A stretch of DNA of 54,933 bases. Origin: Bacteroidaceae bacterium. Lineage in GTDB: Bacteria > Bacteroidota > Bacteroidia > Bacteroidales > Bacteroidaceae. The DNA lies in the NCBI GenBank assembly GCA_017962495.1, contig JAGCVH010000037.1, forward strand, positions 1 through 54,933. Direction: 5' to 3'. Position numbers and translations under genes: made by a program. The first letter of the stretch is position 1, and the number at the start of each line of letters is the position of its first letter. Below are positions 1 through 54,933 of this stretch, piece after piece. Below the pieces are notes generated by a model, which was not told the DNA's origin, searched no databases, and saw nothing but the letters and a program-made list of their open reading frames with translations.

Positions 1-563
1 CTTGCGACCACTTCTTCGAGGCAAAGAGTCAGGCAACTGCAGGTCAGCGCGAGGAAGAGAAAGAGAACCTGACCAAGAAGAAGGACATCATCGAACGTCT
101 GCGTGCTTTAACGGAAGAAGGCGCAGAGGCAACGGCACAGAAGGTTCACGAATTGCAAGCCGAATGGGCTAACGTTGGTTTCGTTCCCATTCGCGATAAG
201 GATAAGGTATACAAGCAGTATCGCGAGGTAGTAGACACGCTGTACAAGAAACTTAACCTCAGTCAGGCAGAACGCCGACTGAGCAGTTTCAGAACCACCT
301 TGAAGGTGAGTGCAGAGGCAGGTGCCAATACTTTGGCACGCGAACGCGACCGCTTGGCTCGCGCCTATGAAATCATGAAGGGCGAGTTGCAGACCTACGA
401 GAACAACATCGGATTCCTTTCGGCAAGCAGCAAGAAGGGTAGTACTCTCGTGCAGGAGATAGAGAAGAAGGTGGAGAAGCTGAAGGACGAGCTCAACCTC
501 TTGAAGGAGAAAATCAAAGCCGTTGAGGCAGAGATGAGAAATCAGGATAAGAAAGAAGAGTAA
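1..563 (+). CDS. DUF349 domain protein, C-terminal part (5' end outside window)
   Basis: An open frame enters from the left edge (first full codon at base 3) and ends at 563. The visible protein of about 186 residues is strongly charged and helical, with stretches such as KKKDIIERLRALTEEG and LQAEWANVGFVP. The spaced 'L..EW...G.vp....d.l...f' pattern is typical of the helical DUF349 repeat found in a long Bacteroidetes protein. The last 60 residues look like a coiled coil rich in K and E. Function is unknown; the protein should be cytosolic. The first internal ATG (153) lies inside the conserved repeat, so it is not the real start. A terminator follows at once, so this is the last gene of its unit. 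The family call is from pattern only. Confidence 0.8.
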   Translation, partial: CDHFFEAKSQATAGQREEEKENLTKKKDIIERLRALTEEGAEATAQKVHELQAEWANVGFVPIRDKDKVYKQYREVVDTLYKKLNLSQAERRLSSFRTTLKVSAEAGANTLARERDRLARAYEIMKGELQTYENNIGFLSASSKKGSTLVQEIEKKVEKLKDELNLLKEKIKAVEAEMRNQDKKEE

Positions 564-574
564 TAAACAAGGGA

Positions 575-608
575 AAAGCCTCGCAAAAATCTGCGAGGCT
601 TTACTTTT
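575..608 (+). terminator. Rho-independent terminator after the DUF349 gene
   Basis: AAAGCCTCGC pairs with GCGAGGCTTT across a short loop and runs into a T-rich tract. It lies 12 bases after the stop codon. Confidence 0.85.
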
Positions 609-651
609 ACTTGTTTAACCGAAGTCGAATACGACTACTATCACTTCTTTG

Positions 652-722
652 TTGGGCTACCCGGACTCGAACCAGGAAAGGCAGGACCAGAATCTGCAGT
701 GTTACCATTACACCATAGCCCA
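652..722 (-). tRNA. tRNA-Gln (anticodon CTG)
   Basis: Read on the minus strand, a 7-bp acceptor stem (TGGGCTA with TAGCCCA), a D arm with GTGT/ACAC, an anticodon loop TTCTGGT and a T arm with GGTTCGAGTCC can be folded. The anticodon is CTG, hence glutamine. The last pair of the anticodon stem would be an A-C mismatch, which is unusual. CCA is not encoded. It is convergent with the DUF349 terminator and divergent from rsfS. Most Bacteroidetes tRNA-Gln genes carry TTG, so this is probably the second isoacceptor that reads CAG. Confidence 0.9.
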
Positions 723-850
723 ATCAACGGGATGCTATCCTCCGATAGCGAGTGCAAAGGTAAGTACTTTTTACGAATCAACAAAACTTTTTAACTCATT
801 TTTTAATTTTATTTATCGTAATTCGTAATTCGTAATTCGTAATTTATACC

Positions 851-858
851 TATCTTTG
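851..858 (+). promoter_or_regulatory. Bacteroidetes -7 promoter box for rsfS-ftsH-cdsA
   Basis: TATCTTTG fits the TAnnTTTG -7 consensus and lies 27 bases before the rsfS ATG. Just upstream is a tandem of the 7-mer GTAATTC (about 815-845). No clear TTG -33 box is visible. Confidence 0.65.
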
Positions 859-884
859 TGCTCAAATCATATTAATAATAAATA

Positions 885-1244
885 ATGAGTAGTACAGACT
901 TACTGGTAGAGAAAATAGTTAAAGGAATGCAGGAAAAGAAGGCTCACGACATCACCATCGTGGACCTTAGTCCTATTGAAGATACCATTTGCAGGGCATT
1001 TGTCATATGCACGGGCAACTCCCCCAGCCATTTGCAGGCGTTGGTCGATAGCGTGGAAGAGGTGGCTCGCAAGGAAGCGCAGAGCAAGCCAACGGCAGTT
1101 GACGGGTTGCGCCAATCGTTGTGGGTGGCTATGGATTATGGCGATGTCATTGTCCACATGTTCTTGCCCGAGACGCGTCAGTTCTACGACCTTGAACACT
1201 TGTGGGCAGATGCTATGATTACCGAAATCGAAGACTTGGATTAA
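885..1244 (+). CDS. rsfS: Ribosomal silencing factor RsfS
   Basis: A 119-residue protein of the RsfS/Iojap (DUF143) family. These bind ribosomal protein L14 (uL14) and block joining of the 50S to the 30S subunit when nutrients are short. Visible family marks are the N-terminal 'ka.diti.Dls' segment (KKAHDITIVDLSPIEDT), the central FVICTGNSPSHLQALVD and the C-terminal DYGDVIVHMFLPETRQFYDLEHLW. Full length for the family. The promoter box at 851 and the clean ATG support the start. It is the first gene of an apparent rsfS-ftsH-cdsA unit, only 2 bases before ftsH, an order common in Bacteroidales. Confidence 0.97.
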   Translation: MSSTDLLVEKIVKGMQEKKAHDITIVDLSPIEDTICRAFVICTGNSPSHLQALVDSVEEVARKEAQSKPTAVDGLRQSLWVAMDYGDVIVHMFLPETRQFYDLEHLWADAMITEIEDLD

Positions 1245-1246
1245 GC

Positions 1247-3247
1247 ATGGAAAAGAAGAATATAAACACAAACAATAACGGCAAGAACAACAAGCAGAAG
1301 CGACCTCGTTTCAATTTGACTTGGTTCTACGTCATCATTGCTGTGGCACTCGGTTGGCTGTTGTTCAACAGCGAGGGTTCGGGTGCTGGAGGCGGCATGT
1401 CGAAGCAAGGAACCTACAGCGAGTTTCGTCAGTATGTGCAGAAGGGTTATGCCTCTCGCGTAGAGGTCAATACCAGTCGCAATCAGCTGAATATGTATGT
1501 CAAGCCCGAGCATATTCGCGATGTCTTTCGTACTTCCGAATCCGATAAATCGGGCAAGGAGCCCTATGTCGTTGTGAAATATGGTTCCATCGAGAAGGTG
1601 GAGGAATTCCTCGATCAACAGCAAGTCGACGGACATTTCAAAGGTCAGCTTACCTACCATGAGGAAGATGGTATGTTCTATCACATCCTCATCAATTTTG
1701 GTCCTTTCCTATTGCTTATCTTCTTCTGGTTCTTTATTATGAACCGCATGGGAGGCGGAGGTTCTGGCGGAGGCATGAATATCTTCAACGTTGGGCGCAG
1801 TCGCGCTCAGCGAGTAGAGGTTGACGAAAAGTCGAAAGTAACCTTTGCCGACGTGGCAGGCCAAGCTGGTGCCAAGCAGGAAGTTAAGGAGATTGTGGAA
1901 TTCCTTAAGAACCCCAAGAAGTTTACCGACTTGGGAGGAAAGATACCTAAGGGTGCCTTGCTTGTTGGACCTCCGGGAACGGGTAAGACCCTCCTTGCCA
2001 AAGCGGTGGCAGGCGAAGCTGCAGTACCCTTCTTTACGATGTCCGGAAGCGACTTTGTGGAGATGTTCGTCGGGGTGGGCGCAAGTCGTGTACGCGACCT
2101 ATTCCGTCAGGCAAAGGAGAACAGCCCTTGTATTATTTTTATCGATGAAATCGACGCTGTTGGCCGAGCCCGCGGTCGAAATGCCATGATGGGAGGTAAC
2201 GATGAGCGCGAGAGCACGCTCAACCAACTCCTGACGGAAATGGATGGTTTCGGAACCAATAGTGGCGTCATCATTTTAGCTGCAACCAACCGAGCTGATA
2301 TCCTTGACAAAGCCCTGTTGCGTGCAGGACGATTCGACCGCCAGATACATGTCGACCTGCCCGATGTCAATGAACGAAAGGCCATCTTCAAAGTGCATCT
2401 GCGTCCGTTGAAAACCGAGAAGGACCTCGACATCGATTTCCTTGCCCGTCAAACACCGGGGTTCTCTGGAGCTGACATTGCCAATGTCTGCAACGAAGCC
2501 GCCCTCATCGCCGCCCGCCATAATAAGAAGTCGGTGACGAAGGACGATTTCCTTTCGGCAGTCGACCGCATTATCGGTGGTCTTGAGAAGAAGACCAAAG
2601 TGCTGACGGTTGAGGAGAAGCGCACCATAGCCCTTCACGAGGCAGGACACGCTACTATATCCTGGCACTTGCAGTATGCCAATCCGCTTGTCAAGGTTAC
2701 CATTGTTCCTCGCGGAAGAGCCTTGGGTGCAGCGTGGTATTTGCCCGAAGAACGGCAGATCACCACTCGCGAACAGATGCTCGACGAGATGTGTTCACTC
2801 CTTGGAGGCCGTGCTGCAGAGGAACTCTTCACGGGTCACATTTCGAGTGGAGCCATGAACGACCTGGAACGAGTAACCAAGCAAGCCTACGGGATGATAG
2901 CCTACATGGGCATGAGCGACCGCTTGCCCAACCTTTGCTATTACAACAACGAGGAATACCAGTTCCAGCGTCCTTACTCTGAAGAAACGGCTCAACTCAT
3001 CGACGAGGAGGTGCAGAAGATGATAAGCGAGCAATACGAACGTGCCAAGACCTTGTTGCGCGAGAAAGCAGCAGGACACGCCGAACTTGCCCAGTTGCTC
3101 GTCGACCGCGAAGTCATCTTTGCCGAAGACGTAGAGCGAATCTTTGGTCCCCGTCCTTGGACGAGTAGAGCGGAAGAGATAATAGAAGAAGCTGAGGAAG
3201 CCGAAGAAAACAAACCTGAAGAAAACCATGAGCCCGAAACAAAGTAA
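1247..3247 (+). CDS. ftsH: ATP-dependent zinc metalloprotease FtsH
   Basis: A 666-residue membrane AAA+ protease that degrades misfolded or regulated membrane and cytosolic proteins as a hexamer. In order: a basic N-terminus, membrane segment 1 (about 24-40), a periplasmic domain, membrane segment 2 (about 150-166, [16 protein letters not shown]), Walker A GPPGTGKT (241-248), Walker B IIFIDEID (about 297-304), the SRH with [20 protein letters not shown], and the zinc site HEAGH (464-468). The tail is acidic and rich in E, as in other Bacteroidetes FtsH. The frame is open further upstream (to 1202), but the ATG at 1247, two bases after the rsfS stop, gives the normal N-terminus. Its end overlaps cdsA by 20 bases, which suggests translational coupling. 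Confidence 0.98.
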
Positions 3248-4082
3248 CCTTATTGTCCGCACGCTGACGGGCATCATCTTTCTGTTGGTCATGATAGGGG
3301 GCATCACCTATAGCCCGCTCTCTATGGCTTGCTTGTTTACCGTCATTACGGCACTCGCAGTTCACGAGTTCTGTGAAATTGTGTCCGAGCGCGATGATGT
3401 GGAGATTAATCCCATGATATGCTCCGTTTCGGGTGCCTATCTGTTTCTTGCCTTCTTTGGCTATTGCAGTGGTTTGACCCCCACGCCTGCCGTGTTCATT
3501 CCCTATCTGATAAGCGTCATCTACCTACTCATTAGCGAGCTTTATCTGCAACGGGAAAGTCCCATCAACAACTGGGCATATACGATGATGAGTCAGATGT
3601 ATGTGGCTCTGCCTTTCTCGATGATGCCTGTGCTTGGTTTCATGAACGACCCTGCCCATCCGCAAACCATTCATTACCGTTGGATATTCCCTCTTGCGGT
3701 TTTCATCTTCCTATGGACCAGCGACACGGGAGCTTATTGCTTCGGCAGTCTTTTCGGAAAGCACAGACTCTTCGAACGCATCTCTCCGAAGAAATCGTGG
3801 GAGGGAAGCATCGGAGGAGCCTTTGTCTCCTTGCTTGCAGCCGTAGTTGTGTGGTATTTCGATAAGAGTCTCACCCTTCCCCAGTGGCTTGGCTTCGCCC
3901 TTGTAGTCGTAATCTTCGGCACATGGGGCGACCTTGTCGAGAGCCTTCTGAAACGACAGCTCGGCATTAAGGACAGTGGCAATATCCTACCGGGTCACGG
4001 AGGTCTGCTCGATCGCTTCGATTCGTCACTCCTCGCCCTTCCTGCCGTTGTGATTTATCTCTATACATTAATGATATTGTAA
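3228..4082 (+). CDS. cdsA: Phosphatidate cytidylyltransferase (CDP-diglyceride synthase)
   Basis: A 284-residue polytopic inner-membrane enzyme that makes CDP-diacylglycerol from phosphatidate and CTP, the branch point for phosphatidylethanolamine, phosphatidylglycerol and cardiolipin. Several membrane helices are evident. The C-terminal family signature is present: SPKKSWEGSIGGAF (a magnesium/CTP site), then GTWGDLVESLLKRQLGIKDSGNILPGHGGLLDRFDS. The start overlaps ftsH by 20 bases. It is the last gene of the rsfS-ftsH-cdsA unit, although the CDF gene follows after only 12 bases. Confidence 0.97.
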   Translation: MSPKQSNLIVRTLTGIIFLLVMIGGITYSPLSMACLFTVITALAVHEFCEIVSERDDVEINPMICSVSGAYLFLAFFGYCSGLTPTPAVFIPYLISVIYLLISELYLQRESPINNWAYTMMSQMYVALPFSMMPVLGFMNDPAHPQTIHYRWIFPLAVFIFLWTSDTGAYCFGSLFGKHRLFERISPKKSWEGSIGGAFVSLLAAVVVWYFDKSLTLPQWLGFALVVVIFGTWGDLVESLLKRQLGIKDSGNILPGHGGLLDRFDSSLLALPAVVIYLYTLMIL

Positions 4083-4094
4083 TCTCTCTCGTTA

Positions 4095-5012
4095 TTGGAG
4101 AAGCCTCAGGTGGCAAGTCGCGAAAAAGACATATACAAGGTAACGCTCGTGGGCAGTGCTGGTAATGTGGCATTGCTCACGTTCAAATTCATAGCTGGCA
4201 TCTTGGGTCACAGCTCGGCCATGATAGCCGATGCCGTGCATTCGCTTTCCGACTTCCTTACCGATTTGGTGGTTCTCGTCTTTGTTTACATCAGTGCGAA
4301 ACCGCAAGACGAGTCGCACGACTATGGGCATGGGAAGTTTGAGACCATTGCCTCCTTCCTTATCGGCTTGGCTCTGATGGGTGCGGCCACAGGCATTATC
4401 GTTGCAGGAGGAATCAAGCTGTCGGATTGGTTTGCAGGCGAGCAGTTGGCAGCACCCGGCCGTTTGGCTTTGTGGGCGGCTTTGCTATCGATTTTGGTTA
4501 AGGAATTGCTCTATCAGTATACCGTTCGCCGAGGCAAGGCTCTCGATTCGCAAGTGGTTGTCGCCAATGCCTGGCACCATCGAAGCGATGCCCTCTCGTC
4601 GATAGGTGCAGCCATAGGTATCGGAGGCGCAATTCTGCTGGGTGACAGGTGGACGGTTCTCGACCCTCTGGCTTCCATCCTCGTGGGTTTGCTCCTTATC
4701 AAAGTTGCAGCAGACCTGCTGAGGACCAGCGTGGGCGACCTCACGGAGTGTTCCCTGCCTGCGGAGACTGAGGCCGAAATCCTGCAACTCATCAAGCTGT
4801 TCCCCGATGTTCAGCAACCTCACAACCTTCGCACGCGTCGCATTGGCGATCGCATCGCCATTGAAGCCCACGTCCGGATGGATGGGAACTTGCCTCTGAG
4901 TCAGGTCCACGACCGCGCTTCTGCCATCGAGCATAAGCTTAAGGAACGGTTTGGTCCCAAGACTCACGTCTCTCTCCACATGGAACCGAGCAAAGAGCAA
5001 GGGGACGTTTGA
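4095..5012 (+). CDS. Cation diffusion facilitator (CDF) family transporter
   Basis: A 305-residue inner-membrane metal/proton antiporter of the CDF family, which exports zinc, iron, manganese or related divalent metals. Visible are about six membrane segments. Metal-site motifs HSLSD (with DAVH before it) are in TM2 and HHRSDALSS in TM5, followed by a cytosolic domain of about 90 residues with the family's 'H.l..R..G......h...' layout. The signature SDFLTDLVVLVFVYIS is typical. No ATG is available near the family start; the TTG at 4095 gives the expected N-terminus (TTG-EKPQVASREKD). It probably reads on from cdsA. Which metal it carries cannot be told from sequence. Confidence 0.93.
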   Translation: MEKPQVASREKDIYKVTLVGSAGNVALLTFKFIAGILGHSSAMIADAVHSLSDFLTDLVVLVFVYISAKPQDESHDYGHGKFETIASFLIGLALMGAATGIIVAGGIKLSDWFAGEQLAAPGRLALWAALLSILVKELLYQYTVRRGKALDSQVVVANAWHHRSDALSSIGAAIGIGGAILLGDRWTVLDPLASILVGLLLIKVAADLLRTSVGDLTECSLPAETEAEILQLIKLFPDVQQPHNLRTRRIGDRIAIEAHVRMDGNLPLSQVHDRASAIEHKLKERFGPKTHVSLHMEPSKEQGDV

Positions 5013-5017
5013 TTTAT

Positions 5018-5136
5018 CCCTTAGGCCTTCCGTCGAAAACCCTTAAGCCTTCCGTCATAATCCCTAAGGCCTTCGTTTCATCGAACATAGGCACGAGTCG
5101 CATCGAACATAGGCTCGAGGCACATCGAACATAGGC
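5018..5136. repeat. Two adjoining tandem repeats, both with 22-bp period
   Basis: Block 1 is three units starting CCCTTAGGCCTTCCG at 5018, 5040 and 5062, 22 bp apart. Block 2 is three units of CATCGAACATAGGC at 5079, 5101 and 5123, also 22 bp apart, with variable 8-base spacers. It starts 6 bases after the CDF stop and ends 59 bases before the promoter box of the next gene. AGGCCT in block 1 is a palindrome. Confidence 0.9.
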
Positions 5137-5175
5137 GTGATGAATCGCATGTCTAAATTCGGGAGTGCTTTTTCC

Positions 5176-5202
5176 TTGTTTCATAAAAAAGATGTATCTT
5201 TG
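5176..5202 (+). promoter_or_regulatory. Promoter for the GH-D-like glycosidase
   Basis: A TTG (-33 type) at 5176-5178 and TATCTTTG (-7 box) at 5195-5202 are about 16 bases apart, close to the Bacteroidetes layout. The predicted leader to the ATG at 5225 is under 20 bases. Confidence 0.7.
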
Positions 5203-5224
5203 TCGCAGAGAAACATCCAACGCC

Positions 5225-7531
5225 ATGAAAAGAATTTGTCTCTTTCTGCTTTTCCTCTACGCAATTGCCTTGCAAGCCGTTGACTATCAGCCGGTTGTTT
5301 ATCCTCAGCAACAAACGCAGGTAGGCATTGCGCAAGCCAGTGTCAGGGATTCCGTCTTCACGTTGAGCAACAATCTGCTTTCGGCTTCGTTCGTTTGTAA
5401 AAACGGCGTCGTGAAATTTGGCGGATGCGAAGCGCTTGGGCTCATGGAGGGCAGCGAACTCTTCTACATCGTCCTGGGCAAGGACGCACAAATGACCAAG
5501 CAGTGTAGCGACATGCGGCTCGACAGCATCAGCATCGAAGACCTCGAAGGCAATCCGTCGGCCATACGAGGGTCTGAGCATTTTGCAGGTAAGTCCATCG
5601 TGGCAAACTTTACGTATGGCACTGAGGCACTGAAGGTTACATGGAGGGCAATCCTGCGCGATGGTAGTCATTACCTGCGTACGACACTGACTTTTCAAGC
5701 GATCAAGAACATCCGAATGCACCACATGGTGCCGCTTCTCTATCGCGTGGACACTTCCAAGTTTCCTCTTCCCGAGGTTTCTGGCAATACGCGAGGGTCG
5801 TTGCTCGCAAGCGCACGCCTCTTTGCCGGATTGGAAACGCCCATGGGCATTAATGCTGTTGACAAGCAAGGAAACATTACAGGCACTTGGAGCCGAGACG
5901 TGACGCTGGAGGCTGGCAAGGAGTGGGAGGTTGGCGCTGTGGTCGGCATGATGGGAGAGGGACAACAACGCCGTTCGTTCCTGGCTTACAGCGAACGCGA
6001 GCGAGCCGTCCCTTGGCGTCCAATGCCCGTCTACATCAGTTGGTACGAATTGAATATCGACCGCAACAACGACCCCGACTACACCACAAATATGACGATT
6101 TCGCAATGCGCGAATGTCATCAAGCAGTGGAAACAAAGGTTCTTCGACAAGTATCAAGTGGGTGTGAAGGCTTTTGTCTGGGACGATGGATGGGACAAGT
6201 ATGGCACGTGGACGTTTAACAAGAATTTCCCCAATGGTTTCTCCGAAGCCGACGAACTTGCACGCCAGATGGGAAGTGGCATTGGTGCCTGGCTTGGTCC
6301 TGTGGGAGGTTACGGACAAAGTGGAAACTACAGGCGTAAGTATTGGACAGATCAAGGGCAATCGATGCAACTGTCTAATCCTCAGTACTATCAAGTCTTT
6401 TGGGATGCTTGCAAGTATATGATTGACAACTACGACTTCCGCTTTTTCAAGTTCGACGGAATCAGCGCTCAGTTCTCATCGGTCGGGCCAGATAGCGGAA
6501 CCACAGGCGAGGAAAATGCCGAAGCCATTATCGAACTCGAACGCCAGATAAGGAAACAATTGTGTCCGGACATATTCTTCAACACCACCGTAGGCACGTG
6601 GGCAAGCCCCTTCTGGTTCCATTTCACCGATGCCGTGTGGAGGCAAGAACAGGATTACGGAACGATTGGAAACAATAGCATCGACCGCGAAAACTGGATA
6701 ACCTACCGCGATAGGCTGGTGTACAAGAACTTCGTGCAGAACGCACCTTTGTGCCCCATCAATACACTGATGACTCACGGATTCATCCTCTCCGCTCATG
6801 GCGATGTGAGCAAGACCATGAGCTATCAAGCCGTCTTGCGCGAACTCCGTTGTGCCTTTGCTTGTGGCAGTGGAATGGTGGAGTTGTACAACGATTATTC
6901 CCTTATGAATAGCATCAATAGCGGGAAGCTGTGGCAGGATTTGGCCGAGTGCATACAATGGCAACAAGACCAAGCCGATGTCTTGCCCGATATTCATTGG
7001 GTGGGAGGCAATCCTTGGGACGGACAGAAAGCTAATGTCTATGGCTGGGCGGCTTGGAACGGACAGAAGTCAGTGCTGACTCTCCGCAATGGATCTGAGA
7101 GTCGACAGACCTTCAAAACCACATTGCGCGAGGCTCTCGATATTCCTGCCTCTGTCACGGGAAGCATCATTTTTACCAAAGCCTTCAGTGTTCAATACCC
7201 CTTGAGTGGACTTCCTGAAGGCGAACCTATTGATATCGACCAGGAACTCTCCCTTTCCCTGCTCGCCAGCTCTGTCTATGTCTTCAACGGCATTGACAGC
7301 AACTACGATGGCATAGAGTCGGTTTACGATTCATCGCACAACCCTAAGGGACACCTCCAAAGCGAGGCAGGGGAGGGATGGACAAATGACGATGAAACGG
7401 CGAATGGTGGTTCGCCAAACGGTAAATATGTTTTCGACCTGAGTGGAAGGAGTATTCCCCAATCTTCCTTCCTAAAAACTTCAAACATGAAAAGCATATT
7501 TATTCGGAATAACACGAAATTTCTGAAGTAA
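5225..7531 (+). CDS. Secreted glycoside hydrolase, clan GH-D-like (alpha-galactosidase-like fold)
   Basis: A 768-residue protein with an N-terminal signal peptide (MKRICLFLLFLYAIALQA). A beta-sandwich-like region runs to about residue 270, then a TIM barrel starts near WYELNIDR. The barrel carries FVWDDGWDKYGTW, a KFDG segment (RFFKFDGI) that fits the K-x-D nucleophile strand of GH27/GH36 enzymes, and WRQEQDYG, which could supply the general acid. Related Bacteroides proteins are sometimes annotated 'enterotoxin' or alpha-galactosidase, but substrate is unknown here. The C-terminus (VFDLSGRSIP... to the end) resembles the short Prevotella-type sorting tail. An upstream in-frame start (5165) would precede the promoter box; the ATG at 5225 with the signal peptide is chosen. 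It stands alone, with its own promoter. Confidence 0.75.
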   Translation: MKRICLFLLFLYAIALQAVDYQPVVYPQQQTQVGIAQASVRDSVFTLSNNLLSASFVCKNGVVKFGGCEALGLMEGSELFYIVLGKDAQMTKQCSDMRLDSISIEDLEGNPSAIRGSEHFAGKSIVANFTYGTEALKVTWRAILRDGSHYLRTTLTFQAIKNIRMHHMVPLLYRVDTSKFPLPEVSGNTRGSLLASARLFAGLETPMGINAVDKQGNITGTWSRDVTLEAGKEWEVGAVVGMMGEGQQRRSFLAYSERERAVPWRPMPVYISWYELNIDRNNDPDYTTNMTISQCANVIKQWKQRFFDKYQVGVKAFVWDDGWDKYGTWTFNKNFPNGFSEADELARQMGSGIGAWLGPVGGYGQSGNYRRKYWTDQGQSMQLSNPQYYQVFWDACKYMIDNYDFRFFKFDGISAQFSSVGPDSGTTGEENAEAIIELERQIRKQLCPDIFFNTTVGTWASPFWFHFTDAVWRQEQDYGTIGNNSIDRENWITYRDRLVYKNFVQNAPLCPINTLMTHGFILSAHGDVSKTMSYQAVLRELRCAFACGSGMVELYNDYSLMNSINSGKLWQDLAECIQWQQDQADVLPDIHWVGGNPWDGQKANVYGWAAWNGQKSVLTLRNGSESRQTFKTTLREALDIPASVTGSIIFTKAFSVQYPLSGLPEGEPIDIDQELSLSLLASSVYVFNGIDSNYDGIESVYDSSHNPKGHLQSEAGEGWTNDDETANGGSPNGKYVFDLSGRSIPQSSFLKTSNMKSIFIRNNTKFLK

Positions 7532-7704
7532 AGTTATAAGGCAATAAGCGCAAATATTTAATTTTTCGTTCAACCTTTGACGCTCCTTCGGAGGGTCGAA
7601 AGTGCAAAAAGATATATGCAAGCATATTTTTTCGCGCTATAGCAATAATTTTTCACTTTTCATTTTTCACTTTTCATTTTTCTTTGTACCTTTGCACCCG
7701 CAAA
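7532..7704. other. Non-coding spacer with tRNA-Leu promoter
   Basis: Contains a small hairpin around 7579-7600 (CTCC-TTCG-GAGG core), a tandem of TTTTCAC/TTTTCAT words near 7650-7680, and a -7-like box TACCTTTG at 7687-7694, 10 bases before tRNA-Leu. The last bases are also covered by the antisense tail of the recombinase frame. Confidence 0.6.
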
Positions 7705-9305
7705 GCCCAGATGGCGGAATCGGTAGACGCGCTGGTCTCAAACACCAGTGGGGCAACCCGTGCCGGTTCGACCCCGGCTCTGGGTACAGAAGCGGAGGAA
7801 TTGAGATTTTCCTCCGCTTTTTCATTTTCATCGCCTCGTAACTTATTGGTTTCGTGATATATTAAATCGAGCACTTTGTTAAACTCATTGGTTCGATAAT
7901 TTTTTCCGTCAAATTCGATTTTCTGAGGAAACATCGAACCAAGTACCCTAATTTTGACATCCATAGGAGCAAAGCGAACTATATCTTCTATCTTGTCTAT
8001 CAGCGAAATAGAATAGTTTAGTTTTGGTTCGATATTACCACGGTTCTCTGTTTCCAATAAAGTAATGCGAGTTTCAGCCTCCTCAATGCGCTTAATGAGT
8101 CGTTGGGTAATACGTGTGTGGTCAGATTGAGCGAGTTTGCCATCCATTAACATATCATCGGCTTCTTCTACTTTGGCAGTAAGGTGTTCTTTTTCCTCTC
8201 GTAGTTTCCTTACCTCTTTCATACGCTCTTGCTTGCTTTCTCCACACACATCTTTGAGCACTTCATTGTAGAGTGCTAATACTTCTTTTTTCGGCGTGAG
8301 GCACGATACATAACGTGCAAAGCCTTCATTTACATCTTCGGCGCGTAAGCGAACGTGCTTTTGTGTATCGGAACAAAAATAGTAAGTGTATCTGCCACCA
8401 TTGCCTCGGCTTGTGGCTCCAGTTATTGCGTGTCCACAAATGGGACACACGAGGAACTTACGCAAGAAAAGGTCTGGCTTGTCCGTTTGGCTTCGTTTAG
8501 GCGACTTCCTGCGCCGTCCATCGATAATGTCTTGCACCTTCTGAAAGGTAACCTCATCCACAATAGCCTCGTGTTCGCCTTCTACTATCTGCTCTGGCTC
8601 GTCATTATAGGCTGGAACTCTTATCTTACCGATATAGAAGACATTTCTCAACATATCAAAGAAGGTCGATTCGGACAAGTGAGAAAACATTCTCCTTCGT
8701 ATGATATAGGGACTTTCTATCCCTTTGGCAACCTCTGAAAACATTCTTGATACTTCCTTAGCCTTAGCCACATCTATCTCGATGTGAGTTTCCCCAGAAT
8801 TTTTGCCTGTACGGACATTCTTATAACCCCTAGGAGCCTTATTCGTCCAATGCCCTCTCAACAAGTTTGCTCGTATTCCATCCCGAGTACGCTTACTAAT
8901 TTTCGTATCTTCGGCTTGTGCGTTTCCACAATATACCCCTATGAGTGTTGACCAATCGGGACTCTTAAAGTCAATAGAAGTCTCTACGGAGTTAATTGTA
9001 ACACCTAGTTCTTTGAATTTACGGATATAGGTAAAGGCAAACTCTGTATTGCGTGAAAATCTGTCCCAGCGCAAGAAGAGTAGCATATTTATTTGCCCTT
9101 TGTTTCGCTTGCAATAGTTGTATAATACCCTCATTTGAGGGCGACGTAAATCGTGATGCTTTGCCGTAAAGTCTTCGTAATAACAACCTACAACCTCATA
9201 ACCGTGACGTTGGCAATACTCTCTCATTTTTGATTCTTGATAACCAAGGCTTGTGTTTTCCCTTTGTTCGTCGCTACTTACGCGACAATAAAGTAATACA
9301 TTCAT
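7674..9305 (-). CDS. Large serine recombinase (integrase of the element)
   Basis: A 543-residue frame. The N-terminal resolvase domain (about 1-150) has the catalytic serine in YCRVSSDEQ and the conserved WDRFSRN segment. A Recombinase domain follows, then a zinc ribbon with CPICGH and a second cysteine in YYFCSD, and then a long coiled coil (about 365-450). Such enzymes integrate and excise DNA between short att sites. The last 34 or so residues are read from the attL core and, in antisense, from tRNA-Leu, so they belong to the chromosome and not to the element. The start overlaps the stop of a 54-aa upstream gene by 3 bases. In the excised circle the frame would continue differently (see findings). 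Confidence 0.93.
   Translation of the reverse strand: MNVLLYCRVSSDEQRENTSLGYQESKMREYCQRHGYEVVGCYYEDFTAKHHDLRRPQMRVLYNYCKRNKGQINMLLFLRWDRFSRNTEFAFTYIRKFKELGVTINSVETSIDFKSPDWSTLIGVYCGNAQAEDTKISKRTRDGIRANLLRGHWTNKAPRGYKNVRTGKNSGETHIEIDVAKAKEVSRMFSEVAKGIESPYIIRRRMFSHLSESTFFDMLRNVFYIGKIRVPAYNDEPEQIVEGEHEAIVDEVTFQKVQDIIDGRRRKSPKRSQTDKPDLFLRKFLVCPICGHAITGATSRGNGGRYTYYFCSDTQKHVRLRAEDVNEGFARYVSCLTPKKEVLALYNEVLKDVCGESKQERMKEVRKLREEKEHLTAKVEEADDMLMDGKLAQSDHTRITQRLIKRIEEAETRITLLETENRGNIEPKLNYSISLIDKIEDIVRFAPMDVKIRVLGSMFPQKIEFDGKNYRTNEFNKVLDLIYHETNKLRGDENEKAEENLNSSASVPRAGVEPARVAPLVFETSASTDSAIWALRVQRYKEK
7705..7786 (+). tRNA. tRNA-Leu (anticodon CAA)
   Basis: A class II tRNA of 82 bases. GCCCAGA pairs with TCTGGGT (one G-T pair), discriminator A at 7786. 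The anticodon loop CTCAAAC gives CAA. There is a long variable arm and a T loop GGTTCGACCCC. CCA is not encoded. Its 3' end (7775-7786) forms part of the 17-bp attachment site of the element that follows; integration keeps the tRNA intact. Confidence 0.96.
7775..7791. repeat. attL: 17-bp attachment core in tRNA-Leu 3' end
   Basis: CGGCTCTGGGTACAGAA occurs here and again, identical, at 13489-13505. The first copy covers the last 12 bases of tRNA-Leu. It lies inside the reading frame of the large serine recombinase. Confidence 0.92.
7791..7823 (+). terminator. Terminator for tRNA-Leu, carried by the element
   Basis: AGCGGAGGAA pairs perfectly with TTCCTCCGCT, then a T run. A hairpin of similar sequence stands after attR (13505-13537), so the element brings its own replacement terminator. 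Confidence 0.85.
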
Positions 9306-9466
9306 CTTTCTTCTTCTTTAATCTGTTCAGTTTCTTGTAGTTTGTCGGCCTCTACTTGGAGGGAGGCCAGTAGGTAAAGATACTCTCGGATTTGCTTTAC
9401 CTCTTCGTTTGTGTAGGCTCTTTTGCCTTGATTTAGAATTTTACTGCATAACTCTATTGTTAGCAT
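9302..9466 (-). CDS. Small 54-aa protein upstream of the recombinase
   Basis: An ATG at 9466 opens a 54-codon frame that ends in a TGA overlapping the ATG of the large recombinase. The product starts MLTIELCSKILNQGKRAYTN and is acidic and helical, ending in EQIKEEER. Stop-start overlap and equal strand strongly suggest translational coupling. No domain is recognised. Short proteins of this kind are common directly before serine recombinases in Bacteroidetes elements; a role as directionality or accessory factor is possible but only a guess. Confidence 0.6.
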   Translation of the reverse strand: MLTIELCSKILNQGKRAYTNEEVKQIREYLYLLASLQVEADKLQETEQIKEEER

Positions 9467-9531
9467 TCATTAAGAAAAATTACTTTGTCACTCTCACGAG
9501 TGACTTATTTTTCGCATCCGTGTAGTGCTAC

Positions 9532-10152
9532 TTATGCCATAGCCTTGCACTTTCGGATGGTGTTTACGGAGGTGCCCGTGAGTTTGCAGATGTCACGAAG
9601 GGAATATCCCTTCCGTAAGAGTCTCAACTCTTCGGCATACTGCTCTTTCATTGCATCTTCGCTCTTCTTGTAGCCTTGCTTTCGCCCTACTTTACCGCCA
9701 TTGGCACGGTAATTAGAATAACCGCTATCCATCCTCTCCTTTATGGTCTTACGTTCCATACGAGCGACCTCTGCAAGGATAGTTATGAGGAATTGGCTCA
9801 TTGGATTAACCTTACCCTCTGCGGTCAAAGTCTCAATACCATAGTTCTGAATGAAGAGTGAAATCCCCTTGCTATTCAGTAACTCTATGACTTCGAGTAC
9901 TTGCAATGTATCGCGCCCAAGTCGTGAAAGTTCTGTGACAAGCACTTTGTCAATGCGATGAGACTCGGCATAGGCGACCATATTGCGCAACTCGGTACGC
10001 TCGGTGTTCTTCTTGGCTCCACTCACCTTCTCGGTAAAGGTAGCTTCAACCGTCCAATCCCGATTCTCTGCAAGTGCAGTTAGTTCGTTCACTTGACGGT
10101 CATAGTCTTGTACGTTTGTGCTCACTCTCGCGAAAATTGCTACTCTATTCAT
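9532..10152 (-). CDS. Resolvase/invertase-type serine recombinase
   Basis: A 206-residue protein of the small serine recombinase family (Tn3 resolvase/Hin type). The catalytic serine sits in FARVSTNVQ (residues 6-14). The ELSRLGRDT motif is present, the long E helix includes ILAEVARMERKTIKERM, and a C-terminal helix-turn-helix is visible (LLRKGYSLRDICKLTGTSVNTIRKCKA). The frame is open 12 codons further upstream, but the ATG at 10152 (MNRVAIFARVS) gives the family start. It is divergent from the XRE gene across 156 bases. Likely roles are resolution of element multimers or inversion of a segment; no matching inverted site was found. Confidence 0.9.
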   Translation of the reverse strand: MNRVAIFARVSTNVQDYDRQVNELTALAENRDWTVEATFTEKVSGAKKNTERTELRNMVAYAESHRIDKVLVTELSRLGRDTLQVLEVIELLNSKGISLFIQNYGIETLTAEGKVNPMSQFLITILAEVARMERKTIKERMDSGYSNYRANGGKVGRKQGYKKSEDAMKEQYAEELRLLRKGYSLRDICKLTGTSVNTIRKCKAMA

Positions 10153-10308
10153 ACAAATTGTTTTATTATGTAATTTATTATGATGCAAAAATACAAATTA
10201 AATCAATTAAAAACAAATTTTAATAGATATTTTTATCAATTATTTGAGAATTTCTTGCTATTTTCGTCAATTCTTAGTAATTTTGCCACGAATTTACTTT
10301 ATTAGGAT

Positions 10309-10593
10309 ATGGAAAAAGTATTGGCTGAGAATGTTAAGCGTATATGCAAAGCGCAAGGCAAACAACTCAAAGACCTTGCCAAGGAAATGGGAATCGACCC
10401 AGCAAGTCTCACACGTGCCATCTATGGTAATGCACGTTTGGACACCATCGAGAGAATCGCCTCAGCCTTGGGGGTTTCTGTTAAAAGCCTCTTCGATGAT
10501 AATGAGGTGGAAGGCTTTATTAAGGTGAGAGGTAAAATCCATCAATTCCATAGTCTGATGGAGCTAAATGAGATATACAATAAAATGTTGTAA
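10309..10593 (+). CDS. XRE-family helix-turn-helix regulator
   Basis: A 94-residue DNA-binding protein. Residues 5-65 form a Cro/CI-type HTH: NVKRICKAQGKQLKDLAKEM then GIDPASLTRAIYGNARLDT and LERIASALGVSVKSLF-like text. Such regulators keep element genes silent or control excision. It is the only clear plus-strand gene of the element, is transcribed away from the recombinase block, and has its own terminator downstream. Probable targets are the divergent promoter region 10153-10308, which is very AT-rich. Confidence 0.88.
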   Translation: MEKVLAENVKRICKAQGKQLKDLAKEMGIDPASLTRAIYGNARLDTIERIASALGVSVKSLFDDNEVEGFIKVRGKIHQFHSLMELNEIYNKML

Positions 10594-10615
10594 TAATAAG
10601 AATTATGTATAACAA

Positions 10616-10652
10616 ACAAGGGGATATTCACCAGCGAATGTCCCCTTGTTTT
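10616..10652 (+). terminator. Terminator after the XRE gene
   Basis: CAAGGGGA...TCCCCTTG stem (from 10617) with an inner GAATATC-like extension (ATATTC/GAATGT), followed by a T-rich tract. The stretch also serves as the 3' border of the leftward small-gene cassette. Confidence 0.8.
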
Positions 10653-10669
10653 CTGTTTCAAGTCTCTTG

Positions 10670-10837
10670 CTAAAAGAGTGCTAATAAGATAATAATTGCC
10701 ACAAAAGCACCTATTCCAAAAGAGATTAACTCTAAAAAACAGCCATCTTTGCTGCCAGCCATTTCCAATATCACTTTGATTGGGAGACCAACTATCAAAG
10801 TAATAAAAAGAAATACTCCAAAAATTTCTAATAGCAT
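10670..10837 (-). CDS. Small membrane protein, 55 aa
   Basis: An ATG at 10837 opens a 55-residue frame with two hydrophobic segments: FLFITLIVGLPIKVIL near the start and SFGIGAFVAIIILLALF at the end, joined by a short polar loop (EMAGSKDGCF). It follows the PspC gene by 12 bases on the same strand and ends near a terminator, so it looks like the last gene of the cassette. No family is recognised. The strong hydrophobic pattern and the spacing argue that it is a real gene. Confidence 0.6.
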   Translation of the reverse strand: MLLEIFGVFLFITLIVGLPIKVILEMAGSKDGCFLELISFGIGAFVAIIILLALF

Positions 10838-10849
10838 CTTATTAATTTA

Positions 10850-11044
10850 TTATGCATCTGGAAGAAATAATGCCAAAATGATGTAAAGCACAATGCACGG
10901 GAAGATAGCCGTAAAAATCGTTGCAAAAACAAAAAGAGCACGGAATAGATTTGCATCTACTCCCATCTTCTCTGCCAAACCTCCACAAACACCTGCTAAT
11001 ACTTTATTAGAGGATTTTGTCAAACCATTATTTGCCATATTCAA
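10850..11044 (-). CDS. PspC domain protein
   Basis: A 64-residue protein with the PspC signature: basic N-terminus, then LTKSSNKVLAGVCGGLAEKMG and NLFRALFVFATIF, and a membrane helix (FPCIVLYIILALFLP) to the end. PspC proteins are inner-membrane partners of phage-shock and envelope-stress responses; stand-alone short versions are frequent in Bacteroidetes. Here it lies in a tiny-gene cassette inside a mobile element, between two other predicted membrane proteins, which suggests an envelope-directed job such as protection from other phages. That is inference. Confidence 0.88.
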   Translation of the reverse strand: MNMANNGLTKSSNKVLAGVCGGLAEKMGVDANLFRALFVFATIFTAIFPCIVLYIILALFLPDA

Positions 11045-11061
11045 CTACTATTTAATACTAT

Positions 11062-11322
11062 TTAAAAGCTGTCATAATTAATCGCACCATAAATCATCAT
11101 CCATATTATGATTAGATACCCTATCCATTTCCCCATCTTCTCCCATATTACATACTTACTCTTGATTTCTTCAAACTTTTCATCCCATTCTTCTTTTGTC
11201 CACTTCTTTTTTGTTGGTCTAACCTCTTCGCATTCTTTTTTTACTTGGAAAAAGGCGATTAAAAATCCCACAATATAGGAGGCACAAGAAAGTAAAATAT
11301 ATTTAATACAAAATAATATCAT
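11062..11322 (-). CDS. Small membrane protein with two end helices, 86 aa
   Basis: An 86-residue frame. The N-terminal segment IKYILLSCASYIVGFLIAFF and the C-terminal segment WIGYLIIIWMMIYGAINY are hydrophobic enough to cross the membrane. Between them lies a highly charged stretch of about 40 residues (KKECEEVRPTKKKWTKEEWDEKFEEIKSK). It is 17 bases upstream of pspC on the same strand. No family recognised. The layout (helix, charged cytosolic or periplasmic linker, helix) recalls small envelope or superinfection-exclusion proteins, but function is unknown. Confidence 0.65.
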   Translation of the reverse strand: MILFCIKYILLSCASYIVGFLIAFFQVKKECEEVRPTKKKWTKEEWDEKFEEIKSKYVIWEKMGKWIGYLIIIWMMIYGAINYDSF

Positions 11323-11370
11323 AAGATTCTACTTATTATTTTAACTTCGGTTTCTTAACACTTTGCGGAT

Positions 11371-11547
11371 TTAAGCATTCCTAATCCCATCAATAAAGAA
11401 TGTTAATTCCCCTCTAAGGAAACGTCTGTGCTCATCATCATCAATATAGCATTCCCTTACCGTTTCGATGATGTTAGCAACATCATTAGGTGAAACATTA
11501 GGCATAGAACTAAGTATTCTAATAGCCTGTCTTTTTAGTTCTTCCAT
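11371..11547 (-). CDS. Hypothetical 58-aa soluble protein
   Basis: An ATG at 11547 opens a 58-codon frame, product starting MEELKRQAIRILSSMPNVSP and ending in FFIDGIRNA. It is acidic and mostly helical, without a membrane segment. It is the first of four small leftward genes (58, 86, 64 and 55 codons) that could form one unit, though 48 bases separate it from the next. No family recognised. Confidence 0.5.
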   Translation of the reverse strand: MEELKRQAIRILSSMPNVSPNDVANIIETVRECYIDDDEHRRFLRGELTFFIDGIRNA

Positions 11548-11559
11548 AATAAATCTCCC

Positions 11560-11958
11560 TGCGCCTAAGGCTCATAGACACTTTGTTAATTGCATTGACT
11601 TTAAGGTTAAAGACATAAAGAAAAGTGTGAGCCAACTTCACTATCCCAATGGTCGGCTCTGGACTTGCCTTAGATGCAGATAAGAAGAAACAACTCACAC
11701 CTAAGGTAGTATATGTCAATATGCATATTCTACACTTAGGAAGAGCGTTTTTACTTATTCTTGCATCGCAGGTAGAATTGTCCAGATTCACCATTGCAGA
11801 AAAGCGAAACGCTTTCCAAATATGTCTGCAATCTAACGACTGCAAGGCAAAGTTAAGGAAAGTTTTCGACAAAACCATATTAAAAGAAGATTTTCTGAAT
11901 AGAATATCTATAATCAACGATTCTATTTAATCTTTTAAGTTAGAATGATACAAAAAAG
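11560..11958. other. Region with two overlapping opposite frames, coding status unclear
   Basis: A plus-strand frame (11649-11930, 93 codons) and a minus-strand frame (11519-11917, 132 codons) cover the same bases. The plus frame ends just before the hairpin at 11959; the minus frame overlaps the start of the 58-aa gene. Both are cysteine-containing and of ordinary composition; neither shows a recognised domain. At least one must be spurious, and the stretch could instead be a non-coding RNA. Confidence 0.4.
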
Positions 11959-12003
11959 ATGTATCAGTATAGTTGTTATATAGATTATACTGATACATTT
12001 TTA
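11945..12003. terminator. Bidirectional terminator (13-bp perfect inverted repeat)
   Basis: ATGTATCAGTATA (11959-11971) is the exact inverse of 11986-11998 with a 14-base spacer. A T run follows on the plus strand and an A run precedes it, so it can end transcription both ways. It lies between the rep gene (leftward) and the uncertain region. Confidence 0.8.
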
Positions 12004-12080
12004 AATTGATACGCTATCGCCTTTATATATTAAGGTATATGTGAATTGGAACATATCTCGTAGGGGTGGTTGTTATATAC

Positions 12081-12971
12081 CTACAAACGTCCTAAAAGAT
12101 GCTCCCAACTGACATCGAGAGTTTTGCTCTGAAATCGAATGACACTACCTAAAAAATGGAAAAACATATCTTCGAGGACGGCCTCATCAAAAAGGAAAAG
12201 AGGTGTGTTTTGGATGTCCCTACGTTCTACGTAGTTCTTAATGTCCTCTGCATTGAGGTGTACCTCTGTCCGATAGAGCCTTTGGGGATTACCATAGTGC
12301 CCCAAGATATAATTCTTATCTGAGGCGTTGCTAATCTCAGCCACTTTGTCGTAAGTCAATATCGTTATGCCTTTGCTCTTGTCCTTGATAGCATTCCGTT
12401 GCTTGATGTTTACGGTAAGATATTTGGTTTGCTTGTTGAGGCTTCCACTCGTGGTATAGGTTAGTTCTGGACGGTCTTCGTCTCGGTCTATGATACGTTT
12501 ACCGTTAAGAATGGTAGTAATGTTCTTGTTATGTGCGTATGCCTTAACAAGTGGACTTATGGAAAAAGGAGTGTCAAGACATAGGTCAAGGCTCGTTATG
12601 TTGTGGAAGACTAAACCTAACCTCTGCTCAATGAAGGTTAAAAAGTGAAAGTCCTCAGTGTATAGAGTTTCATTGTTGAGGCTCACCCACACCTTGCGCC
12701 GTCCATTTATATGGGTGTTGCTCTGCTCGTCACCTCGTGCAAGGTTAAATTTTAAGTAGCCCCACTCTATATCTCGTGTTCCGTTCCATAGTCTGATAAC
12801 ATAGACATTATCAAAGTATCGGCCATCTATACGAAATAGTCTGAACTCGACCATATCAAGGCTTTCTCCAAAGCTGAGGCTACTAAGTTGCTCGTAATAA
12901 TACGGATGCTCGACTTCATAACATAATGTTAGAGCATCAATTTGAATAGCTCTCGTACATACTCGTTTCAT
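12081..12971 (-). CDS. Replication initiation factor (Rep_trans / rolling-circle type)
   Basis: A 296-residue protein that fits the replication initiation factor family (Rep_trans, related to plasmid pT181-type and Tn916 Orf20-type proteins). Suggestive features are the central NITSLDLCLDTPFSIS, which resembles the conserved 'R.D.a.D' strand; the segment ITILTYDKVAEISN; and the late LYRTEVHLNAEDIKNY, where R, E and H could serve metal or DNA binding. The catalytic tyrosine is not certain; Y213 of the TYDK segment is one option. The protein would nick one strand at an origin to start rolling-circle replication. Its start overlaps the NUMOD3 gene by 35 bases. The family call rests on pattern only. 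Confidence 0.65.
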   Translation of the reverse strand: MKRVCTRAIQIDALTLCYEVEHPYYYEQLSSLSFGESLDMVEFRLFRIDGRYFDNVYVIRLWNGTRDIEWGYLKFNLARGDEQSNTHINGRRKVWVSLNNETLYTEDFHFLTFIEQRLGLVFHNITSLDLCLDTPFSISPLVKAYAHNKNITTILNGKRIIDRDEDRPELTYTTSGSLNKQTKYLTVNIKQRNAIKDKSKGITILTYDKVAEISNASDKNYILGHYGNPQRLYRTEVHLNAEDIKNYVERRDIQNTPLFLFDEAVLEDMFFHFLGSVIRFQSKTLDVSWEHLLGRL

Positions 12972-13146
12972 TTTTAGGGTTATTTCTCTCGTTATTTTCG
13001 CTTGGCCTATTGGGAATGGTTGCCCAATAAGCCTTCATTGCGTCACTGATAGCCTGCTTGTGGCTGTCTGACATACTACGCCCTTTTAGGGCTTGACTAA
13101 TGCGCATTTTTGTGGCATCGTCCATTTCTCTAAATTGTCTTATCAT
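12937..13146 (-). CDS. NUMOD3-motif small DNA-binding protein
   Basis: A 69-residue protein. Residues 11-42 carry the NUMOD3 pattern: KMRISQALKGRSMSDSHKQ then ISDAMKAYWA. NUMOD3 is a small DNA-binding module best known from homing endonucleases; stand-alone versions often sit next to rep or mobilization genes in Bacteroidetes elements. The tail is rich in N, E and S. The ATG at 13146 is chosen over a TTG two codons earlier. Overlap with rep suggests coupled translation. Confidence 0.75.
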   Translation of the reverse strand: MIRQFREMDDATKMRISQALKGRSMSDSHKQAISDAMKAYWATIPNRPSENNERNNPKNETSMYESYSN

Positions 13147-13152
13147 TATCAA

Positions 13153-13488
13153 TAATCTTTTATATAAATAAATAGTAGGGATAGTTACAAAAGTATCAAT
13201 AGTAAAAGGGGAAAATTATGATTTACCCTCTGGAAATTCGGATTAAACGGTTTTATCCTACTATCAAAGTACCTACAAAAACCCTATGTAAGGTTACATA
13301 AAGCCCTATCCTCACTATCAGCGAGATAGGAGGAAAAGGAGAACTATAACACCCTTCTTAGGTTGGCACTTTGGGTTCAAAATGGCCTCATCAGAACCAT
13401 AGATAAACTGGTTTCGATGGGTCTGGAATTATCTTTCGAAGTTCCCAGATAAGGTCAAGGTCGTGAAGAAATTGGTTCGAAAAAAGAA
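13153..13488. other. Non-coding end of the element with palindrome and stem-loop (origin candidate)
   Basis: About 340 bases without a gene. TATGTAA-GG-TTACATA at 13285-13300 is a perfect palindrome with a 2-base centre. Five bases later CCTATC (13305-13310) pairs with GATAGG (13325-13330). A GGTTCGA like the tRNA T loop stands at 13474-13480, just before attR. The position upstream of the NUMOD3-rep pair suggests a replication origin or an operator. Confidence 0.5.
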
Positions 13489-13505
13489 CGGCTCTGGGTA
13501 CAGAA
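13489..13505. repeat. attR: second copy of the 17-bp attachment core
   Basis: Identical to 7775-7791. Beyond it lies what should be the original downstream DNA of tRNA-Leu, beginning with a terminator. Confidence 0.92.
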
Positions 13506-13537
13506 AACGGAGGACTCTTTTTGAATCCTCCGTTTTT
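13505..13537 (+). terminator. Original tRNA-Leu terminator, displaced by the element
   Basis: AAACGGAGGA pairs with TCCTCCGTTT, followed by T-rich DNA. Stem core CGGAGGA is shared with the terminator after attL. Confidence 0.8.
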
Positions 13538-13557
13538 CTTTTTCCTATCCTCTTTGC

Positions 13558-14709
13558 TTATCGATTCAGGTGCTTCCTGACGCGACCATCGGGATAACGA
13601 AGCAGATGAAGGCCACGCTGCAGGGCAGGTATGCGCTGTCCCAATATATTATAATGTATGGGTGCGTCCGCGTGCTCGTCGGCAGGTATTTCGGATACGG
13701 CATCGGGGTCATAGGGGCCGATGACAGGACCTTCCAACAGTTGGGACGAGGCACCTTTACCTTCGATGTAGGGCCAGTCATTCTCCCACTTCACTTCGTC
13801 GAGCCATACGACACGTCCCCTGTTGGGGTCGCTGCGCATATAGCCATGATAGGTCATCCAAGTCTTGCCGTCAGCGTCCTCGATGATTCGTGAATTGTGG
13901 CCTGGGGCTATGCAAGGCGAATTGCTCGTGAGGAAGAGTTCGTAATAGTTGTTCATCATGGACTTTTGGTCCTTTGTGTAGTATGGGCCAAAGAGGGATG
14001 TTGAACGTCCTACAACCGTCTCGTAAGTGCTGTTTTCTCCTTCGCAACAAGCACCAATGCTGCAGAAGAGGTAGAAGTATTTTCCTCGTCTGTAGATGTA
14101 GGGCGCTTCGAAGCGCGTTCCTGCCAAATGGTATTTGTGCTTGATGTTCTTTAAGGCCAGTCCGTCGGCAGTCAGTTCGATAAGCCAAATGCCGTTCCAA
14201 CTGCCCCACACGATGTACTTATGGCCGTTGTATTCAATATAGTTAGGGTCGATGCTGTTGTTCACACCCACTTCGGCACTCGTGAAGAGTTTGCCGTCGC
14301 CAACGATCGAGTAGGGACCTCCTGGCTTGTCGGCGGTGGCCACGCCAATGGCGGCAGTATCGCCTCCTCCCCACTTGGAGAGGGCGAAGTAGAGCACATA
14401 GCGCCCATCCTGTATCGTCACGCAAGGTGCCCAATAGACATCTACTCCCTCGACGAAAGTGGGTCTCTTGCCACCATCGAACACCTGGCGGTAATAGCTC
14501 CACCTGGCGAGGTTCTTCGAGCGATAGACGTGTTCGGCAGTGGAGAAAAGGTAGTAATAGCCGTCGAGGCCTCTGATGATGGAGGGGTCAGGGGCATCTT
14601 CGGCGATGACGGGGTTCTTGTAGACTGTCGCCTGCATGGAGCAGGAAAGCAATGCTACAAGAACGCCTACGAAAAGTCTAATAGTGCGAAGCGCCTGAAC
14701 GTGTTTCAT
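13558..14709 (-). CDS. Glycoside hydrolase family 43, secreted
   Basis: A 383-residue protein with a signal peptide (about 1-27, ending SCSMQA) and a five-bladed GH43 fold. The three acidic residues expected of the family can be placed in APDPSI (general base), NSIDPNYI (pKa modulator) and RFEAPYIY (general acid). GH43 enzymes cleave arabinose- or xylose-containing glycans. The C-terminus (YNILGQRIP...GLHLL..PDGRVRKHL) is a short Prevotella-type sorting-like tail. The start overlaps the end of the preceding beta-helix protein gene by 32 bases in another frame, so it is the last gene of the leftward operon. Exact substrate is unknown. Confidence 0.9.
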   Translation of the reverse strand: MKHVQALRTIRLFVGVLVALLSCSMQATVYKNPVIAEDAPDPSIIRGLDGYYYLFSTAEHVYRSKNLARWSYYRQVFDGGKRPTFVEGVDVYWAPCVTIQDGRYVLYFALSKWGGGDTAAIGVATADKPGGPYSIVGDGKLFTSAEVGVNNSIDPNYIEYNGHKYIVWGSWNGIWLIELTADGLALKNIKHKYHLAGTRFEAPYIYRRGKYFYLFCSIGACCEGENSTYETVVGRSTSLFGPYYTKDQKSMMNNYYELFLTSNSPCIAPGHNSRIIEDADGKTWMTYHGYMRSDPNRGRVVWLDEVKWENDWPYIEGKGASSQLLEGPVIGPYDPDAVSEIPADEHADAPIHYNILGQRIPALQRGLHLLRYPDGRVRKHLNR

Positions 14710-15943
14710 TATATGACGTAGTACCAGCAGCGGTGGTAACCTTTGCCCTTAACATGCCTTTGTTGAAAATGAAAGTACCATCCACCTTGATGCCTCGACT
14801 CTTGTCGCCCGTATTTTCAACAATGATGTAACCATCATCGATGGTCAGGTTCCTGTCGATTTTCATTCCCATGCACCGATGTGGGTCGTCGGAATGCTCT
14901 TCGTTGCCACATCGAATACCACTGGCCTCAATGACGATGCCGGGTCTTATCCCATCCTCTTCTTTGTTGATGGTTACACTTTCATTTGTCTGAATACCAC
15001 GACTGCCCCTGCCTTTGGCATAGAGGTAAAGATCTCCACCTGAGATGGTGATGTCGCCTGCCGACTTGATGGCCTTGCAGTCCTCTTGTGTAATCTCGAT
15101 GTTCACTCTACCTCCGCGAATGAAGGTTTGTCCGTTGAATTCGTCAGTTTCTGTCGAGGTGCTATCCACCTGAATGCCATCGCCCATCGTTGTGCTGGTG
15201 ATGTTTACCGTGCCACCTCTCATCTCGAAGTACTGGTTGATGTTGATACCGTCGCCCACGGACTTCACGATGTTGATGGTGCCAGTGGACTTCTTCAGTT
15301 CCACGTATTCCTTGCTCTTGATGGCGTGGGTCAGGTTGCCCGATACGTTAAGCGTACCAGCGCCTTCCACTTCCAAGTGTCCTTTGCAATAGAGGCAACT
15401 CTTCTGCTCGCCTGCGGCATAGTCGGCCAGCGTGTTCGTGGTGCCGTCTTCCAGCACCAGGGCTATGCGCTTTCCACATTGGATGTCGATGGCTCCACCC
15501 CTCTGGCTGGTAAGGTCCAAACCGTTGAGGCAGATGGTGGCCTTGTACGAACCCACGTAAGTGAACGACCCGTCGGACGATGTTCCGCTTAGGATGAACT
15601 CCACTTCGTTGGATACATTGGTGTTGGTGATGGTCACGTGTGCGCCATCGGTTTCCACCGTGATATAGTCTTTTACCGAAGCAGGAATCTTGCTTACGGA
15701 AGCCGTCGATTCGTTGAAGGTGACAAACACCTGCGGAATCATGGTGATGCTGTCGATGTCGGCGGTTTGGTAGGTAGTGCCGGCAATGTCTATGGTTGAC
15801 CCATCGCCTGAGAATGTCATGCTTCTGGCATCGACGAGTGTCACTTTTGTTCCCTCGCCACCTTGCCAGATGCGCATCTGCTTTTGGGCGCCCACGGTCA
15901 ATGTGAGCGCAAGCAAGGTCAAGAGTAACGTAAACTTTTTCAT
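14678..15943 (-). CDS. Secreted carbohydrate-binding beta-helix protein (Cthe_2159-like)
   Basis: A 421-residue protein with a signal peptide (about 1-19, ending TVGA). After a short N-terminal domain (RIWQGGEGTKVTLVDARSM and DIDSITM, frequent in Prevotella secreted proteins) come many turns of a beta-helix: 'G.L.v.GaGtLnV.g...haIks', 'GdGin', 'GGtvnI', 'GDGIqvd' and 'sGGdLyl.akGrgsrGIqt'. This is the pattern of Cthe_2159-type proteins, which bind acidic polysaccharide such as polygalacturonate and calcium. In other bacteria such genes accompany VTC-domain and DUF4956 genes, as here. It probably acts at the cell surface. The C-terminus overlaps the GH43 start. Confidence 0.82.
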   Translation of the reverse strand: MKKFTLLLTLLALTLTVGAQKQMRIWQGGEGTKVTLVDARSMTFSGDGSTIDIAGTTYQTADIDSITMIPQVFVTFNESTASVSKIPASVKDYITVETDGAHVTITNTNVSNEVEFILSGTSSDGSFTYVGSYKATICLNGLDLTSQRGGAIDIQCGKRIALVLEDGTTNTLADYAAGEQKSCLYCKGHLEVEGAGTLNVSGNLTHAIKSKEYVELKKSTGTINIVKSVGDGININQYFEMRGGTVNITSTTMGDGIQVDSTSTETDEFNGQTFIRGGRVNIEITQEDCKAIKSAGDITISGGDLYLYAKGRGSRGIQTNESVTINKEEDGIRPGIVIEASGIRCGNEEHSDDPHRCMGMKIDRNLTIDDGYIIVENTGDKSRGIKVDGTFIFNKGMLRAKVTTAAGTTSYNETRSGASHY

Positions 15944-15955
15944 GACGAAGTTCGT

Positions 15956-16312
15956 TTATTTAACCAAAACCTTCTTCCCGTTTACGATGTAGAGACCCCT
16001 CTGAGGTTTCACTACACGACGTCCGCTGAGGTCATAGATGACCTTTTCTTCCGATTGGGTATCGGTCTCCACTTCCTTCACGGCAGTTGCTGTGTTCGAG
16101 AAGAACATCCTCTGCATCTGGGCGAGGTCGAAATCCTCATTGCCGTTGGAGGTGGTCACAACCACTTTCCCGTTCTCGAAAGTTATCTTCTGGATGGTTT
16201 CCAGCACGATACTCTTCTCCATGTTGTTGTAACACATGGTCAGATACTGATAGTCGTCGGCATAAGCCATCGAGCTCACGGCCAACATTGCTATTAAAAA
16301 CAACTTTTTCAT
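15956..16312 (-). CDS. Small secreted protein with sorting-like tail
   Basis: A 118-residue protein: signal peptide (MKKLFLIAMLAVSSMAYA), a short domain with a 'tI.KitFenGkvvVt' segment, and a C-terminal KVIYDLSGRRVVKPQRGLY then IVNGKKVLVK. The tail is the short Prevotella-type C-terminal motif thought to guide export or surface attachment. It lies 12 bases from the beta-helix gene and 28 bases from the DUF2490 gene, so it is inside the operon. The protein resembles the N-terminal and tail parts of the neighbour without its beta-helix, and may be a surface partner of it. Confidence 0.8.
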   Translation of the reverse strand: MKKLFLIAMLAVSSMAYADDYQYLTMCYNNMEKSIVLETIQKITFENGKVVVTTSNGNEDFDLAQMQRMFFSNTATAVKEVETDTQSEEKVIYDLSGRRVVKPQRGLYIVNGKKVLVK

Positions 16313-16340
16313 AATCTTTCTTTACTAATGAATGAAATCA

Positions 16341-17159
16341 TCAAAACTTGAAATTATATCCCATAGAGATGGCGTGAATGTTTTGGTTGCCATCGTCATC
16401 CTTCTCATGATTGAAGATGTAGCCGAGACCCACCTCGTGCTGCTTGTTGATTTTGTAGTCCACACCCACTTGCAAGCGCACTTTGTCGAGGTGCATCTTG
16501 TCGCCCAGGTTGTTGTGTGACTCCAGACTCACGTAGGGTTCCCAATCGAGTCCTTTCTTGTCGATGCTGAACTTGATGCGCGAACGCAGGATGTGTCGGT
16601 TCTTAGCCGACTTGCGGTCGATGACGGCCTCTTCCTCTTCGAAGCCTATCAAGTCGCCCTTGCTGTCATACACCGGGTCGCGATACCTGATGCGATCTAC
16701 GTCGCGTGCAGCCTGATAAGTGTACTGATAGCGCTCGCGAATGCCGATGCGCAGAACTTTGCGGAACTTCATGCTTCCCGTCACGTCGAACGACAGGCGA
16801 TGGCGGTTAGCCCAATTGGCAGCATCGAAGTTATAACCATTCCATCGCCCCGAAGTGTTTCCGTAGTTGTCCTTCCACTCTTCCTGGTAATGCTTCTGAA
16901 TGAAGGTATAGCCCACTCCCACCTTCACATACTTGTTGATTTTGTAACTAAGGCCAGCACCAATGTTCCATCGGCTCGACCAGTCGAACCAGTCGATTGT
17001 GCGATGCTCAAACGAGGCGTCGAGACTCAGGTTGTGGGGAAGTGACTTACTCACTCCGACCTCTGTCCACACGGCACCCGTGTTGTCTGTCTCTCCCCAT
17101 GCCGTTGAGATAATGAGGAACTGAGATAATGAGAAAATGAGGAGAGCTTGTCGTTTCAT
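16341..17159 (-). CDS. DUF2490 outer-membrane beta-barrel protein
   Basis: A 272-residue protein with a signal peptide (about 1-22) and alternating aromatic beta strands such as FDWSSRWNIGAGLSYKIN, YVKVGVGYTFIQKHY and RIGIRERYQYTYQAARD, ending in phenylalanine (MGYNFKF). This is the usual look of DUF2490 proteins, predicted 10-14 strand barrels in the outer membrane. In this operon it could be the outer-membrane passage or anchor for the product of the VTC/DUF4956 pair. Role unproven. Confidence 0.85.
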   Translation of the reverse strand: MKRQALLIFSLSQFLIISTAWGETDNTGAVWTEVGVSKSLPHNLSLDASFEHRTIDWFDWSSRWNIGAGLSYKINKYVKVGVGYTFIQKHYQEEWKDNYGNTSGRWNGYNFDAANWANRHRLSFDVTGSMKFRKVLRIGIRERYQYTYQAARDVDRIRYRDPVYDSKGDLIGFEEEEAVIDRKSAKNRHILRSRIKFSIDKKGLDWEPYVSLESHNNLGDKMHLDKVRLQVGVDYKINKQHEVGLGYIFNHEKDDDGNQNIHAISMGYNFKF

Positions 17160-17193
17160 CTTATTTTTAATTTTTAATTTTTAATGTCTCTTG

Positions 17194-17235
17194 CTTGCAA
17201 GGCTCTCCCCCTCGGGGGAGCGGGGAGAGGGGTCC
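17194..17235. repeat. GC-rich palindromic repeat (CTCCCCCTCGGGGGAG type)
   Basis: CTCCCCCTCGGGGGAG is a perfect inverted repeat and is followed by CGGGGAGAGGGG. The same word family recurs at 19683-19800 and 23095-23215, where it is inside coding frames. Confidence 0.75.
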
Positions 17236-17236
17236 C

Positions 17237-17944
17237 TTACCTCGGCATCTTCGCCATTTCGGCAATGCTGCTGCCACGATCCACATACTCGTCGTAGAAG
17301 ATGCGAATGAGCACGGCATCCTTCAGATAGTCGATCATGCCCACCTCTATGCGCTTGATCTTCAAGCCAGTACGCTTCTCCAAGTCGGCCTTCAGTTCTG
17401 CGCGTTTGTCGGGAGCCACGAGAGCCACATTGTCGTACTTGATGTACTTCGAGCAGTTGTCGGCAAGGATTTTGCTCGATTCGAACATCCAAGCCATCAG
17501 TATGAACACCGCATTCACGAACACGATGGTCACGATGCCCACGCCGTCCCAGTACTCAGCCTTCGGGTGATAGTCGCCACGCGCCACAGCATTGATGACA
17601 CTCAGGGCGATGAGCATGAACAGGTAGGTCATCTCACGAATGGGTACCGCCTCCGTGCGGAAACGCATGATGCCGAAGATGGCAAACAGACCCATCGCAG
17701 CACCCAGTTCCATTCCTCCGCCTTCCATGAGGCTCACCAGCAGGAAGATGCTCATGGCCATCAGCAGGAAGATGAACATGTAGTCGCGCCTACGGCTACG
17801 AGGATAGTAGAAGTAGCGTGCAATGATGTACACCACCACCAGGTTGATGAGGAAACGGATAACCAGCGAAGTAAATTGCTGGGGGTCGAACAAGGTCACA
17901 CCTAATAGGTTGCCAAGGTCGTTGTTAATCTGTGTGAAATCCAT
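17237..17944 (-). CDS. DUF4956 inner-membrane protein
   Basis: A 235-residue protein with about four N-terminal membrane segments: FLINLVVVYIIARYFY, YMFIFLLMAMSIFLLVSL, LGAAMGLFAIFGIMRFR and IVTIVFVNAVFILMAWMF. A soluble C-terminal domain of about 75 residues follows. The central FGIMRFRTEAVPIREMTYLF is the family's most conserved part. DUF4956 genes occur next to VTC-domain polyphosphate polymerases in many bacteria, as here (262 bases away, same strand). A role as membrane partner of the polymerase is inferred from this association. Confidence 0.88.
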   Translation of the reverse strand: MDFTQINNDLGNLLGVTLFDPQQFTSLVIRFLINLVVVYIIARYFYYPRSRRRDYMFIFLLMAMSIFLLVSLMEGGGMELGAAMGLFAIFGIMRFRTEAVPIREMTYLFMLIALSVINAVARGDYHPKAEYWDGVGIVTIVFVNAVFILMAWMFESSKILADNCSKYIKYDNVALVAPDKRAELKADLEKRTGLKIKRIEVGMIDYLKDAVLIRIFYDEYVDRGSSIAEMAKMPR

Positions 17945-17984
17945 GATAATATTTTATGATGTTTATTTTCGTTTTTAAGGATCT

Positions 17985-18150
17985 AGTTCGCTACGCTCAC
18001 GGAGTTCTTGAATGAATCAAGCGAGCAGAGCGTCGAGCGAAAGGGACGATACTATTCGACTGGGTGACATCCTCTCGAAATCAAATGTCCTTTTAACTCC
18101 TCTTTAACTCCTCTTTAACTCCCTTTTAACTCCACTTTAACTCCTTGTCT
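17985..18150. repeat. Composite dispersed repeat, copy A
   Basis: 17985-18072 is about 90 percent identical to 36722-36807. It begins AGTTCGCTACGCTCACGGAG and includes AATCAAGCGAGCAGAGC. It is followed at 18090-18150 by a tandem of about 11-bp units, TTTTAACTCC(TC). It lies between the VTC and DUF4956 genes. Confidence 0.9.
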
Positions 18151-18205
18151 CAGTTTTTTTAACTATTATCTCTTAACTATTAACTCTTAACTTTTGATTA
18201 ACTAT

Positions 18206-18997
18206 TTAATCAAAAATATTCTCCCCCACCAGCTTCCTTATGCGCACCATCTTCTGCTTAAACATGTTGTGCTTCAGTCGTCGGTTGGTCATGACCGAAC
18301 CGATGCAGTATTTGCTGAATCCAGAGGGTTTGATGCGCAGGACTCTGAGCATGTCCAAGATGGGACTATAGACGTTTCCGTCGCGCTTCAGCTCTATGAT
18401 CACCAGTTGTCCCGTCTCCTTCTTGCTATCCGTCTCGAAGTTCCTGAACTCCACGTCGAAGTCTATGGTCAGGCGTTCCGTCTTTCCGTAGTTCACCAGA
18501 GTGATGCGATAGAAGTGGTTCTGCACCGTAGGGTGAATGTCGTCGAGGTGCTTATGCACCAGACCCTCCAGGAATTCGTCGGCCTTCTCTCTCACCTCCG
18601 TCACCTCCTGTCCGGGCACCTGTATGCGTTTCTTCTTCGTTCGTCCGTGATTGTTCTTCGTCTTCACTTCCAGGAACGTCAGGTCACTTCCGACATAGGA
18701 GCGCACGCGCACTTTCTGTCTTGGAGCCCTTCCGTTGTGATGTTCCAGATAATACTGATAGTTGTCCGTGTCCCAGTAGGTAGTCACGTATTCCGCGATG
18801 CGGCTTTCCCCTATCTGCTGCGAGAAGTATTGGTCTTGCGCCATCTCCAGCAACTGCACCAGTTTCTGCTTGTTCGTCACAAACTTCGTGTCCGTGCGGT
18901 TCATGAGTTTGATGCCCGACATCTCCTCCAGCGCAATAGGCTTCATCGCTCCAGCCAGTTCCGCTATACGGCCATTTATCAGATTGTTATCATCCAT
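18206..18997 (-). CDS. VTC-domain polyphosphate polymerase family protein
   Basis: A 263-residue cytosolic protein of the VTC4/CYTH-like tunnel-fold family. Conserved features are NRTDTKFVTNKQKLVQLL near residue 34-50 (the basic 'R.dtKf' strand), VRVRSYVGSDLTFLEVKTKN (basic strand followed by E.K), TVQNHFYRITLVNYGKTERLTIDFDV, and the late LVIIELKRDG. In yeast VTC4 such residues bind ATP and polyphosphate. It is the first gene of the leftward operon, 9 bases after a -7 box. Whether this bacterial version makes polyphosphate or another phosphorylated polymer is not known. Confidence 0.88.
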   Translation of the reverse strand: MDDNNLINGRIAELAGAMKPIALEEMSGIKLMNRTDTKFVTNKQKLVQLLEMAQDQYFSQQIGESRIAEYVTTYWDTDNYQYYLEHHNGRAPRQKVRVRSYVGSDLTFLEVKTKNNHGRTKKKRIQVPGQEVTEVREKADEFLEGLVHKHLDDIHPTVQNHFYRITLVNYGKTERLTIDFDVEFRNFETDSKKETGQLVIIELKRDGNVYSPILDMLRVLRIKPSGFSKYCIGSVMTNRRLKHNMFKQKMVRIRKLVGENIFD

Positions 18998-19005
18998 TAT
19001 CGCGC

Positions 19006-19013
19006 CAAAGATA
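19006..19013 (-). promoter_or_regulatory. -7 box for the VTC-DUF4956 operon
   Basis: TATCTTTG on the minus strand, 9 bases upstream of the VTC ATG. The transcript would have an almost absent leader. Confidence 0.65.
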
Positions 19014-19067
19014 CAAATATTTTTTTAATAAAAACTTTTAAACGATAAACTTTTAAACATTTATTCG

Positions 19068-19075
19068 TATCTTTG
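19068..19075 (+). promoter_or_regulatory. -7 box for frr-rsgA
   Basis: TATCTTTG 27 bases before the frr ATG, back to back with the VTC promoter. Confidence 0.7.
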
Positions 19076-19102
19076 CCCCAAATAACATCAAAATGTAATA
19101 CT

Positions 19103-19663
19103 ATGTTAGACGTAAAACAAACTCTGAACGAGGCTGAAGAGCGGTTCGAAGAGACCGTCATGTACCTCGAAGACGCTCTGGCGCGCATTCGTGCCGGAAA
19201 GGCCAACATCAAGTTGCTCGACAACATCCGTGTCGATAGTTACGGCTCGATGGTTCCCCTCAACAATGTTGCTGCCGTCAACACCCCCGACGCACGCACC
19301 ATCGCCATCAAACCTTGGGACAAGACCATGTTCAAGGTCATCGAGAAAGCCATCATCAACTCCGACCTCGGCATCATGCCAGAGAACAACGGCGAACTCA
19401 TCCGCATCAACATCCCACCCCTCACCGAAGAGCGTCGTAAGCAACTCGTGAAGCAGTGTGGCAAGGAAGAGGAACAAGCCAAAGTGAGCATCCGCAACGG
19501 ACGTCGCGAAATCATCGAACGCCTGAAGAAAGCCGTCAAGGACGGACTCTCCGAGGACAACGAGAAAGACGCCGAGGACGCACTCCAGAAGCTCCACGAC
19601 AAGTACATCAAGAAGATCGGAGACCTCCTCGCCGCTAAGGAGAAGGAGATAATGACGGTGTAA
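19103..19663 (+). CDS. frr: Ribosome recycling factor
   Basis: A 186-residue protein that with EF-G splits post-termination ribosomes. Family hallmarks: DALARIRAGKANIKLLDNIRVDSYGS at 25-50, the PLNNVAAVNTPDARTIAIKPWD strand region, SDLGIMPENNGELIRINIPPLTEERRKQLVK and the C-terminal three-helix bundle ending in KIGDLLAAKEKEIMTV. Normal length. The frame is open for ten more codons upstream, but these precede or overlap the promoter; ATG at 19103 is taken. Its stop overlaps the rsgA start by one base (TAATG). Confidence 0.98.
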   Translation: MLDVKQTLNEAEERFEETVMYLEDALARIRAGKANIKLLDNIRVDSYGSMVPLNNVAAVNTPDARTIAIKPWDKTMFKVIEKAIINSDLGIMPENNGELIRINIPPLTEERRKQLVKQCGKEEEQAKVSIRNGRREIIERLKKAVKDGLSEDNEKDAEDALQKLHDKYIKKIGDLLAAKEKEIMTV

Positions 19664-20883
19664 TGAAGAGTGAGAAAGAGACCCCCCTCCCATCCTCCCC
19701 CGGGGGGGAGGGGGAACCTAAGACACTTGAAACTCTAAAAGTCTCCCCTCGGAGCGACTTAAAAGGGGTCTCTTCCTCCCCTCGGGGAGGTCAGGAGGGG
19801 GTCATCATCAAAACCACCGGCAGCTGGTACGTCGTTCGCACTGACGACGGGCGGCTTTTCTCATGCAAGGTCCGAGGCAACTTCCGCCTGCGAGGACTTC
19901 GCACCACCAACCCCGTGGCAGTGGGCGACAGAGTGGTCATTAGAAGTGATGGAGTGAAAAGTGATGGAACGATGGAACAGCATTCGTCACTCGGCACTCA
20001 AAACTCGTCACTCGGCACTCAAAACTCGGCGCTCGGCCCAAAGGGACGCTTTCAGAACGAAGTGGAGAAAGAACTCGGAACTCGGAATTCGTCACTCGGA
20101 ACTCAAAACTACGACGGCGTTGGCCTGATAACCGACATCCTCGACCGTCGCAACTACATCATCCGCCGCGCCTCCAACCTCTCCAAGCAAAGCCACATCC
20201 TTGCCGCCAATGTCGATCAAGTGCTCCTCCTCGTCACCATAGCCCACCCCGTAGTCAGCACCACCTTCATCGACCGCTTCCTCGCCGTCGCCGAAGCCTA
20301 TCGCGTACCCGTCATCCTCCTCTTCAACAAGACCGACCTCTACTCCGACGCCGAGATGCAACAGATGCAATCCCTCGTCGCCCTCTACCGGAGCCTCCAC
20401 TATCAGTGCCTACCCTGTTCCGTCCTTCGTGGCGAAGGGCTCCAGGAACTCCAGTCCCTCCTTCGCGATCGCGTGACGCTGCTCTCAGGCAACAGCGGGG
20501 TAGGGAAGAGCACCCTCCTCAACCACCTCATCCCCGGTCTCGACGTGCGCACGGAAGTCATCAGCGAGTCCCACGACAGCGGACAGCACACCACCACCTT
20601 CAGCGAGATGTTCCGTTTGCCCTCGGGAGGCGATGTCATCGACACCCCCGGCATCAAGGGCTTCGGCACTTTCGACATCGAACGCGAGGAACTCTCCCAC
20701 TATTTCCGCGAAATCTTCCAGATCGGCCAGGAGTGCCGATTCCAGGACTGCACCCACACCCACGAACCCGGTTGTGCCGTCCGCCAAGCCCTCGACGAAG
20801 GGCGCATCTCCCCCTCCCGCTTCACCTCCTACCTCAGCATGCTCGACGACAAGGACGAGGACCGCTATAGAAAAGGATACTGA
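19663..20883 (+). CDS. rsgA: Ribosome small-subunit GTPase RsgA with repeat-derived insertions
   Basis: A 406-residue circularly permuted GTPase that helps mature the 30S subunit. OB-fold: about 47-95 (VIIKTTGSWYVVRTDDG...). GTPase motifs in permuted order: NKTD (G4), GNSGVGKST (G1), DTPG (G3). A C-terminal zinc site has CRFQDC then H and a final C (EPGC). Two parts are foreign to the family. Residues 1-46 are proline/serine/glycine-rich and come from GC-rich palindromic repeat DNA. About residues 97-148, between OB-fold and GTPase domain, contain three copies of SSLGTQN. The insertions keep frame and leave the motifs intact, so the protein is likely functional. ATG overlaps the frr stop by one base. 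Confidence 0.95.
   Translation: MKSEKETPLPSSPGGEGEPKTLETLKVSPRSDLKGVSSSPRGGQEGVIIKTTGSWYVVRTDDGRLFSCKVRGNFRLRGLRTTNPVAVGDRVVIRSDGVKSDGTMEQHSSLGTQNSSLGTQNSALGPKGRFQNEVEKELGTRNSSLGTQNYDGVGLITDILDRRNYIIRRASNLSKQSHILAANVDQVLLLVTIAHPVVSTTFIDRFLAVAEAYRVPVILLFNKTDLYSDAEMQQMQSLVALYRSLHYQCLPCSVLRGEGLQELQSLLRDRVTLLSGNSGVGKSTLLNHLIPGLDVRTEVISESHDSGQHTTTFSEMFRLPSGGDVIDTPGIKGFGTFDIEREELSHYFREIFQIGQECRFQDCTHTHEPGCAVRQALDEGRISPSRFTSYLSMLDDKDEDRYRKGY
19983..20112. repeat. 21-bp repeats inside rsgA (SSLGTQN units)
   Basis: Units at 19985-20005 and 20006-20026 are identical and adjacent; a third with one change is at 20090-20110. Shorter CTCGGAACTCGGAA words lie between. The unit is 7 codons, which keeps the frame. 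Confidence 0.9.
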
Positions 20884-20926
20884 GAAGTCCTATAAAGTAA
20901 GATGCAAGAAGTGAGATGTAAGAAGT

Positions 20927-20963
20927 GAAGGCTGCAATCGCTTAATCGCAGCCTTCTTTTTTT
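20927..20963. terminator. Terminator after rsgA
   Basis: GAAGGCTGC (20927-20935) pairs with GCAGCCTTC (20948-20956), then seven T. The stop of the leftward P5-like gene touches its end. Confidence 0.85.
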
Positions 20964-21447
20964 ATTTCTTTATGTCCCTGATATCGTACAGGTCGATGGC
21001 GATGTTCAGTGCCATCCAGATGCCCAGTGTGAGGCTGTAGAACGGCACCTGTTCCCATTCGCATCCACACTCCACGCAAGTCATTGCGGCCATAATCACG
21101 CCTATTTGCCATGCACCCTCGCGTGTGGTTGGGGCATCCAGTCTCTTGTTAGCGTCAAAACCTGTCAGTTCCACCACTCGGCGCACGTATGCCGACGTGT
21201 CGTTCTCGCAGTCGGGTGCCCAACGGGCAATGATGGTTTGCACGCAAAATCGCTGTCCCTGCTGCGCCATGTAGCGATAGTATGACAGTAGCACCTTCGT
21301 TGCTGCGCGGTAGCCCCATGACTGGTCAGAAAACTGGCAGAATAGTAAATCCGTTTGGTTATAGCGCAGGCCTTGCCACTTCTCTCCCTTACGAATGTTC
21401 AGTGGGTTATTGTTTCGCCACCCGCGGCTATTATGAAAGTCTATCAT
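20962..21447 (-). CDS. Phage structural protein P5-like / lysozyme-like protein
   Basis: A 161-residue protein. The N-terminus RGWRNNNPLNIRKGEKWQGL is the hallmark of Bacteroidetes proteins annotated 'structural protein P5', with GYRAATKVLLSYYRYMAQQG, TIIARWAPDCENDTSAYVRRV and FDANKRLDAP following in the usual order. These are thought to be related to muramidase or transglycosylase-like phage proteins. A hydrophobic stretch near the C-terminus (YSLTLGIWMALNIAIDLY) is unusual and could be a membrane segment. Downstream of the DUF3987 gene on the same strand, as in many Bacteroidales copies of this module. Confidence 0.8.
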   Translation of the reverse strand: MIDFHNSRGWRNNNPLNIRKGEKWQGLRYNQTDLLFCQFSDQSWGYRAATKVLLSYYRYMAQQGQRFCVQTIIARWAPDCENDTSAYVRRVVELTGFDANKRLDAPTTREGAWQIGVIMAAMTCVECGCEWEQVPFYSLTLGIWMALNIAIDLYDIRDIKK

Positions 21448-21485
21448 TTTAGTAATCTTTTAGTAATTTGTTAATAATAAAGAAA

Positions 21486-21517
21486 GTCACATTGTCACAA
21501 AGTCCTAATGTCTCATT
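21486..21517. repeat. 8-bp-phased GTC array, copy 1
   Basis: GTCACATT, GTCACAAA, GTCCTAAT and GTCTCATT stand head to tail at 21486, 21494, 21502 and 21510, exactly 8 bases apart. Same word family as 35261-35300 and 35493-35539. It lies between the DUF3987 stop and the P5-like start. Confidence 0.8.
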
Positions 21518-23716
21518 TTAGGTAGCACATTTCTTCCATCTTCCCATTTCGAGGCGTACCACCCATTTCTCTCGATACCATCTTGAGACGGTTTTTCTGA
21601 TGGCAGTCATTGATGCACCTGGTTTCAGTGCCATAAGATCCTTGTAAGAGAACTCCGTTGGCAATTGTTCGAACACAGTTTTATTTGAACCATAACGCTC
21701 ATAGCGTTCATCCGTCTTCTGGCTTTTCAACATATCGCCAAAGAACTCCACTTGTCCATGCAGACAATGTTCAGCCATCATCAGGGCGAAGTCGATGGTG
21801 TCTTCGCTTTCCGTTTCCGTTTGCGAAAGCAGGTGATGAATGACTCCACAACGGAACCCGATTACCGCTGCACGTCGTCGATACGTGTCTGTGATGTAGT
21901 CAATGTCCTTTGCCGCTTGCTGTCGTTTTTGCTCCACCCAGTTTCCGATGGCTTGACGCAGTAGTGGAGTATCAATGAATCCTTGAATCGAACTCAACAA
22001 CTGTGCAGCTTCCACGACACGTCCTTCATCCTCCTCGTTCCTGTGTCCGTAGGTAGGCATAGGAGCAAACGCCCCATCGGGCATTTCGCTTATCAACACA
22101 CGGCTCGAGAGTCCGTTCTCCACGTTGTCCCTGCGAAAGCATCGCGTCAGAGCTCCAGGTGTTCCCAGCATCGTCCAGTTGTAAGCCACGTTCACCACAC
22201 CCGATTCGGCTTGGTCCGAGTTGTAATCCTGTCCCCACTCACCCTGGTCAAATGAAAGGCGATAGATGTCGTATTTCGACGACCACGACCCCGCAGCATT
22301 TGTCTTCCTCAGTGTGTCCAGTTCTTCCCCAAAGCTGTAGAGTATATGCCCCTGTGCGTTTTTCAATCGACGAAGCAGAGTCGAACAACTCACCGTTACG
22401 GGCAACATTCTTATGAGCACCTTCGGGTCATCCGGAGCTTTCTCATTGGCCTTACGCCCTTTTCGCATTTCACGCCACTGTTCCTCTTTTAGGCGAGCGA
22501 GAGCATCGCTTTCTGCCAACGGACGTTTCCAGATGTCTATAGCCGACTTGCACACACTCTTTCCGCTTGCCTGTTCACCTACGATGATGGACATCAACCC
22601 CAGGCGCATCCGTTCACCAGTGCAGTATTCCACCTCCACGCCGTCAGCATACGCCCCAGCAATGGGCAGAACGGCACACAAGACAGGCATGTGCATCGTT
22701 TCAGGAACGCCGATGAGACTTTCCTTCAAACCTATGGGAAGGCGTTTGAAATTTGACGATTGGACGATTTCACAATTTGACGATTGTTCCTCCGTCTGCT
22801 CTTCCTCTCCCTTTAAGGGAGAGTCAGAGAGGGTCCTGATAATTTCTTGCATTTGCTTCGAGATTCCCTTGGGATTCTCTTTACAAGCCGAGTCAACGAT
22901 GCTCTGCAACTCCGTTTCGGAGAGTCCCAGACGAGGCATAATCTGCATCAATACCTCTTTCTTATTGTCGCAAATCGAGCGCAGATTCACTGCCAGTTGG
23001 TGGAGTCTGACATTCCTCTCGCCCTCCACCGGTGTTCCGCCGGTCTTCGACCAATATTCTTCGATGATTGCGCTGTAGGGGATACCGCGAAACCGCCTAT
23101 CTCCCCGCTCTTCCCCAAGGGAAGAGGGCCCCTCTCCTTTGGAGAGGGTTGGGGAGAGGTTCTTCTCTTCCCCCTCGCCCTTTAAGGGAGAGGGCTCGGG
23201 GGAGAGGGTCCGGAATATCTCATCGTCGAGAAACAATAGGTCCTCGGCTGTTGTCGTGAAGAACACTCGGGTAATATCTTTCGCACCCTTGTCGTACTCC
23301 ACACCCAGCAGGCGACTGGCCCAACGCAGGTTCTCCTCCTGCGACATCGAGGGACGGCGACGGAAGACGAGGTGGTAACCCTCGCCACGCGCACTCAGTT
23401 CCAGCATCAGCAGACCCAGTTCGTCCTTCCTCGCCAGGATGCGCTCCTTTGTGGCCTCCATCTGATCTTGGGCGATGTGGTCGATGTCCATCCCAACGCT
23501 TGTACTCAGTCGGGTCGAACCCTTCAGCGAACCATCGTCGTTGGGCAGGCATGAATAGTTCATCTGTATCAGTCGTTGCTTCAGACTCGTGTCGCCCTGT
23601 CGGATGGCGGCAACCATACTGCGCTGGCTGTTGCGGAGATTTCGGTACTCCGTGGCCGTAAGAATGGGGCGCATCATCTTCGCCCCATCCTTATAGTATA
23701 TCATGTGTACGCTCAT
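21518..23716 (-). CDS. BT4734-type N-terminal + DUF3987 primase/helicase-like protein
   Basis: A 732-residue protein. N-terminal BT4734/VirE_N-like domain about 1-165 (SVGMDIDHIAQDQM, then GLLMLELSARGEGYHLVFRR and ITRVFFTT). A DUF3987 helicase-like domain follows from about 335, with Walker A GEQASGKS and a later SFGEELDTL. The domain pair resembles primase-helicase proteins of mobile elements, yet occurs in many chromosomal copies in Bacteroides and Prevotella, usually near HU-like and smalltalk genes. Two stretches are repeat-derived: about residues 168-207 (PLKGEGEE, LSPTLSKGEGP) and about 294-327 (SPLKGEEEQ, SSNCEIVQSSNF). They join the domains and keep frame. Confidence 0.87.
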   Translation of the reverse strand: MSVHMIYYKDGAKMMRPILTATEYRNLRNSQRSMVAAIRQGDTSLKQRLIQMNYSCLPNDDGSLKGSTRLSTSVGMDIDHIAQDQMEATKERILARKDELGLLMLELSARGEGYHLVFRRRPSMSQEENLRWASRLLGVEYDKGAKDITRVFFTTTAEDLLFLDDEIFRTLSPEPSPLKGEGEEKNLSPTLSKGEGPSSLGEERGDRRFRGIPYSAIIEEYWSKTGGTPVEGERNVRLHQLAVNLRSICDNKKEVLMQIMPRLGLSETELQSIVDSACKENPKGISKQMQEIIRTLSDSPLKGEEEQTEEQSSNCEIVQSSNFKRLPIGLKESLIGVPETMHMPVLCAVLPIAGAYADGVEVEYCTGERMRLGLMSIIVGEQASGKSVCKSAIDIWKRPLAESDALARLKEEQWREMRKGRKANEKAPDDPKVLIRMLPVTVSCSTLLRRLKNAQGHILYSFGEELDTLRKTNAAGSWSSKYDIYRLSFDQGEWGQDYNSDQAESGVVNVAYNWTMLGTPGALTRCFRRDNVENGLSSRVLISEMPDGAFAPMPTYGHRNEEDEGRVVEAAQLLSSIQGFIDTPLLRQAIGNWVEQKRQQAAKDIDYITDTYRRRAAVIGFRCGVIHHLLSQTETESEDTIDFALMMAEHCLHGQVEFFGDMLKSQKTDERYERYGSNKTVFEQLPTEFSYKDLMALKPGASMTAIRKTVSRWYREKWVVRLEMGRWKKCAT
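23095..23215. repeat. Palindromic GC-rich repeat cluster inside the DUF3987 gene
   Basis: Contains CCCTCTCCTTTGGAGAGGG (inverted repeat), CCCTCGCCCTTTAAGGGAG and related words, three small hairpins in about 120 bases. A related piece, CCCTTTAAGGGAGAG, is at 22809-22823 and a TTGACGATT-rich piece at 22745-22795. Confidence 0.8.
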
Positions 23717-23756
23717 CTATATAAATAAATTTTTACTTGCGATTAAAATTTTTTGG

Positions 23757-23942
23757 AGTTAGCTTCGCTGGAGTTATCGGCCTTAGGGCCTTGGGAGTTA
23801 TCGGCTTTCAGCCTTGGGAGTTAGTGAGCTTTGCTCACGGACGATAGTTTTAGAGTATGATCCAGTCAAGTACATTCGTCCTTTTAACTCCTCTTTAACT
23901 CCTCTTTAACTCCTCTTTAACTCCCCTTTAACTCCTCTTTCG
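23757..23942. repeat. Composite dispersed repeat, copy B: hairpins after GGAGTTA, then TTTAACTCC tandem
   Basis: Four GGAGTTA words are each followed by a different small hairpin: AGC-TTC-GCT, GGCC-TTAG-GGCC, GGC-TTTCA-GCC, GTGAGC-TTT-GCTCAC. After a link like that of copy A, six CTTTAACTC words stand in tandem about 11 bases apart (23880-23940). It lies between the Rha stop and the DUF3987 start. Confidence 0.9.
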
Positions 23943-23946
23943 CGCT

Positions 23947-24630
23947 CTAGATGCGCGAAAGCAGTTGTCGGATTTCATGTTCGAACATCTCTCTCGGTGT
24001 CACGTCCACCGCCTCGCACATATCCTTCGATATGCGGACGTAGAGCGTGTAGTCGTCAGTCCCCTCGCGGACGATGCCGTGAGCCGTGCGTGCCAGCAAG
24101 TCGCGGACGGGACCGTGGTAGGGTCGGTACTCGATGAGGCGCATGGGTACGGGCATTGTGCCACCCGCGGGTACGATGAAGAACACCTGGGCACCCTTGC
24201 TTCCGCGCAGGTCGATGGTGGGGCGTCCCGTCTGCTGAGCCATCCAGCGCTCTCGCTCTGCCATCTCCAGCTGCTCCCAGCGAAGCACCAGTCGTGCGCG
24301 CGCTTCATCATTAAACTTCGTGGCGATGTACAGGGTCTCCACCTTGGTCAGTTCGTAGCAGGGGTATTCTCTCACACCTCCGTTCGGCATTTCAAGGATT
24401 CTGGATGATAGCCGAAAATTCGACCCTCGTACTTTTTCCCACGCTGGCTCCATTTTTCGGATAGCTTCCATTACGTGTTTGTGCTGCTTCCCAGTCAGCT
24501 GTGCAATCTCCAGCGAGGTCATGCGTTGCCCCTGGTTCGTCACTCCGTTGCCACTCTCTCGTGCAATTTCAAATTTTTCTTTCATTTTGTTTGAGTTGTT
24601 TGCGAGAAGAAGGTCGGATTCTTTGGCCAT
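23947..24630 (-). CDS. Rha-family phage regulatory protein
   Basis: A 227-residue protein. The Rha domain is at about 35-125: MTSLEIAQLTGKQHKHVMEA, then IRKMEPAWEKV and RILEMPNGGVREYPCYELTK, ETLYIATKFNDEARARLV. Rha proteins are prophage or element regulators that interfere with infection or development. The C-terminal 100 residues contain PMRLIEYRPYHGPVRDLL and a DYTLYVRISKDMCEAVD segment, and may be a second regulatory domain. An internal ATG (24585) is also possible. It suggests that this accessory region has a phage or mobile-element history. Confidence 0.85.
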   Translation of the reverse strand: MAKESDLLLANNSNKMKEKFEIARESGNGVTNQGQRMTSLEIAQLTGKQHKHVMEAIRKMEPAWEKVRGSNFRLSSRILEMPNGGVREYPCYELTKVETLYIATKFNDEARARLVLRWEQLEMAERERWMAQQTGRPTIDLRGSKGAQVFFIVPAGGTMPVPMRLIEYRPYHGPVRDLLARTAHGIVREGTDDYTLYVRISKDMCEAVDVTPREMFEHEIRQLLSRI

Positions 24631-24758
24631 TTACTCGAGAACATCTTCCTCACTCCAACTCAGGTTAATAATTTAATAAGGTATAGATCTCTGTGAGAAT
24701 CACAATGCAAAGTTACGCACTCCCACTGGGGGGCTTCCTATACTCCATATGGACTCCA

Positions 24759-24802
24759 TAAAAAAAAGATGAGCATCCCACCACGAAGGCAGAATGCTCA
24801 TC
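24759..24802 (-). terminator. Terminator after the leftward gene pair at 24829-25673
   Basis: GATGAGCAT (24768-24776) pairs with ATGCTCATC (24794-24802); on the minus strand eight or so T follow. Confidence 0.85.
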
Positions 24803-24828
24803 ATTGTATTCCGTTGTAGGTCAGCGGT

Positions 24829-25218
24829 TTACTTACTGTTATAAATATCTTGATGTTTTTGCTTCAAATCATCGAAAATCTGTGTTTGCTTTTCATAGCT
24901 AACGGCTGCACTCATGCTGGTCGACAGGTCTTTGGCGTAGCCTGAGAGGTCCACGTTGAACGCCCTTCCCAGCGCCTCGAAGTAGTCCTGCTTGGTCAGT
25001 TTCCCACCTCCGGCGCGCTCCACCATTCCCAGTTCGTAAACGGCATTTGCGACTCGAATGAAATCAATCTTGTTGCCCCTCTTCTGCACGAGGGCAATGG
25101 GGCTCTCGGAGGCCACAGGCTCCGATTCCTCCTTCATGTACTTCTGCTCCACATTGCCGAACACGCTGCCGAACAAATTGTTCACCACAGCCTGCTGGCT
25201 CGATTCTTTCTTTTCCAT
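24829..25218 (-). CDS. Hypothetical protein (129 aa) beside the Rha gene
   Basis: No recognised family. The N-terminus is polar (MEKKESSQQAVVNNLFGSVF). The second half is well organised: NKIDFIRVANAVYELGMVE, KLTKQDYFEALGRAFNVDLS and GYAKDLSTSMSAAVSYEKQT, then KQKHQDIYNSK. The C-terminal part recalls the end of RteC-like or CTn-encoded proteins of Bacteroides, but the match is weak. A GTG three codons upstream, overlapping the previous stop, is also possible. With the next upstream gene it forms a two-gene unit ended by the hairpin at 24759-24802. Confidence 0.65.
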   Translation of the reverse strand: MEKKESSQQAVVNNLFGSVFGNVEQKYMKEESEPVASESPIALVQKRGNKIDFIRVANAVYELGMVERAGGGKLTKQDYFEALGRAFNVDLSGYAKDLSTSMSAAVSYEKQTQIFDDLKQKHQDIYNSK

Positions 25219-25223
25219 TGTTC

Positions 25224-25673
25224 TCACTCCTTATAGCCAATGTTTTTTGTTCCAATGTTTTGCAATACGTTTCCCATTGCCGTCCCGTTGAGGGTTCCGA
25301 TATTCACCACAACAGCCCCCACGCCGTCGGCCTCCTCCATCTCCTTCACCTTGCGCTTCACGTCGCGCTGCAGCTTTCGTGCCGTCTCCTTCTTCAGTAG
25401 CGGCTCGAACACCTTGCGAGTCTGGTCGCGCACAGCCGCGTCCTCGTTGCTCGCTATCAGGTCCACCACATTGTCATACGTCACGCGCCCCGTCCAGTCA
25501 TCGTTGCGATACTTCGCAAGTTCCTCTTCCAGTTCAGCAATACGCCGTTTCTGTTTCTCCAGATCACCAAACAAGAAACCGAGCATCATCTCCAGTCCGG
25601 CCTTCACATCTATGGTGGTCTCATCCTCTCGCAGGGGCCTGTTTCCCCCCATTCCATTACGAATTGTTCCCAT
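25224..25673 (-). CDS. Hypothetical coiled-coil protein (149 aa)
   Basis: No recognised family. Residues about 30-58 form a heptad-like coil (DLEKQKRRIAELEEELAKY); a second helical stretch, KKETARKLQRDVKRKVKEME, is highly charged. The tail is glycine/asparagine-rich with near-repeats of 'NIGT' (VVNIGTLNGTAMGNVLQNIG). It stands directly before the 129-aa gene (5 bases apart), so the two are probably co-transcribed and may interact. Confidence 0.7.
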   Translation of the reverse strand: MGTIRNGMGGNRPLREDETTIDVKAGLEMMLGFLFGDLEKQKRRIAELEEELAKYRNDDWTGRVTYDNVVDLIASNEDAAVRDQTRKVFEPLLKKETARKLQRDVKRKVKEMEEADGVGAVVVNIGTLNGTAMGNVLQNIGTKNIGYKE

Positions 25674-26054
25674 TGTAAAATCACAGTTTTAAAAGTCAAT
25701 CAACTATATTCGTTTCATTCTCATTGTCAGCCAGTTAGCGCACGGAACGGCCAATCGTGTCCCCATGGCAACTTCCTGATTTTTAATCGGTTAAACAATC
25801 TTTCTACCTTCTATTGAGGATGCAAAGACATCGTCTTATCGCACCACAAGTCTGCGGGTAAGCGAGAGCAATGTCAAGCTTGTTTGAACATTGCCGAGCG
25901 AGAGCAGACTCGCCATGTGTTATCGAGCAAAGCGAGTAGAGAGTGAATTGTTCAGTCTCGTCAGAGGTGTTTTGCATCTCAAACACATGGCAAAATTAGG
26001 AAAAACCCCTGTCTTCTGCAAGCAAAAACGCAACTATTTTTAAGGAAATTTCAG
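25674..26054. other. Non-coding spacer with a dispersed repeat
   Basis: About 380 bases without a convincing gene. 25857-25965 (TAAGCGAGAGCAATGTCAAG, TTGCCGAGCGAGAGCAGACT, ending GAATTGTTC) shares word order with 35835-35940. Several short inverted repeats occur in it. Confidence 0.65.
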
Positions 26055-26090
26055 GGCAAAAAAGAGCCCCGAAAACATGAGTTTCGGAGC
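26055..26090 (-). terminator. Terminator of the restriction operon
   Basis: On the minus strand GCTCCGAAAC pairs with GTTTTCGGGGC around a 4-base loop and is followed by six T. It lies 37 bases after the stop of the alpha-CTD-like gene. Confidence 0.8.
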
Positions 26091-26126
26091 ATCAATTAGT
26101 TATGCGTTTTTTGTTAAAGGAGATGA

Positions 26127-26618
26127 TTAATCATCACTTTTTTCCAATTTTTTTTTGGCCATTTCAGCCGCAGCCTCCGCTTTCGCCTTCTTCCACTCCC
26201 TCATTTCCTCTACAATCAGGGCTTTGGCATCGGTGTCCCATTCCAGTCCCAGGCTCTTCACCATACGGTCCAGTTCATCGGCGGTCACGCGTCCCGCATT
26301 ACGGAATTTCAGGACATCATTTTTTCTAAACCCTATCAGGTCGCCCACCGTTTCCACCCGTGCACCAGTCAAGACACTCTTTGCACGTCGCGACAGGACC
26401 ATCTCCTCCAGCCTAGTCCTCAGCAGTTTCGTTTTCTCCGAGCACTCGTTAGAGAACTCCCACTCCTCAATCCAAGCCTCTCTCACCTCCTCCTGTGCCC
26501 TAAAGAACGACACCAGACTACCGTCAGGCATCATTATGTGAGGTTTCAACCCGTTTTTCTCCAAAACCTCCATTGCCTCCAGCACTTCTTCCCTATTCTT
26601 CAGTCCGTATTTTACCAT
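26127..26618 (-). CDS. Stand-alone RNA polymerase alpha-CTD-like protein
   Basis: A 163-residue protein. Residues about 66-127 match the C-terminal domain of RNA polymerase alpha: LRTRLEEMVLSRRAKSVL, then ETVGDLIGFRKNDVLKFRN and AGRVTADELDRMVKSLGLEW. By hand alignment to Escherichia coli alpha, R78 falls on R265, the main UP-element contact, while K298 is replaced by V. The N-terminal 60 residues (with PDGSLVSFFRAQEEV) are not alpha-like; the C-terminal 30 are a charged helix. It lies 11 bases after hsdR and is the last gene before a terminator. It may bind DNA near the operon or act with the polymerase. Unusual in a restriction operon. Confidence 0.8.
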   Translation of the reverse strand: MVKYGLKNREEVLEAMEVLEKNGLKPHIMMPDGSLVSFFRAQEEVREAWIEEWEFSNECSEKTKLLRTRLEEMVLSRRAKSVLTGARVETVGDLIGFRKNDVLKFRNAGRVTADELDRMVKSLGLEWDTDAKALIVEEMREWKKAKAEAAAEMAKKKLEKSDD

Positions 26619-26629
26619 TGTATTATTGT

Positions 26630-29600
26630 TTATTCATTATTTTCCGCTGCCTGCGGCAACTCTGAGGCTGTGTGACCAAACAACTCAATGTAAGTAGCCT
26701 TACTGTTCGCCATCTCCTCTTCGTCGCTCCACTCCTCGCATTGCTTCAGCACGATGTCCATAGCGTGTTGTGCTTCTTCTGGAGGATAGTTATACTTCTT
26801 CAGCAGTCGCTTCACCATCTTTCTCATGCCAGCCCTTGCCGATTCCTTCCTTTGCCAGTCGATGGTGCGATTCTTTCGCAGAGCGTCGGTCAGTTCCTTT
26901 GTCATAGCCACCAGTTGGTCGTTCTCGTACATGTCCCTGACGGCCTGAGGGCGTGTCAGCGCATCGTAGAAGGCCTTCTCCTCCTCCGTCAGTCCCAGTT
27001 CGTTGCCCTGCTCTTCTGTCTCCCTGATTTGCTTTGCCAAAGCCAGCAATTCCTCTATCACTTCTTCGTTGGTTAGCATACCCTTCAGGTAGTTGTTCAG
27101 GACTTCATTCATCATCTCCGAGAACTTCTGACTCTGCACCAGATTCTTGTGCTGGAAGGTCCTGACTTTGTCCTTCAGCAGGCTTTCCAGTATCTTTATG
27201 CTGATGTTCTTCTCCTTCATGCGAGCCAGTTCACTCAGGAAGGATGGGTCGTTGAGCGAGAACTCCCTTCCCACATTCTGGAACAGGTTTATTACGCCCT
27301 CGCTCTTCACGCTCTGCTTCATCAGTTCGCGTATGCGTCTGTCGATGTCACGTTTCGTGATATTCCCTTTCCCACCAAGCCTGATGAGTGTCACACGCAC
27401 CGTCTCAAAGAAGGCCTGTTCCCATCGTTGCGACTCAGTAAGCAGACTTCTACACAGGGTTATGCTCTGATGCAACAGCGTAGCATGCTTTATGAAATCT
27501 GCCTTCTGCTGCTGCTTGTCGAGTGCCAGCATGAAGTTGGCGCCACCTTTGATAATGTCGGCTCTGCTGAGGTCTGTGGCATCCCTGAATCGGGAGTAGT
27601 CAAAGCCGTGCATGAGGTCGCGACAAATCTCCAGTTCCGTCTGGAACTTCTCTAATGCTACGCCCTTGACGTCGGGATCGCCGTAGCGTTGGCGGTCGTT
27701 CAGCGTGTAGGCTTTCATTGCCTCCTTCAGGGCTTGGGCAATACCTATGTAGTCTACCACCAATCCACCGACCTTGCCTTTGAACACACGATTTACACGG
27801 GCTATGGCTTGCATCAGGTTGTGGCCGTTCATGGGTTTGAACACATACATTGTGGCTAGCGAAGGCACATCGAAGCCTGTCAGCCACATGTCCACCACGA
27901 TGGCTATCTTCATGGGGTCGTCGTCGTCCTTAAACTTCCTGGCCAACTCCTGTTTGTATTGCTTGTTGCCAATGATGTCGCGCCACTCCTCTGGGTCATT
28001 GTTGCCACTCGTCATCACGCACTTCACCTTCTCCGTCCACCCTGGTCGCAACTCCAGCAGTCGCTTGTATATCTTTATGGCTATGGGGCGACTGTATGCC
28101 ACTATCATGGCCTTGCCTGTGAGTTCCTGTTCGCGGTAGTTTTCGTAGTGCTTCAGGATGTCCTGCACCAGCGAGTCTACGGTTTCGTCGGCACCCAGCA
28201 GTTCCTCCAAGTGCGACAGGTCGCGCTTGCTCTTCTCTATCTGGTCGCTTCCAGCACCTTCCTGCTCCAGCAGTTCATATTCTTTGTCGATGAGTTCCAG
28301 CGCCTCCTCGTTCAGTCTCAGGTTGATGACGCGACTCTCGTAGTACACCGGCACGGTGGCTTTGTCCAGCACGCTCTGCGTCATATCGTACACATCGATG
28401 TAGTCGCCAAACACCTCCTTCGTGTTGCGGTCTCTCAGTTCCACCGGTGTACCTGTGAATCCCACAAACGAGGCGTGGGGTAGTGAGTCGTGGATGAGTC
28501 GCGCTGTGCCGATGCTTATCTTTCCCGTTTCGGGGTTCACACGCTCTTCGAACCCATATTGTCCGCGATGGGCTTCGTCGCTCATCACTATGATGTTTCG
28601 CCTTTCGGACAGGGGTGCGTCATATTCCTCAAACTTGGCTCTGCCGAGTTCTTTCTGCACCTCGGCTGAGCAAGCGAGCTCGCTCCGCTCTCGGTTGGGG
28701 AGGAACTTTTGCATCGTGGTGAAGATGATGCCGTTTGCCGCTCTTCCCTCCAGCAACTCACGCAAGTGTTCTCTCGAGTGGGCTTGCACGGGGACCTGTC
28801 TCAGGAAGTCCTTGCATCGGGCGAACTGTCCGTAGAGTTGTTCGTCCAGATCGTTGCGGTCTGTGATGACTACGATTGTGGGCTGCACCACAGCCGATTG
28901 CAACAGGTGGGCGTAGAACACCATCGAGAGGCTCTTTCCCGAGCCCTGCGTGTGCCAGAACACACCTATCTTGCCGTCGCCAGTTACAGCCTCACGCGTG
29001 CGTTCTATGGCCTTCCTGACGGCAAAGTATTGGTGATAGGCGGCCAGTATCTTGGCGTCGCCACTCTCGTCCTTGTTGAAGCAAATGAAGTTCTTCAGGA
29101 TGTCCAGCAAATGCTCCTTCTGGAACATTCCCTCGAAGAACACATCATAGTCCACAGCCTCCTTGCTCTCGTACACACCATCCTTCGATTTCCATTGCAT
29201 ATAGCGGTCCTCGCTGGCGGTGATGGTTCCTGCCTTCGACTCCGTCATATCGCTCATCACGCAGAAGGCGTTGTAGGTGAACATCGAAGGTATCTCCTTC
29301 ATGTAGTTCTTCAGTTGTCGGTAGGCGGCGCTGGCGTCAGTGTCCTCGCGTGATGGCGATTTCAGTTCCATCAGCACCACAGGCAGTCCGTTGAGGAAGA
29401 CGATGAGGTCGGCCCGCTTCTTCGAGTGCTCCACATAGGTCCACTGGTTCACAAGGAGGAAGTCGTTGCGCTCCACATTGTCGAAGTCCACCAGATACAC
29501 GATGTCGTGCTTCAACTCCCGTCCGTCGTGATAGGTCACCTCAATGCCGTGTTGCAGGTAGTCCATGAAGAGTTCGTTGTTCTGCACCATGTTTCCTGCC

Positions 29601-29833
29601 TCTATGCGGCACACCTTGCGCTCTGCCTCCTCCAGTGCTGCTGCATGTAGCGTGGGGTTCAGCACCTTCAGCATGTGACGCAGGCGTTTGAGGAAGTAGG
29701 GGTGGAAATAATCGTTCTCCACAAAGTCGCTCTGGGCTTCCCGTCCACTCAGGTAGTTGTAGCCCAACTGCTCTGTGAAGAGTTCGATGAGCGCCTTCTC
29801 GTAGCTGTCTTCTATGAATTGGTTTGTGCTCAT
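26630..29833 (-). CDS. hsdR: Type I restriction enzyme, R subunit
   Basis: A 1067-residue motor and nuclease subunit. N-terminal PD-(D/E)xK nuclease: D142 in KKRADLIVFLNG and E156-x-K158 in VVLMELKSP. SF2 translocase: Walker A TQGSGKS (295-301), DEAH box in MSDEAHRGQYG, motif III FTGTPVELRD and the late YVFKPMNGHNLMQAIARVNR. A helical C-terminal region binds the methylase core. Intact and of normal size, so restriction should be active. With hsdM and hsdS present on the same strand the system looks complete. It is preceded by the broN-fic gene (29 bases away) and followed by the alpha-CTD-like gene. Confidence 0.97.
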   Translation of the reverse strand: MSTNQFIEDSYEKALIELFTEQLGYNYLSGREAQSDFVENDYFHPYFLKRLRHMLKVLNPTLHAAALEEAERKVCRIEAGNMVQNNELFMDYLQHGIEVTYHDGRELKHDIVYLVDFDNVERNDFLLVNQWTYVEHSKKRADLIVFLNGLPVVLMELKSPSREDTDASAAYRQLKNYMKEIPSMFTYNAFCVMSDMTESKAGTITASEDRYMQWKSKDGVYESKEAVDYDVFFEGMFQKEHLLDILKNFICFNKDESGDAKILAAYHQYFAVRKAIERTREAVTGDGKIGVFWHTQGSGKSLSMVFYAHLLQSAVVQPTIVVITDRNDLDEQLYGQFARCKDFLRQVPVQAHSREHLRELLEGRAANGIIFTTMQKFLPNRERSELACSAEVQKELGRAKFEEYDAPLSERRNIIVMSDEAHRGQYGFEERVNPETGKISIGTARLIHDSLPHASFVGFTGTPVELRDRNTKEVFGDYIDVYDMTQSVLDKATVPVYYESRVINLRLNEEALELIDKEYELLEQEGAGSDQIEKSKRDLSHLEELLGADETVDSLVQDILKHYENYREQELTGKAMIVAYSRPIAIKIYKRLLELRPGWTEKVKCVMTSGNNDPEEWRDIIGNKQYKQELARKFKDDDDPMKIAIVVDMWLTGFDVPSLATMYVFKPMNGHNLMQAIARVNRVFKGKVGGLVVDYIGIAQALKEAMKAYTLNDRQRYGDPDVKGVALEKFQTELEICRDLMHGFDYSRFRDATDLSRADIIKGGANFMLALDKQQQKADFIKHATLLHQSITLCRSLLTESQRWEQAFFETVRVTLIRLGGKGNITKRDIDRRIRELMKQSVKSEGVINLFQNVGREFSLNDPSFLSELARMKEKNISIKILESLLKDKVRTFQHKNLVQSQKFSEMMNEVLNNYLKGMLTNEEVIEELLALAKQIRETEEQGNELGLTEEEKAFYDALTRPQAVRDMYENDQLVAMTKELTDALRKNRTIDWQRKESARAGMRKMVKRLLKKYNYPPEEAQHAMDIVLKQCEEWSDEEEMANSKATYIELFGHTASELPQAAENNE

Positions 29834-29862
29834 AATGTCGTTACTTGTTGATTGCCCAAGAC

Positions 29863-30726
29863 CTATTCTTGCTCGTAATAATAGGAATAGTCGATGCCTT
29901 TCATAAATGTCTCGCGGTCGTCAATCTTGTCTGTGAGGGCTTGATGCAGCAGCTCTCGAATCTTGCTGCCGTCCATCTCGCTTTCTATCATGGCACTGAG
30001 ATAGTCGCGTTTGCCTATCTTACTCCAATCGATACAGAGACCGAGTCTTTTCTTCAATATCAGGTCGAGCCAAATGCGCGTGCTTCGTCCGTTACCTTCC
30101 ATAAACGGATGGGCCATGTTCATTTCTATATACTTGTCCACAATCTCATCGAATGTGCTATCTGGCATTCCCTCTACCGTTTGCAGATATTGGTGCAGAT
30201 GCTCGGCCAGACAGAAAATAGTGTTACCTTTCGAAATCGTCTGGGTGCGTATCTTGCCAGCAAAATCATATAGCCCACCAAACAGGAAGGCGTGTATCTG
30301 TTGCAGGCTCTTCACCGTTCCTGGTTTCATGTCGTCGAGCAGTCCGCTCTCCATGAGAGTATAAGCCTTTTTCTTGCTCTGTCCGTCAATGGTGTTGTCG
30401 CTATATACGAACCAGTCGAGGAAATCTGCTGTTTTCTTGCTTGGAATCACCCTTACTAATTGAATGATATCGTCCTGAGCAAAACAATCAGTAGCATATT
30501 GCTTACCATCGGCGGCTGTCATTTTCAGTTGACTACAACGTGTAGTCAACTCGTTCCCAGCCTTCTTCAGTCGGGTTTTCAATACACTCCAATACTTTCT
30601 CGGACTCGGGCTATCCGTAATGGCGCCAACAATATCCACAATAGAAAACCACCATAGAGATTTCTCCTCGTCCCATACAGCCCGCACCTCGCGGTCATTG
30701 AAAAACCTTATCGACTTCTTGCTCAT
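29863..30726 (-). CDS. Bro-N / Fic fusion protein (putative AMPylase)
   Basis: A 287-residue protein with two domains. Residues 1-110 are a Bro-N type domain (VRAVWDEEKSLWWFSIVDIV, later CFAQDDIIQLVRVIPSKK). Residues about 118-275 are a Fic domain, with FGGLYDFAGKIRTQTISKGN at 149-168 and the complete catalytic motif HPFMEGNGRSTR at 206-217. Fic proteins transfer AMP (or other moieties) from nucleotides to target proteins; H206 is the expected base. No [ST]xxxE[GN] self-inhibition motif was found by eye. It lies inside a type I restriction operon between hsdS and hsdR, which suggests a role tied to restriction control or a toxin-like back-up. Confidence 0.93.
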   Translation of the reverse strand: MSKKSIRFFNDREVRAVWDEEKSLWWFSIVDIVGAITDSPSPRKYWSVLKTRLKKAGNELTTRCSQLKMTAADGKQYATDCFAQDDIIQLVRVIPSKKTADFLDWFVYSDNTIDGQSKKKAYTLMESGLLDDMKPGTVKSLQQIHAFLFGGLYDFAGKIRTQTISKGNTIFCLAEHLHQYLQTVEGMPDSTFDEIVDKYIEMNMAHPFMEGNGRSTRIWLDLILKKRLGLCIDWSKIGKRDYLSAMIESEMDGSKIRELLHQALTDKIDDRETFMKGIDYSYYYEQE

Positions 30727-30755
30727 GACGGATTTTTTTAATACACCATTTTACA

Positions 30756-32006
30756 TTATAACGTTACATCCCCCACTTTTATTTCACCAGACATCAGGCG
30801 AGGCAAAAGGGTGTCACGAAGTTGGGATAAGCGGTCGTTTTCAAGACATAAATAACCTATCTTTTCATAAAGAGGGTATGCAATATCATTAAAAGACGAC
30901 ACAATAGACGGCGAAGGGATAACAACATCTGACCCTTCTACATTATTTTTATTAATATGTTGTTGTGCTCCTCCTGTCATATGAGACATTAGTTCACCAA
31001 TCTTTTCTTTAATGAGAGGGTAAATAAAAGAATAAGGATAATCTTCATTCTCTAAAACCCCAATTACTGACTGATTTGCACAAGAATCTATCTCCAATAA
31101 ACTGACCTGACCTAATGTAGCCCCTGTAATAGCCAATACTGTAGTTTTCTTTGGGAGAAGTTTGGTCGCAGAACGATTTAGACCTTCTTCTGTTATAAAC
31201 TCAGAAGGAGTCGTTATTCTAAATCTATTAACTTCACCAGAATTTATCCAAGCAATTTTACCACCCCAAAAATTGGGATTATCTCTGCTTGGAGTTCCAC
31301 CTAATATGCATTTGCACATCTCACCAAGTGTTCCCACTCTCCACCCTTTGGGAATCATGCCCAATTCGCTTTCCACGAACTCACCATCACGGAAAGGTTC
31401 GAAGTCCACGAACCACGACTTAAACAACGCCTGTGCCTGCTGCTCTAAATTATCGTTTATCCGCCTATTTACCTCGATTTTGTCATCGAGGGATTTAAGA
31501 ACCCCACATATTCTCTTTTGCACGTTTAACTCTATAGGAAATGATATCTTCATTTTGCCTAATGTACTTTTAGGTAGTTGGGGTTGAGCTGAGCCAGAAA
31601 CAAATTGAGCTATTTGATTCTGAAAACGACTTCCTTTTAGGAAATAGTAAAGATATTCAGGGAGAATATCTCTTCCTCCTTTTAATATTAGCATTCCAGA
31701 GTTTATTCTTACGTGTTCATACGGAACGGATGAATCATATAGTGCAACATTACCAACAGTTCCCCTAGTCGTTATTACCACATCATTTCTTTCCAACCGA
31801 CCTTTTCGCAACAATTGATCTTTATCTTCTGTTATAAAAGCATTGTCTGAAAACGAAAATCCTGATTTCGTTACATTTCCGGCATTTAAAAAAAGACAAT
31901 ATCCTTGGGAGAAAAAATCGCTATTCTTAGGATAGTTCTTTCCTCTATCACCATCTATCATTTGAATAGATGTTTGTTCTATTATAGACTCTTTCCACTC
32001 TTCCAT
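30756..32006 (-). CDS. hsdS: Type I restriction enzyme, specificity subunit
   Basis: A 416-residue protein with two target-recognition domains. TRD1 lies about 1-150 (FLNAGNVTKSGFSFSD, GTVGNVALYD, SAQPQLPKSTLGKMKI), followed by the conserved helix with LKSLDDKIEVNRRINDNLEQ. TRD2 is about 225-370 (GMIPKGWRVGTLGEMCKCIL, ITGATLGQVSLLE), followed by a second helix with DTLLPRLMSGEI. It sets the DNA sequence recognised by the methylase and nuclease. ATG at 32006 (MEEWK) is preferred; an ATG four codons upstream (32018) would overlap the membrane ORF by 10 bases. The 16 bases around the start are duplicated at 32661-32676. Confidence 0.95.
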   Translation of the reverse strand: MEEWKESIIEQTSIQMIDGDRGKNYPKNSDFFSQGYCLFLNAGNVTKSGFSFSDNAFITEDKDQLLRKGRLERNDVVITTRGTVGNVALYDSSVPYEHVRINSGMLILKGGRDILPEYLYYFLKGSRFQNQIAQFVSGSAQPQLPKSTLGKMKISFPIELNVQKRICGVLKSLDDKIEVNRRINDNLEQQAQALFKSWFVDFEPFRDGEFVESELGMIPKGWRVGTLGEMCKCILGGTPSRDNPNFWGGKIAWINSGEVNRFRITTPSEFITEEGLNRSATKLLPKKTTVLAITGATLGQVSLLEIDSCANQSVIGVLENEDYPYSFIYPLIKEKIGELMSHMTGGAQQHINKNNVEGSDVVIPSPSIVSSFNDIAYPLYEKIGYLCLENDRLSQLRDTLLPRLMSGEIKVGDVTL

Positions 32007-32007
32007 A
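31992..32007. repeat. 16-bp direct repeat at the hsdS start, copy 1
   Basis: TTTCCACTCTTCCATA, identical to 32661-32676, 669 bases apart. It encodes the start MEEWK on the minus strand in both places. Confidence 0.9.
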
Positions 32008-32008
32008 C

Positions 32009-32629
32009 TTAATGACATTTTAAGCTAAGTAGGCCAATGACAAAAGCAACGGCTATGGAGACCCATGTGGCTATCTGTTGCTTACGGAAACGGATATCCT
32101 CCTCTGTCCTGAAGTTGTTATATACAAAATTCACTAGGTCTTGACTAACGTGATAGGCCGAGAAAAAGATATTTTCAAAAGGGCGAACCATCTCTGTACA
32201 CTGACACCAACAATAGAGAGAATCTTTATTGTAATCGACCCAGTCAGTACACATATCTGTGAGTATAATGTACTCCTTTCCACCATCCACCTTGTTTATA
32301 TCAATTTTATACCTCGTAACATTCTCTTTGCCAATGGCAAGTGGACGATTGTGGGATGAAGGAAAGGCTACGAGCAAACGCTCTTTATAAAGTTTCTCCA
32401 ACAGAGCCAGAAGTTCGGCTAATAGACCTCGCACTTTTTGTTCGTCTTCCCAGTCGTATTGGTCACGGCGATAGAACAAATAATAGCTTTTATCATCCTT
32501 TACAGCAATGGCCCATCCCTGATTCTCCAACAAGTGACTCTTGTTGAACATATCAGCCAAAGACTCGGCATCGTCCCTATACGCTACGATGGAGCGGATG
32601 ATATCGCGTTCTCTTTTGTTAAATCTCAT
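32009..32629 (-). CDS. Hypothetical protein with C-terminal membrane anchor
   Basis: A 206-residue protein without a recognised family. It is soluble and charged, with aromatic strands (NQGWAIAVKDDKSYYLFYRR, EYIILTDMCTDWVDYNKDSL), and ends in one hydrophobic segment, IATWVSIAVAFVIGLLSLKC, likely a tail anchor. It is lodged in the restriction operon between broN and hsdS, and exactly flanked by a 16-bp direct repeat that duplicates the hsdS start. This suggests that it was inserted there. A tail-anchored protein in a type I operon could be an accessory defence factor, but nothing proves it. Confidence 0.75.
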   Translation of the reverse strand: MRFNKRERDIIRSIVAYRDDAESLADMFNKSHLLENQGWAIAVKDDKSYYLFYRRDQYDWEDEQKVRGLLAELLALLEKLYKERLLVAFPSSHNRPLAIGKENVTRYKIDINKVDGGKEYIILTDMCTDWVDYNKDSLYCWCQCTEMVRPFENIFFSAYHVSQDLVNFVYNNFRTEEDIRFRKQQIATWVSIAVAFVIGLLSLKCH

Positions 32630-32633
32630 CGTA

Positions 32634-32675
32634 TTATTTCAAATCTATCAACTGCTTAATTTTCCACTCTTCCAT
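32634..32675 (-). pseudogene. Remnant of an hsdS start (13 codons)
   Basis: ATG at 32675 followed by MEEWKIKQLIDLK and a stop. The first five residues equal those of hsdS and the DNA around the ATG is the second copy of the 16-bp repeat. It stands just after broN, where hsdS would be expected to start if the 206-aa gene had not been inserted. Confidence 0.65.
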
Positions 32676-32676
32676 A
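32661..32676. repeat. 16-bp direct repeat at the hsdS start, copy 2
   Basis: Identical to 31992-32007; together they frame the tail-anchored ORF. Confidence 0.9.
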
Positions 32677-32685
32677 AATGAGAAT

Positions 32686-33522
32686 CTATTTGTCTTTATC
32701 AGTACTTTCAGGCAACAGATGGTCACTTGCCTTGTCCTTGGTGATAACACTGCGACCCAACTTGCTCTCCAGTTGTTTGCGTGCCGCCTTGGCAACACTG
32801 CCGCCTTCTTTTGCCACCTGCGTTTGAGCATTGAAGCCCTTGGGATTGCGGTCTTTTGAGAGTTCTGTGGCTGATGCCTCCGCAAGTATGTTAAGGGCTA
32901 TCTCCAGATTCGTCATGTTATCGCGCAAGTTTTCCTTTTTCAAGCCCTTAAAGTGCTTATATTGCTTGGTGGTGAAACCGCTCCATTCGCGGGTGATAAT
33001 ATCGGTTAGCGAGGCGTATTCCAGTCCTTCTTTCACTCCTGTACGCTTCCACTCATCGGTCAGTTCCTTACGCACTTCTATCGACTTTATACGCTGGTTG
33101 ATCCAAGCCTCGCTATACCCCAAACGCCTGTAGTCAACAATTGCCTGTTCAATGCTCAGTTCAGGGTCTTGCATCTGGTCGAGACGCTGGCTTGCCACCT
33201 GCGCCATCCATTGCTTGAAAGGTTCTGCTTTAGGGGAAGGGATGGACTGTATGATGCGAAAAAGACCTTCCTGCCTGGCGCAATTCACTCGTTGCTTGCC
33301 ACCAGGAGTCTGTAGCGAAAGGGGGGTGACAATTTGTCCCCACCCTTTAGCAAGTTCAGGGTCACGCTTCTTCATTTTCTTAATGTAATCAGTTGGGTTG
33401 ACACTATCTGTTAGTGCTTCCACAACATCTACTACGCAGAAGTACCACTTCTCTTCCTGATCGTCCCACACTGTTCGCACCTTGCGTTGTTCAAATAGTT
33501 GTAAGGCTTGTTTCTTTGTCAT
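32686..33522 (-). CDS. Bro-N domain protein of phage-antirepressor / DinD type
   Basis: A 278-residue protein. The Bro-N domain (1-105: QRKVRTVWDDQEEKWYFCVV, then VNPTDYIKKMKKRDPEL, RQEGLFRIIQSIPSPKAEPF) is paralogous to that of the Fic fusion 2 kb downstream. The remainder (SIEQAIVDYRRLGYSEAWIN, IITREWSGFTTKQYKHFKGL, RKQLESKLGRSVI) matches the C-terminal part of DinD-like antirepressor proteins. Such genes are found in type I restriction operons in many bacteria; a DNA-binding regulatory role is likely. It follows hsdM by 25 bases. Confidence 0.9.
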   Translation of the reverse strand: MTKKQALQLFEQRKVRTVWDDQEEKWYFCVVDVVEALTDSVNPTDYIKKMKKRDPELAKGWGQIVTPLSLQTPGGKQRVNCARQEGLFRIIQSIPSPKAEPFKQWMAQVASQRLDQMQDPELSIEQAIVDYRRLGYSEAWINQRIKSIEVRKELTDEWKRTGVKEGLEYASLTDIITREWSGFTTKQYKHFKGLKKENLRDNMTNLEIALNILAEASATELSKDRNPKGFNAQTQVAKEGGSVAKAARKQLESKLGRSVITKDKASDHLLPESTDKDK

Positions 33523-33547
33523 ATCAATTCTGTTTGATAAATGAGAA

Positions 33548-35071
33548 TTAATTGGAAGTGATGTTTATCTTAAACCCAATACTCCCCAACTGCTTCTTGA
33601 TTTCCTCCTCCAACTGGTGGCTTTCGGCAAAGAGACCGCTGAGTTCTGAGGTCAGGCGTTGCATCTTCTCAGCAAACGGTTCGCCATCGTCCTCCTGCTC
33701 GGCAATGCCTACATAGCGACCTGGGGTGAGGATGAAGTCCTGCGCTTCGACGTCGGCAAGCGAGCGGACTGCACAATAGCCCTTCTCGTCCTCGAGAGTC
33801 CCCTTGCGATAGTCCCTGAAGGTCTGGGCTATGCGTACGATGTCCCCCTCCGAGAGTTCACGCAGTTTGCGCGTCACCATAGTTCCCATGTTGCGTGCGT
33901 CCACGAATAGCACCTTGCCAGGCTGTGACTTCTGACGCGAGAGGAACCACAGACACACAGGGATGCCTGTGGAGTAGAAGAGCTGACTGGGTAGGGCTAC
34001 GATGCCCTCTACGAGGTCGGCCTGCAAGATGTTCTTACGAATATCGCCTTCGCCTCCCGACTGACTGCTGAGCGACCCATTGGCAAGCACCATACCGATG
34101 CGGCCTGAGGGCGAGAGGTGACTGATCATGTGTTCCAACCACGCAAAGTTGGCATTGCCCTGTGGGGGTATACCATAGCGCCAGCGAACGTCCTCCTGCA
34201 GGCGGTCGGCACCCCAGTCGCTCATGTTGAAGGGGGGATTAGCCATCACGAAGTCGGCCTTCAGGGTGGGGTGTTGGTCGTCGAAGAAGGTGTCGGCATT
34301 GCGGTCGCCCAGATTGGCTTCGATGCCTCGGATGGCGAGGTTCATCATGGCCATCTTGCGTGTGTTGGCATTGATTTCCTGACCAAAGATGCTCAGGTTC
34401 TTGATGTCGCCCTGATGGTGACGAACGAAGTCGGCACTCTGCACAAACATGCCACCCGAACCACAGGCAGGGTCGTAGCAACGCCCGTGGAAGGGTTCCA
34501 ACACAGCCACTATGGTGCGAACGATGCACGAAGGGGTATAGAACTCTCCTGCGTTCTTTCCCTCGAGTGAGGCAAAGCGTGAGAGGCAGTATTCGTAGGT
34601 GCGTCCCAAGAGGTCTTTATTCTCCTCCTGACGCCCTAGTTCCAGTGTGTTGGTGAAGAGGTCCACCACATCGCCCAGACGACGTTTGTCGAGTTCTGGA
34701 CGGGCAAAATTCTTGGGCAGAATACCACGCAGACGGTCGTTTTCACGCTCTATTTCCATCATGGCTTGGTCTATGACCTTGCCAATCTCTGGCGTGTGGG
34801 CAGCTGCCGAAATCACACTCCAACGTGCATCGGCAGGCACGTAGAATATGTTTTCCGACGTGTATTCGTCCTTGTCTTCCTCAAATCCGTCGCCTTCTTC
34901 CACCAATTGCTGGTGTTTGAGGTCGAATTGGTCACTGATGTACTTCAGAAAAATGAGTCCTAACACCACATTTTTATACTCTGCAGCGTCGATGGAGCCT
35001 CGCAGGAGGTCGGCTGCTTTCCATATCTTATCCTCAAACCCAAGGTCGGCCGTATTTTGTTTCTTTGCCAT
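33548..35071 (-). CDS. hsdM: Type I restriction enzyme, N6-adenine methylase subunit
   Basis: A 507-residue DNA methyltransferase. N-terminal HsdM_N helices (FEDKIWKAADLLRGSID, LGLIFLKYISDQF), SAM-binding motif I YDPACGSGGMF and catalytic motif IV ANPPFNM mark the N6-adenine type. C-terminal helices bind hsdS. With hsdS it methylates the host site, with hsdR it cleaves unmodified DNA. ATG at 35071 (MAKKQNT) is the family start; a longer frame begins at 35089. First gene of the leftward operon; TATCTTTA, near the -7 consensus, lies about 30 bases upstream (35099-35106, minus strand). Confidence 0.97.
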   Translation of the reverse strand: MAKKQNTADLGFEDKIWKAADLLRGSIDAAEYKNVVLGLIFLKYISDQFDLKHQQLVEEGDGFEEDKDEYTSENIFYVPADARWSVISAAAHTPEIGKVIDQAMMEIERENDRLRGILPKNFARPELDKRRLGDVVDLFTNTLELGRQEENKDLLGRTYEYCLSRFASLEGKNAGEFYTPSCIVRTIVAVLEPFHGRCYDPACGSGGMFVQSADFVRHHQGDIKNLSIFGQEINANTRKMAMMNLAIRGIEANLGDRNADTFFDDQHPTLKADFVMANPPFNMSDWGADRLQEDVRWRYGIPPQGNANFAWLEHMISHLSPSGRIGMVLANGSLSSQSGGEGDIRKNILQADLVEGIVALPSQLFYSTGIPVCLWFLSRQKSQPGKVLFVDARNMGTMVTRKLRELSEGDIVRIAQTFRDYRKGTLEDEKGYCAVRSLADVEAQDFILTPGRYVGIAEQEDDGEPFAEKMQRLTSELSGLFAESHQLEEEIKKQLGSIGFKINITSN

Positions 35072-35260
35072 AATCGATTGTTTTCGCACATTTCGCCGTA
35101 AAGATACGAAAAAGATAGAAGAAAGTGAGGATGATGAACGGAAAAAATTATTGCTCCGTCAGAATATGGTGCTCGGCTCAGAGAGAAAAGTCAACGAAAA
35201 CAGTACATAAACACAAACTTACTCATATAATATCCGTGAAAACCTCATAACTAAGGTTGA

Positions 35261-35300
35261 AATGTGACTGTCGGACAATGTGACAATGTGACATTGTGAC
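35261..35300. repeat. 8-bp-phased array, left arm (five nnnnnGAC units)
   Basis: AATGTGAC, TGTCGGAC, AATGTGAC, AATGTGAC and ATTGTGAC stand head to tail, exactly 8 bases each. They are inverted relative to the right arm. Confidence 0.88.
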
Positions 35301-35355
35301 ATTTATTATTATTCAAGGTGCAAGGGTGGAGAAGTGAATACGTCTCCTATGGGTT

Positions 35356-35442
35356 ATTATAATATATAATAAATTATATATTATAATAAAATTATATATA
35401 TTATATACTATTATAATTGTATACTATATAATAATAATCTAT
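35356..35442. other. Almost pure A/T block
   Basis: About 90 bases made nearly only of A and T, with many TATA/ATAATA words. It is centred between the two inverted 8-bp arrays, like the easily melted part of an origin. Confidence 0.85.
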
Positions 35443-35492
35443 AAGCAATCTGTTGTGGGCAATCGGAACCGCGCACATGGATTTCGCTTATT

Positions 35493-35539
35493 GTCACAAT
35501 GTCACAATGTCACAAAGTCATGTTGTCTAATGTCGTTTT
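35493..35539. repeat. 8-bp-phased array, right arm (GTCnnnnn units)
   Basis: GTCACAAT, GTCACAAT, GTCACAAA and GTCATGTT at 35493, 35501, 35509 and 35517, then GTCTAAT and GTCGTTTT. The first five starts are 8 bases apart. The order resembles the copy at 21486-21517. Confidence 0.88.
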
Positions 35540-35652
35540 GGGGCATAAAAATATTTTCCCTCGTAATTCCCTGTAATACAACAAGTTATAAGGCATTTGA
35601 AAATACTTGCTTCCAGCGCCCTCTGAAATTTGCTTTTAGGACGTTTATTTTG

Positions 35653-35660
35653 TAACTTTG
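35653..35660 (+). promoter_or_regulatory. -7-like box before the cloverleaf segment
   Basis: TAACTTTG fits TAnnTTTG. A transcript starting a few bases downstream would begin at or just inside the outer stem. No clear -33 box. Confidence 0.5.
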
Positions 35661-35745
35661 AGGTGAAATAAGACAAAGGCATTGCCTGAAGTCTTTGCAG
35701 AGAAAGTGCACTCTCTCTGCAGGGGTTCACCCCTCATTTCACCTC
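35660..35745 (+). ncRNA. Cloverleaf-like structured element (candidate ncRNA or DNA structure)
   Basis: An outer stem GAGGTGAAAT (35660-35669) pairs perfectly with ATTTCACCTC (35736-35745). Inside are three hairpins: AAGAC/GTCTT with an inner AGGC-ATT-GCCT (35670-35695), TGCAGAGA/TCTCTGCA (35696-35721) and GGGGT/ACCCC around a 2-base loop or AGGGG/CCCCT (35721-35734). Nearly every base can be paired. It is not a tRNA: no anticodon or T-loop consensus. The pairing is seen; transcription and role are inferred. It lies 337 bases before the HU-like gene. Confidence 0.5.
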
Positions 35746-36081
35746 GAGTGTTGGCTGCATCTCGGCCATTCAAACGAGCTCGATGGCGCTCGATTTGCAC
35801 AACACTTGCCATTGTGTTAGAGAAGGCTGCGATTAAGTGAGAGCAGAGTCAAAAACGCGTTTTGATTATGCCGAACGAAAGCAGGCTCGACCGAAGGTCA
35901 AAAGGCGAGCTTAGGTTCAATGCAAGGCGGATAATTGTTCGAAGCGCGCCGAACATATGCGCGAAGCAAGCTTCGCTAATGAATAATGAATAATGACTAA
36001 ATGTCCAAATAGTCAAATAAATTGTAAATCGTAAATTGTTAAATTGTAAATGATGTAACCCTTTAACCTACTATTACAACT

Positions 36082-36621
36082 ATGGCAAATCGAATTATTG
36101 GTGCAATTCCCTATTCCTTGGGATTGCGATTGAAGAATCCTTCGGAGAAGGACAGTGAAAAGGAAATTGTGGCATTCCGACAGGAACGTGAGACCATCGA
36201 CCTCGACCTCCTGGCAAAGCACATCAAGGAGCACGGAAGCTCGTTCTCCAAGGGTACCATCTATGGTGTACTGCAGGACGCAGTGGAGTGCATCGTGGAG
36301 TGTCTGCAGGGCGGCTACGGCGTGCTGCTCAACGGCCTCGGCAAGTTCGGCATCAGCCTGAAGTGCTCGGGTGCAGACATGGACGAAGAGTTCTCCGCCG
36401 CCAACATCACGGGTGTGCGTGTGACCTTCAACCCTGACGGAGAGATGATCCACCAGCTGAATACGAACACGGAGTTCGAGTACGTCGGCTCTCGTGCCGC
36501 TCAGATGCAGGCGAAGAAGGAAGAAAAGGCCCGCGTAGCCGCTGGCGAAACCACCGAAAGCATCACCCCTAGCTCGGGCAGTGGCTCTGGGTCTGGAGAT
36601 CCTGGAGATGTGACTCCCTAA
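36082..36621 (+). CDS. HU-like DNA-binding protein (Bacteroidetes HU paralog)
   Basis: A 179-residue protein of the HU/IHF superfamily in its Bacteroidetes long form. The first 125 residues hold the domain: VAFRQERETIDLDLLAKHIK, HGSSFSKGTIYGVLQDAVEC, YGVLLNGLGKFGISLKCSGA, and VTFNPDGEMIHQLNTNTEF. The lysine/alanine helix and the serine/glycine tail (SSGSGSGSGDPGD) are not part of the fold. Such genes come with DUF3987 and smalltalk genes in Bacteroidales, as here, though the DUF3987 gene is now 12 kb away. Probably a nucleoid-type protein for a local or mobile-element function. Confidence 0.9.
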   Translation: MANRIIGAIPYSLGLRLKNPSEKDSEKEIVAFRQERETIDLDLLAKHIKEHGSSFSKGTIYGVLQDAVECIVECLQGGYGVLLNGLGKFGISLKCSGADMDEEFSAANITGVRVTFNPDGEMIHQLNTNTEFEYVGSRAAQMQAKKEEKARVAAGETTESITPSSGSGSGSGDPGDVTP

Positions 36622-36631
36622 AAGCTTGGGG

Positions 36632-36950
36632 CTCGAAGCCCCAACGCTTTTAAGGAAGGAGTTAAAAAGGAGTTCTTGCTCCGTTCTGCTACGCAAGCGT
36701 CACCCTTCGGGATGCCGAGCGAGTTCGCTACGCTCACGGAGTTCTTGAATGAATCAAGCGAGCAGAGCTCGAGCGAAAAGGACGTCACTATTAGACTGGT
36801 TGCATCCGCGCAAATTCTATCGGCTTTACTCCTTTACTCCATAACTCCTTAACTCCTAAAATTGTAATTGTGAAATTGTCAAATTCTTGCTCCGGCAACC
36901 TATGCAAGCGTCACTGCTGCGCAGATGCCGAGCGGTGAAATCGTAAAATT
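36632..36950. repeat. Composite dispersed repeat, copy C, plus hairpin words
   Basis: 36722-36807 matches copy A (17985-18072). Around it are GGAGTTCTTGCTCC (hairpin GGAG/CTCC) at 36669-36682, GCAAGCGTCACCCTTCGGGA then TGCCGAGCG (36693-36720), a shortened ACTCC tandem (36828-36858) and a second GCAAGCGTCACTG...GATGCCGAGCG (36903-36934). It fills the 340 bases between the HU-like and smalltalk genes. Confidence 0.88.
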
Positions 36951-36963
36951 GTGAAATCAAACT

Positions 36964-37083
36964 ATGAATCCTGAACGTAAACGTGAACTTTGTCGCTTCC
37001 TCTGGAAGCTTTTGACGGCGCTATTGGCCGCCTTCGGAGGTGCAACTGCCGCTAATGCTGCAATAGCATTTGGAATCCTCTAA
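36964..37083 (+). CDS. Smalltalk family protein (39 aa)
   Basis: A 39-residue protein beginning MNPERKRELCRFLWKLLTAL and continuing to AAFGGATAANAAIAFGIL. A basic N-terminus, one hydrophobic helix and a small-residue-rich (G/A) segment are the marks of the 'smalltalk' proteins of Bacteroidetes, which are nearly always beside HU-like genes. Role unknown; a single-span membrane peptide is likely. A terminator follows 7 bases after the stop. Confidence 0.85.
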   Translation: MNPERKRELCRFLWKLLTALLAAFGGATAANAAIAFGIL

Positions 37084-37090
37084 AAGAAAT

Positions 37091-37128
37091 GAACCGAGAT
37101 ACCCAACGAGGGCTCTCGGTTCTTTCAT
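37091..37128 (+). terminator. Terminator after smalltalk
   Basis: GAACCGAGA (37091-37099) pairs with TCTCGGTTC (37114-37122), then T-rich DNA. Confidence 0.85.
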
Positions 37129-37148
37129 TTTTTGTTTCTCTTCGAACA

Positions 37149-38867
37149 TTAATTTGACTTTACAACCTTCCTGTTCCTCTTCCTGCCATTGGCATCGGTG
37201 TATTGCTTGATGACGAGGCGCTGTTGGGGACGGCCATTGAGGGCGGGGCGACCGGAGAGGTCGAAGGAGGCCGTTTCCGACGGGGTGGAGGTGAGGGAAG
37301 AGACGGCATCGGCGGACTCGGTGAAGCGCCAGGCATCGAACTGGACGTTGGTGGCGGAGGTGAAGACGAAGTACACGGTCTTCACGCTCTGGAAGACGGT
37401 GGGGTCGAGCTCGACGGTGTGGTCGGCAAAGCCGGTGGACGAGAACTCGAGGGTGGCAGAGGCCTTGGAATTGCGGTTGTTGAGACGTATCTCGAGAGTG
37501 CCCGAACCCTTGGCGCGAAGCATGAAGGAGACGGCGCCCTGCGAGCCGAAATCGACCTTGCGCAGTTGTGTCCAAGCTCCTTCCGCCATTGCCACCTGGA
37601 GGTTTCGGGAGGCGTCGTTGCCCAGCGAGTTGATGGAGGTGTTCTTGATGATGTTGGTGAAGTCCTCATAGGTGACGCCGCCGCTGGTGGCCATAGTCTC
37701 TGCCTCCTGCAGGACATAGGGGTTGAGGTTCTGGATGGCGGTGACTCCCGTCTTGTTCAGAGTCATCTTGTTGATCTTCTGCGTCGTCTCGTTCACTACC
37801 GCCTTGTTGACTCCGATGGAGCGATAGCCCGAGGCGTTGCTGTCCATAGCGCCGGCGCTCTTCATCGTCTGTTCCAGGAGTGTGGAGTGGTAGAAGAGGT
37901 AGTAACTGCCCTGGAACTTATGGAGGTGGGTGTGGTTGTTGCCCCATCCCATGCCGAAGTTGCCTTCGTTAGGCACGTATTCGCCACGATATTCCCACGA
38001 ATCGGGGTCGAGTGGGGTGTCGGTGACCATGTAGCACATGCTGCACGACGAGGGGGCGGCGTTGGTGCCGCGCTTCTCGTACTGCGACCAGTCGTTGCGG
38101 TCGGACCAAGAGGTGTTGTAGGTATAGACGTAGCGTCCGTCCATCATGTTCAGTTCGCTGGCTTCGAAGAGGTACGGGGCGGGCATGTTGACGGCAGGTC
38201 CGTCGAGCGCCGTCATCGAGGTCTTGAGTTTGGCTATGCGCGAGTTGCCCGGCCAGAGGTTGGAGCCCGTGGATTGCGGGTCGCCGCCTCCGAAGGCTAT
38301 CCATCCTACACCGTTGTCGTCGATGACCACTCCCGGGTCGAACACCCAGTTGCAGGGGTCGACACCCGGTGTCCCATGCTGTATCAGCGGGCCGGTGAGT
38401 GGCGACTTGAACGGTCCGATGGGCGTTGCCGCCTTGATGACGCCCACACTGCCTCCGCCATTGGCGAAGTAGATGAAGAACTCGTCGCGACCGGTGGTGG
38501 TAGTGGTGCGCCACACTGCAGAAGGAGCCCACGACTGACCGCACCACGAACCGCACACCTTGCCTACGTCGATGGTGCCGTGAAAGGTCCAGTTGACCAT
38601 ATCGTCGGTGGAGAAGACGACCAGCGACTTGATGTTGCCATAGCCGTTGCTCCCCGTCTTTTTATTAATAAGGTATTGTTGGTTGTCGTTGGTGCCATAC
38701 ACATAGAGTCGTCCCTGGTAGTCGATGGCTGTGGGGTCGGCACAGAAGACGCAGGGACTGATGGGGTTGCCCTCGCTTATGCCTTTGTAGGCGGCAGCCT
38801 GACTCTGGGCGTGGAGGTGGAAGGAGAGGGTCAGCAGGGCGACCAGTGCTGTGAGACGGTGTTTCAT
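37149..38867 (-). CDS. Glycoside hydrolase family 43 with C-terminal CBM6-like domain, secreted
   Basis: A 572-residue protein. Signal peptide about 1-20 (ending FHLHA). GH43 propeller about 25-375: general base D in FCADPTAID, modulator D in NWVFDPGVVID and acid E in PYLFEASELN. Such enzymes act on arabinoxylan or arabinan. From about 385 a CBM6-like jelly roll (VLQEAETMATSGGVTYEDF, WTQLRKVDFGSQGAVSFMLR, VQFDAWRF) would bind glycan. The C-terminus (FDLSGRPALNGRPQQRLVIK) is a short sorting-like tail. It has its own promoter and is divergent from the S24 regulator. Unusually high third-position GC gives a long spurious frame on the other strand. Confidence 0.92.
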   Translation of the reverse strand: MKHRLTALVALLTLSFHLHAQSQAAAYKGISEGNPISPCVFCADPTAIDYQGRLYVYGTNDNQQYLINKKTGSNGYGNIKSLVVFSTDDMVNWTFHGTIDVGKVCGSWCGQSWAPSAVWRTTTTTGRDEFFIYFANGGGSVGVIKAATPIGPFKSPLTGPLIQHGTPGVDPCNWVFDPGVVIDDNGVGWIAFGGGDPQSTGSNLWPGNSRIAKLKTSMTALDGPAVNMPAPYLFEASELNMMDGRYVYTYNTSWSDRNDWSQYEKRGTNAAPSSCSMCYMVTDTPLDPDSWEYRGEYVPNEGNFGMGWGNNHTHLHKFQGSYYLFYHSTLLEQTMKSAGAMDSNASGYRSIGVNKAVVNETTQKINKMTLNKTGVTAIQNLNPYVLQEAETMATSGGVTYEDFTNIIKNTSINSLGNDASRNLQVAMAEGAWTQLRKVDFGSQGAVSFMLRAKGSGTLEIRLNNRNSKASATLEFSSTGFADHTVELDPTVFQSVKTVYFVFTSATNVQFDAWRFTESADAVSSLTSTPSETASFDLSGRPALNGRPQQRLVIKQYTDANGRKRNRKVVKSN

Positions 38868-38888
38868 AGTCGAAATGGTTTGTCGTCA

Positions 38889-38896
38889 CAAAGTTA
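38889..38896 (-). promoter_or_regulatory. -7 box for the GH43 gene
   Basis: TAACTTTG on the minus strand, 22 bases before the ATG. Confidence 0.65.
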
Positions 38897-38999
38897 CATA
38901 AATTACGTAAATTATGTGCATCGGCGAAAAAGAAATGTCGTTTTCGGGTAAAAGTAGGCGAAATGCATAAATTTTGATAATAATATAATTTTTTTAATG

Positions 39000-39055
39000 A
39001 AATATTTGGTGGTTTATCAAATTTATAATAACTTTGCATCAGAAACCAAATATTT
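39000..39055. promoter_or_regulatory. Promoter and inverted-repeat operator of the S24 regulator
   Basis: AAATATTTGGT (39000-39010) and ACCAAATATTT (39045-39055) are perfect inverse copies. The -7 box TAACTTTG (39029-39036) lies between them, so a protein bound to both arms would cover the promoter. The ATG is 8 bases after the right arm. Confidence 0.7.
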
Positions 39056-39062
39056 GAAGATT

Positions 39063-39710
39063 ATGGATGCACGACAAATTCTAAAAACTCTCATCAAGGA
39101 GTACGGCGGCACGCAGAAGGTGTTCGCCTCGATAATAGGTACGACACAGCCCACTATCGCCAACTGGCTGGCGGCAAACCAGATACCCGAAGGAGGCATT
39201 GCCAAGATACGCAGGGCGCTGCCGGAAGTCAGCTTCGAGTGGCTCATCGGTAAGGACAACGTCCCCATCAGGGGTTATCAGGACACGGAGTTCGTCTCCG
39301 CCTCCGTGAAGATGCCCGCCGGAAAGCCTTTCTACAGCCAGATGCCCACCACTGCGGGAATGCTGATACAGGGGGATGAAGACATCACTTGCGAACGCAT
39401 CTACATCCCCAATCAGACGGCCGATTACTACTTCCCCGTTCATGGCAATTCGATGATGCCCACGATAGACAACGGCGACATCGTGGGAGTGAGAAAACTG
39501 GATTCGGCAAGGCTGATACGGCCCAACGACATCTACGTCATTGTCACTCGCGAAGGCGAGCGCGTGGTGAAGCGCATCAAGAGTGTCAACGGCAACGATC
39601 CCAACCTGACGCTCTACAGCGACAATCCCTCGTACGAGCCTTATCCCGTTGAGAAGGAAATGATCGTCAGCGTGTGTAAGGTTACGACGATAGTGAAGAA
39701 GCTGGAGTGA
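39063..39710 (+). CDS. S24/LexA-like repressor with N-terminal helix-turn-helix
   Basis: A 215-residue regulator of the CI/LexA type. HTH at about 1-65 (GGTQKVFASIIGTTQPTIAN). Peptidase S24 fold at about 95-210, with the serine nucleophile in PVHGNSMMPTIDNGDIVGV and the lysine in RVVKRIKSVNG. Such proteins cleave themselves when RecA filaments form after DNA damage; the Ala-Gly cleavage site may be in KMPAGKPF (AG at about 84-85). The ATG at 39063 is taken because it follows the promoter; the frame is open 22 codons further. Not a complete phage region, so it could be an SOS-type switch for nearby genes or a chromosomal regulator. Confidence 0.9.
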   Translation: MDARQILKTLIKEYGGTQKVFASIIGTTQPTIANWLAANQIPEGGIAKIRRALPEVSFEWLIGKDNVPIRGYQDTEFVSASVKMPAGKPFYSQMPTTAGMLIQGDEDITCERIYIPNQTADYYFPVHGNSMMPTIDNGDIVGVRKLDSARLIRPNDIYVIVTREGERVVKRIKSVNGNDPNLTLYSDNPSYEPYPVEKEMIVSVCKVTTIVKKLE

Positions 39711-39717
39711 GGCCTTT

Positions 39718-39910
39718 CTTGCTTTGCAAGAAGGCAATGGATTAATGGACAATTGACAATGGACCGCTCGGCATCCCGAAGGGTGACGCTTGCGAAATAT
39801 AATGGAGCAAGAATGGACAATGGATCGCTCGAACTCTGCTCGCTTGCGTAAGGAACTGGAGCAAGAATGGACCGCTCGATGCTCTGCGAAGCAATAACTA
39901 AATGGTCAAA
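39718..39910. repeat. Dispersed repeat words (GCTCGGCATCCCGAAGGGTG type)
   Basis: TTCTTGCTTTGCAAGAA hairpin (39717-39733), then three ATGGACCGCTCG or ATGGATCGCTCG words separated by AATGGAGCAAGA or ACTGGAGCAAGA. The part at 39766-39795 is the inverse of 36690-36721 (GGGATGCCGAGCG). Confidence 0.8.
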
Positions 39911-39969
39911 TAATCAAATAAATCGTCAATCGTCAATCGTAAATAAAATAGAATCAATTATTTGATATT

Positions 39970-40113
39970 ATGGAAACGCTAATAAGAATCATTGCAAATA
40001 AACGCAGTTATCAGGAACAGACAGAACTGATGGAACAAATCTACGACCTGGGAGAGTTCGCAGGCGTTGCCCTCGCTTGCATGGTGGTGCTGAGCGTTTG
40101 TTCGTACTTTTAA
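39970..40113 (+). CDS. Small membrane protein, 47 aa
   Basis: An ATG at 39970 opens a 47-codon frame: a basic and polar N-terminus (METLIRIIANKRSYQEQTEL) and a C-terminal hydrophobic segment EFAGVALACMVVLSVCSYF. Probably a single-span membrane protein with a short tail. No family recognised. It lies 260 bases after the S24 regulator in the same direction and could be under its control. The length is near the limit where chance frames occur, but composition supports a gene. Confidence 0.45.
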   Translation: METLIRIIANKRSYQEQTELMEQIYDLGEFAGVALACMVVLSVCSYF

Positions 40114-40450
40114 CCTTTTGTTTATTCGTACTTTGAGTCTCTGCGAGCCTCGAAGATACTTCCACTCATTGTGAAAAACCAAAAGGAAGAAAAACATTGC
40201 GAGGCATCGCAATTATGCCTTCGGCAAGAAAAACTCACATTCGCCCTGTAAGCAAGCTTAGTCGTATCTTTGATTTCGTCTTAGATACTCTCGCTCGGGA
40301 AAAATAAAATAGAGAAAAATATTGCTTTCGCAATTATGGCCTAAGGCCACGAAAAAGCCCTTTAATACGCTTTTGTAAGTGAACTTACAAGCGAATAAAG
40401 ATGCTTTTCTATCATTTTTCTCTATTTTTTTGTTTTTCCACTCGCTTATT
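40114..40450. repeat. Non-coding region with twin hairpin modules
   Basis: Two copies of one layout with different stems. First: ATTGCGA-ggca-TCGCAAT, TATG, CC-TTC-GG, then CAAGAAAAA (about 40194-40231). Second: ATTGC-TTTC-GCAAT, TATG, GCC-TAA-GGC, then CACGAAAAA (about 40322-40356). A further stem TTGTAAGT/ACTTACAA is at 40374-40391. A -7-like TATCTTTG stands at 40265-40272 between the copies. Confidence 0.8.
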
Positions 40451-40452
40451 CG

Positions 40453-40460
40453 TATCTTTG
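40453..40460 (+). promoter_or_regulatory. -7 box for leuS
   Basis: TATCTTTG 30 bases before the leuS ATG, with a T-rich stretch and TTG about 20 bases further upstream (TTTTTTTGTTTTTCC). Confidence 0.7.
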
Positions 40461-40490
40461 CCGCGCGAAATTAAAATATCACTAAGATAC

Positions 40491-43340
40491 ATGGCAAAGG
40501 AATATCAATTTAGAGAGATTGAAAAGAAGTGGCATGAGCGCTGGAACCAGCAACAGACCTATCGCGTCGTAGAGGATGCCAACAAACAGAAATTCTATGT
40601 GCTGAACATGTTCCCATACCCTTCGGGAGCAGGATTGCACGTGGGACATCCGCTGGGATACATCGCCAGCGACATCTATGCCCGATATAAGCGGCAGCAG
40701 GGCTTCAACGTGCTTAACCCCATGGGCTATGACTCCTACGGACTGCCCGCTGAACAGTACGCTATACAGACGGGACAACACCCCGAAAAGACGACTTTCC
40801 AAAACATCGACCGCTATCGCGAGCAGTTGGACAAGATTGGGTTCTCGTTCGACTGGAGTCGTGAAGTGCGTACCTGCGACCCGGGTTACTACCATTGGAC
40901 GCAATGGGCCTTCCAGAAGATGTTTAATTCCTATTTCTGCAACCATTGCCAGCAGGCACAGCCCATTGCCGACCTCGTGAAGCACTTCGAGGAGAAGGGT
41001 ACTGAAGGACTGAACGTTGCCCAGAGCGAGGAACTCAACTTCACGGCTTCGGAATGGAAGGCGATGGACGAAAAGCAGAAGAGCGACGTGCTGATGAACT
41101 ACCGCCTTGCCTTCCTCGGCGAAACGATGGTGAACTGGTGTCCCGAACTGGGTACCGTGCTTGCCAACGACGAGGTGGTGGACGGCGTCAGCGTTCGTGG
41201 TGGTTTCCCCGTCGAACAGAAGCGTATGCGCCAATGGTGCCTCCGCGTGAGTGCCTATAGTCAGCGATTGCTCGATGGGCTCGACACCATTCAGTGGAGT
41301 GAGAGCATCAAGGAGACACAACGCAACTGGATAGGACGAAGCGAGGGTGCTGAGGTAAAGTTCAGAATTACGGGAACCGACGAAGAGTTCACCATCTTCA
41401 CCACGCGTGCCGACACCATGTTTGGTGTCACCTTCATGGTACTTGCCCCTGAGAGCGAACTGGTGCAGAAGGTCACTACTCCCGAACAGAAAGCCGAAGT
41501 GGAGGCCTACCTGCAACAGGTGAAGGCTCGCACGGAACGCGAACGCATGATTGACAAGCGTGTGACGGGTGTCTTCTCGGGTTCCTATGCCGTGAATCCC
41601 CTCACGGGCGAGAACGTACCCATCTGGGTTAGCGACTATGTGCTTGCCGGATACGGAACGGGTGCCATCATGGCTGTGCCTGCCCACGACTCGCGCGACT
41701 ATGCTTTTGCCAAGCATTTCAACCTCCCCATCATCCCACTTATCGAGGGTGCCGACATCAGTGAGGAGAGTTACGACGCCAAAGAAGGAATTGTGATTAA
41801 TTCTCCTATTGATGGAATTCAAAATGGGGAGGGTCTGGTGCTCAACGGTCTGACGGTGAAGGAGGCCATCGAAGCCACGAAGAAATATGTGAGTGAACAC
41901 GGATTGGGACGCGTGAAAGTGAACTACCGTTTGCGTGACGCCATCTTCAGTCGTCAGCGCTATTGGGGCGAACCCTTCCCCGTGTATTACAAGCAAGGCA
42001 TCCCCACGATGATACCTGAGGAGTGTCTGCCTCTGGAGTTGCCCGAGGTGGAGAACTTCCTGCCTACCGCAACGGGCGAACCCCCATTGGGCAATGCCCA
42101 GAAGTGGGCTTGGGACGAAATGAACCGTAAGGTGGTGGACAAGGCCCTCATCGACGAGAAGACCGTGTTCCCCATCGAACTCTTTACCATGCCCGGATTT
42201 GCCGGAAGTTCGGCATACTATCTGCGCTATATGGACCCCCAGAACGCGAAAGCCCTCGTGAGCAAGGAAGCCGATGAATACTGGCAAAACGTGGACCTCT
42301 ACGTGGGTGGTTCGGAGCACGCAACGGGTCACCTCATCTATAGCCGTTTCTGGAACAAGTTCCTCTTCGACCTGGGTGTAAGTTGTAAGGAAGAACCCTT
42401 CCAGAAGCTCATCAATCAGGGTATGATTCAGGGTCGTTCGAACTTCGTGTATCGCATCAAGGACACGAACACCTTCGTAAGTCTGGGCTTGAAGGACCAG
42501 TACGACACGACACCCATCCACGTGGATGTGAACATCGTGAAGAACGACGTTCTCGACATCGATGCCTTCAAGGCTTGGAGACCCGAATACGAGACGGCAG
42601 AGTTCCTCCTCGAGGATGGTAAGTACGTGTGCGGATGGGCTATCGAGAAGATGTCGAAGTCGATGTTCAACGTCGTCAATCCCGACCTCATCGTCGAGAA
42701 CTTTGGTGCCGACACCTTGCGTCTCTACGAGATGTTCCTCGGTCCTGTGGAGCAGTCGAAGCCTTGGGACACCAACGGAATCGACGGGTGTCACCGTTTC
42801 CTGAAGAAGTTCTGGACGCTCTTCTGGGACAAGGACGGAAACCTGCAAGTCGATGACAGCGAACCTACGGCTGAGAACCTGAAGTCGTTGCACAAGCTCA
42901 TCAAGAAAGTCACCGCCGACATAGAGGAGTTCAGTTACAACACCTCCATCCCCGCCTTTATGGTTTGCACGACGGAAGTCACCGGTCAGCATTGCCGTAG
43001 TCGTCGCATCTTGGAGCCGATGGTGGCAATGATTGCACCCTTCTGTCCCCACATCGCCGAAGAATTGTGGGAGGCTTTGGGACACACCACTACCGTGTGC
43101 GACGCCCAATGGCCAGAGCATGACGAGAAATATCTGGTGGAATCGACGGTGAAGATGCCCGTACAGTTCAATGGAAAGGTTCGCTTCACACTCGACCTGC
43201 CCGTAGATATGTCGAAGGAAGACATTGAGAAGACGGCACTCTCTGCACCAGAAGCGTCGAAGTATCTCGAAGGAATGCAAGTGGTGAAGACCGTTGTCGT
43301 TCCTGGTCGCATCATCAACATCGTAATCAAACCGGCATAA
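40491..43340 (+). CDS. leuS: Leucyl-tRNA synthetase
   Basis: A 949-residue class I aminoacyl-tRNA synthetase that charges tRNA-Leu. The HIGH-like signature is [14 protein letters not shown] (about 45-58). The CP1 editing domain shows the conserved [13 protein letters not shown] and [15 protein letters not shown]. The KMSKS loop is EKMSKSMFN, and anticodon-binding helices follow. It carries the insert typical of Bacteroidetes LeuS (about 150-190, [20 protein letters not shown]). A 30-codon upstream extension is open but precedes the promoter; ATG at 40491 is used. Followed by two yitT genes and rdgB with tiny gaps, so leuS may head a four-gene unit. Confidence 0.98.
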
Positions 43341-43353
43341 TACCTGAAAGACA

Positions 43354-44253
43354 ATGTCACGCAATCCGAATAAAGCACTTCGCAGGGCATGGGAGTTTTC
43401 GAAAGACTTCCTTTACCTGAATCTCGGAATGGCCATCTACATGACGGGATGGACAGTATTCCTCCTGCCCTATCACATCCCCACGGGAGGATGGGTCGGA
43501 GTATGCTCCATCTTGTACTACGCCACGGGATTCCCTATGAGTTTGGCCGTGCTGATAGGTAACGGCATCCTCCTCGCCTTTGCCTTGTGGCAACTGGGGT
43601 GGAAGTTTACGTTGAAGACGGGGTATGCCGTAGTGTCTATGGCCTTCTTCCTGGAAGTGGGACAACGATTGATGACGGACGACAACGGACAACTCATCCA
43701 GATTCTGGGCGCAGGCGAATCGACTATGGCTTGCGTGCTTGGAGCCCTCATCAATGGAGTGGGCGTGGGATTGTGTTTCCTCTCAGGTGGTGTCACCGGC
43801 GGATGGGACATCGTTGCCGCTATCGTCAACAAGTACAAACCCATCTCGTTCGGACGCGTGTTGCTCTACCTCGACCTCTTGGTCATCGGTTCCTGTTGGT
43901 TTATCTTCCACGACTGGCGCATGGTGGTATTCGGCTATGTAACCCTGTTCGTGTACACCTATGCCGCAGACATGATCATCAACTCGGCTAAGCAAGATGT
44001 GCAACTCATCATCATGACGACGAAGGGCGAACTGATGGCTCGCATCATCCGTGAGCACACGGGTCACACCATGACTCAGTTGAACGGAGAGGGATGTTAC
44101 AGCCATGCACCCATGAACGTGATGATACTGATGGTGCATCGCCACGAGCAGATAAGTGTCTTACGATTGATTCAGGAAGTCGACCCTGCCGCCTTCGTGT
44201 CGAGCAGTAGAGTCGAGGGAGTTTATGGTTTAGGATTCAATAGGATAAAATAG
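43354..44253 (+). CDS. YitT family membrane protein (first copy)
   Basis: A 299-residue protein with about five membrane segments (residues 20-200: LGMAIYMTGWTVFLLPYHI, MSLAVLIGNGILLAFALW, VLGALINGVGVGLCFLSGG, VLLYLDLLVIGSCWFIF, VVFGYVTLFVYTYAADMII) and a C-terminal cytosolic DUF2179 domain (LIIMTTKGELMARIIREHTG, then GEGCYSHAPMNVMILMVHRH). The family marker GGVTGGWDIVA is present. YitT proteins are inner-membrane proteins of unknown transport function. It lies 13 bases after leuS and 23 before a second copy. Confidence 0.93.
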   Translation: MSRNPNKALRRAWEFSKDFLYLNLGMAIYMTGWTVFLLPYHIPTGGWVGVCSILYYATGFPMSLAVLIGNGILLAFALWQLGWKFTLKTGYAVVSMAFFLEVGQRLMTDDNGQLIQILGAGESTMACVLGALINGVGVGLCFLSGGVTGGWDIVAAIVNKYKPISFGRVLLYLDLLVIGSCWFIFHDWRMVVFGYVTLFVYTYAADMIINSAKQDVQLIIMTTKGELMARIIREHTGHTMTQLNGEGCYSHAPMNVMILMVHRHEQISVLRLIQEVDPAAFVSSSRVEGVYGLGFNRIK

Positions 44254-44276
44254 TAACTGAGTTTGAGGATTTTGTG

Positions 44277-45182
44277 ATGATGGAAAAGAAGAGTGCCATA
44301 ATTGTGGAAGTTGTCCTGACATATCTGAAGATATTTCTGGGATTGACTATTTTTGCTGTTGCCTTCACCTGTTTCATGTTGCCCTACCAACTGATAACGG
44401 GTGGTGTGAGTGGTATCTCGGCGTTTATTTACTATATTACGGGCTTTCATGCCAGCTGGTCGTATTTCATCATTAACTTCGTGCTGATGATGGTAGGCCT
44501 CTATGCCTTGGGGTGGCGTTTCTGCTTTCGTACGCTTGTTGCAACGGTTGCAGCCACTTTCCTCATCGAGTTCATCCAGCAGAACTATCTCACGGAGATA
44601 GGTCCTGACGGAAAGGAACACCTGATACGCATCATCGGCGACCAACGTTTCATGGCGGCCGTCATTGGTGGTATGCTTGAAGGTTTGGGTTTGGCTATTG
44701 TCTTCCTGGCAGGAGGCTCTACGGGAGGTACGGACATCATAGTCCTTACCATCAACAAATACCGAAACATGTCGCTTGGGCGTATCATGCTGTGCATCGA
44801 CATATTCATCGTCTCCACCTCGTGGTTCATCTATCACGACCTCGAGACGCTGGTCACCTGCTACCTGGCCCTGTTCCTCAGCATCACGGTGGTGGATAAT
44901 GTGGTCAACGGCGCTCGGCAGAGTGTGCAGTTCATGATTATTTCCGAGGAATATGCCCAGATAGCGCAAGCCATCAACGACAAGGTGGAACGCGGTGTGA
45001 CCGTGCTTCATGGCGAGGGATGGTACAGCAAGGAGCATCGCAATGTGTTGCTCATTATGGCTCGCAAACAAGAAAGCCGACTCATCTTCCAACTCATCCG
45101 TATCATCGACCCCAAGGCCTTTGTCACGATGAGTAATGTGGAAGGTGTGTTTGGCGAAGGATTCGATAAAATCAAGAAATAA
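44277..45182 (+). CDS. YitT family membrane protein (second copy)
   Basis: A 301-residue paralog of the gene before it, with the same layout: membrane segments from TYLKIFLGLTIFAVAFTCF to LALFLSITVVDNVVNGA, the marker GGSTGGTDIIVLTINKY, and a DUF2179 tail (FMIISEEYAQIAQAINDKVE, GEGWYSKEHRNVLLIMARK). Some possible starts overlap (GTG 44274, ATG 44277, ATG 44280). The stop overlaps the rdgB ATG by one base (TAATG), so translation is probably coupled. Confidence 0.93.
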   Translation: MMEKKSAIIVEVVLTYLKIFLGLTIFAVAFTCFMLPYQLITGGVSGISAFIYYITGFHASWSYFIINFVLMMVGLYALGWRFCFRTLVATVAATFLIEFIQQNYLTEIGPDGKEHLIRIIGDQRFMAAVIGGMLEGLGLAIVFLAGGSTGGTDIIVLTINKYRNMSLGRIMLCIDIFIVSTSWFIYHDLETLVTCYLALFLSITVVDNVVNGARQSVQFMIISEEYAQIAQAINDKVERGVTVLHGEGWYSKEHRNVLLIMARKQESRLIFQLIRIIDPKAFVTMSNVEGVFGEGFDKIKK

Positions 45183-48067
45183 TGGAAAAGATAATCATGG
45201 CTACAAATAACGAGCACAAGTTGCGCGAAATCCGTCAGATTCTCGACGGACGGTTCGAGGTGCTCGGCTTGCAAGATATCGGTTGTCACGAGGACATCCC
45301 TGAGACCTCCGACACACTCGAGGGCAATGCCTTGCAGAAAGCCCGTTATGTCCACGACCATTTTGGAATGGATTGTTTTGCAGACGACACGGGACTCGAG
45401 GTTGAAGCACTTGACGGACAACCAGGCATCTACACCGCACGCTTTGGTGAGATGAACGGTTACGGCGAGAGCCATGATTCGGAGGCAAACATCCGTTGTC
45501 TGCTCGACAAACTGGAGCATGTCGCCAATCGCAGAGCCCGTTTCCGCACGGCCATAGCATTGGTGAAGGGTGGTGAGGAACACCTGTTCGAGGGCGTCGT
45601 CGAAGGCGAAATCCTGCGCAAGAAGACGGGAACGGACGGATTTGGCTATGACCCCATCTTTGCACCGACTGAGAGTGGTCGCAGTTTTGCCGAGATGGGA
45701 CCACAGGAGAAGAATCGTATCAGTCATCGCGGACGCGCCACACAGAAGTTGGCCGCCTTCCTGCGAACGTTCCTATGCCTTCTCTTCATCGGACTTATGC
45801 CTTCCGTGATAACGCCTCAGGCCCTATCGGCACAGGAAATAGGCGAGTGGCAAGTGTATCCCTCCTACTGCATCTCGACACATAACCTTGCAGTAGGGTC
45901 AAAGGTGTATAGCGTGACTAACGGAAACCTGATGGCCTACGACACCGAGGACACGTCGGTTCGCACCTATAATTCCCTCGACGACCTGAACGATATCCAC
46001 ATTACCCACATGGCGTATAGCCAGAATGCCAAACGACTGATTCTTGTTTACGAGAACGGAAACATCGATTTGCTGGACCTCGACGACGAGGTTATCAACA
46101 TTGCGAGTCTCAAGTCGAGCACCTTGTCGAACAAGACGGTAAACCACGTTTTTGTCGATGGAACCGTTGCTTTTTTGGCTACAGGCTTCGGATTTGTCAC
46201 CGTCGATATGCAGGAATGTGTCATTCGCGAAACCTATCAACTTGGCGTTGCAGTGCAGGCAATTGCCGTCAGGTCGGGTGTCATCTACCTCGGAACCTCC
46301 GACGGTGTCTATTACTCCACGAATGAGAACATGCACTTGCTCTCGAACTGGAAGAAGCAATCGTCCGTTGGCAATGGGTATAAGCAGATGCTCGTCTTCG
46401 ATGGGCAGGTCTATGCCTTGTATCAGGAAATTCTGTTCCGCATCAACGATAATGCTATGGGTATGACGCAGTTGGCTACGGGAGTCAAGTTCATCTCTCT
46501 GGTCAATGGCGGTTTGGCCTATGTCACTCCGACGGAAGTTGGCATCTACACAAGCAGCACGCAATCGAAGCGCATCGCTTTCGACAATCAGTGGCAGTCA
46601 CTCTCTTATGCAAGCGGCATCTATTGGGCAAGTGAGGGCTTGGCAGGACTCAAGGGCTATAAGTTGGGCGAGACCTTTGGTGAAGCCGTAGGTTCCATTC
46701 GTCCCAATAGTCCTGTTCGCGACCTCTTCTATCGTATGTCCTATGTTGGCGATCGCCTGCTCGTGGCAGGAGGCATCAATACGCCTTTCCCCATCTATAA
46801 TCCTGTTACCGCTATGTACTACGAGGACGGGCAATGGACAAACTTCGACGAAGAGACGGCGGCAAAGAAATATCCCGACCTCCATCTGTGGAACATGACC
46901 CACCTTGTGCAAGACCCCAACGATGCCTCACACCACTTTGGAAGTGGATACAGAACGGGCCTGTATGAGTATCGCGATGCCAAGTTCGTGAACCTCTACA
47001 ATAGTGAGAACAGTCCTTTGCGTCAGATTGTGTCTGGTGGTCGTGAACTCGGTTTGAACTTTGTGGGATGCACGGGTCTGCAATACGACGAAGAAGGCAA
47101 TCTGTGGATGATGAACCAGCAGACCGACACCATCGTTCGCATACTCACGCCCTCGGGTCGCTGGCATTCGCTCTATTACAGCGAGATTGAAGGTGCGGAA
47201 ACTCCCGACGACTACCTCTTCACCACCAGTGGTGTGAAGTTCCTCATCAGTAGGCGTGTCGATGGACGAGGTTTCTTCGGATTCCACACGAATGGAACAC
47301 TTAACACCGTTCGCGACGATAAGCATAAGCTCCGCCAAATCATTGTGAACCAAGATGGTACAAGCTATTCGCCCGACCAGTTCTATTGCATGGTGGAAGA
47401 CTTCGACGGTCGCATTTGGTGTGGCACGCAGTTGGGACTTTTCGTCATCAATGATGCCACCACCTTCTTCAACAACGATTTCACTTTCGAGCAGATCAAG
47501 ATTTCACGTAACGATGGAACCAACCTTGCCGACTATCTGCTTTCGGGTGTTGCCGTTACTTGCATCGTCGTCGATCCTGCCAACCGCAAGTGGATAGGCA
47601 CGAACTCAAACGGCCTTTATCTGGTAAGTGCCGACGGGCAGGAACTCTTGCAACACTTCCAGGCGGAAGATAGTCCTTTGCTGTCCAACAACATTCAGTG
47701 TCTGGCCATCCATCCCACTTCGGGTCTGCTTATGATAGGAACAGATGAGGGATTGTGCAGTTACTTCAGTGATGCTACGGAAGCTGAGGAAAGCCTGAAT
47801 TCCGACAATGTCATTGCCTATCCCAATCCCGTTCGTCCTGACTATGCCGGACCTATTGTCGTACGCGGACTCACGATGGACAGTGAGGTGAAAATACTCT
47901 CGTCAACGGGTCAACTCGTGTGGAACGGAGTGAGCAATGGAGGCACATTCACCTGGAACGGGTGTAACAAGCATGGACGCAGGGTTTCGAGTGGTGTCTA
48001 TCATGTTGTTGCTAACACGAGCGACGGCAAAAAGGCAGTTGTCAGTCGCATCATAGTCATACACTAA
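45182..48067 (+). CDS. rdgB: RdgB (non-canonical purine NTPase) joined in frame to a PorZ-like propeller protein
   Basis: One open frame of 961 codons. Residues 1-193 are a complete RdgB/HAM1 (MATNNEHKLREIRQIL, FADDTGLEVEALDG, TGTDGFGYDPIF, NRISHRGRA), which removes ITP and XTP from the nucleotide pool in the cytosol. Residues about 191-217 look like a signal peptide (AAFLRTFLCLLFIGLMPSV, ALSAQE), followed by a PorZ-type part: two-component-regulator-like propeller repeats (LAVGSKVYSVTNGNLMAYD, EDFDGRIWCGTQLGLFVI, RKWIGTNSNGLYLVS) and a T9SS-type C-terminal domain (AYPNPVRPDYAG to the end). A cytosolic enzyme should not be exported. Internal starts at ATG 45695 (M172) or TTG 45749 could give a separate PorZ with signal peptide. 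Confidence 0.9.
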   Translation: MEKIIMATNNEHKLREIRQILDGRFEVLGLQDIGCHEDIPETSDTLEGNALQKARYVHDHFGMDCFADDTGLEVEALDGQPGIYTARFGEMNGYGESHDSEANIRCLLDKLEHVANRRARFRTAIALVKGGEEHLFEGVVEGEILRKKTGTDGFGYDPIFAPTESGRSFAEMGPQEKNRISHRGRATQKLAAFLRTFLCLLFIGLMPSVITPQALSAQEIGEWQVYPSYCISTHNLAVGSKVYSVTNGNLMAYDTEDTSVRTYNSLDDLNDIHITHMAYSQNAKRLILVYENGNIDLLDLDDEVINIASLKSSTLSNKTVNHVFVDGTVAFLATGFGFVTVDMQECVIRETYQLGVAVQAIAVRSGVIYLGTSDGVYYSTNENMHLLSNWKKQSSVGNGYKQMLVFDGQVYALYQEILFRINDNAMGMTQLATGVKFISLVNGGLAYVTPTEVGIYTSSTQSKRIAFDNQWQSLSYASGIYWASEGLAGLKGYKLGETFGEAVGSIRPNSPVRDLFYRMSYVGDRLLVAGGINTPFPIYNPVTAMYYEDGQWTNFDEETAAKKYPDLHLWNMTHLVQDPNDASHHFGSGYRTGLYEYRDAKFVNLYNSENSPLRQIVSGGRELGLNFVGCTGLQYDEEGNLWMMNQQTDTIVRILTPSGRWHSLYYSEIEGAETPDDYLFTTSGVKFLISRRVDGRGFFGFHTNGTLNTVRDDKHKLRQIIVNQDGTSYSPDQFYCMVEDFDGRIWCGTQLGLFVINDATTFFNNDFTFEQIKISRNDGTNLADYLLSGVAVTCIVVDPANRKWIGTNSNGLYLVSADGQELLQHFQAEDSPLLSNNIQCLAIHPTSGLLMIGTDEGLCSYFSDATEAEESLNSDNVIAYPNPVRPDYAGPIVVRGLTMDSEVKILSSTGQLVWNGVSNGGTFTWNGCNKHGRRVSSGVYHVVANTSDGKKAVVSRIIVIH
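45749..48067 (+). CDS. porZ: PorZ-like T9SS component, alternative start inside the rdgB frame
   Basis: This entry describes the second product that the fused frame could give. Translation from TTG at 45749 would yield 772 residues starting with a normal signal peptide: positive R195, a hydrophobic core to about 207 and cleavage after the alanine of ALSA (fusion numbering). ATG at 45695 would give 18 residues more with six basic residues. PorZ is an outer-membrane-associated type IX secretion protein that helps attach A-LPS to cargo in Porphyromonas. In Bacteroidales porZ often follows rdgB; here no stop codon separates them. Which of fusion, internal start or sequence error holds is open. 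Confidence 0.55.
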   Translation: MAAFLRTFLCLLFIGLMPSVITPQALSAQEIGEWQVYPSYCISTHNLAVGSKVYSVTNGNLMAYDTEDTSVRTYNSLDDLNDIHITHMAYSQNAKRLILVYENGNIDLLDLDDEVINIASLKSSTLSNKTVNHVFVDGTVAFLATGFGFVTVDMQECVIRETYQLGVAVQAIAVRSGVIYLGTSDGVYYSTNENMHLLSNWKKQSSVGNGYKQMLVFDGQVYALYQEILFRINDNAMGMTQLATGVKFISLVNGGLAYVTPTEVGIYTSSTQSKRIAFDNQWQSLSYASGIYWASEGLAGLKGYKLGETFGEAVGSIRPNSPVRDLFYRMSYVGDRLLVAGGINTPFPIYNPVTAMYYEDGQWTNFDEETAAKKYPDLHLWNMTHLVQDPNDASHHFGSGYRTGLYEYRDAKFVNLYNSENSPLRQIVSGGRELGLNFVGCTGLQYDEEGNLWMMNQQTDTIVRILTPSGRWHSLYYSEIEGAETPDDYLFTTSGVKFLISRRVDGRGFFGFHTNGTLNTVRDDKHKLRQIIVNQDGTSYSPDQFYCMVEDFDGRIWCGTQLGLFVINDATTFFNNDFTFEQIKISRNDGTNLADYLLSGVAVTCIVVDPANRKWIGTNSNGLYLVSADGQELLQHFQAEDSPLLSNNIQCLAIHPTSGLLMIGTDEGLCSYFSDATEAEESLNSDNVIAYPNPVRPDYAGPIVVRGLTMDSEVKILSSTGQLVWNGVSNGGTFTWNGCNKHGRRVSSGVYHVVANTSDGKKAVVSRIIVIH

Positions 48068-48120
48068 AGCGTTTTTACGAATTTTAATTTGTAATTCTTT
48101 AATTTTTAATTAATTCTTAT

Positions 48121-48128
48121 TATCTTTG
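48121..48128 (+). promoter_or_regulatory. -7 box for aroQ
   Basis: TATCTTTG 27 bases before the aroQ ATG. Confidence 0.7.
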
Positions 48129-48155
48129 TCCACGACTAACTGAAATAATAGTACT

Positions 48156-48578
48156 ATGAAAAGAATTCTTATCATGAACGGCCCAAACCTGAATTTATTG
48201 GGCAAACGGGAAACAGAGATTTACGGAGTGCACGACTTCAAGGGCTATCTGGAGAAGTTGCGTGAGCGCTATCCCAACGAGCGCATCGACTATTTCCAGA
48301 GCAATATGGAAGGCGCACTCATCGACAAATTGCATGAGGCAGGCTTTGGCAAGTTCGACGGAATAATCCTCGATGCTGGTGCCTACACCCATACAAGTTA
48401 TGCCATTTACGATGCTATCAAGGCCATCAGTACGCCTGTCATAGAGGTCCACATCTCTAACGTCTATACCCGCGAGGAGTTCCGTCACACCAGTCGGATT
48501 TCTGCCGCTTGCAAGGGTGTGGTAGTTGGATTTGGTCTCGACTCATACCGCTTGGCGTTGGAGGGTTTCTTGGGATAA
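48156..48578 (+). CDS. aroQ: 3-dehydroquinate dehydratase, type II
   Basis: A 140-residue enzyme of the shikimate pathway that removes water from 3-dehydroquinate. The N-terminal ILIMNGPNLNLLGKRETEIY, the mid-segment DYFQSNMEGALIDKLHEAGF, IILDAGAYTHTSYAIYDAIK and PVIEVHISNVYTREEFRHTS are all typical of the dodecameric type II family. Catalytic tyrosine is expected in the YG of the first segment, histidine in EVHISN. First gene of an apparent unit with the O-methyltransferase, rbfA and the permease. Confidence 0.98.
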   Translation: MKRILIMNGPNLNLLGKRETEIYGVHDFKGYLEKLRERYPNERIDYFQSNMEGALIDKLHEAGFGKFDGIILDAGAYTHTSYAIYDAIKAISTPVIEVHISNVYTREEFRHTSRISAACKGVVVGFGLDSYRLALEGFLG

Positions 48579-48585
48579 TAGACCA

Positions 48586-49233
48586 TTGACGTTGAGCGTT
48601 GATAATTTAGACGATTACATCCGAAGTCACATCGACCCTGAGGGTGACTACTTGCATCGCTTGTATCGTGACACGCAATTGCGATTGTCGTATGGGCAGA
48701 TGGCATGTGGCCACGTTCAGGGCCGTTTGCTGAAGATGTTTACCCGCATGGTCCAACCTCGCCTGGCGGTGGAACTCGGCACATTTAGCGGTTATTCGGC
48801 ATTGTGCATAGCCGAAGGTTTGGAGGATGGTGCGGTGTTGCACACCTTCGAAATCTACGATGAACAGGAGGATTTCACGCGTCCGTGGATAGAGGGTTCG
48901 TATTATGCCGACAAGATACGGTTGCACATTGGAGATGCCTTGCAGTTGATACCTGAAATGGGCCTGACAGATATCGACCTTGCCTTTGTGGATGCCGACA
49001 AGCGTCATTATGTTGACTTCTACGAGATGCTATTGCCTCGCGTTCGGAAGGGAGGTTTCATCATTGCCGACAACACGCTTTGGTACGGACATGTGGTGGA
49101 AGAGAAGACTCGCGAGAGCGACCAACAGACCTTAGGCATTAAGGCTTTCAATGATTTGCTGGCGAACGACTATAGGGTGGAGAAGGTGATAGTGCCCGTT
49201 CGCGATGGTCTGACAATAATTAGAAAAAAGTGA
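48586..49233 (+). CDS. Class I SAM-dependent O-methyltransferase
   Basis: A 215-residue protein of the caffeoyl-CoA O-methyltransferase-like family (COMT/TrmR type). Motif I is AVELGTFSGYSALCIAEGL; DIDLAFVDADKRHYVDFYE is the metal/catalytic region; GGFIIADNTLWYGHV follows. Substrate may be a catechol-type compound or a modified wobble uridine in tRNA (TrmR-like); sequence does not decide. There is no ATG in the right place; TTG at 48586 (or 48592) gives the normal N-terminus VDNLDDYIRSHIDPEGDYL. Seven bases after aroQ. Confidence 0.88.
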   Translation: MTLSVDNLDDYIRSHIDPEGDYLHRLYRDTQLRLSYGQMACGHVQGRLLKMFTRMVQPRLAVELGTFSGYSALCIAEGLEDGAVLHTFEIYDEQEDFTRPWIEGSYYADKIRLHIGDALQLIPEMGLTDIDLAFVDADKRHYVDFYEMLLPRVRKGGFIIADNTLWYGHVVEEKTRESDQQTLGIKAFNDLLANDYRVEKVIVPVRDGLTIIRKK

Positions 49234-49237
49234 AACA

Positions 49238-49612
49238 ATGGACAGTACAAGACAAAATAAAGTAGCTCGCCTCATTCAGAAGGAACTGAGTGAGATGTTT
49301 GTAGCACAGACGCGACAGATGCGTGGTGTGCTGGTGACGGTGAGCCAGTGTCGCATAAGCCCCGACATGAGTGTGTGCCGTGTCTATCTGAGCGTGTTCC
49401 CAAGCGAGCGTGCCGAAGAGATAGTGGGCAACATCAATGCCAATCAGAAGCAAGTGCGCTTTGAATTGGGCACTCGCATGCGTCATCAGTTGCGCATCGT
49501 TCCCGAGCTGAAGTTCTTCATCGACGACTCGCTTGACTATGCCGAACATATCGATGAATTGCTGGGCGTCAGGAACGAGGAAAACACAAGCGAGGAAGAA
49601 GGTGATAATTAG
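49238..49612 (+). CDS. rbfA: 30S ribosome-binding factor A
   Basis: A 124-residue cold-adaptation and 16S maturation factor. QNKVARLIQKELSEMFV, VSQCRISPDMSVCRVYLSVF and LGTRMRHQLRIVPELKFFID are the family's three conserved stretches (KH-type fold). The C-terminus is acidic (EENTSEEEGDN). Five bases after the methyltransferase and 25 before the permease. Confidence 0.95.
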   Translation: MDSTRQNKVARLIQKELSEMFVAQTRQMRGVLVTVSQCRISPDMSVCRVYLSVFPSERAEEIVGNINANQKQVRFELGTRMRHQLRIVPELKFFIDDSLDYAEHIDELLGVRNEENTSEEEGDN

Positions 49613-49637
49613 TCTTTAGCCCTTCGCCATCAATACA

Positions 49638-50867
49638 GTGAACTACAGATTCTTCATAGCCTGGCGTTACCTCTTCTCGAAGAAGAGTCATCATGCCATC
49701 AACATCATCTCGGGCATCTCGGCTTGTGGTGTTGCCATTGCGTCGTTGGCTATGGTTTGCACACTGAGCGTTTTTAACGGCTTCAGGGGATTGGTGGCCG
49801 ACTTGTTTACCGACTTCGACCCACAACTGAAGGTTACTTTGGCTGAAGGTCGCACATTCTCCCTTAACGACCCTGCCATCTCATCCCTTCGCAAGCATCC
49901 CGATGTGGCGGTGTTCACTCCTTGTTTGCAAGACCAAGCCCTTGTGGTTCGCGCAGGTCAGCAAGTGGTAGTGACCATCAAGGGTATGGCCGATAACTTC
50001 ACTCAGCAGATGGGTCTCGACCGTCTGCTTTATCCTGAGATGACGGAAGATGTGGTGTTGCATGCCGATGTGCTTGAGTTTGGTATTCCTGGCATTCAAT
50101 TGGCGATGCAGTTGGGCTTGCGTCCCGACTTTGACACTCCCTTGCAAGTCTATGCCCCCAAGCGAGGCGAACGAGTGAATATAGGCAATCCCATGAGTAG
50201 TTTCAATGGCGATGAACTGATGAGTTCGGGCTATGTGTTTCAGGTAAAGCAGGCGAAGTATGATGCCAATTACATTCTCACCTCACTCGCTTTTGCCCAG
50301 CATCTCTTCGACCAGCAAGGACGCATCTCGCAAGTGGAGTTGTCGTTGAAGGACGGTGCTAATGTGCGAAAGGTAAAGCGCGATATCTCACGCCAGTTGG
50401 GAAGCAAGTTTGTGGTGCAAGACCGTTATGAACAGCAAGACGATGTCTTTCGCATCATGCGTATCGAGAAACTCATTGCCTACCTCTTCCTTACCTTCAT
50501 CCTCTTGGTGGCAAGCTTCAACATCATCGGTTCGCTTGCTATGCTTATGATTGATAAGGAGAACGACATACAGATGTTGCGCAACTTGGGTGCAGCACCT
50601 GGCGATGTGCGACGCATCTTCATCTTGGAAGGCAACATGATCAGTTTGCTTGGTGCCTTAGTGGGTGTTGCCATTGGTGTGGGTTTGTGCTGGTTGCAGC
50701 AACACTATGGTCTGATAGCGATGGGCAAGAGCGAAGGAGCCTTCATCGTGGAGAGCTATCCCGTTGTCGTTCGGGCTTGGGATATAGTGCTCGTGTTGCT
50801 TACCGTCGTTGCGGTCAGTGCACTTATTGTGTGGTATCCCGTTCGTCGTCAGATAGAGAACTTATAA
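49638..50867 (+). CDS. ABC transporter permease, LolC/LolE-FtsX type
   Basis: A 409-residue inner-membrane protein. First membrane segment about 22-45 (IISGISACGVAIASLAMVCT), a periplasmic MacB-PCD-like domain about 46-265, then three segments near the C-terminus (LIAYLFLTFILLVASFNIIG, MISLLGALVGVAIGVGLCW, DIVLVLLTVVAVSALIVW). The RNLGAAPGDVRRIFILEG loop is the FtsX-type coupling helix. Such permeases release lipoproteins from the inner membrane. It starts with GTG (49638). No ATPase gene is adjacent. Confidence 0.92.
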   Translation: MNYRFFIAWRYLFSKKSHHAINIISGISACGVAIASLAMVCTLSVFNGFRGLVADLFTDFDPQLKVTLAEGRTFSLNDPAISSLRKHPDVAVFTPCLQDQALVVRAGQQVVVTIKGMADNFTQQMGLDRLLYPEMTEDVVLHADVLEFGIPGIQLAMQLGLRPDFDTPLQVYAPKRGERVNIGNPMSSFNGDELMSSGYVFQVKQAKYDANYILTSLAFAQHLFDQQGRISQVELSLKDGANVRKVKRDISRQLGSKFVVQDRYEQQDDVFRIMRIEKLIAYLFLTFILLVASFNIIGSLAMLMIDKENDIQMLRNLGAAPGDVRRIFILEGNMISLLGALVGVAIGVGLCWLQQHYGLIAMGKSEGAFIVESYPVVVRAWDIVLVLLTVVAVSALIVWYPVRRQIENL

Positions 50868-50878
50868 AATTACGAACC

Positions 50879-52525
50879 ATGAAAAAGATACTTTTCGTCT
50901 TACTTTTGTGTTCGATAGAGGTCGTGCAGGCACAATCCCGTGTCAACCTCACTCCTCGTCCCAAACAGATGGTGGAGGGACAAGGACAGTTTGAACTTCC
51001 TTCTCGTTTGGTGGTGGCATATGGTTCGCTTCCCGATAGTCTGAGTCGTGAAGCCGCTCGTTTCGTCAGTGACTTGAATGCCGCCACGGGTTTGCAAGCC
51101 TCTGCACTGAGTAGTACTGAAGGGGCCATTCGCATGCAACTGGTTAGTGATTGTTCGCCAGAGGGCTATCGCCTTGCTGTAACTAACGAAGGCGTTCAGG
51201 TGGAGGCCTCCACTTCGGCAGGTTTCTTCTATGCCTTCCAATCCCTCAAGAAGATGCTTCCCGCCAATGTTATGGCTCGCAAGTACGATGCCCGTCGGAA
51301 GTATGCCCTGCCTGTAGTCACCATTGCCGACGAACCTCGTTTCCGTTATCGTGGATTCATGCTCGATGTCAGTCGTCATTTCTTTGCTGTGGACCAACTC
51401 AAGCGCATGATTGATATCATGGCCGCATACAAGATGAACTATTTCCATTGGCACTTGACCGATGACCAAGGTTGGCGTCCTGAGATTAAGAAATATCCTC
51501 GTCTGACCACCGTTGGTGCAACAGCTCCCAATTGTCGCATTACCGACATGAAGCGAGGAACCTATTGGACCAATCAACCTTATGGTCCTTATTTCTATAC
51601 GCGAGAGGAGATGCGTGAGGTAGTGGAATATTGTGCCCAGCGCCATATAACGGTTATTCCCGAGGTGGATATGCCTGGACACTTTGTTGCCGCTCTTGCC
51701 GCTTATCCCGAGTTTGGTTGCGACCCCTCACACCCAGTCACGGTTTGGACGACGGGAGGTGTCAGCCGTGAAGTGCTGAATGTTGCTAACCCGCGTGCCA
51801 TGCAGTTTGCCAAAGATGTCCTTGCAGAACTTTGCGACATCTTCCCAGGTCCTTATTTCCACATTGGAGGCGACGAATGTCCCACGAATGCTTGGGAGGC
51901 GAATGCCGATTGCCAACGCCTGCTGAAGGAGGAAGGAATGAAGAGTTTCCGCGAGTTGCAGAGTCGTTTTACGGAGGAGATGAGCGACTTCCTTGCCACT
52001 CGTGGTAAGCGCACTTTGCTGTGGAACGAGAGCATCACGGCTCAGGGTAGTGATTTGGCACGAGTGAAGAAGAACAATCCCCTCATCTTCTGTTGGTATC
52101 CTTGTCAGAAAGCCGCTTTGATGGCCTCCGAGAATGGTTTCCAGAACATCGTTTCCGACATCCATTCCGACACGGGTAGTTACTACATCAATCGCAAGCA
52201 GAGTACCGATCCTGGCGAACCCGATGGGGCAGGGAAGGGAGACGATACGGTGGAGCGATGCTACAACTATGTGCCTGTTCCTGAGAGTGTTCCTGCCCAT
52301 CTGCAACCCTTCTACACGGGTGTGCAAGCCACCTTCTGGTGTGAGTGGGTAGGTACGAACGACTATCTCGAATACTTGGCACTTCCTCGCCTGATGGCTG
52401 TTGCCGAAGCGGGATGGACGCCTCAGGAGGCAAAGAACTTCGAAGACTTCCGTCGTCGCATGGGACTCGATCGCGAGATGCTCGACCTTGGTGGGTATAG
52501 CTACGGTAAACACATATGGAAGTGA
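50879..52525 (+). CDS. Beta-N-acetylhexosaminidase, GH20, secreted
   Basis: A 548-residue exo-enzyme that removes terminal N-acetylglucosamine or N-acetylgalactosamine. Signal peptide 1-18 (MKKILFVLLLCSIEVVQA). GH20b domain about 20-150, catalytic TIM barrel about 155-530 with GFMLDVSRHFF, YFHWHLTDDQGWRPEI and the catalytic D-E pair in HIGGDECP; substrate-assisted hydrolysis is the known mechanism. Later, FWCEWV and the W in AEAGWTP close the pocket. ATG at 50879 with the signal peptide is clear. Located with the sulfatase maturase and the hexosamine kinase-like gene. Confidence 0.96.
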   Translation: MKKILFVLLLCSIEVVQAQSRVNLTPRPKQMVEGQGQFELPSRLVVAYGSLPDSLSREAARFVSDLNAATGLQASALSSTEGAIRMQLVSDCSPEGYRLAVTNEGVQVEASTSAGFFYAFQSLKKMLPANVMARKYDARRKYALPVVTIADEPRFRYRGFMLDVSRHFFAVDQLKRMIDIMAAYKMNYFHWHLTDDQGWRPEIKKYPRLTTVGATAPNCRITDMKRGTYWTNQPYGPYFYTREEMREVVEYCAQRHITVIPEVDMPGHFVAALAAYPEFGCDPSHPVTVWTTGGVSREVLNVANPRAMQFAKDVLAELCDIFPGPYFHIGGDECPTNAWEANADCQRLLKEEGMKSFRELQSRFTEEMSDFLATRGKRTLLWNESITAQGSDLARVKKNNPLIFCWYPCQKAALMASENGFQNIVSDIHSDTGSYYINRKQSTDPGEPDGAGKGDDTVERCYNYVPVPESVPAHLQPFYTGVQATFWCEWVGTNDYLEYLALPRLMAVAEAGWTPQEAKNFEDFRRRMGLDREMLDLGGYSYGKHIWK

Positions 52526-52561
52526 TGGAGTGATGTGACATTTTATTGTGCATTGTGAATT

Positions 52562-53710
52562 ATGAATAGTTCCGTTTTCAGTCTTTCCCGTCCGCTCTAT
52601 GTGATGCTCAAGCCCGTGGGGGCGCGATGCAATCTTGCTTGCGAGTACTGCTATTATCTCGAGAAGCAACACCTCTACGACGACGAGCCTCGCCATGTGA
52701 TGAGTGAGGAACTGCTCGAACGGTTCATAGAGGAATACATAGGCGCACAGATGGCAGGCGAAGTGCTGTTTACCTGGCACGGTGGAGAGACTATGATGCG
52801 ACCTTTGTCGTTCTACAAACGAGCCGTCGAACTGCAGAAGAAATATGCCAACGGGAAGACCATCTCGAACAGCATACAAACCAATGGCACACTGATTACT
52901 GAAGAGTGGGCTCGATTCCTCCACGACGAGGGTTGGCTTGTGGGTGTGAGCATCGACGGACCTCAGGAATTTCACGATGAATATAGGCGTACGCGTCAGG
53001 GAATGCCCACTTGGGCAAAGGTGCGCAAGGGCATAGACATCCTCAACCGCTTTCAGGTGGAGTGGAATGCAATGGCTGTGGTCAATGACTACAATGCCGA
53101 CTATCCCCTCGACTTCTATCGCTTCTTCCGCGACGACCTCCAATGCCGCTATCTCCAGTTCACACCCATAGTCGAGCGCATGCCCGACGGCTCTCCTGCA
53201 CCCTTCAATGTAGGTCCGCGTCAGTGGGGCGAGTTCCTCTGTGCCGTCTTCGACGAGTGGGTCGGTCATGGTGATGTGGGCGAGATGTTTGTCCAACTCT
53301 TCGATGCCACCCTCTGCAACTGGTGTGGCGTGGTTCCAGGCGTTTGCACGATGGCCCATTCGTGTGGTCATGCTGGCGTGATGGAGTTCAATGGCGATGT
53401 CTATAGTTGCGACCATTTTGTCTTTCCTCAGTACAAGTTGGGCAACCTTCGTGACAAGCATTTAGTGGAGATGATGTACAGTCCAGAGCAGGAGGCTTTT
53501 GGCCGTATGAAGTGCGACGCCCTCTCCCAACAATGTCGCGAGTGTGAGTGGCTCTTTGCCTGCAATGGCGAGTGTCCTCGTACGCGCATCCTTCCCGATG
53601 GTCGTTGCTATCTGTGCGAAGGCTATCGCATGTATTTCAGTCATGTTGCTTCATGGATGGATGAGATGAAAAAGAAAATCCAAGCCGAAAATGCTTATAA
53701 TTCCCAATAA
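52562..53710 (+). CDS. Anaerobic sulfatase-maturating enzyme (radical SAM)
   Basis: A 382-residue radical SAM protein that makes the formylglycine of sulfatases. CNLACEYCYY carries the CxxxCxxC cluster at about 23-30. The SPASM cluster region is visible as CNWCGVVPGVCTMAHSCGHA, then DVYSCDHFVFPQYKLGN (with the catalytic Asp) and CRECEWLFACNGECPRTR. Full length for the family. Sulfatases themselves are not in this window. It is only 36 bases after the GH20 gene, and the two probably serve breakdown of sulfated host glycans such as mucin. Confidence 0.94.
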   Translation: MNSSVFSLSRPLYVMLKPVGARCNLACEYCYYLEKQHLYDDEPRHVMSEELLERFIEEYIGAQMAGEVLFTWHGGETMMRPLSFYKRAVELQKKYANGKTISNSIQTNGTLITEEWARFLHDEGWLVGVSIDGPQEFHDEYRRTRQGMPTWAKVRKGIDILNRFQVEWNAMAVVNDYNADYPLDFYRFFRDDLQCRYLQFTPIVERMPDGSPAPFNVGPRQWGEFLCAVFDEWVGHGDVGEMFVQLFDATLCNWCGVVPGVCTMAHSCGHAGVMEFNGDVYSCDHFVFPQYKLGNLRDKHLVEMMYSPEQEAFGRMKCDALSQQCRECEWLFACNGECPRTRILPDGRCYLCEGYRMYFSHVASWMDEMKKKIQAENAYNSQ

Positions 53711-53715
53711 ATACC

Positions 53716-53723
53716 TAAATTTG
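53716..53723 (+). promoter_or_regulatory. -7-like box before the NahK-like gene
   Basis: TAAATTTG fits TAnnTTTG, 57 bases before the ATG. The spacer is AT-rich. Confidence 0.45.
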
Positions 53724-53780
53724 CAAAAACTATTGAGGATTATACATTATTTATAATATTATGAATTAACCAAAAATACT

Positions 53781-54884
53781 ATGGAACAAGACCAATTGAA
53801 AACCATCGTTTCGCAGTTTGCCATCAACGGCACCATCAGCGAAATCAAGCCCTTAGGTGAGGGTCTGATCAATGACACTTACAAGGTGATTACTGCCGAG
53901 GCGAGCGAGCCCGACTATGTGCTCCAGCGCGTCAATCACCATGTTTTCCCCGATGTGGATATGGTCATGCGCAACATCGAGGCCGTAACCAACCACATCC
54001 GCATGAAACTCACAGAAGCTGGCGAGGACGACATCGAACGCAAGGTTCTGCGCTTCATCCCCGTCAAGGACGGTGGCAAACTCTACACCATCATCGACGG
54101 CAACTATTGGCGTCTGATGGTTTTCATCCCCAATGCCATCACCAAGCAAGCCGTCGACCCCGACAGCAGTCGCCATGCTGGTCGAGCCTTCGGACGCTTC
54201 CAGGCCATGCTTGCCGACATTCCCGTAGAGTTGGGCGAAACCATCAAGGACTTCCACAACATGGAGTTCCGTCTCGAGCAACTGCGTGAGGTTGTGGCTA
54301 AAGACCCCGTAGGTCGCGTGAGCGAGCCTCAGGTACAGCGTCTGCTTCAGGAAATCGATGCCCGTGCCTACGAGATGACCAAAGCCGAACGCATGGGACG
54401 CGAGGGTATCCTGCCCAAGCGCGTGTGTCACTGCGACACGAAGGTCAACAACATGATGTTTAACGACCGCGACGAAGTGCTCTGCGTCATCGACCTCGAC
54501 ACCGTGATGCCCAACTTCATCTTCTCTGACTACGGCGACTTCCTGCGCACTGCCGCCAACACCGTTGCAGAGGACAATGCCGACATGTCGGCCGTGCAGT
54601 TCCGTATGGACATCTTCAAGGCCTTTACCGATGGTTATCTGGAGTCGGCACGCTCCTTCCTACTGCCCGTTGAAATAGAGAACCTGCCCTATGCCACAGC
54701 ACTCTTCCCCTACATGCAGTGCGTGCGTTTCCTCTGGGACTATCTCTCTGGCGACAAGTACTGGAAGTGCCAATATCCCGACCACAATTTTGTGCGTGCC
54801 AATAACCAATTCCACCTTTTGAAGAGCGTTGAGGCCCATTTCCCACAGATGGAAGCCTTCATCAGGGAATGTCTGGAGGTGTAG
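53781..54884 (+). CDS. Aminoglycoside phosphotransferase-family sugar kinase, NahK-like
   Basis: A 367-residue kinase of the protein-kinase-like APH family. N-terminal PLGEGLINDTYKVITA (glycine-rich loop) and DYVLQRVNHHVFPDVDMVMR, catalytic loop HCDTKVNNMMF and metal site VIDLDTVMPNF, then DYGDFLRTAANTVAEDN. The pattern matches N-acetylhexosamine 1-kinase (NahK) and related Bacteroidetes enzymes that phosphorylate GlcNAc or GalNAc in salvage. Substrate is inferred from the family and from the GH20 gene nearby. Complete at the right edge. Confidence 0.85.
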   Translation: MEQDQLKTIVSQFAINGTISEIKPLGEGLINDTYKVITAEASEPDYVLQRVNHHVFPDVDMVMRNIEAVTNHIRMKLTEAGEDDIERKVLRFIPVKDGGKLYTIIDGNYWRLMVFIPNAITKQAVDPDSSRHAGRAFGRFQAMLADIPVELGETIKDFHNMEFRLEQLREVVAKDPVGRVSEPQVQRLLQEIDARAYEMTKAERMGREGILPKRVCHCDTKVNNMMFNDRDEVLCVIDLDTVMPNFIFSDYGDFLRTAANTVAEDNADMSAVQFRMDIFKAFTDGYLESARSFLLPVEIENLPYATALFPYMQCVRFLWDYLSGDKYWKCQYPDHNFVRANNQFHLLKSVEAHFPQMEAFIRECLEV

Positions 54885-54907
54885 AAAAGGGCGTAAAACC
54901 CAATTTT

Positions 54908-54933
54908 GCCACATGCCACATGCCACATGCCAC
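54908..54933. repeat. 7-bp tandem repeat (GCCACAT) at the window edge
   Basis: Three full GCCACAT units and a partial fourth at 54908-54933, cut by the end of the window. Confidence 0.8.

Follow-up and report, generated by a model that had tools for sequence, protein, structure and literature searches.

The replication origin of phage P4 consists of two cis regions, the second of which is crr. According to the available sections of the papers cited here, the alpha protein of this phage unites primase, helicase and winged helix in one protein and binds the repeats of the origin (PMC4234260). The Rep/ori system of SaPIs and Cch2 of SCCmec each have an island-encoded helicase with a C-terminal DNA-binding domain and iterons directly downstream of its gene, and the iterons of Cch2 are 5 nt long (PMC7581432). 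REPIN/RAYT systems comprise inverted doublets dispersed through extragenic DNA and a nearby cognate gene linked with them (PMC3116915), and BrickBuilt and other MITEs of Porphyromonas gingivalis are small intergenic repeat elements with 23-bp repeats and IS5-like ends (PMC4596501). Island origins with iterons are already known. No origin for DUF3987/BT4734-like proteins is described in the available part of the open-access literature on DUF3987.

The stretch of DNA analyzed here (the window) is a whole contig (C93) of 54,933 bp from a draft genome (G000) of 2.95 Mb in 104 contigs. Our analysis indicates, with a probability of roughly 0.7, that two inverted arrays and the A/T core between them are the main part of an iteron-type, two-part origin of a restriction-carrying chromosomal island, whose initiator would be a DUF3987 protein. 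The parts of this element are as follows.

35264 to 35300, + strand: left array of five units at a phase of 8 bp (GTGAC, CGGAC, then GTGAC three times)
35354 to 35440 (end approximate), no strand: A/T-rich palindromic core, a candidate DNA-unwinding element judged from its sequence
35493 to 35536, − strand: right array, inverted (GTCAC three times, then GTCAT, GTCTA and GTCGT)

The initial annotation had described five units on the left and about six on the right, phased at 8 bases and facing each other across an A/T block, and this can be read directly from the bases, with one of the five left units (CGGAC) and three of the six right units degenerate. The left units start at 35264, 35272 (CGGAC), 35280, 35288 and 35296, in phase 8 throughout. 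The right units start at 35493, 35501 and 35509 (GTCAC), 35517 (GTCAT), 35525 (GTCTA) and 35532 (GTCGT), so that the final spacing is 7, not 8; the inner edge of this array is GTGACAATAAG on the − strand. The longest arms of the element measure 30 nt, are 87% complementary and have 194 nt between them, and the best 60-nt stretch of the core is 98% A/T. When any 5-mer with at least three exact units, a spacing of 5–12 and a gap of 60–400 was searched for, this element was the sole inverted array pair in the 54,933 bases (reported through three overlapping 5-mers), and none appeared in any of 40 dinucleotide shuffles of the window. With up to three mismatches, TGTGACAATGTGAC gave 18 matches against 5.8 expected, a number reached in none of 100 shuffles. 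Folded as single-stranded DNA, 35263–35527 yielded −49.8 kcal/mol, compared with −21.3 (sd 3.4) in shuffles. An Rfam search of the window returned two tRNAs and nothing else.

The chromosomal origin was considered as a candidate and rejected. The local GC-skew minimum near 34–35 kb coincides with a switch in gene direction, and dnaA lies on a different contig (C30); the place of oriC is settled by neither.

The other features of the island are the following.

20962 to 21447, − strand: endolysin-domain protein adjoining the 3′ array (PHROG 873, 3.1e-32)
21486 to 21514, − strand: single array past the DUF3987 stop codon (GAGAC, AGGAC, GTGAC and GTGAC on the coding strand, phase 8)
21518 to 23716, − strand: DUF3987 protein of 732 aa, proposed initiator that would bind the arrays, with a primase-like N-terminus, an MCM-like AAA+ domain and a predicted C-terminal winged helix
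23947 to 24630, − strand: Rha/antirepressor-like phage regulator
26630 to 29833, − strand: cargo, type I restriction enzyme HsdR
29863 to 30726, − strand: cargo, Fic/DOC protein (PDC-S04)
30756 to 32018, − strand: cargo, type I specificity subunit HsdS
32686 to 33522, − strand: cargo, Bro-N antirepressor-like protein (PDC-S13)
33548 to 35089, − strand: cargo, type I methylase HsdM
36082 to 36621, + strand: HU-HIG DNA-binding protein, next to the element and divergent from it (Pfam PF18291, 4.6e-21)
36964 to 37083, + strand: small hydrophobic ORF of 39 aa without an NCBIfam hit, which we take to resemble the 'smalltalk' proteins

No integrase or attachment site was recognised among the subset of window genes that was searched. 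The DUF3987 protein had no match in 72,556 plasmid records, and the 'former plasmid or phage' of the initial annotation is better described as a chromosomal island with phage-like genes. Elsewhere in the window, an 11-bp tandem repeat, TCCTCTTTAAC, occurs at two sites (18088–18145 and 23879–23940). A serine-recombinase gene and a replication-protein-like gene were recognised by eye at 9532–10188 and 12081–12971; this stretch has 34–40% GC, lies near tRNA-Leu (7705) and is possibly another mobile element.

The Pfam DUF3987 ATPase model matched 40 of the 41 family members at E 0.01 or better, and the window protein scored 20.5 bits, under the curated cut-off of 27 bits. Structure comparison showed its ATPase domain to be MCM-like, the listed matches covering mainly residues 321–670. 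Primase motif II has the form sxH. Motif I is given as hhhDhD in the available part of the source (PMC5862659). In the window protein D77-x-D79 and H115 were found, the motifs being largely intact in the protein, and D77 is substituted in 5 of the 39 ungapped alignment rows. The C-terminus is predicted by modelling to be a winged helix, and the same order of elements, at low confidence (pLDDT 55.8), was obtained when it was modelled alone and without an alignment. A sequence search of solved structures found no relative (best E 0.19).

The named relatives of the protein come, by their record titles, from Prevotella-like bacteria, many of them of ruminant origin. Profile A1, searched at E 1e-30 across the wider order, hit a single genome of 148, that of the window itself; among the other genomes listed, only two were from the same family. 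Viral contigs gave 20 pattern matches, with no relative among them. Among phage records two unannotated faecal contigs were found, one of which encodes a homologue over the full length, 27% identical, and has a GGTCATTAA-type array 3′ of the gene. In L357 (MT839699.1), which comes from human faeces and is catalogued as phage, a DUF3987-like gene is followed by a GGTCATTAA-type array and by a small gene that resembles DUF5675 by eye, so that the layout may extend past the rumen genus.

The initial annotation had linked the arrays with a primase/helicase-like gene nearby, and arrays found at the ends of such genes, with the conserved layout and the covariation described below, strongly support this. 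The sequence past 30 DUF3987-type genes was read for arrays, and in at least ten of them (L089–L098) three or four like units lie near the stop codon at spacings of about 8, 7 and 8, the last bases being in most cases ATTAAGG or a sequence close to it. Their units vary (GTGAC, GTAAC, GTAGC, GTTGC or GTCCC), and the rest of the 30 have GTCAT-like or unclear repeats. An array 3′ of the DUF3987 gene was counted in 57 of 73 loci, a figure to which simple slippage repeats of 7 bp also contribute (TAAG is the end of 23 of these arrays), compared with 1/73 inside the gene and 0/73 in shuffled sequence; the 73 are what remained of 79 loci after truncated or partial ones (L278, L279, L285, L292, L295 and L296) were left out. 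In the window itself two of the four units of the 3′ array are degenerate and the inner edge is not ATTAAGG, so that this copy may be decaying and the island is perhaps inactive now.

It was expected, as fixed beforehand, that the unit at the end of a gene should form inverted pairs elsewhere in the same genome. Such pairs, within 400 bp, were present in 7 of the 12 genome-unit combinations with a matching gene, compared with 5 of the 94 without a known one, in a tally of four unit searches over genus genomes only, with G003:C16 added for GTGAC and G065 outside the GTGAC search. The five pairs without a known DUF3987 gene of that unit are GTGAC in G006, G009 and G029, and GTAAC and GTCCC in G008. 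In G030, G078 and G022 the gene is followed by an array, yet the unit searches gave no exact pair; G003 and G070 were missed for GTWGC, but a pair is present in them once mixed or shorter units are allowed.

The layout was surveyed in 29 loci, namely 14 of the 79 DUF3987 loci, 13 further stretches, the window and G005. An inverted element, cargo, the DUF3987 gene and an array follow one another in 16 of them, with one unit shared throughout each locus and the inverted pair 2.5 to 16.6 kb ahead of the DUF3987 stop codon (window, G005, L218, L219, L223, L225, L226, L227, L228, L364, L365, L366, L367, L371, L373 and L374). Across these loci the units are GTGAC, AAGAC, GTCCC, GGGAC, GCCAC and GTTGC/GTAGC. 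L220 has one arm only, and 12 of the 29 loci have no upstream element, 11 of these with at most 6.5 kb of contig before the gene; in L368 (G082) the element is absent from the 10.4 kb before the gene. In 14 surveyed loci the other tested units form no arrays away from the end of the gene, except GTCAC, that is, GTGAC read on the opposite strand. As to the HU-like gene noted in the region at the outset, Pfam confirmed HU-HIG beside the element in six loci including the window, which were picked for an HU-like ORF, and none was seen by eye in L226 or G005. The cargo tested was of restriction-modification and antirepressor type, with type I genes in the window and N6 or Eco57I/MmeI-type methylases in L058, L223, L225 and L228.

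The unit also covaries with the protein. Twenty-four proteins of a close clade, whose unit was readable by eye, were chosen by hand (14 from the 73 loci and 10 from the 30), and the first test did without L229, whose sequence has a run of N. In the remaining 23, which include the near-duplicates L218/L223 and L225/L228, residue 708 best tracked the third base of the unit (z 7.4, first of 471 columns), followed by residue 711. Among 26 proteins, when pairs of 40–62% identity were compared, residue 708 again ranked first, of 434 columns, with no formal phylogeny correction in either test: 60% of the 58 pairs with the same third base agreed at this residue, as against 3% of the 155 pairs in which that base differed. 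For the whole unit, in the 30–70% identity band, column 711 outranked it. K or Q at 708 goes with G as the third base (GTGAC, AAGAC), M with A (GTAAC, ATAAC), N or T with C (GTCCC, GCCAC, GTCAC), and V or T with T (GTTAC, GTTGC). GTAGC is an exception, having S or T rather than M, and groups with GTTGC. L376, L372, L229 and L222, all outside the first test, fit the pattern. Residues 708, 711 and 714 are spaced by three along the modelled recognition helix of the winged helix. Direct reading of the unit by the DUF3987 protein is therefore by far the simplest explanation of the covariation at 708, and on these sequence data the protein very probably binds the arrays.

Elements were also found away from the island. 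TGTGACAATGTGAC is exact at two further sites in the genome of the window, on C12 and at 21486–21514 of the window. C12 holds a second complete inverted element with a locus-specific variant common to both arms, and C10 a third, found with a looser pattern. Three successive GTGAC units were matched in 27 of 61 genomes, and inverted GTGAC pairs within 400 bp in G000, G003, G005, G006, G009, G017 and G029. The core was 62–78% A/T in all 31 rows (30 distinct elements).

Several side observations were made on these elements. Further inverted-array families in G000 (GGGAC, GTTGC, GTTAC and GTCCC-ATTAAGG) appear to be independent of the GTGAC family; their sites are C17 (89768–92661), C20 (57357–57706), C43 (8135), C12 (8031–8181) and C50 (20506), and the GGGAC family has its own DUF3987 gene with an adjoining HU-like gene (by eye). 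L380 and L381 (G016) are 87% identical over 298 bp, yet all units are GTAGC in one and GTTGC in the other; since every unit differs, both arms changed together. In L077 (G019), positions 486–3048, a different initiator, with a BT4734-like N-terminus and a VapE-like ATPase, lies between inverted GTGAC arrays, and L076 and L078 are stand-alone copies with the same four-array layout. In L056, L071 and L072, all from relatives, the contig starts within or next to the core of an element, under 100 bases ahead of an array, and assemblies thus seem to break at the elements.

Copies of the element without a DUF3987 gene are scattered through the relatives and are present or absent between species. Two elements of G005 share 89% identity over 214 bp; the homology stops within 5 bases of the outer units, and the flanks are unrelated. 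Of three pairs compared in G082, two (88% and 85%) end within about 10 bases of the outer units, and the third (82%) continues for 150 bp more on one side; homology past the arrays, by about 25–110 bp, is also seen in G016 and G006. The G005 island is absent from relatives: at its site, 8 of 11 have both flanks on one contig, 0.2 to 2.5 kb apart, and the gaps read (G114, G136, G076, G035, G133 and G095) hold no DUF3987 gene or array. L329 and L345 (G133 and G095) have at this site a small nucleotidyltransferase/HEPN-like gene pair (by eye), and the site therefore looks like an insertion hotspot. The G017 element lies between galM-like and folC-like genes (by eye); of 13 relatives read, eight keep these neighbours and lack the element, and in five the neighbours differ. 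The C39 element of G005 also occurs in G133, G076 and G136, and in G114 as far as its contig reaches. Precise empty sites with target duplications were sought but not obtained, the flanks being too diverged. We tentatively suggest that the stand-alone elements may be a novel kind of non-autonomous mobile DNA, that is, origin-only parasites copied in trans by the primase-helicase of an island, and that each genome may hold several orthogonal families kept specific by the matched winged-helix code.

A regulatory role is an unlikely alternative, in which the DUF3987 protein would be an ATP-driven regulator and the arrays an operator or enhancer controlling HU, the cargo operon and the endolysin gene. 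Ten of the 13 placed island elements lie between divergent genes (L374 is convergent), and those of the window and L058, scored as co-directional through an ORF overlapping HU, are divergent by their Pfam-named neighbours, so that a regulatory site would also be expected at island elements. In the window and in L219 the gene that closely follows the 3′ array is of endolysin or DUF5675 type, and winged-helix binding would be explained equally well. However, primase motifs and an MCM-like fold argue against a regulator, which needs no A/T core in every copy, and the 13 placed stand-alone copies stand in co-directional (6), divergent (4) and convergent (3) gene contexts. It is quite unlikely that the arrays are transposon ends, or miniature forms, moved by an unrelated and unseen transposase with the DUF3987 gene as a hitch-hiker. 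The sharp ends of the G005 copies and of two G082 comparisons, and the presence and absence between relatives, would suit such ends, but the unit covaries with the winged helix of the initiator, homology runs 25–150 bp past the arrays in G006, G016 and one G082 pair, no transposase was recognised between arrays in the loci inspected, for the most part by eye, and no target duplication was seen by eye at the copies.

Short sites clustered near an HU gene could recall a parS-like partition site, as the initial annotation proposed, but this is very improbable: no ParA or ParB gene was recognised in the window island, and the cognate protein is a primase-helicase. Invertible promoters of Bacteroides, used in phase variation, likewise resemble some 190 bp between inverted repeats. 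Even so, such a promoter is extremely improbable here, given a third array of the same unit kilobases away, after the DUF3987 gene, in 16 loci, and no recombinase gene recognised beside the window element. Short tandem repeats are common in the window (62 rows), but microsatellite drift or chance has next to no likelihood and is already refuted by the 40 empty shuffles, the layout in 16 of 29 loci and the covariation; from one relative to another the unit changes in step with the module, and not as drift that lacks a fixed unit and a link with the module.

The origin is thus the reading we prefer, and the likeness to an iteron origin noted initially is strongly supported, at the level of sequence, by layout and covariation. 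Short direct repeats at fixed spacing are present with an A/T-rich region beside them, and a sequence-matched initiator is nearby, as judged by covariation only; the domain order of the SaPI/PICI type (with a predicted domain) and an array just downstream of the gene are both found. We propose that the C-terminal winged helix of the DUF3987 protein would bind the 5-bp units, and that the two opposed arrays would position a pair of helicase rings on the A/T block so that they face one another. The block would then melt and the fused primase begin synthesis. The array past the DUF3987 gene would be the second cis part of the origin, comparable to the SaPI origin, which lies downstream of rep, and to crr of P4, and the neighbouring HU could help to bend the site.

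The finding proposes an origin for the DUF3987/BT4734-like proteins, which occur in gut and rumen Bacteroidales, and would account for a family of scattered intergenic repeats. It also offers a putative readable protein-DNA code, with many natural initiator/array pairs of differing specificity, and points to self-replicating islands as possible carriers of some of the restriction systems in these bacteria.

By analogy, the module of the window appears to match the logic of the SaPI, SCC and P4 initiator-origin systems, as far as the available sections of the papers cited above describe them. As in SaPI and SCCmec, the helicase is island-encoded, with a C-terminal DNA-binding domain (here predicted) and repeats directly 3′ of the gene; unlike them, this family, from a different phylum, has a BT4734-like primase fused to DUF3987, an inverted-array element kilobases upstream, many stand-alone copies and no recognised integrase. 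With P4 it shares one protein with primase, helicase and winged helix (predicted for DUF3987 and likened by domain description) and two cis regions, but its arrays are inverted around an A/T core and no helper phage is known. The scattered inverted doublets tied to a cognate gene recall REPIN/RAYT, although that gene is a DUF3987 primase-helicase and not a RAYT tyrosine transposase, and the units are 5-bp iterons and not palindromic REPs. BrickBuilt and the other MITEs are likewise small intergenic repeat-containing elements of Bacteroidales, whereas here the arrays themselves are the ends and match a primase-helicase. What looks new against the open-access literature is the family to which the initiator belongs, a layout in two parts, one of them an inverted element, a recognition code of natural origin, and the cognate copies dispersed through the genomes.
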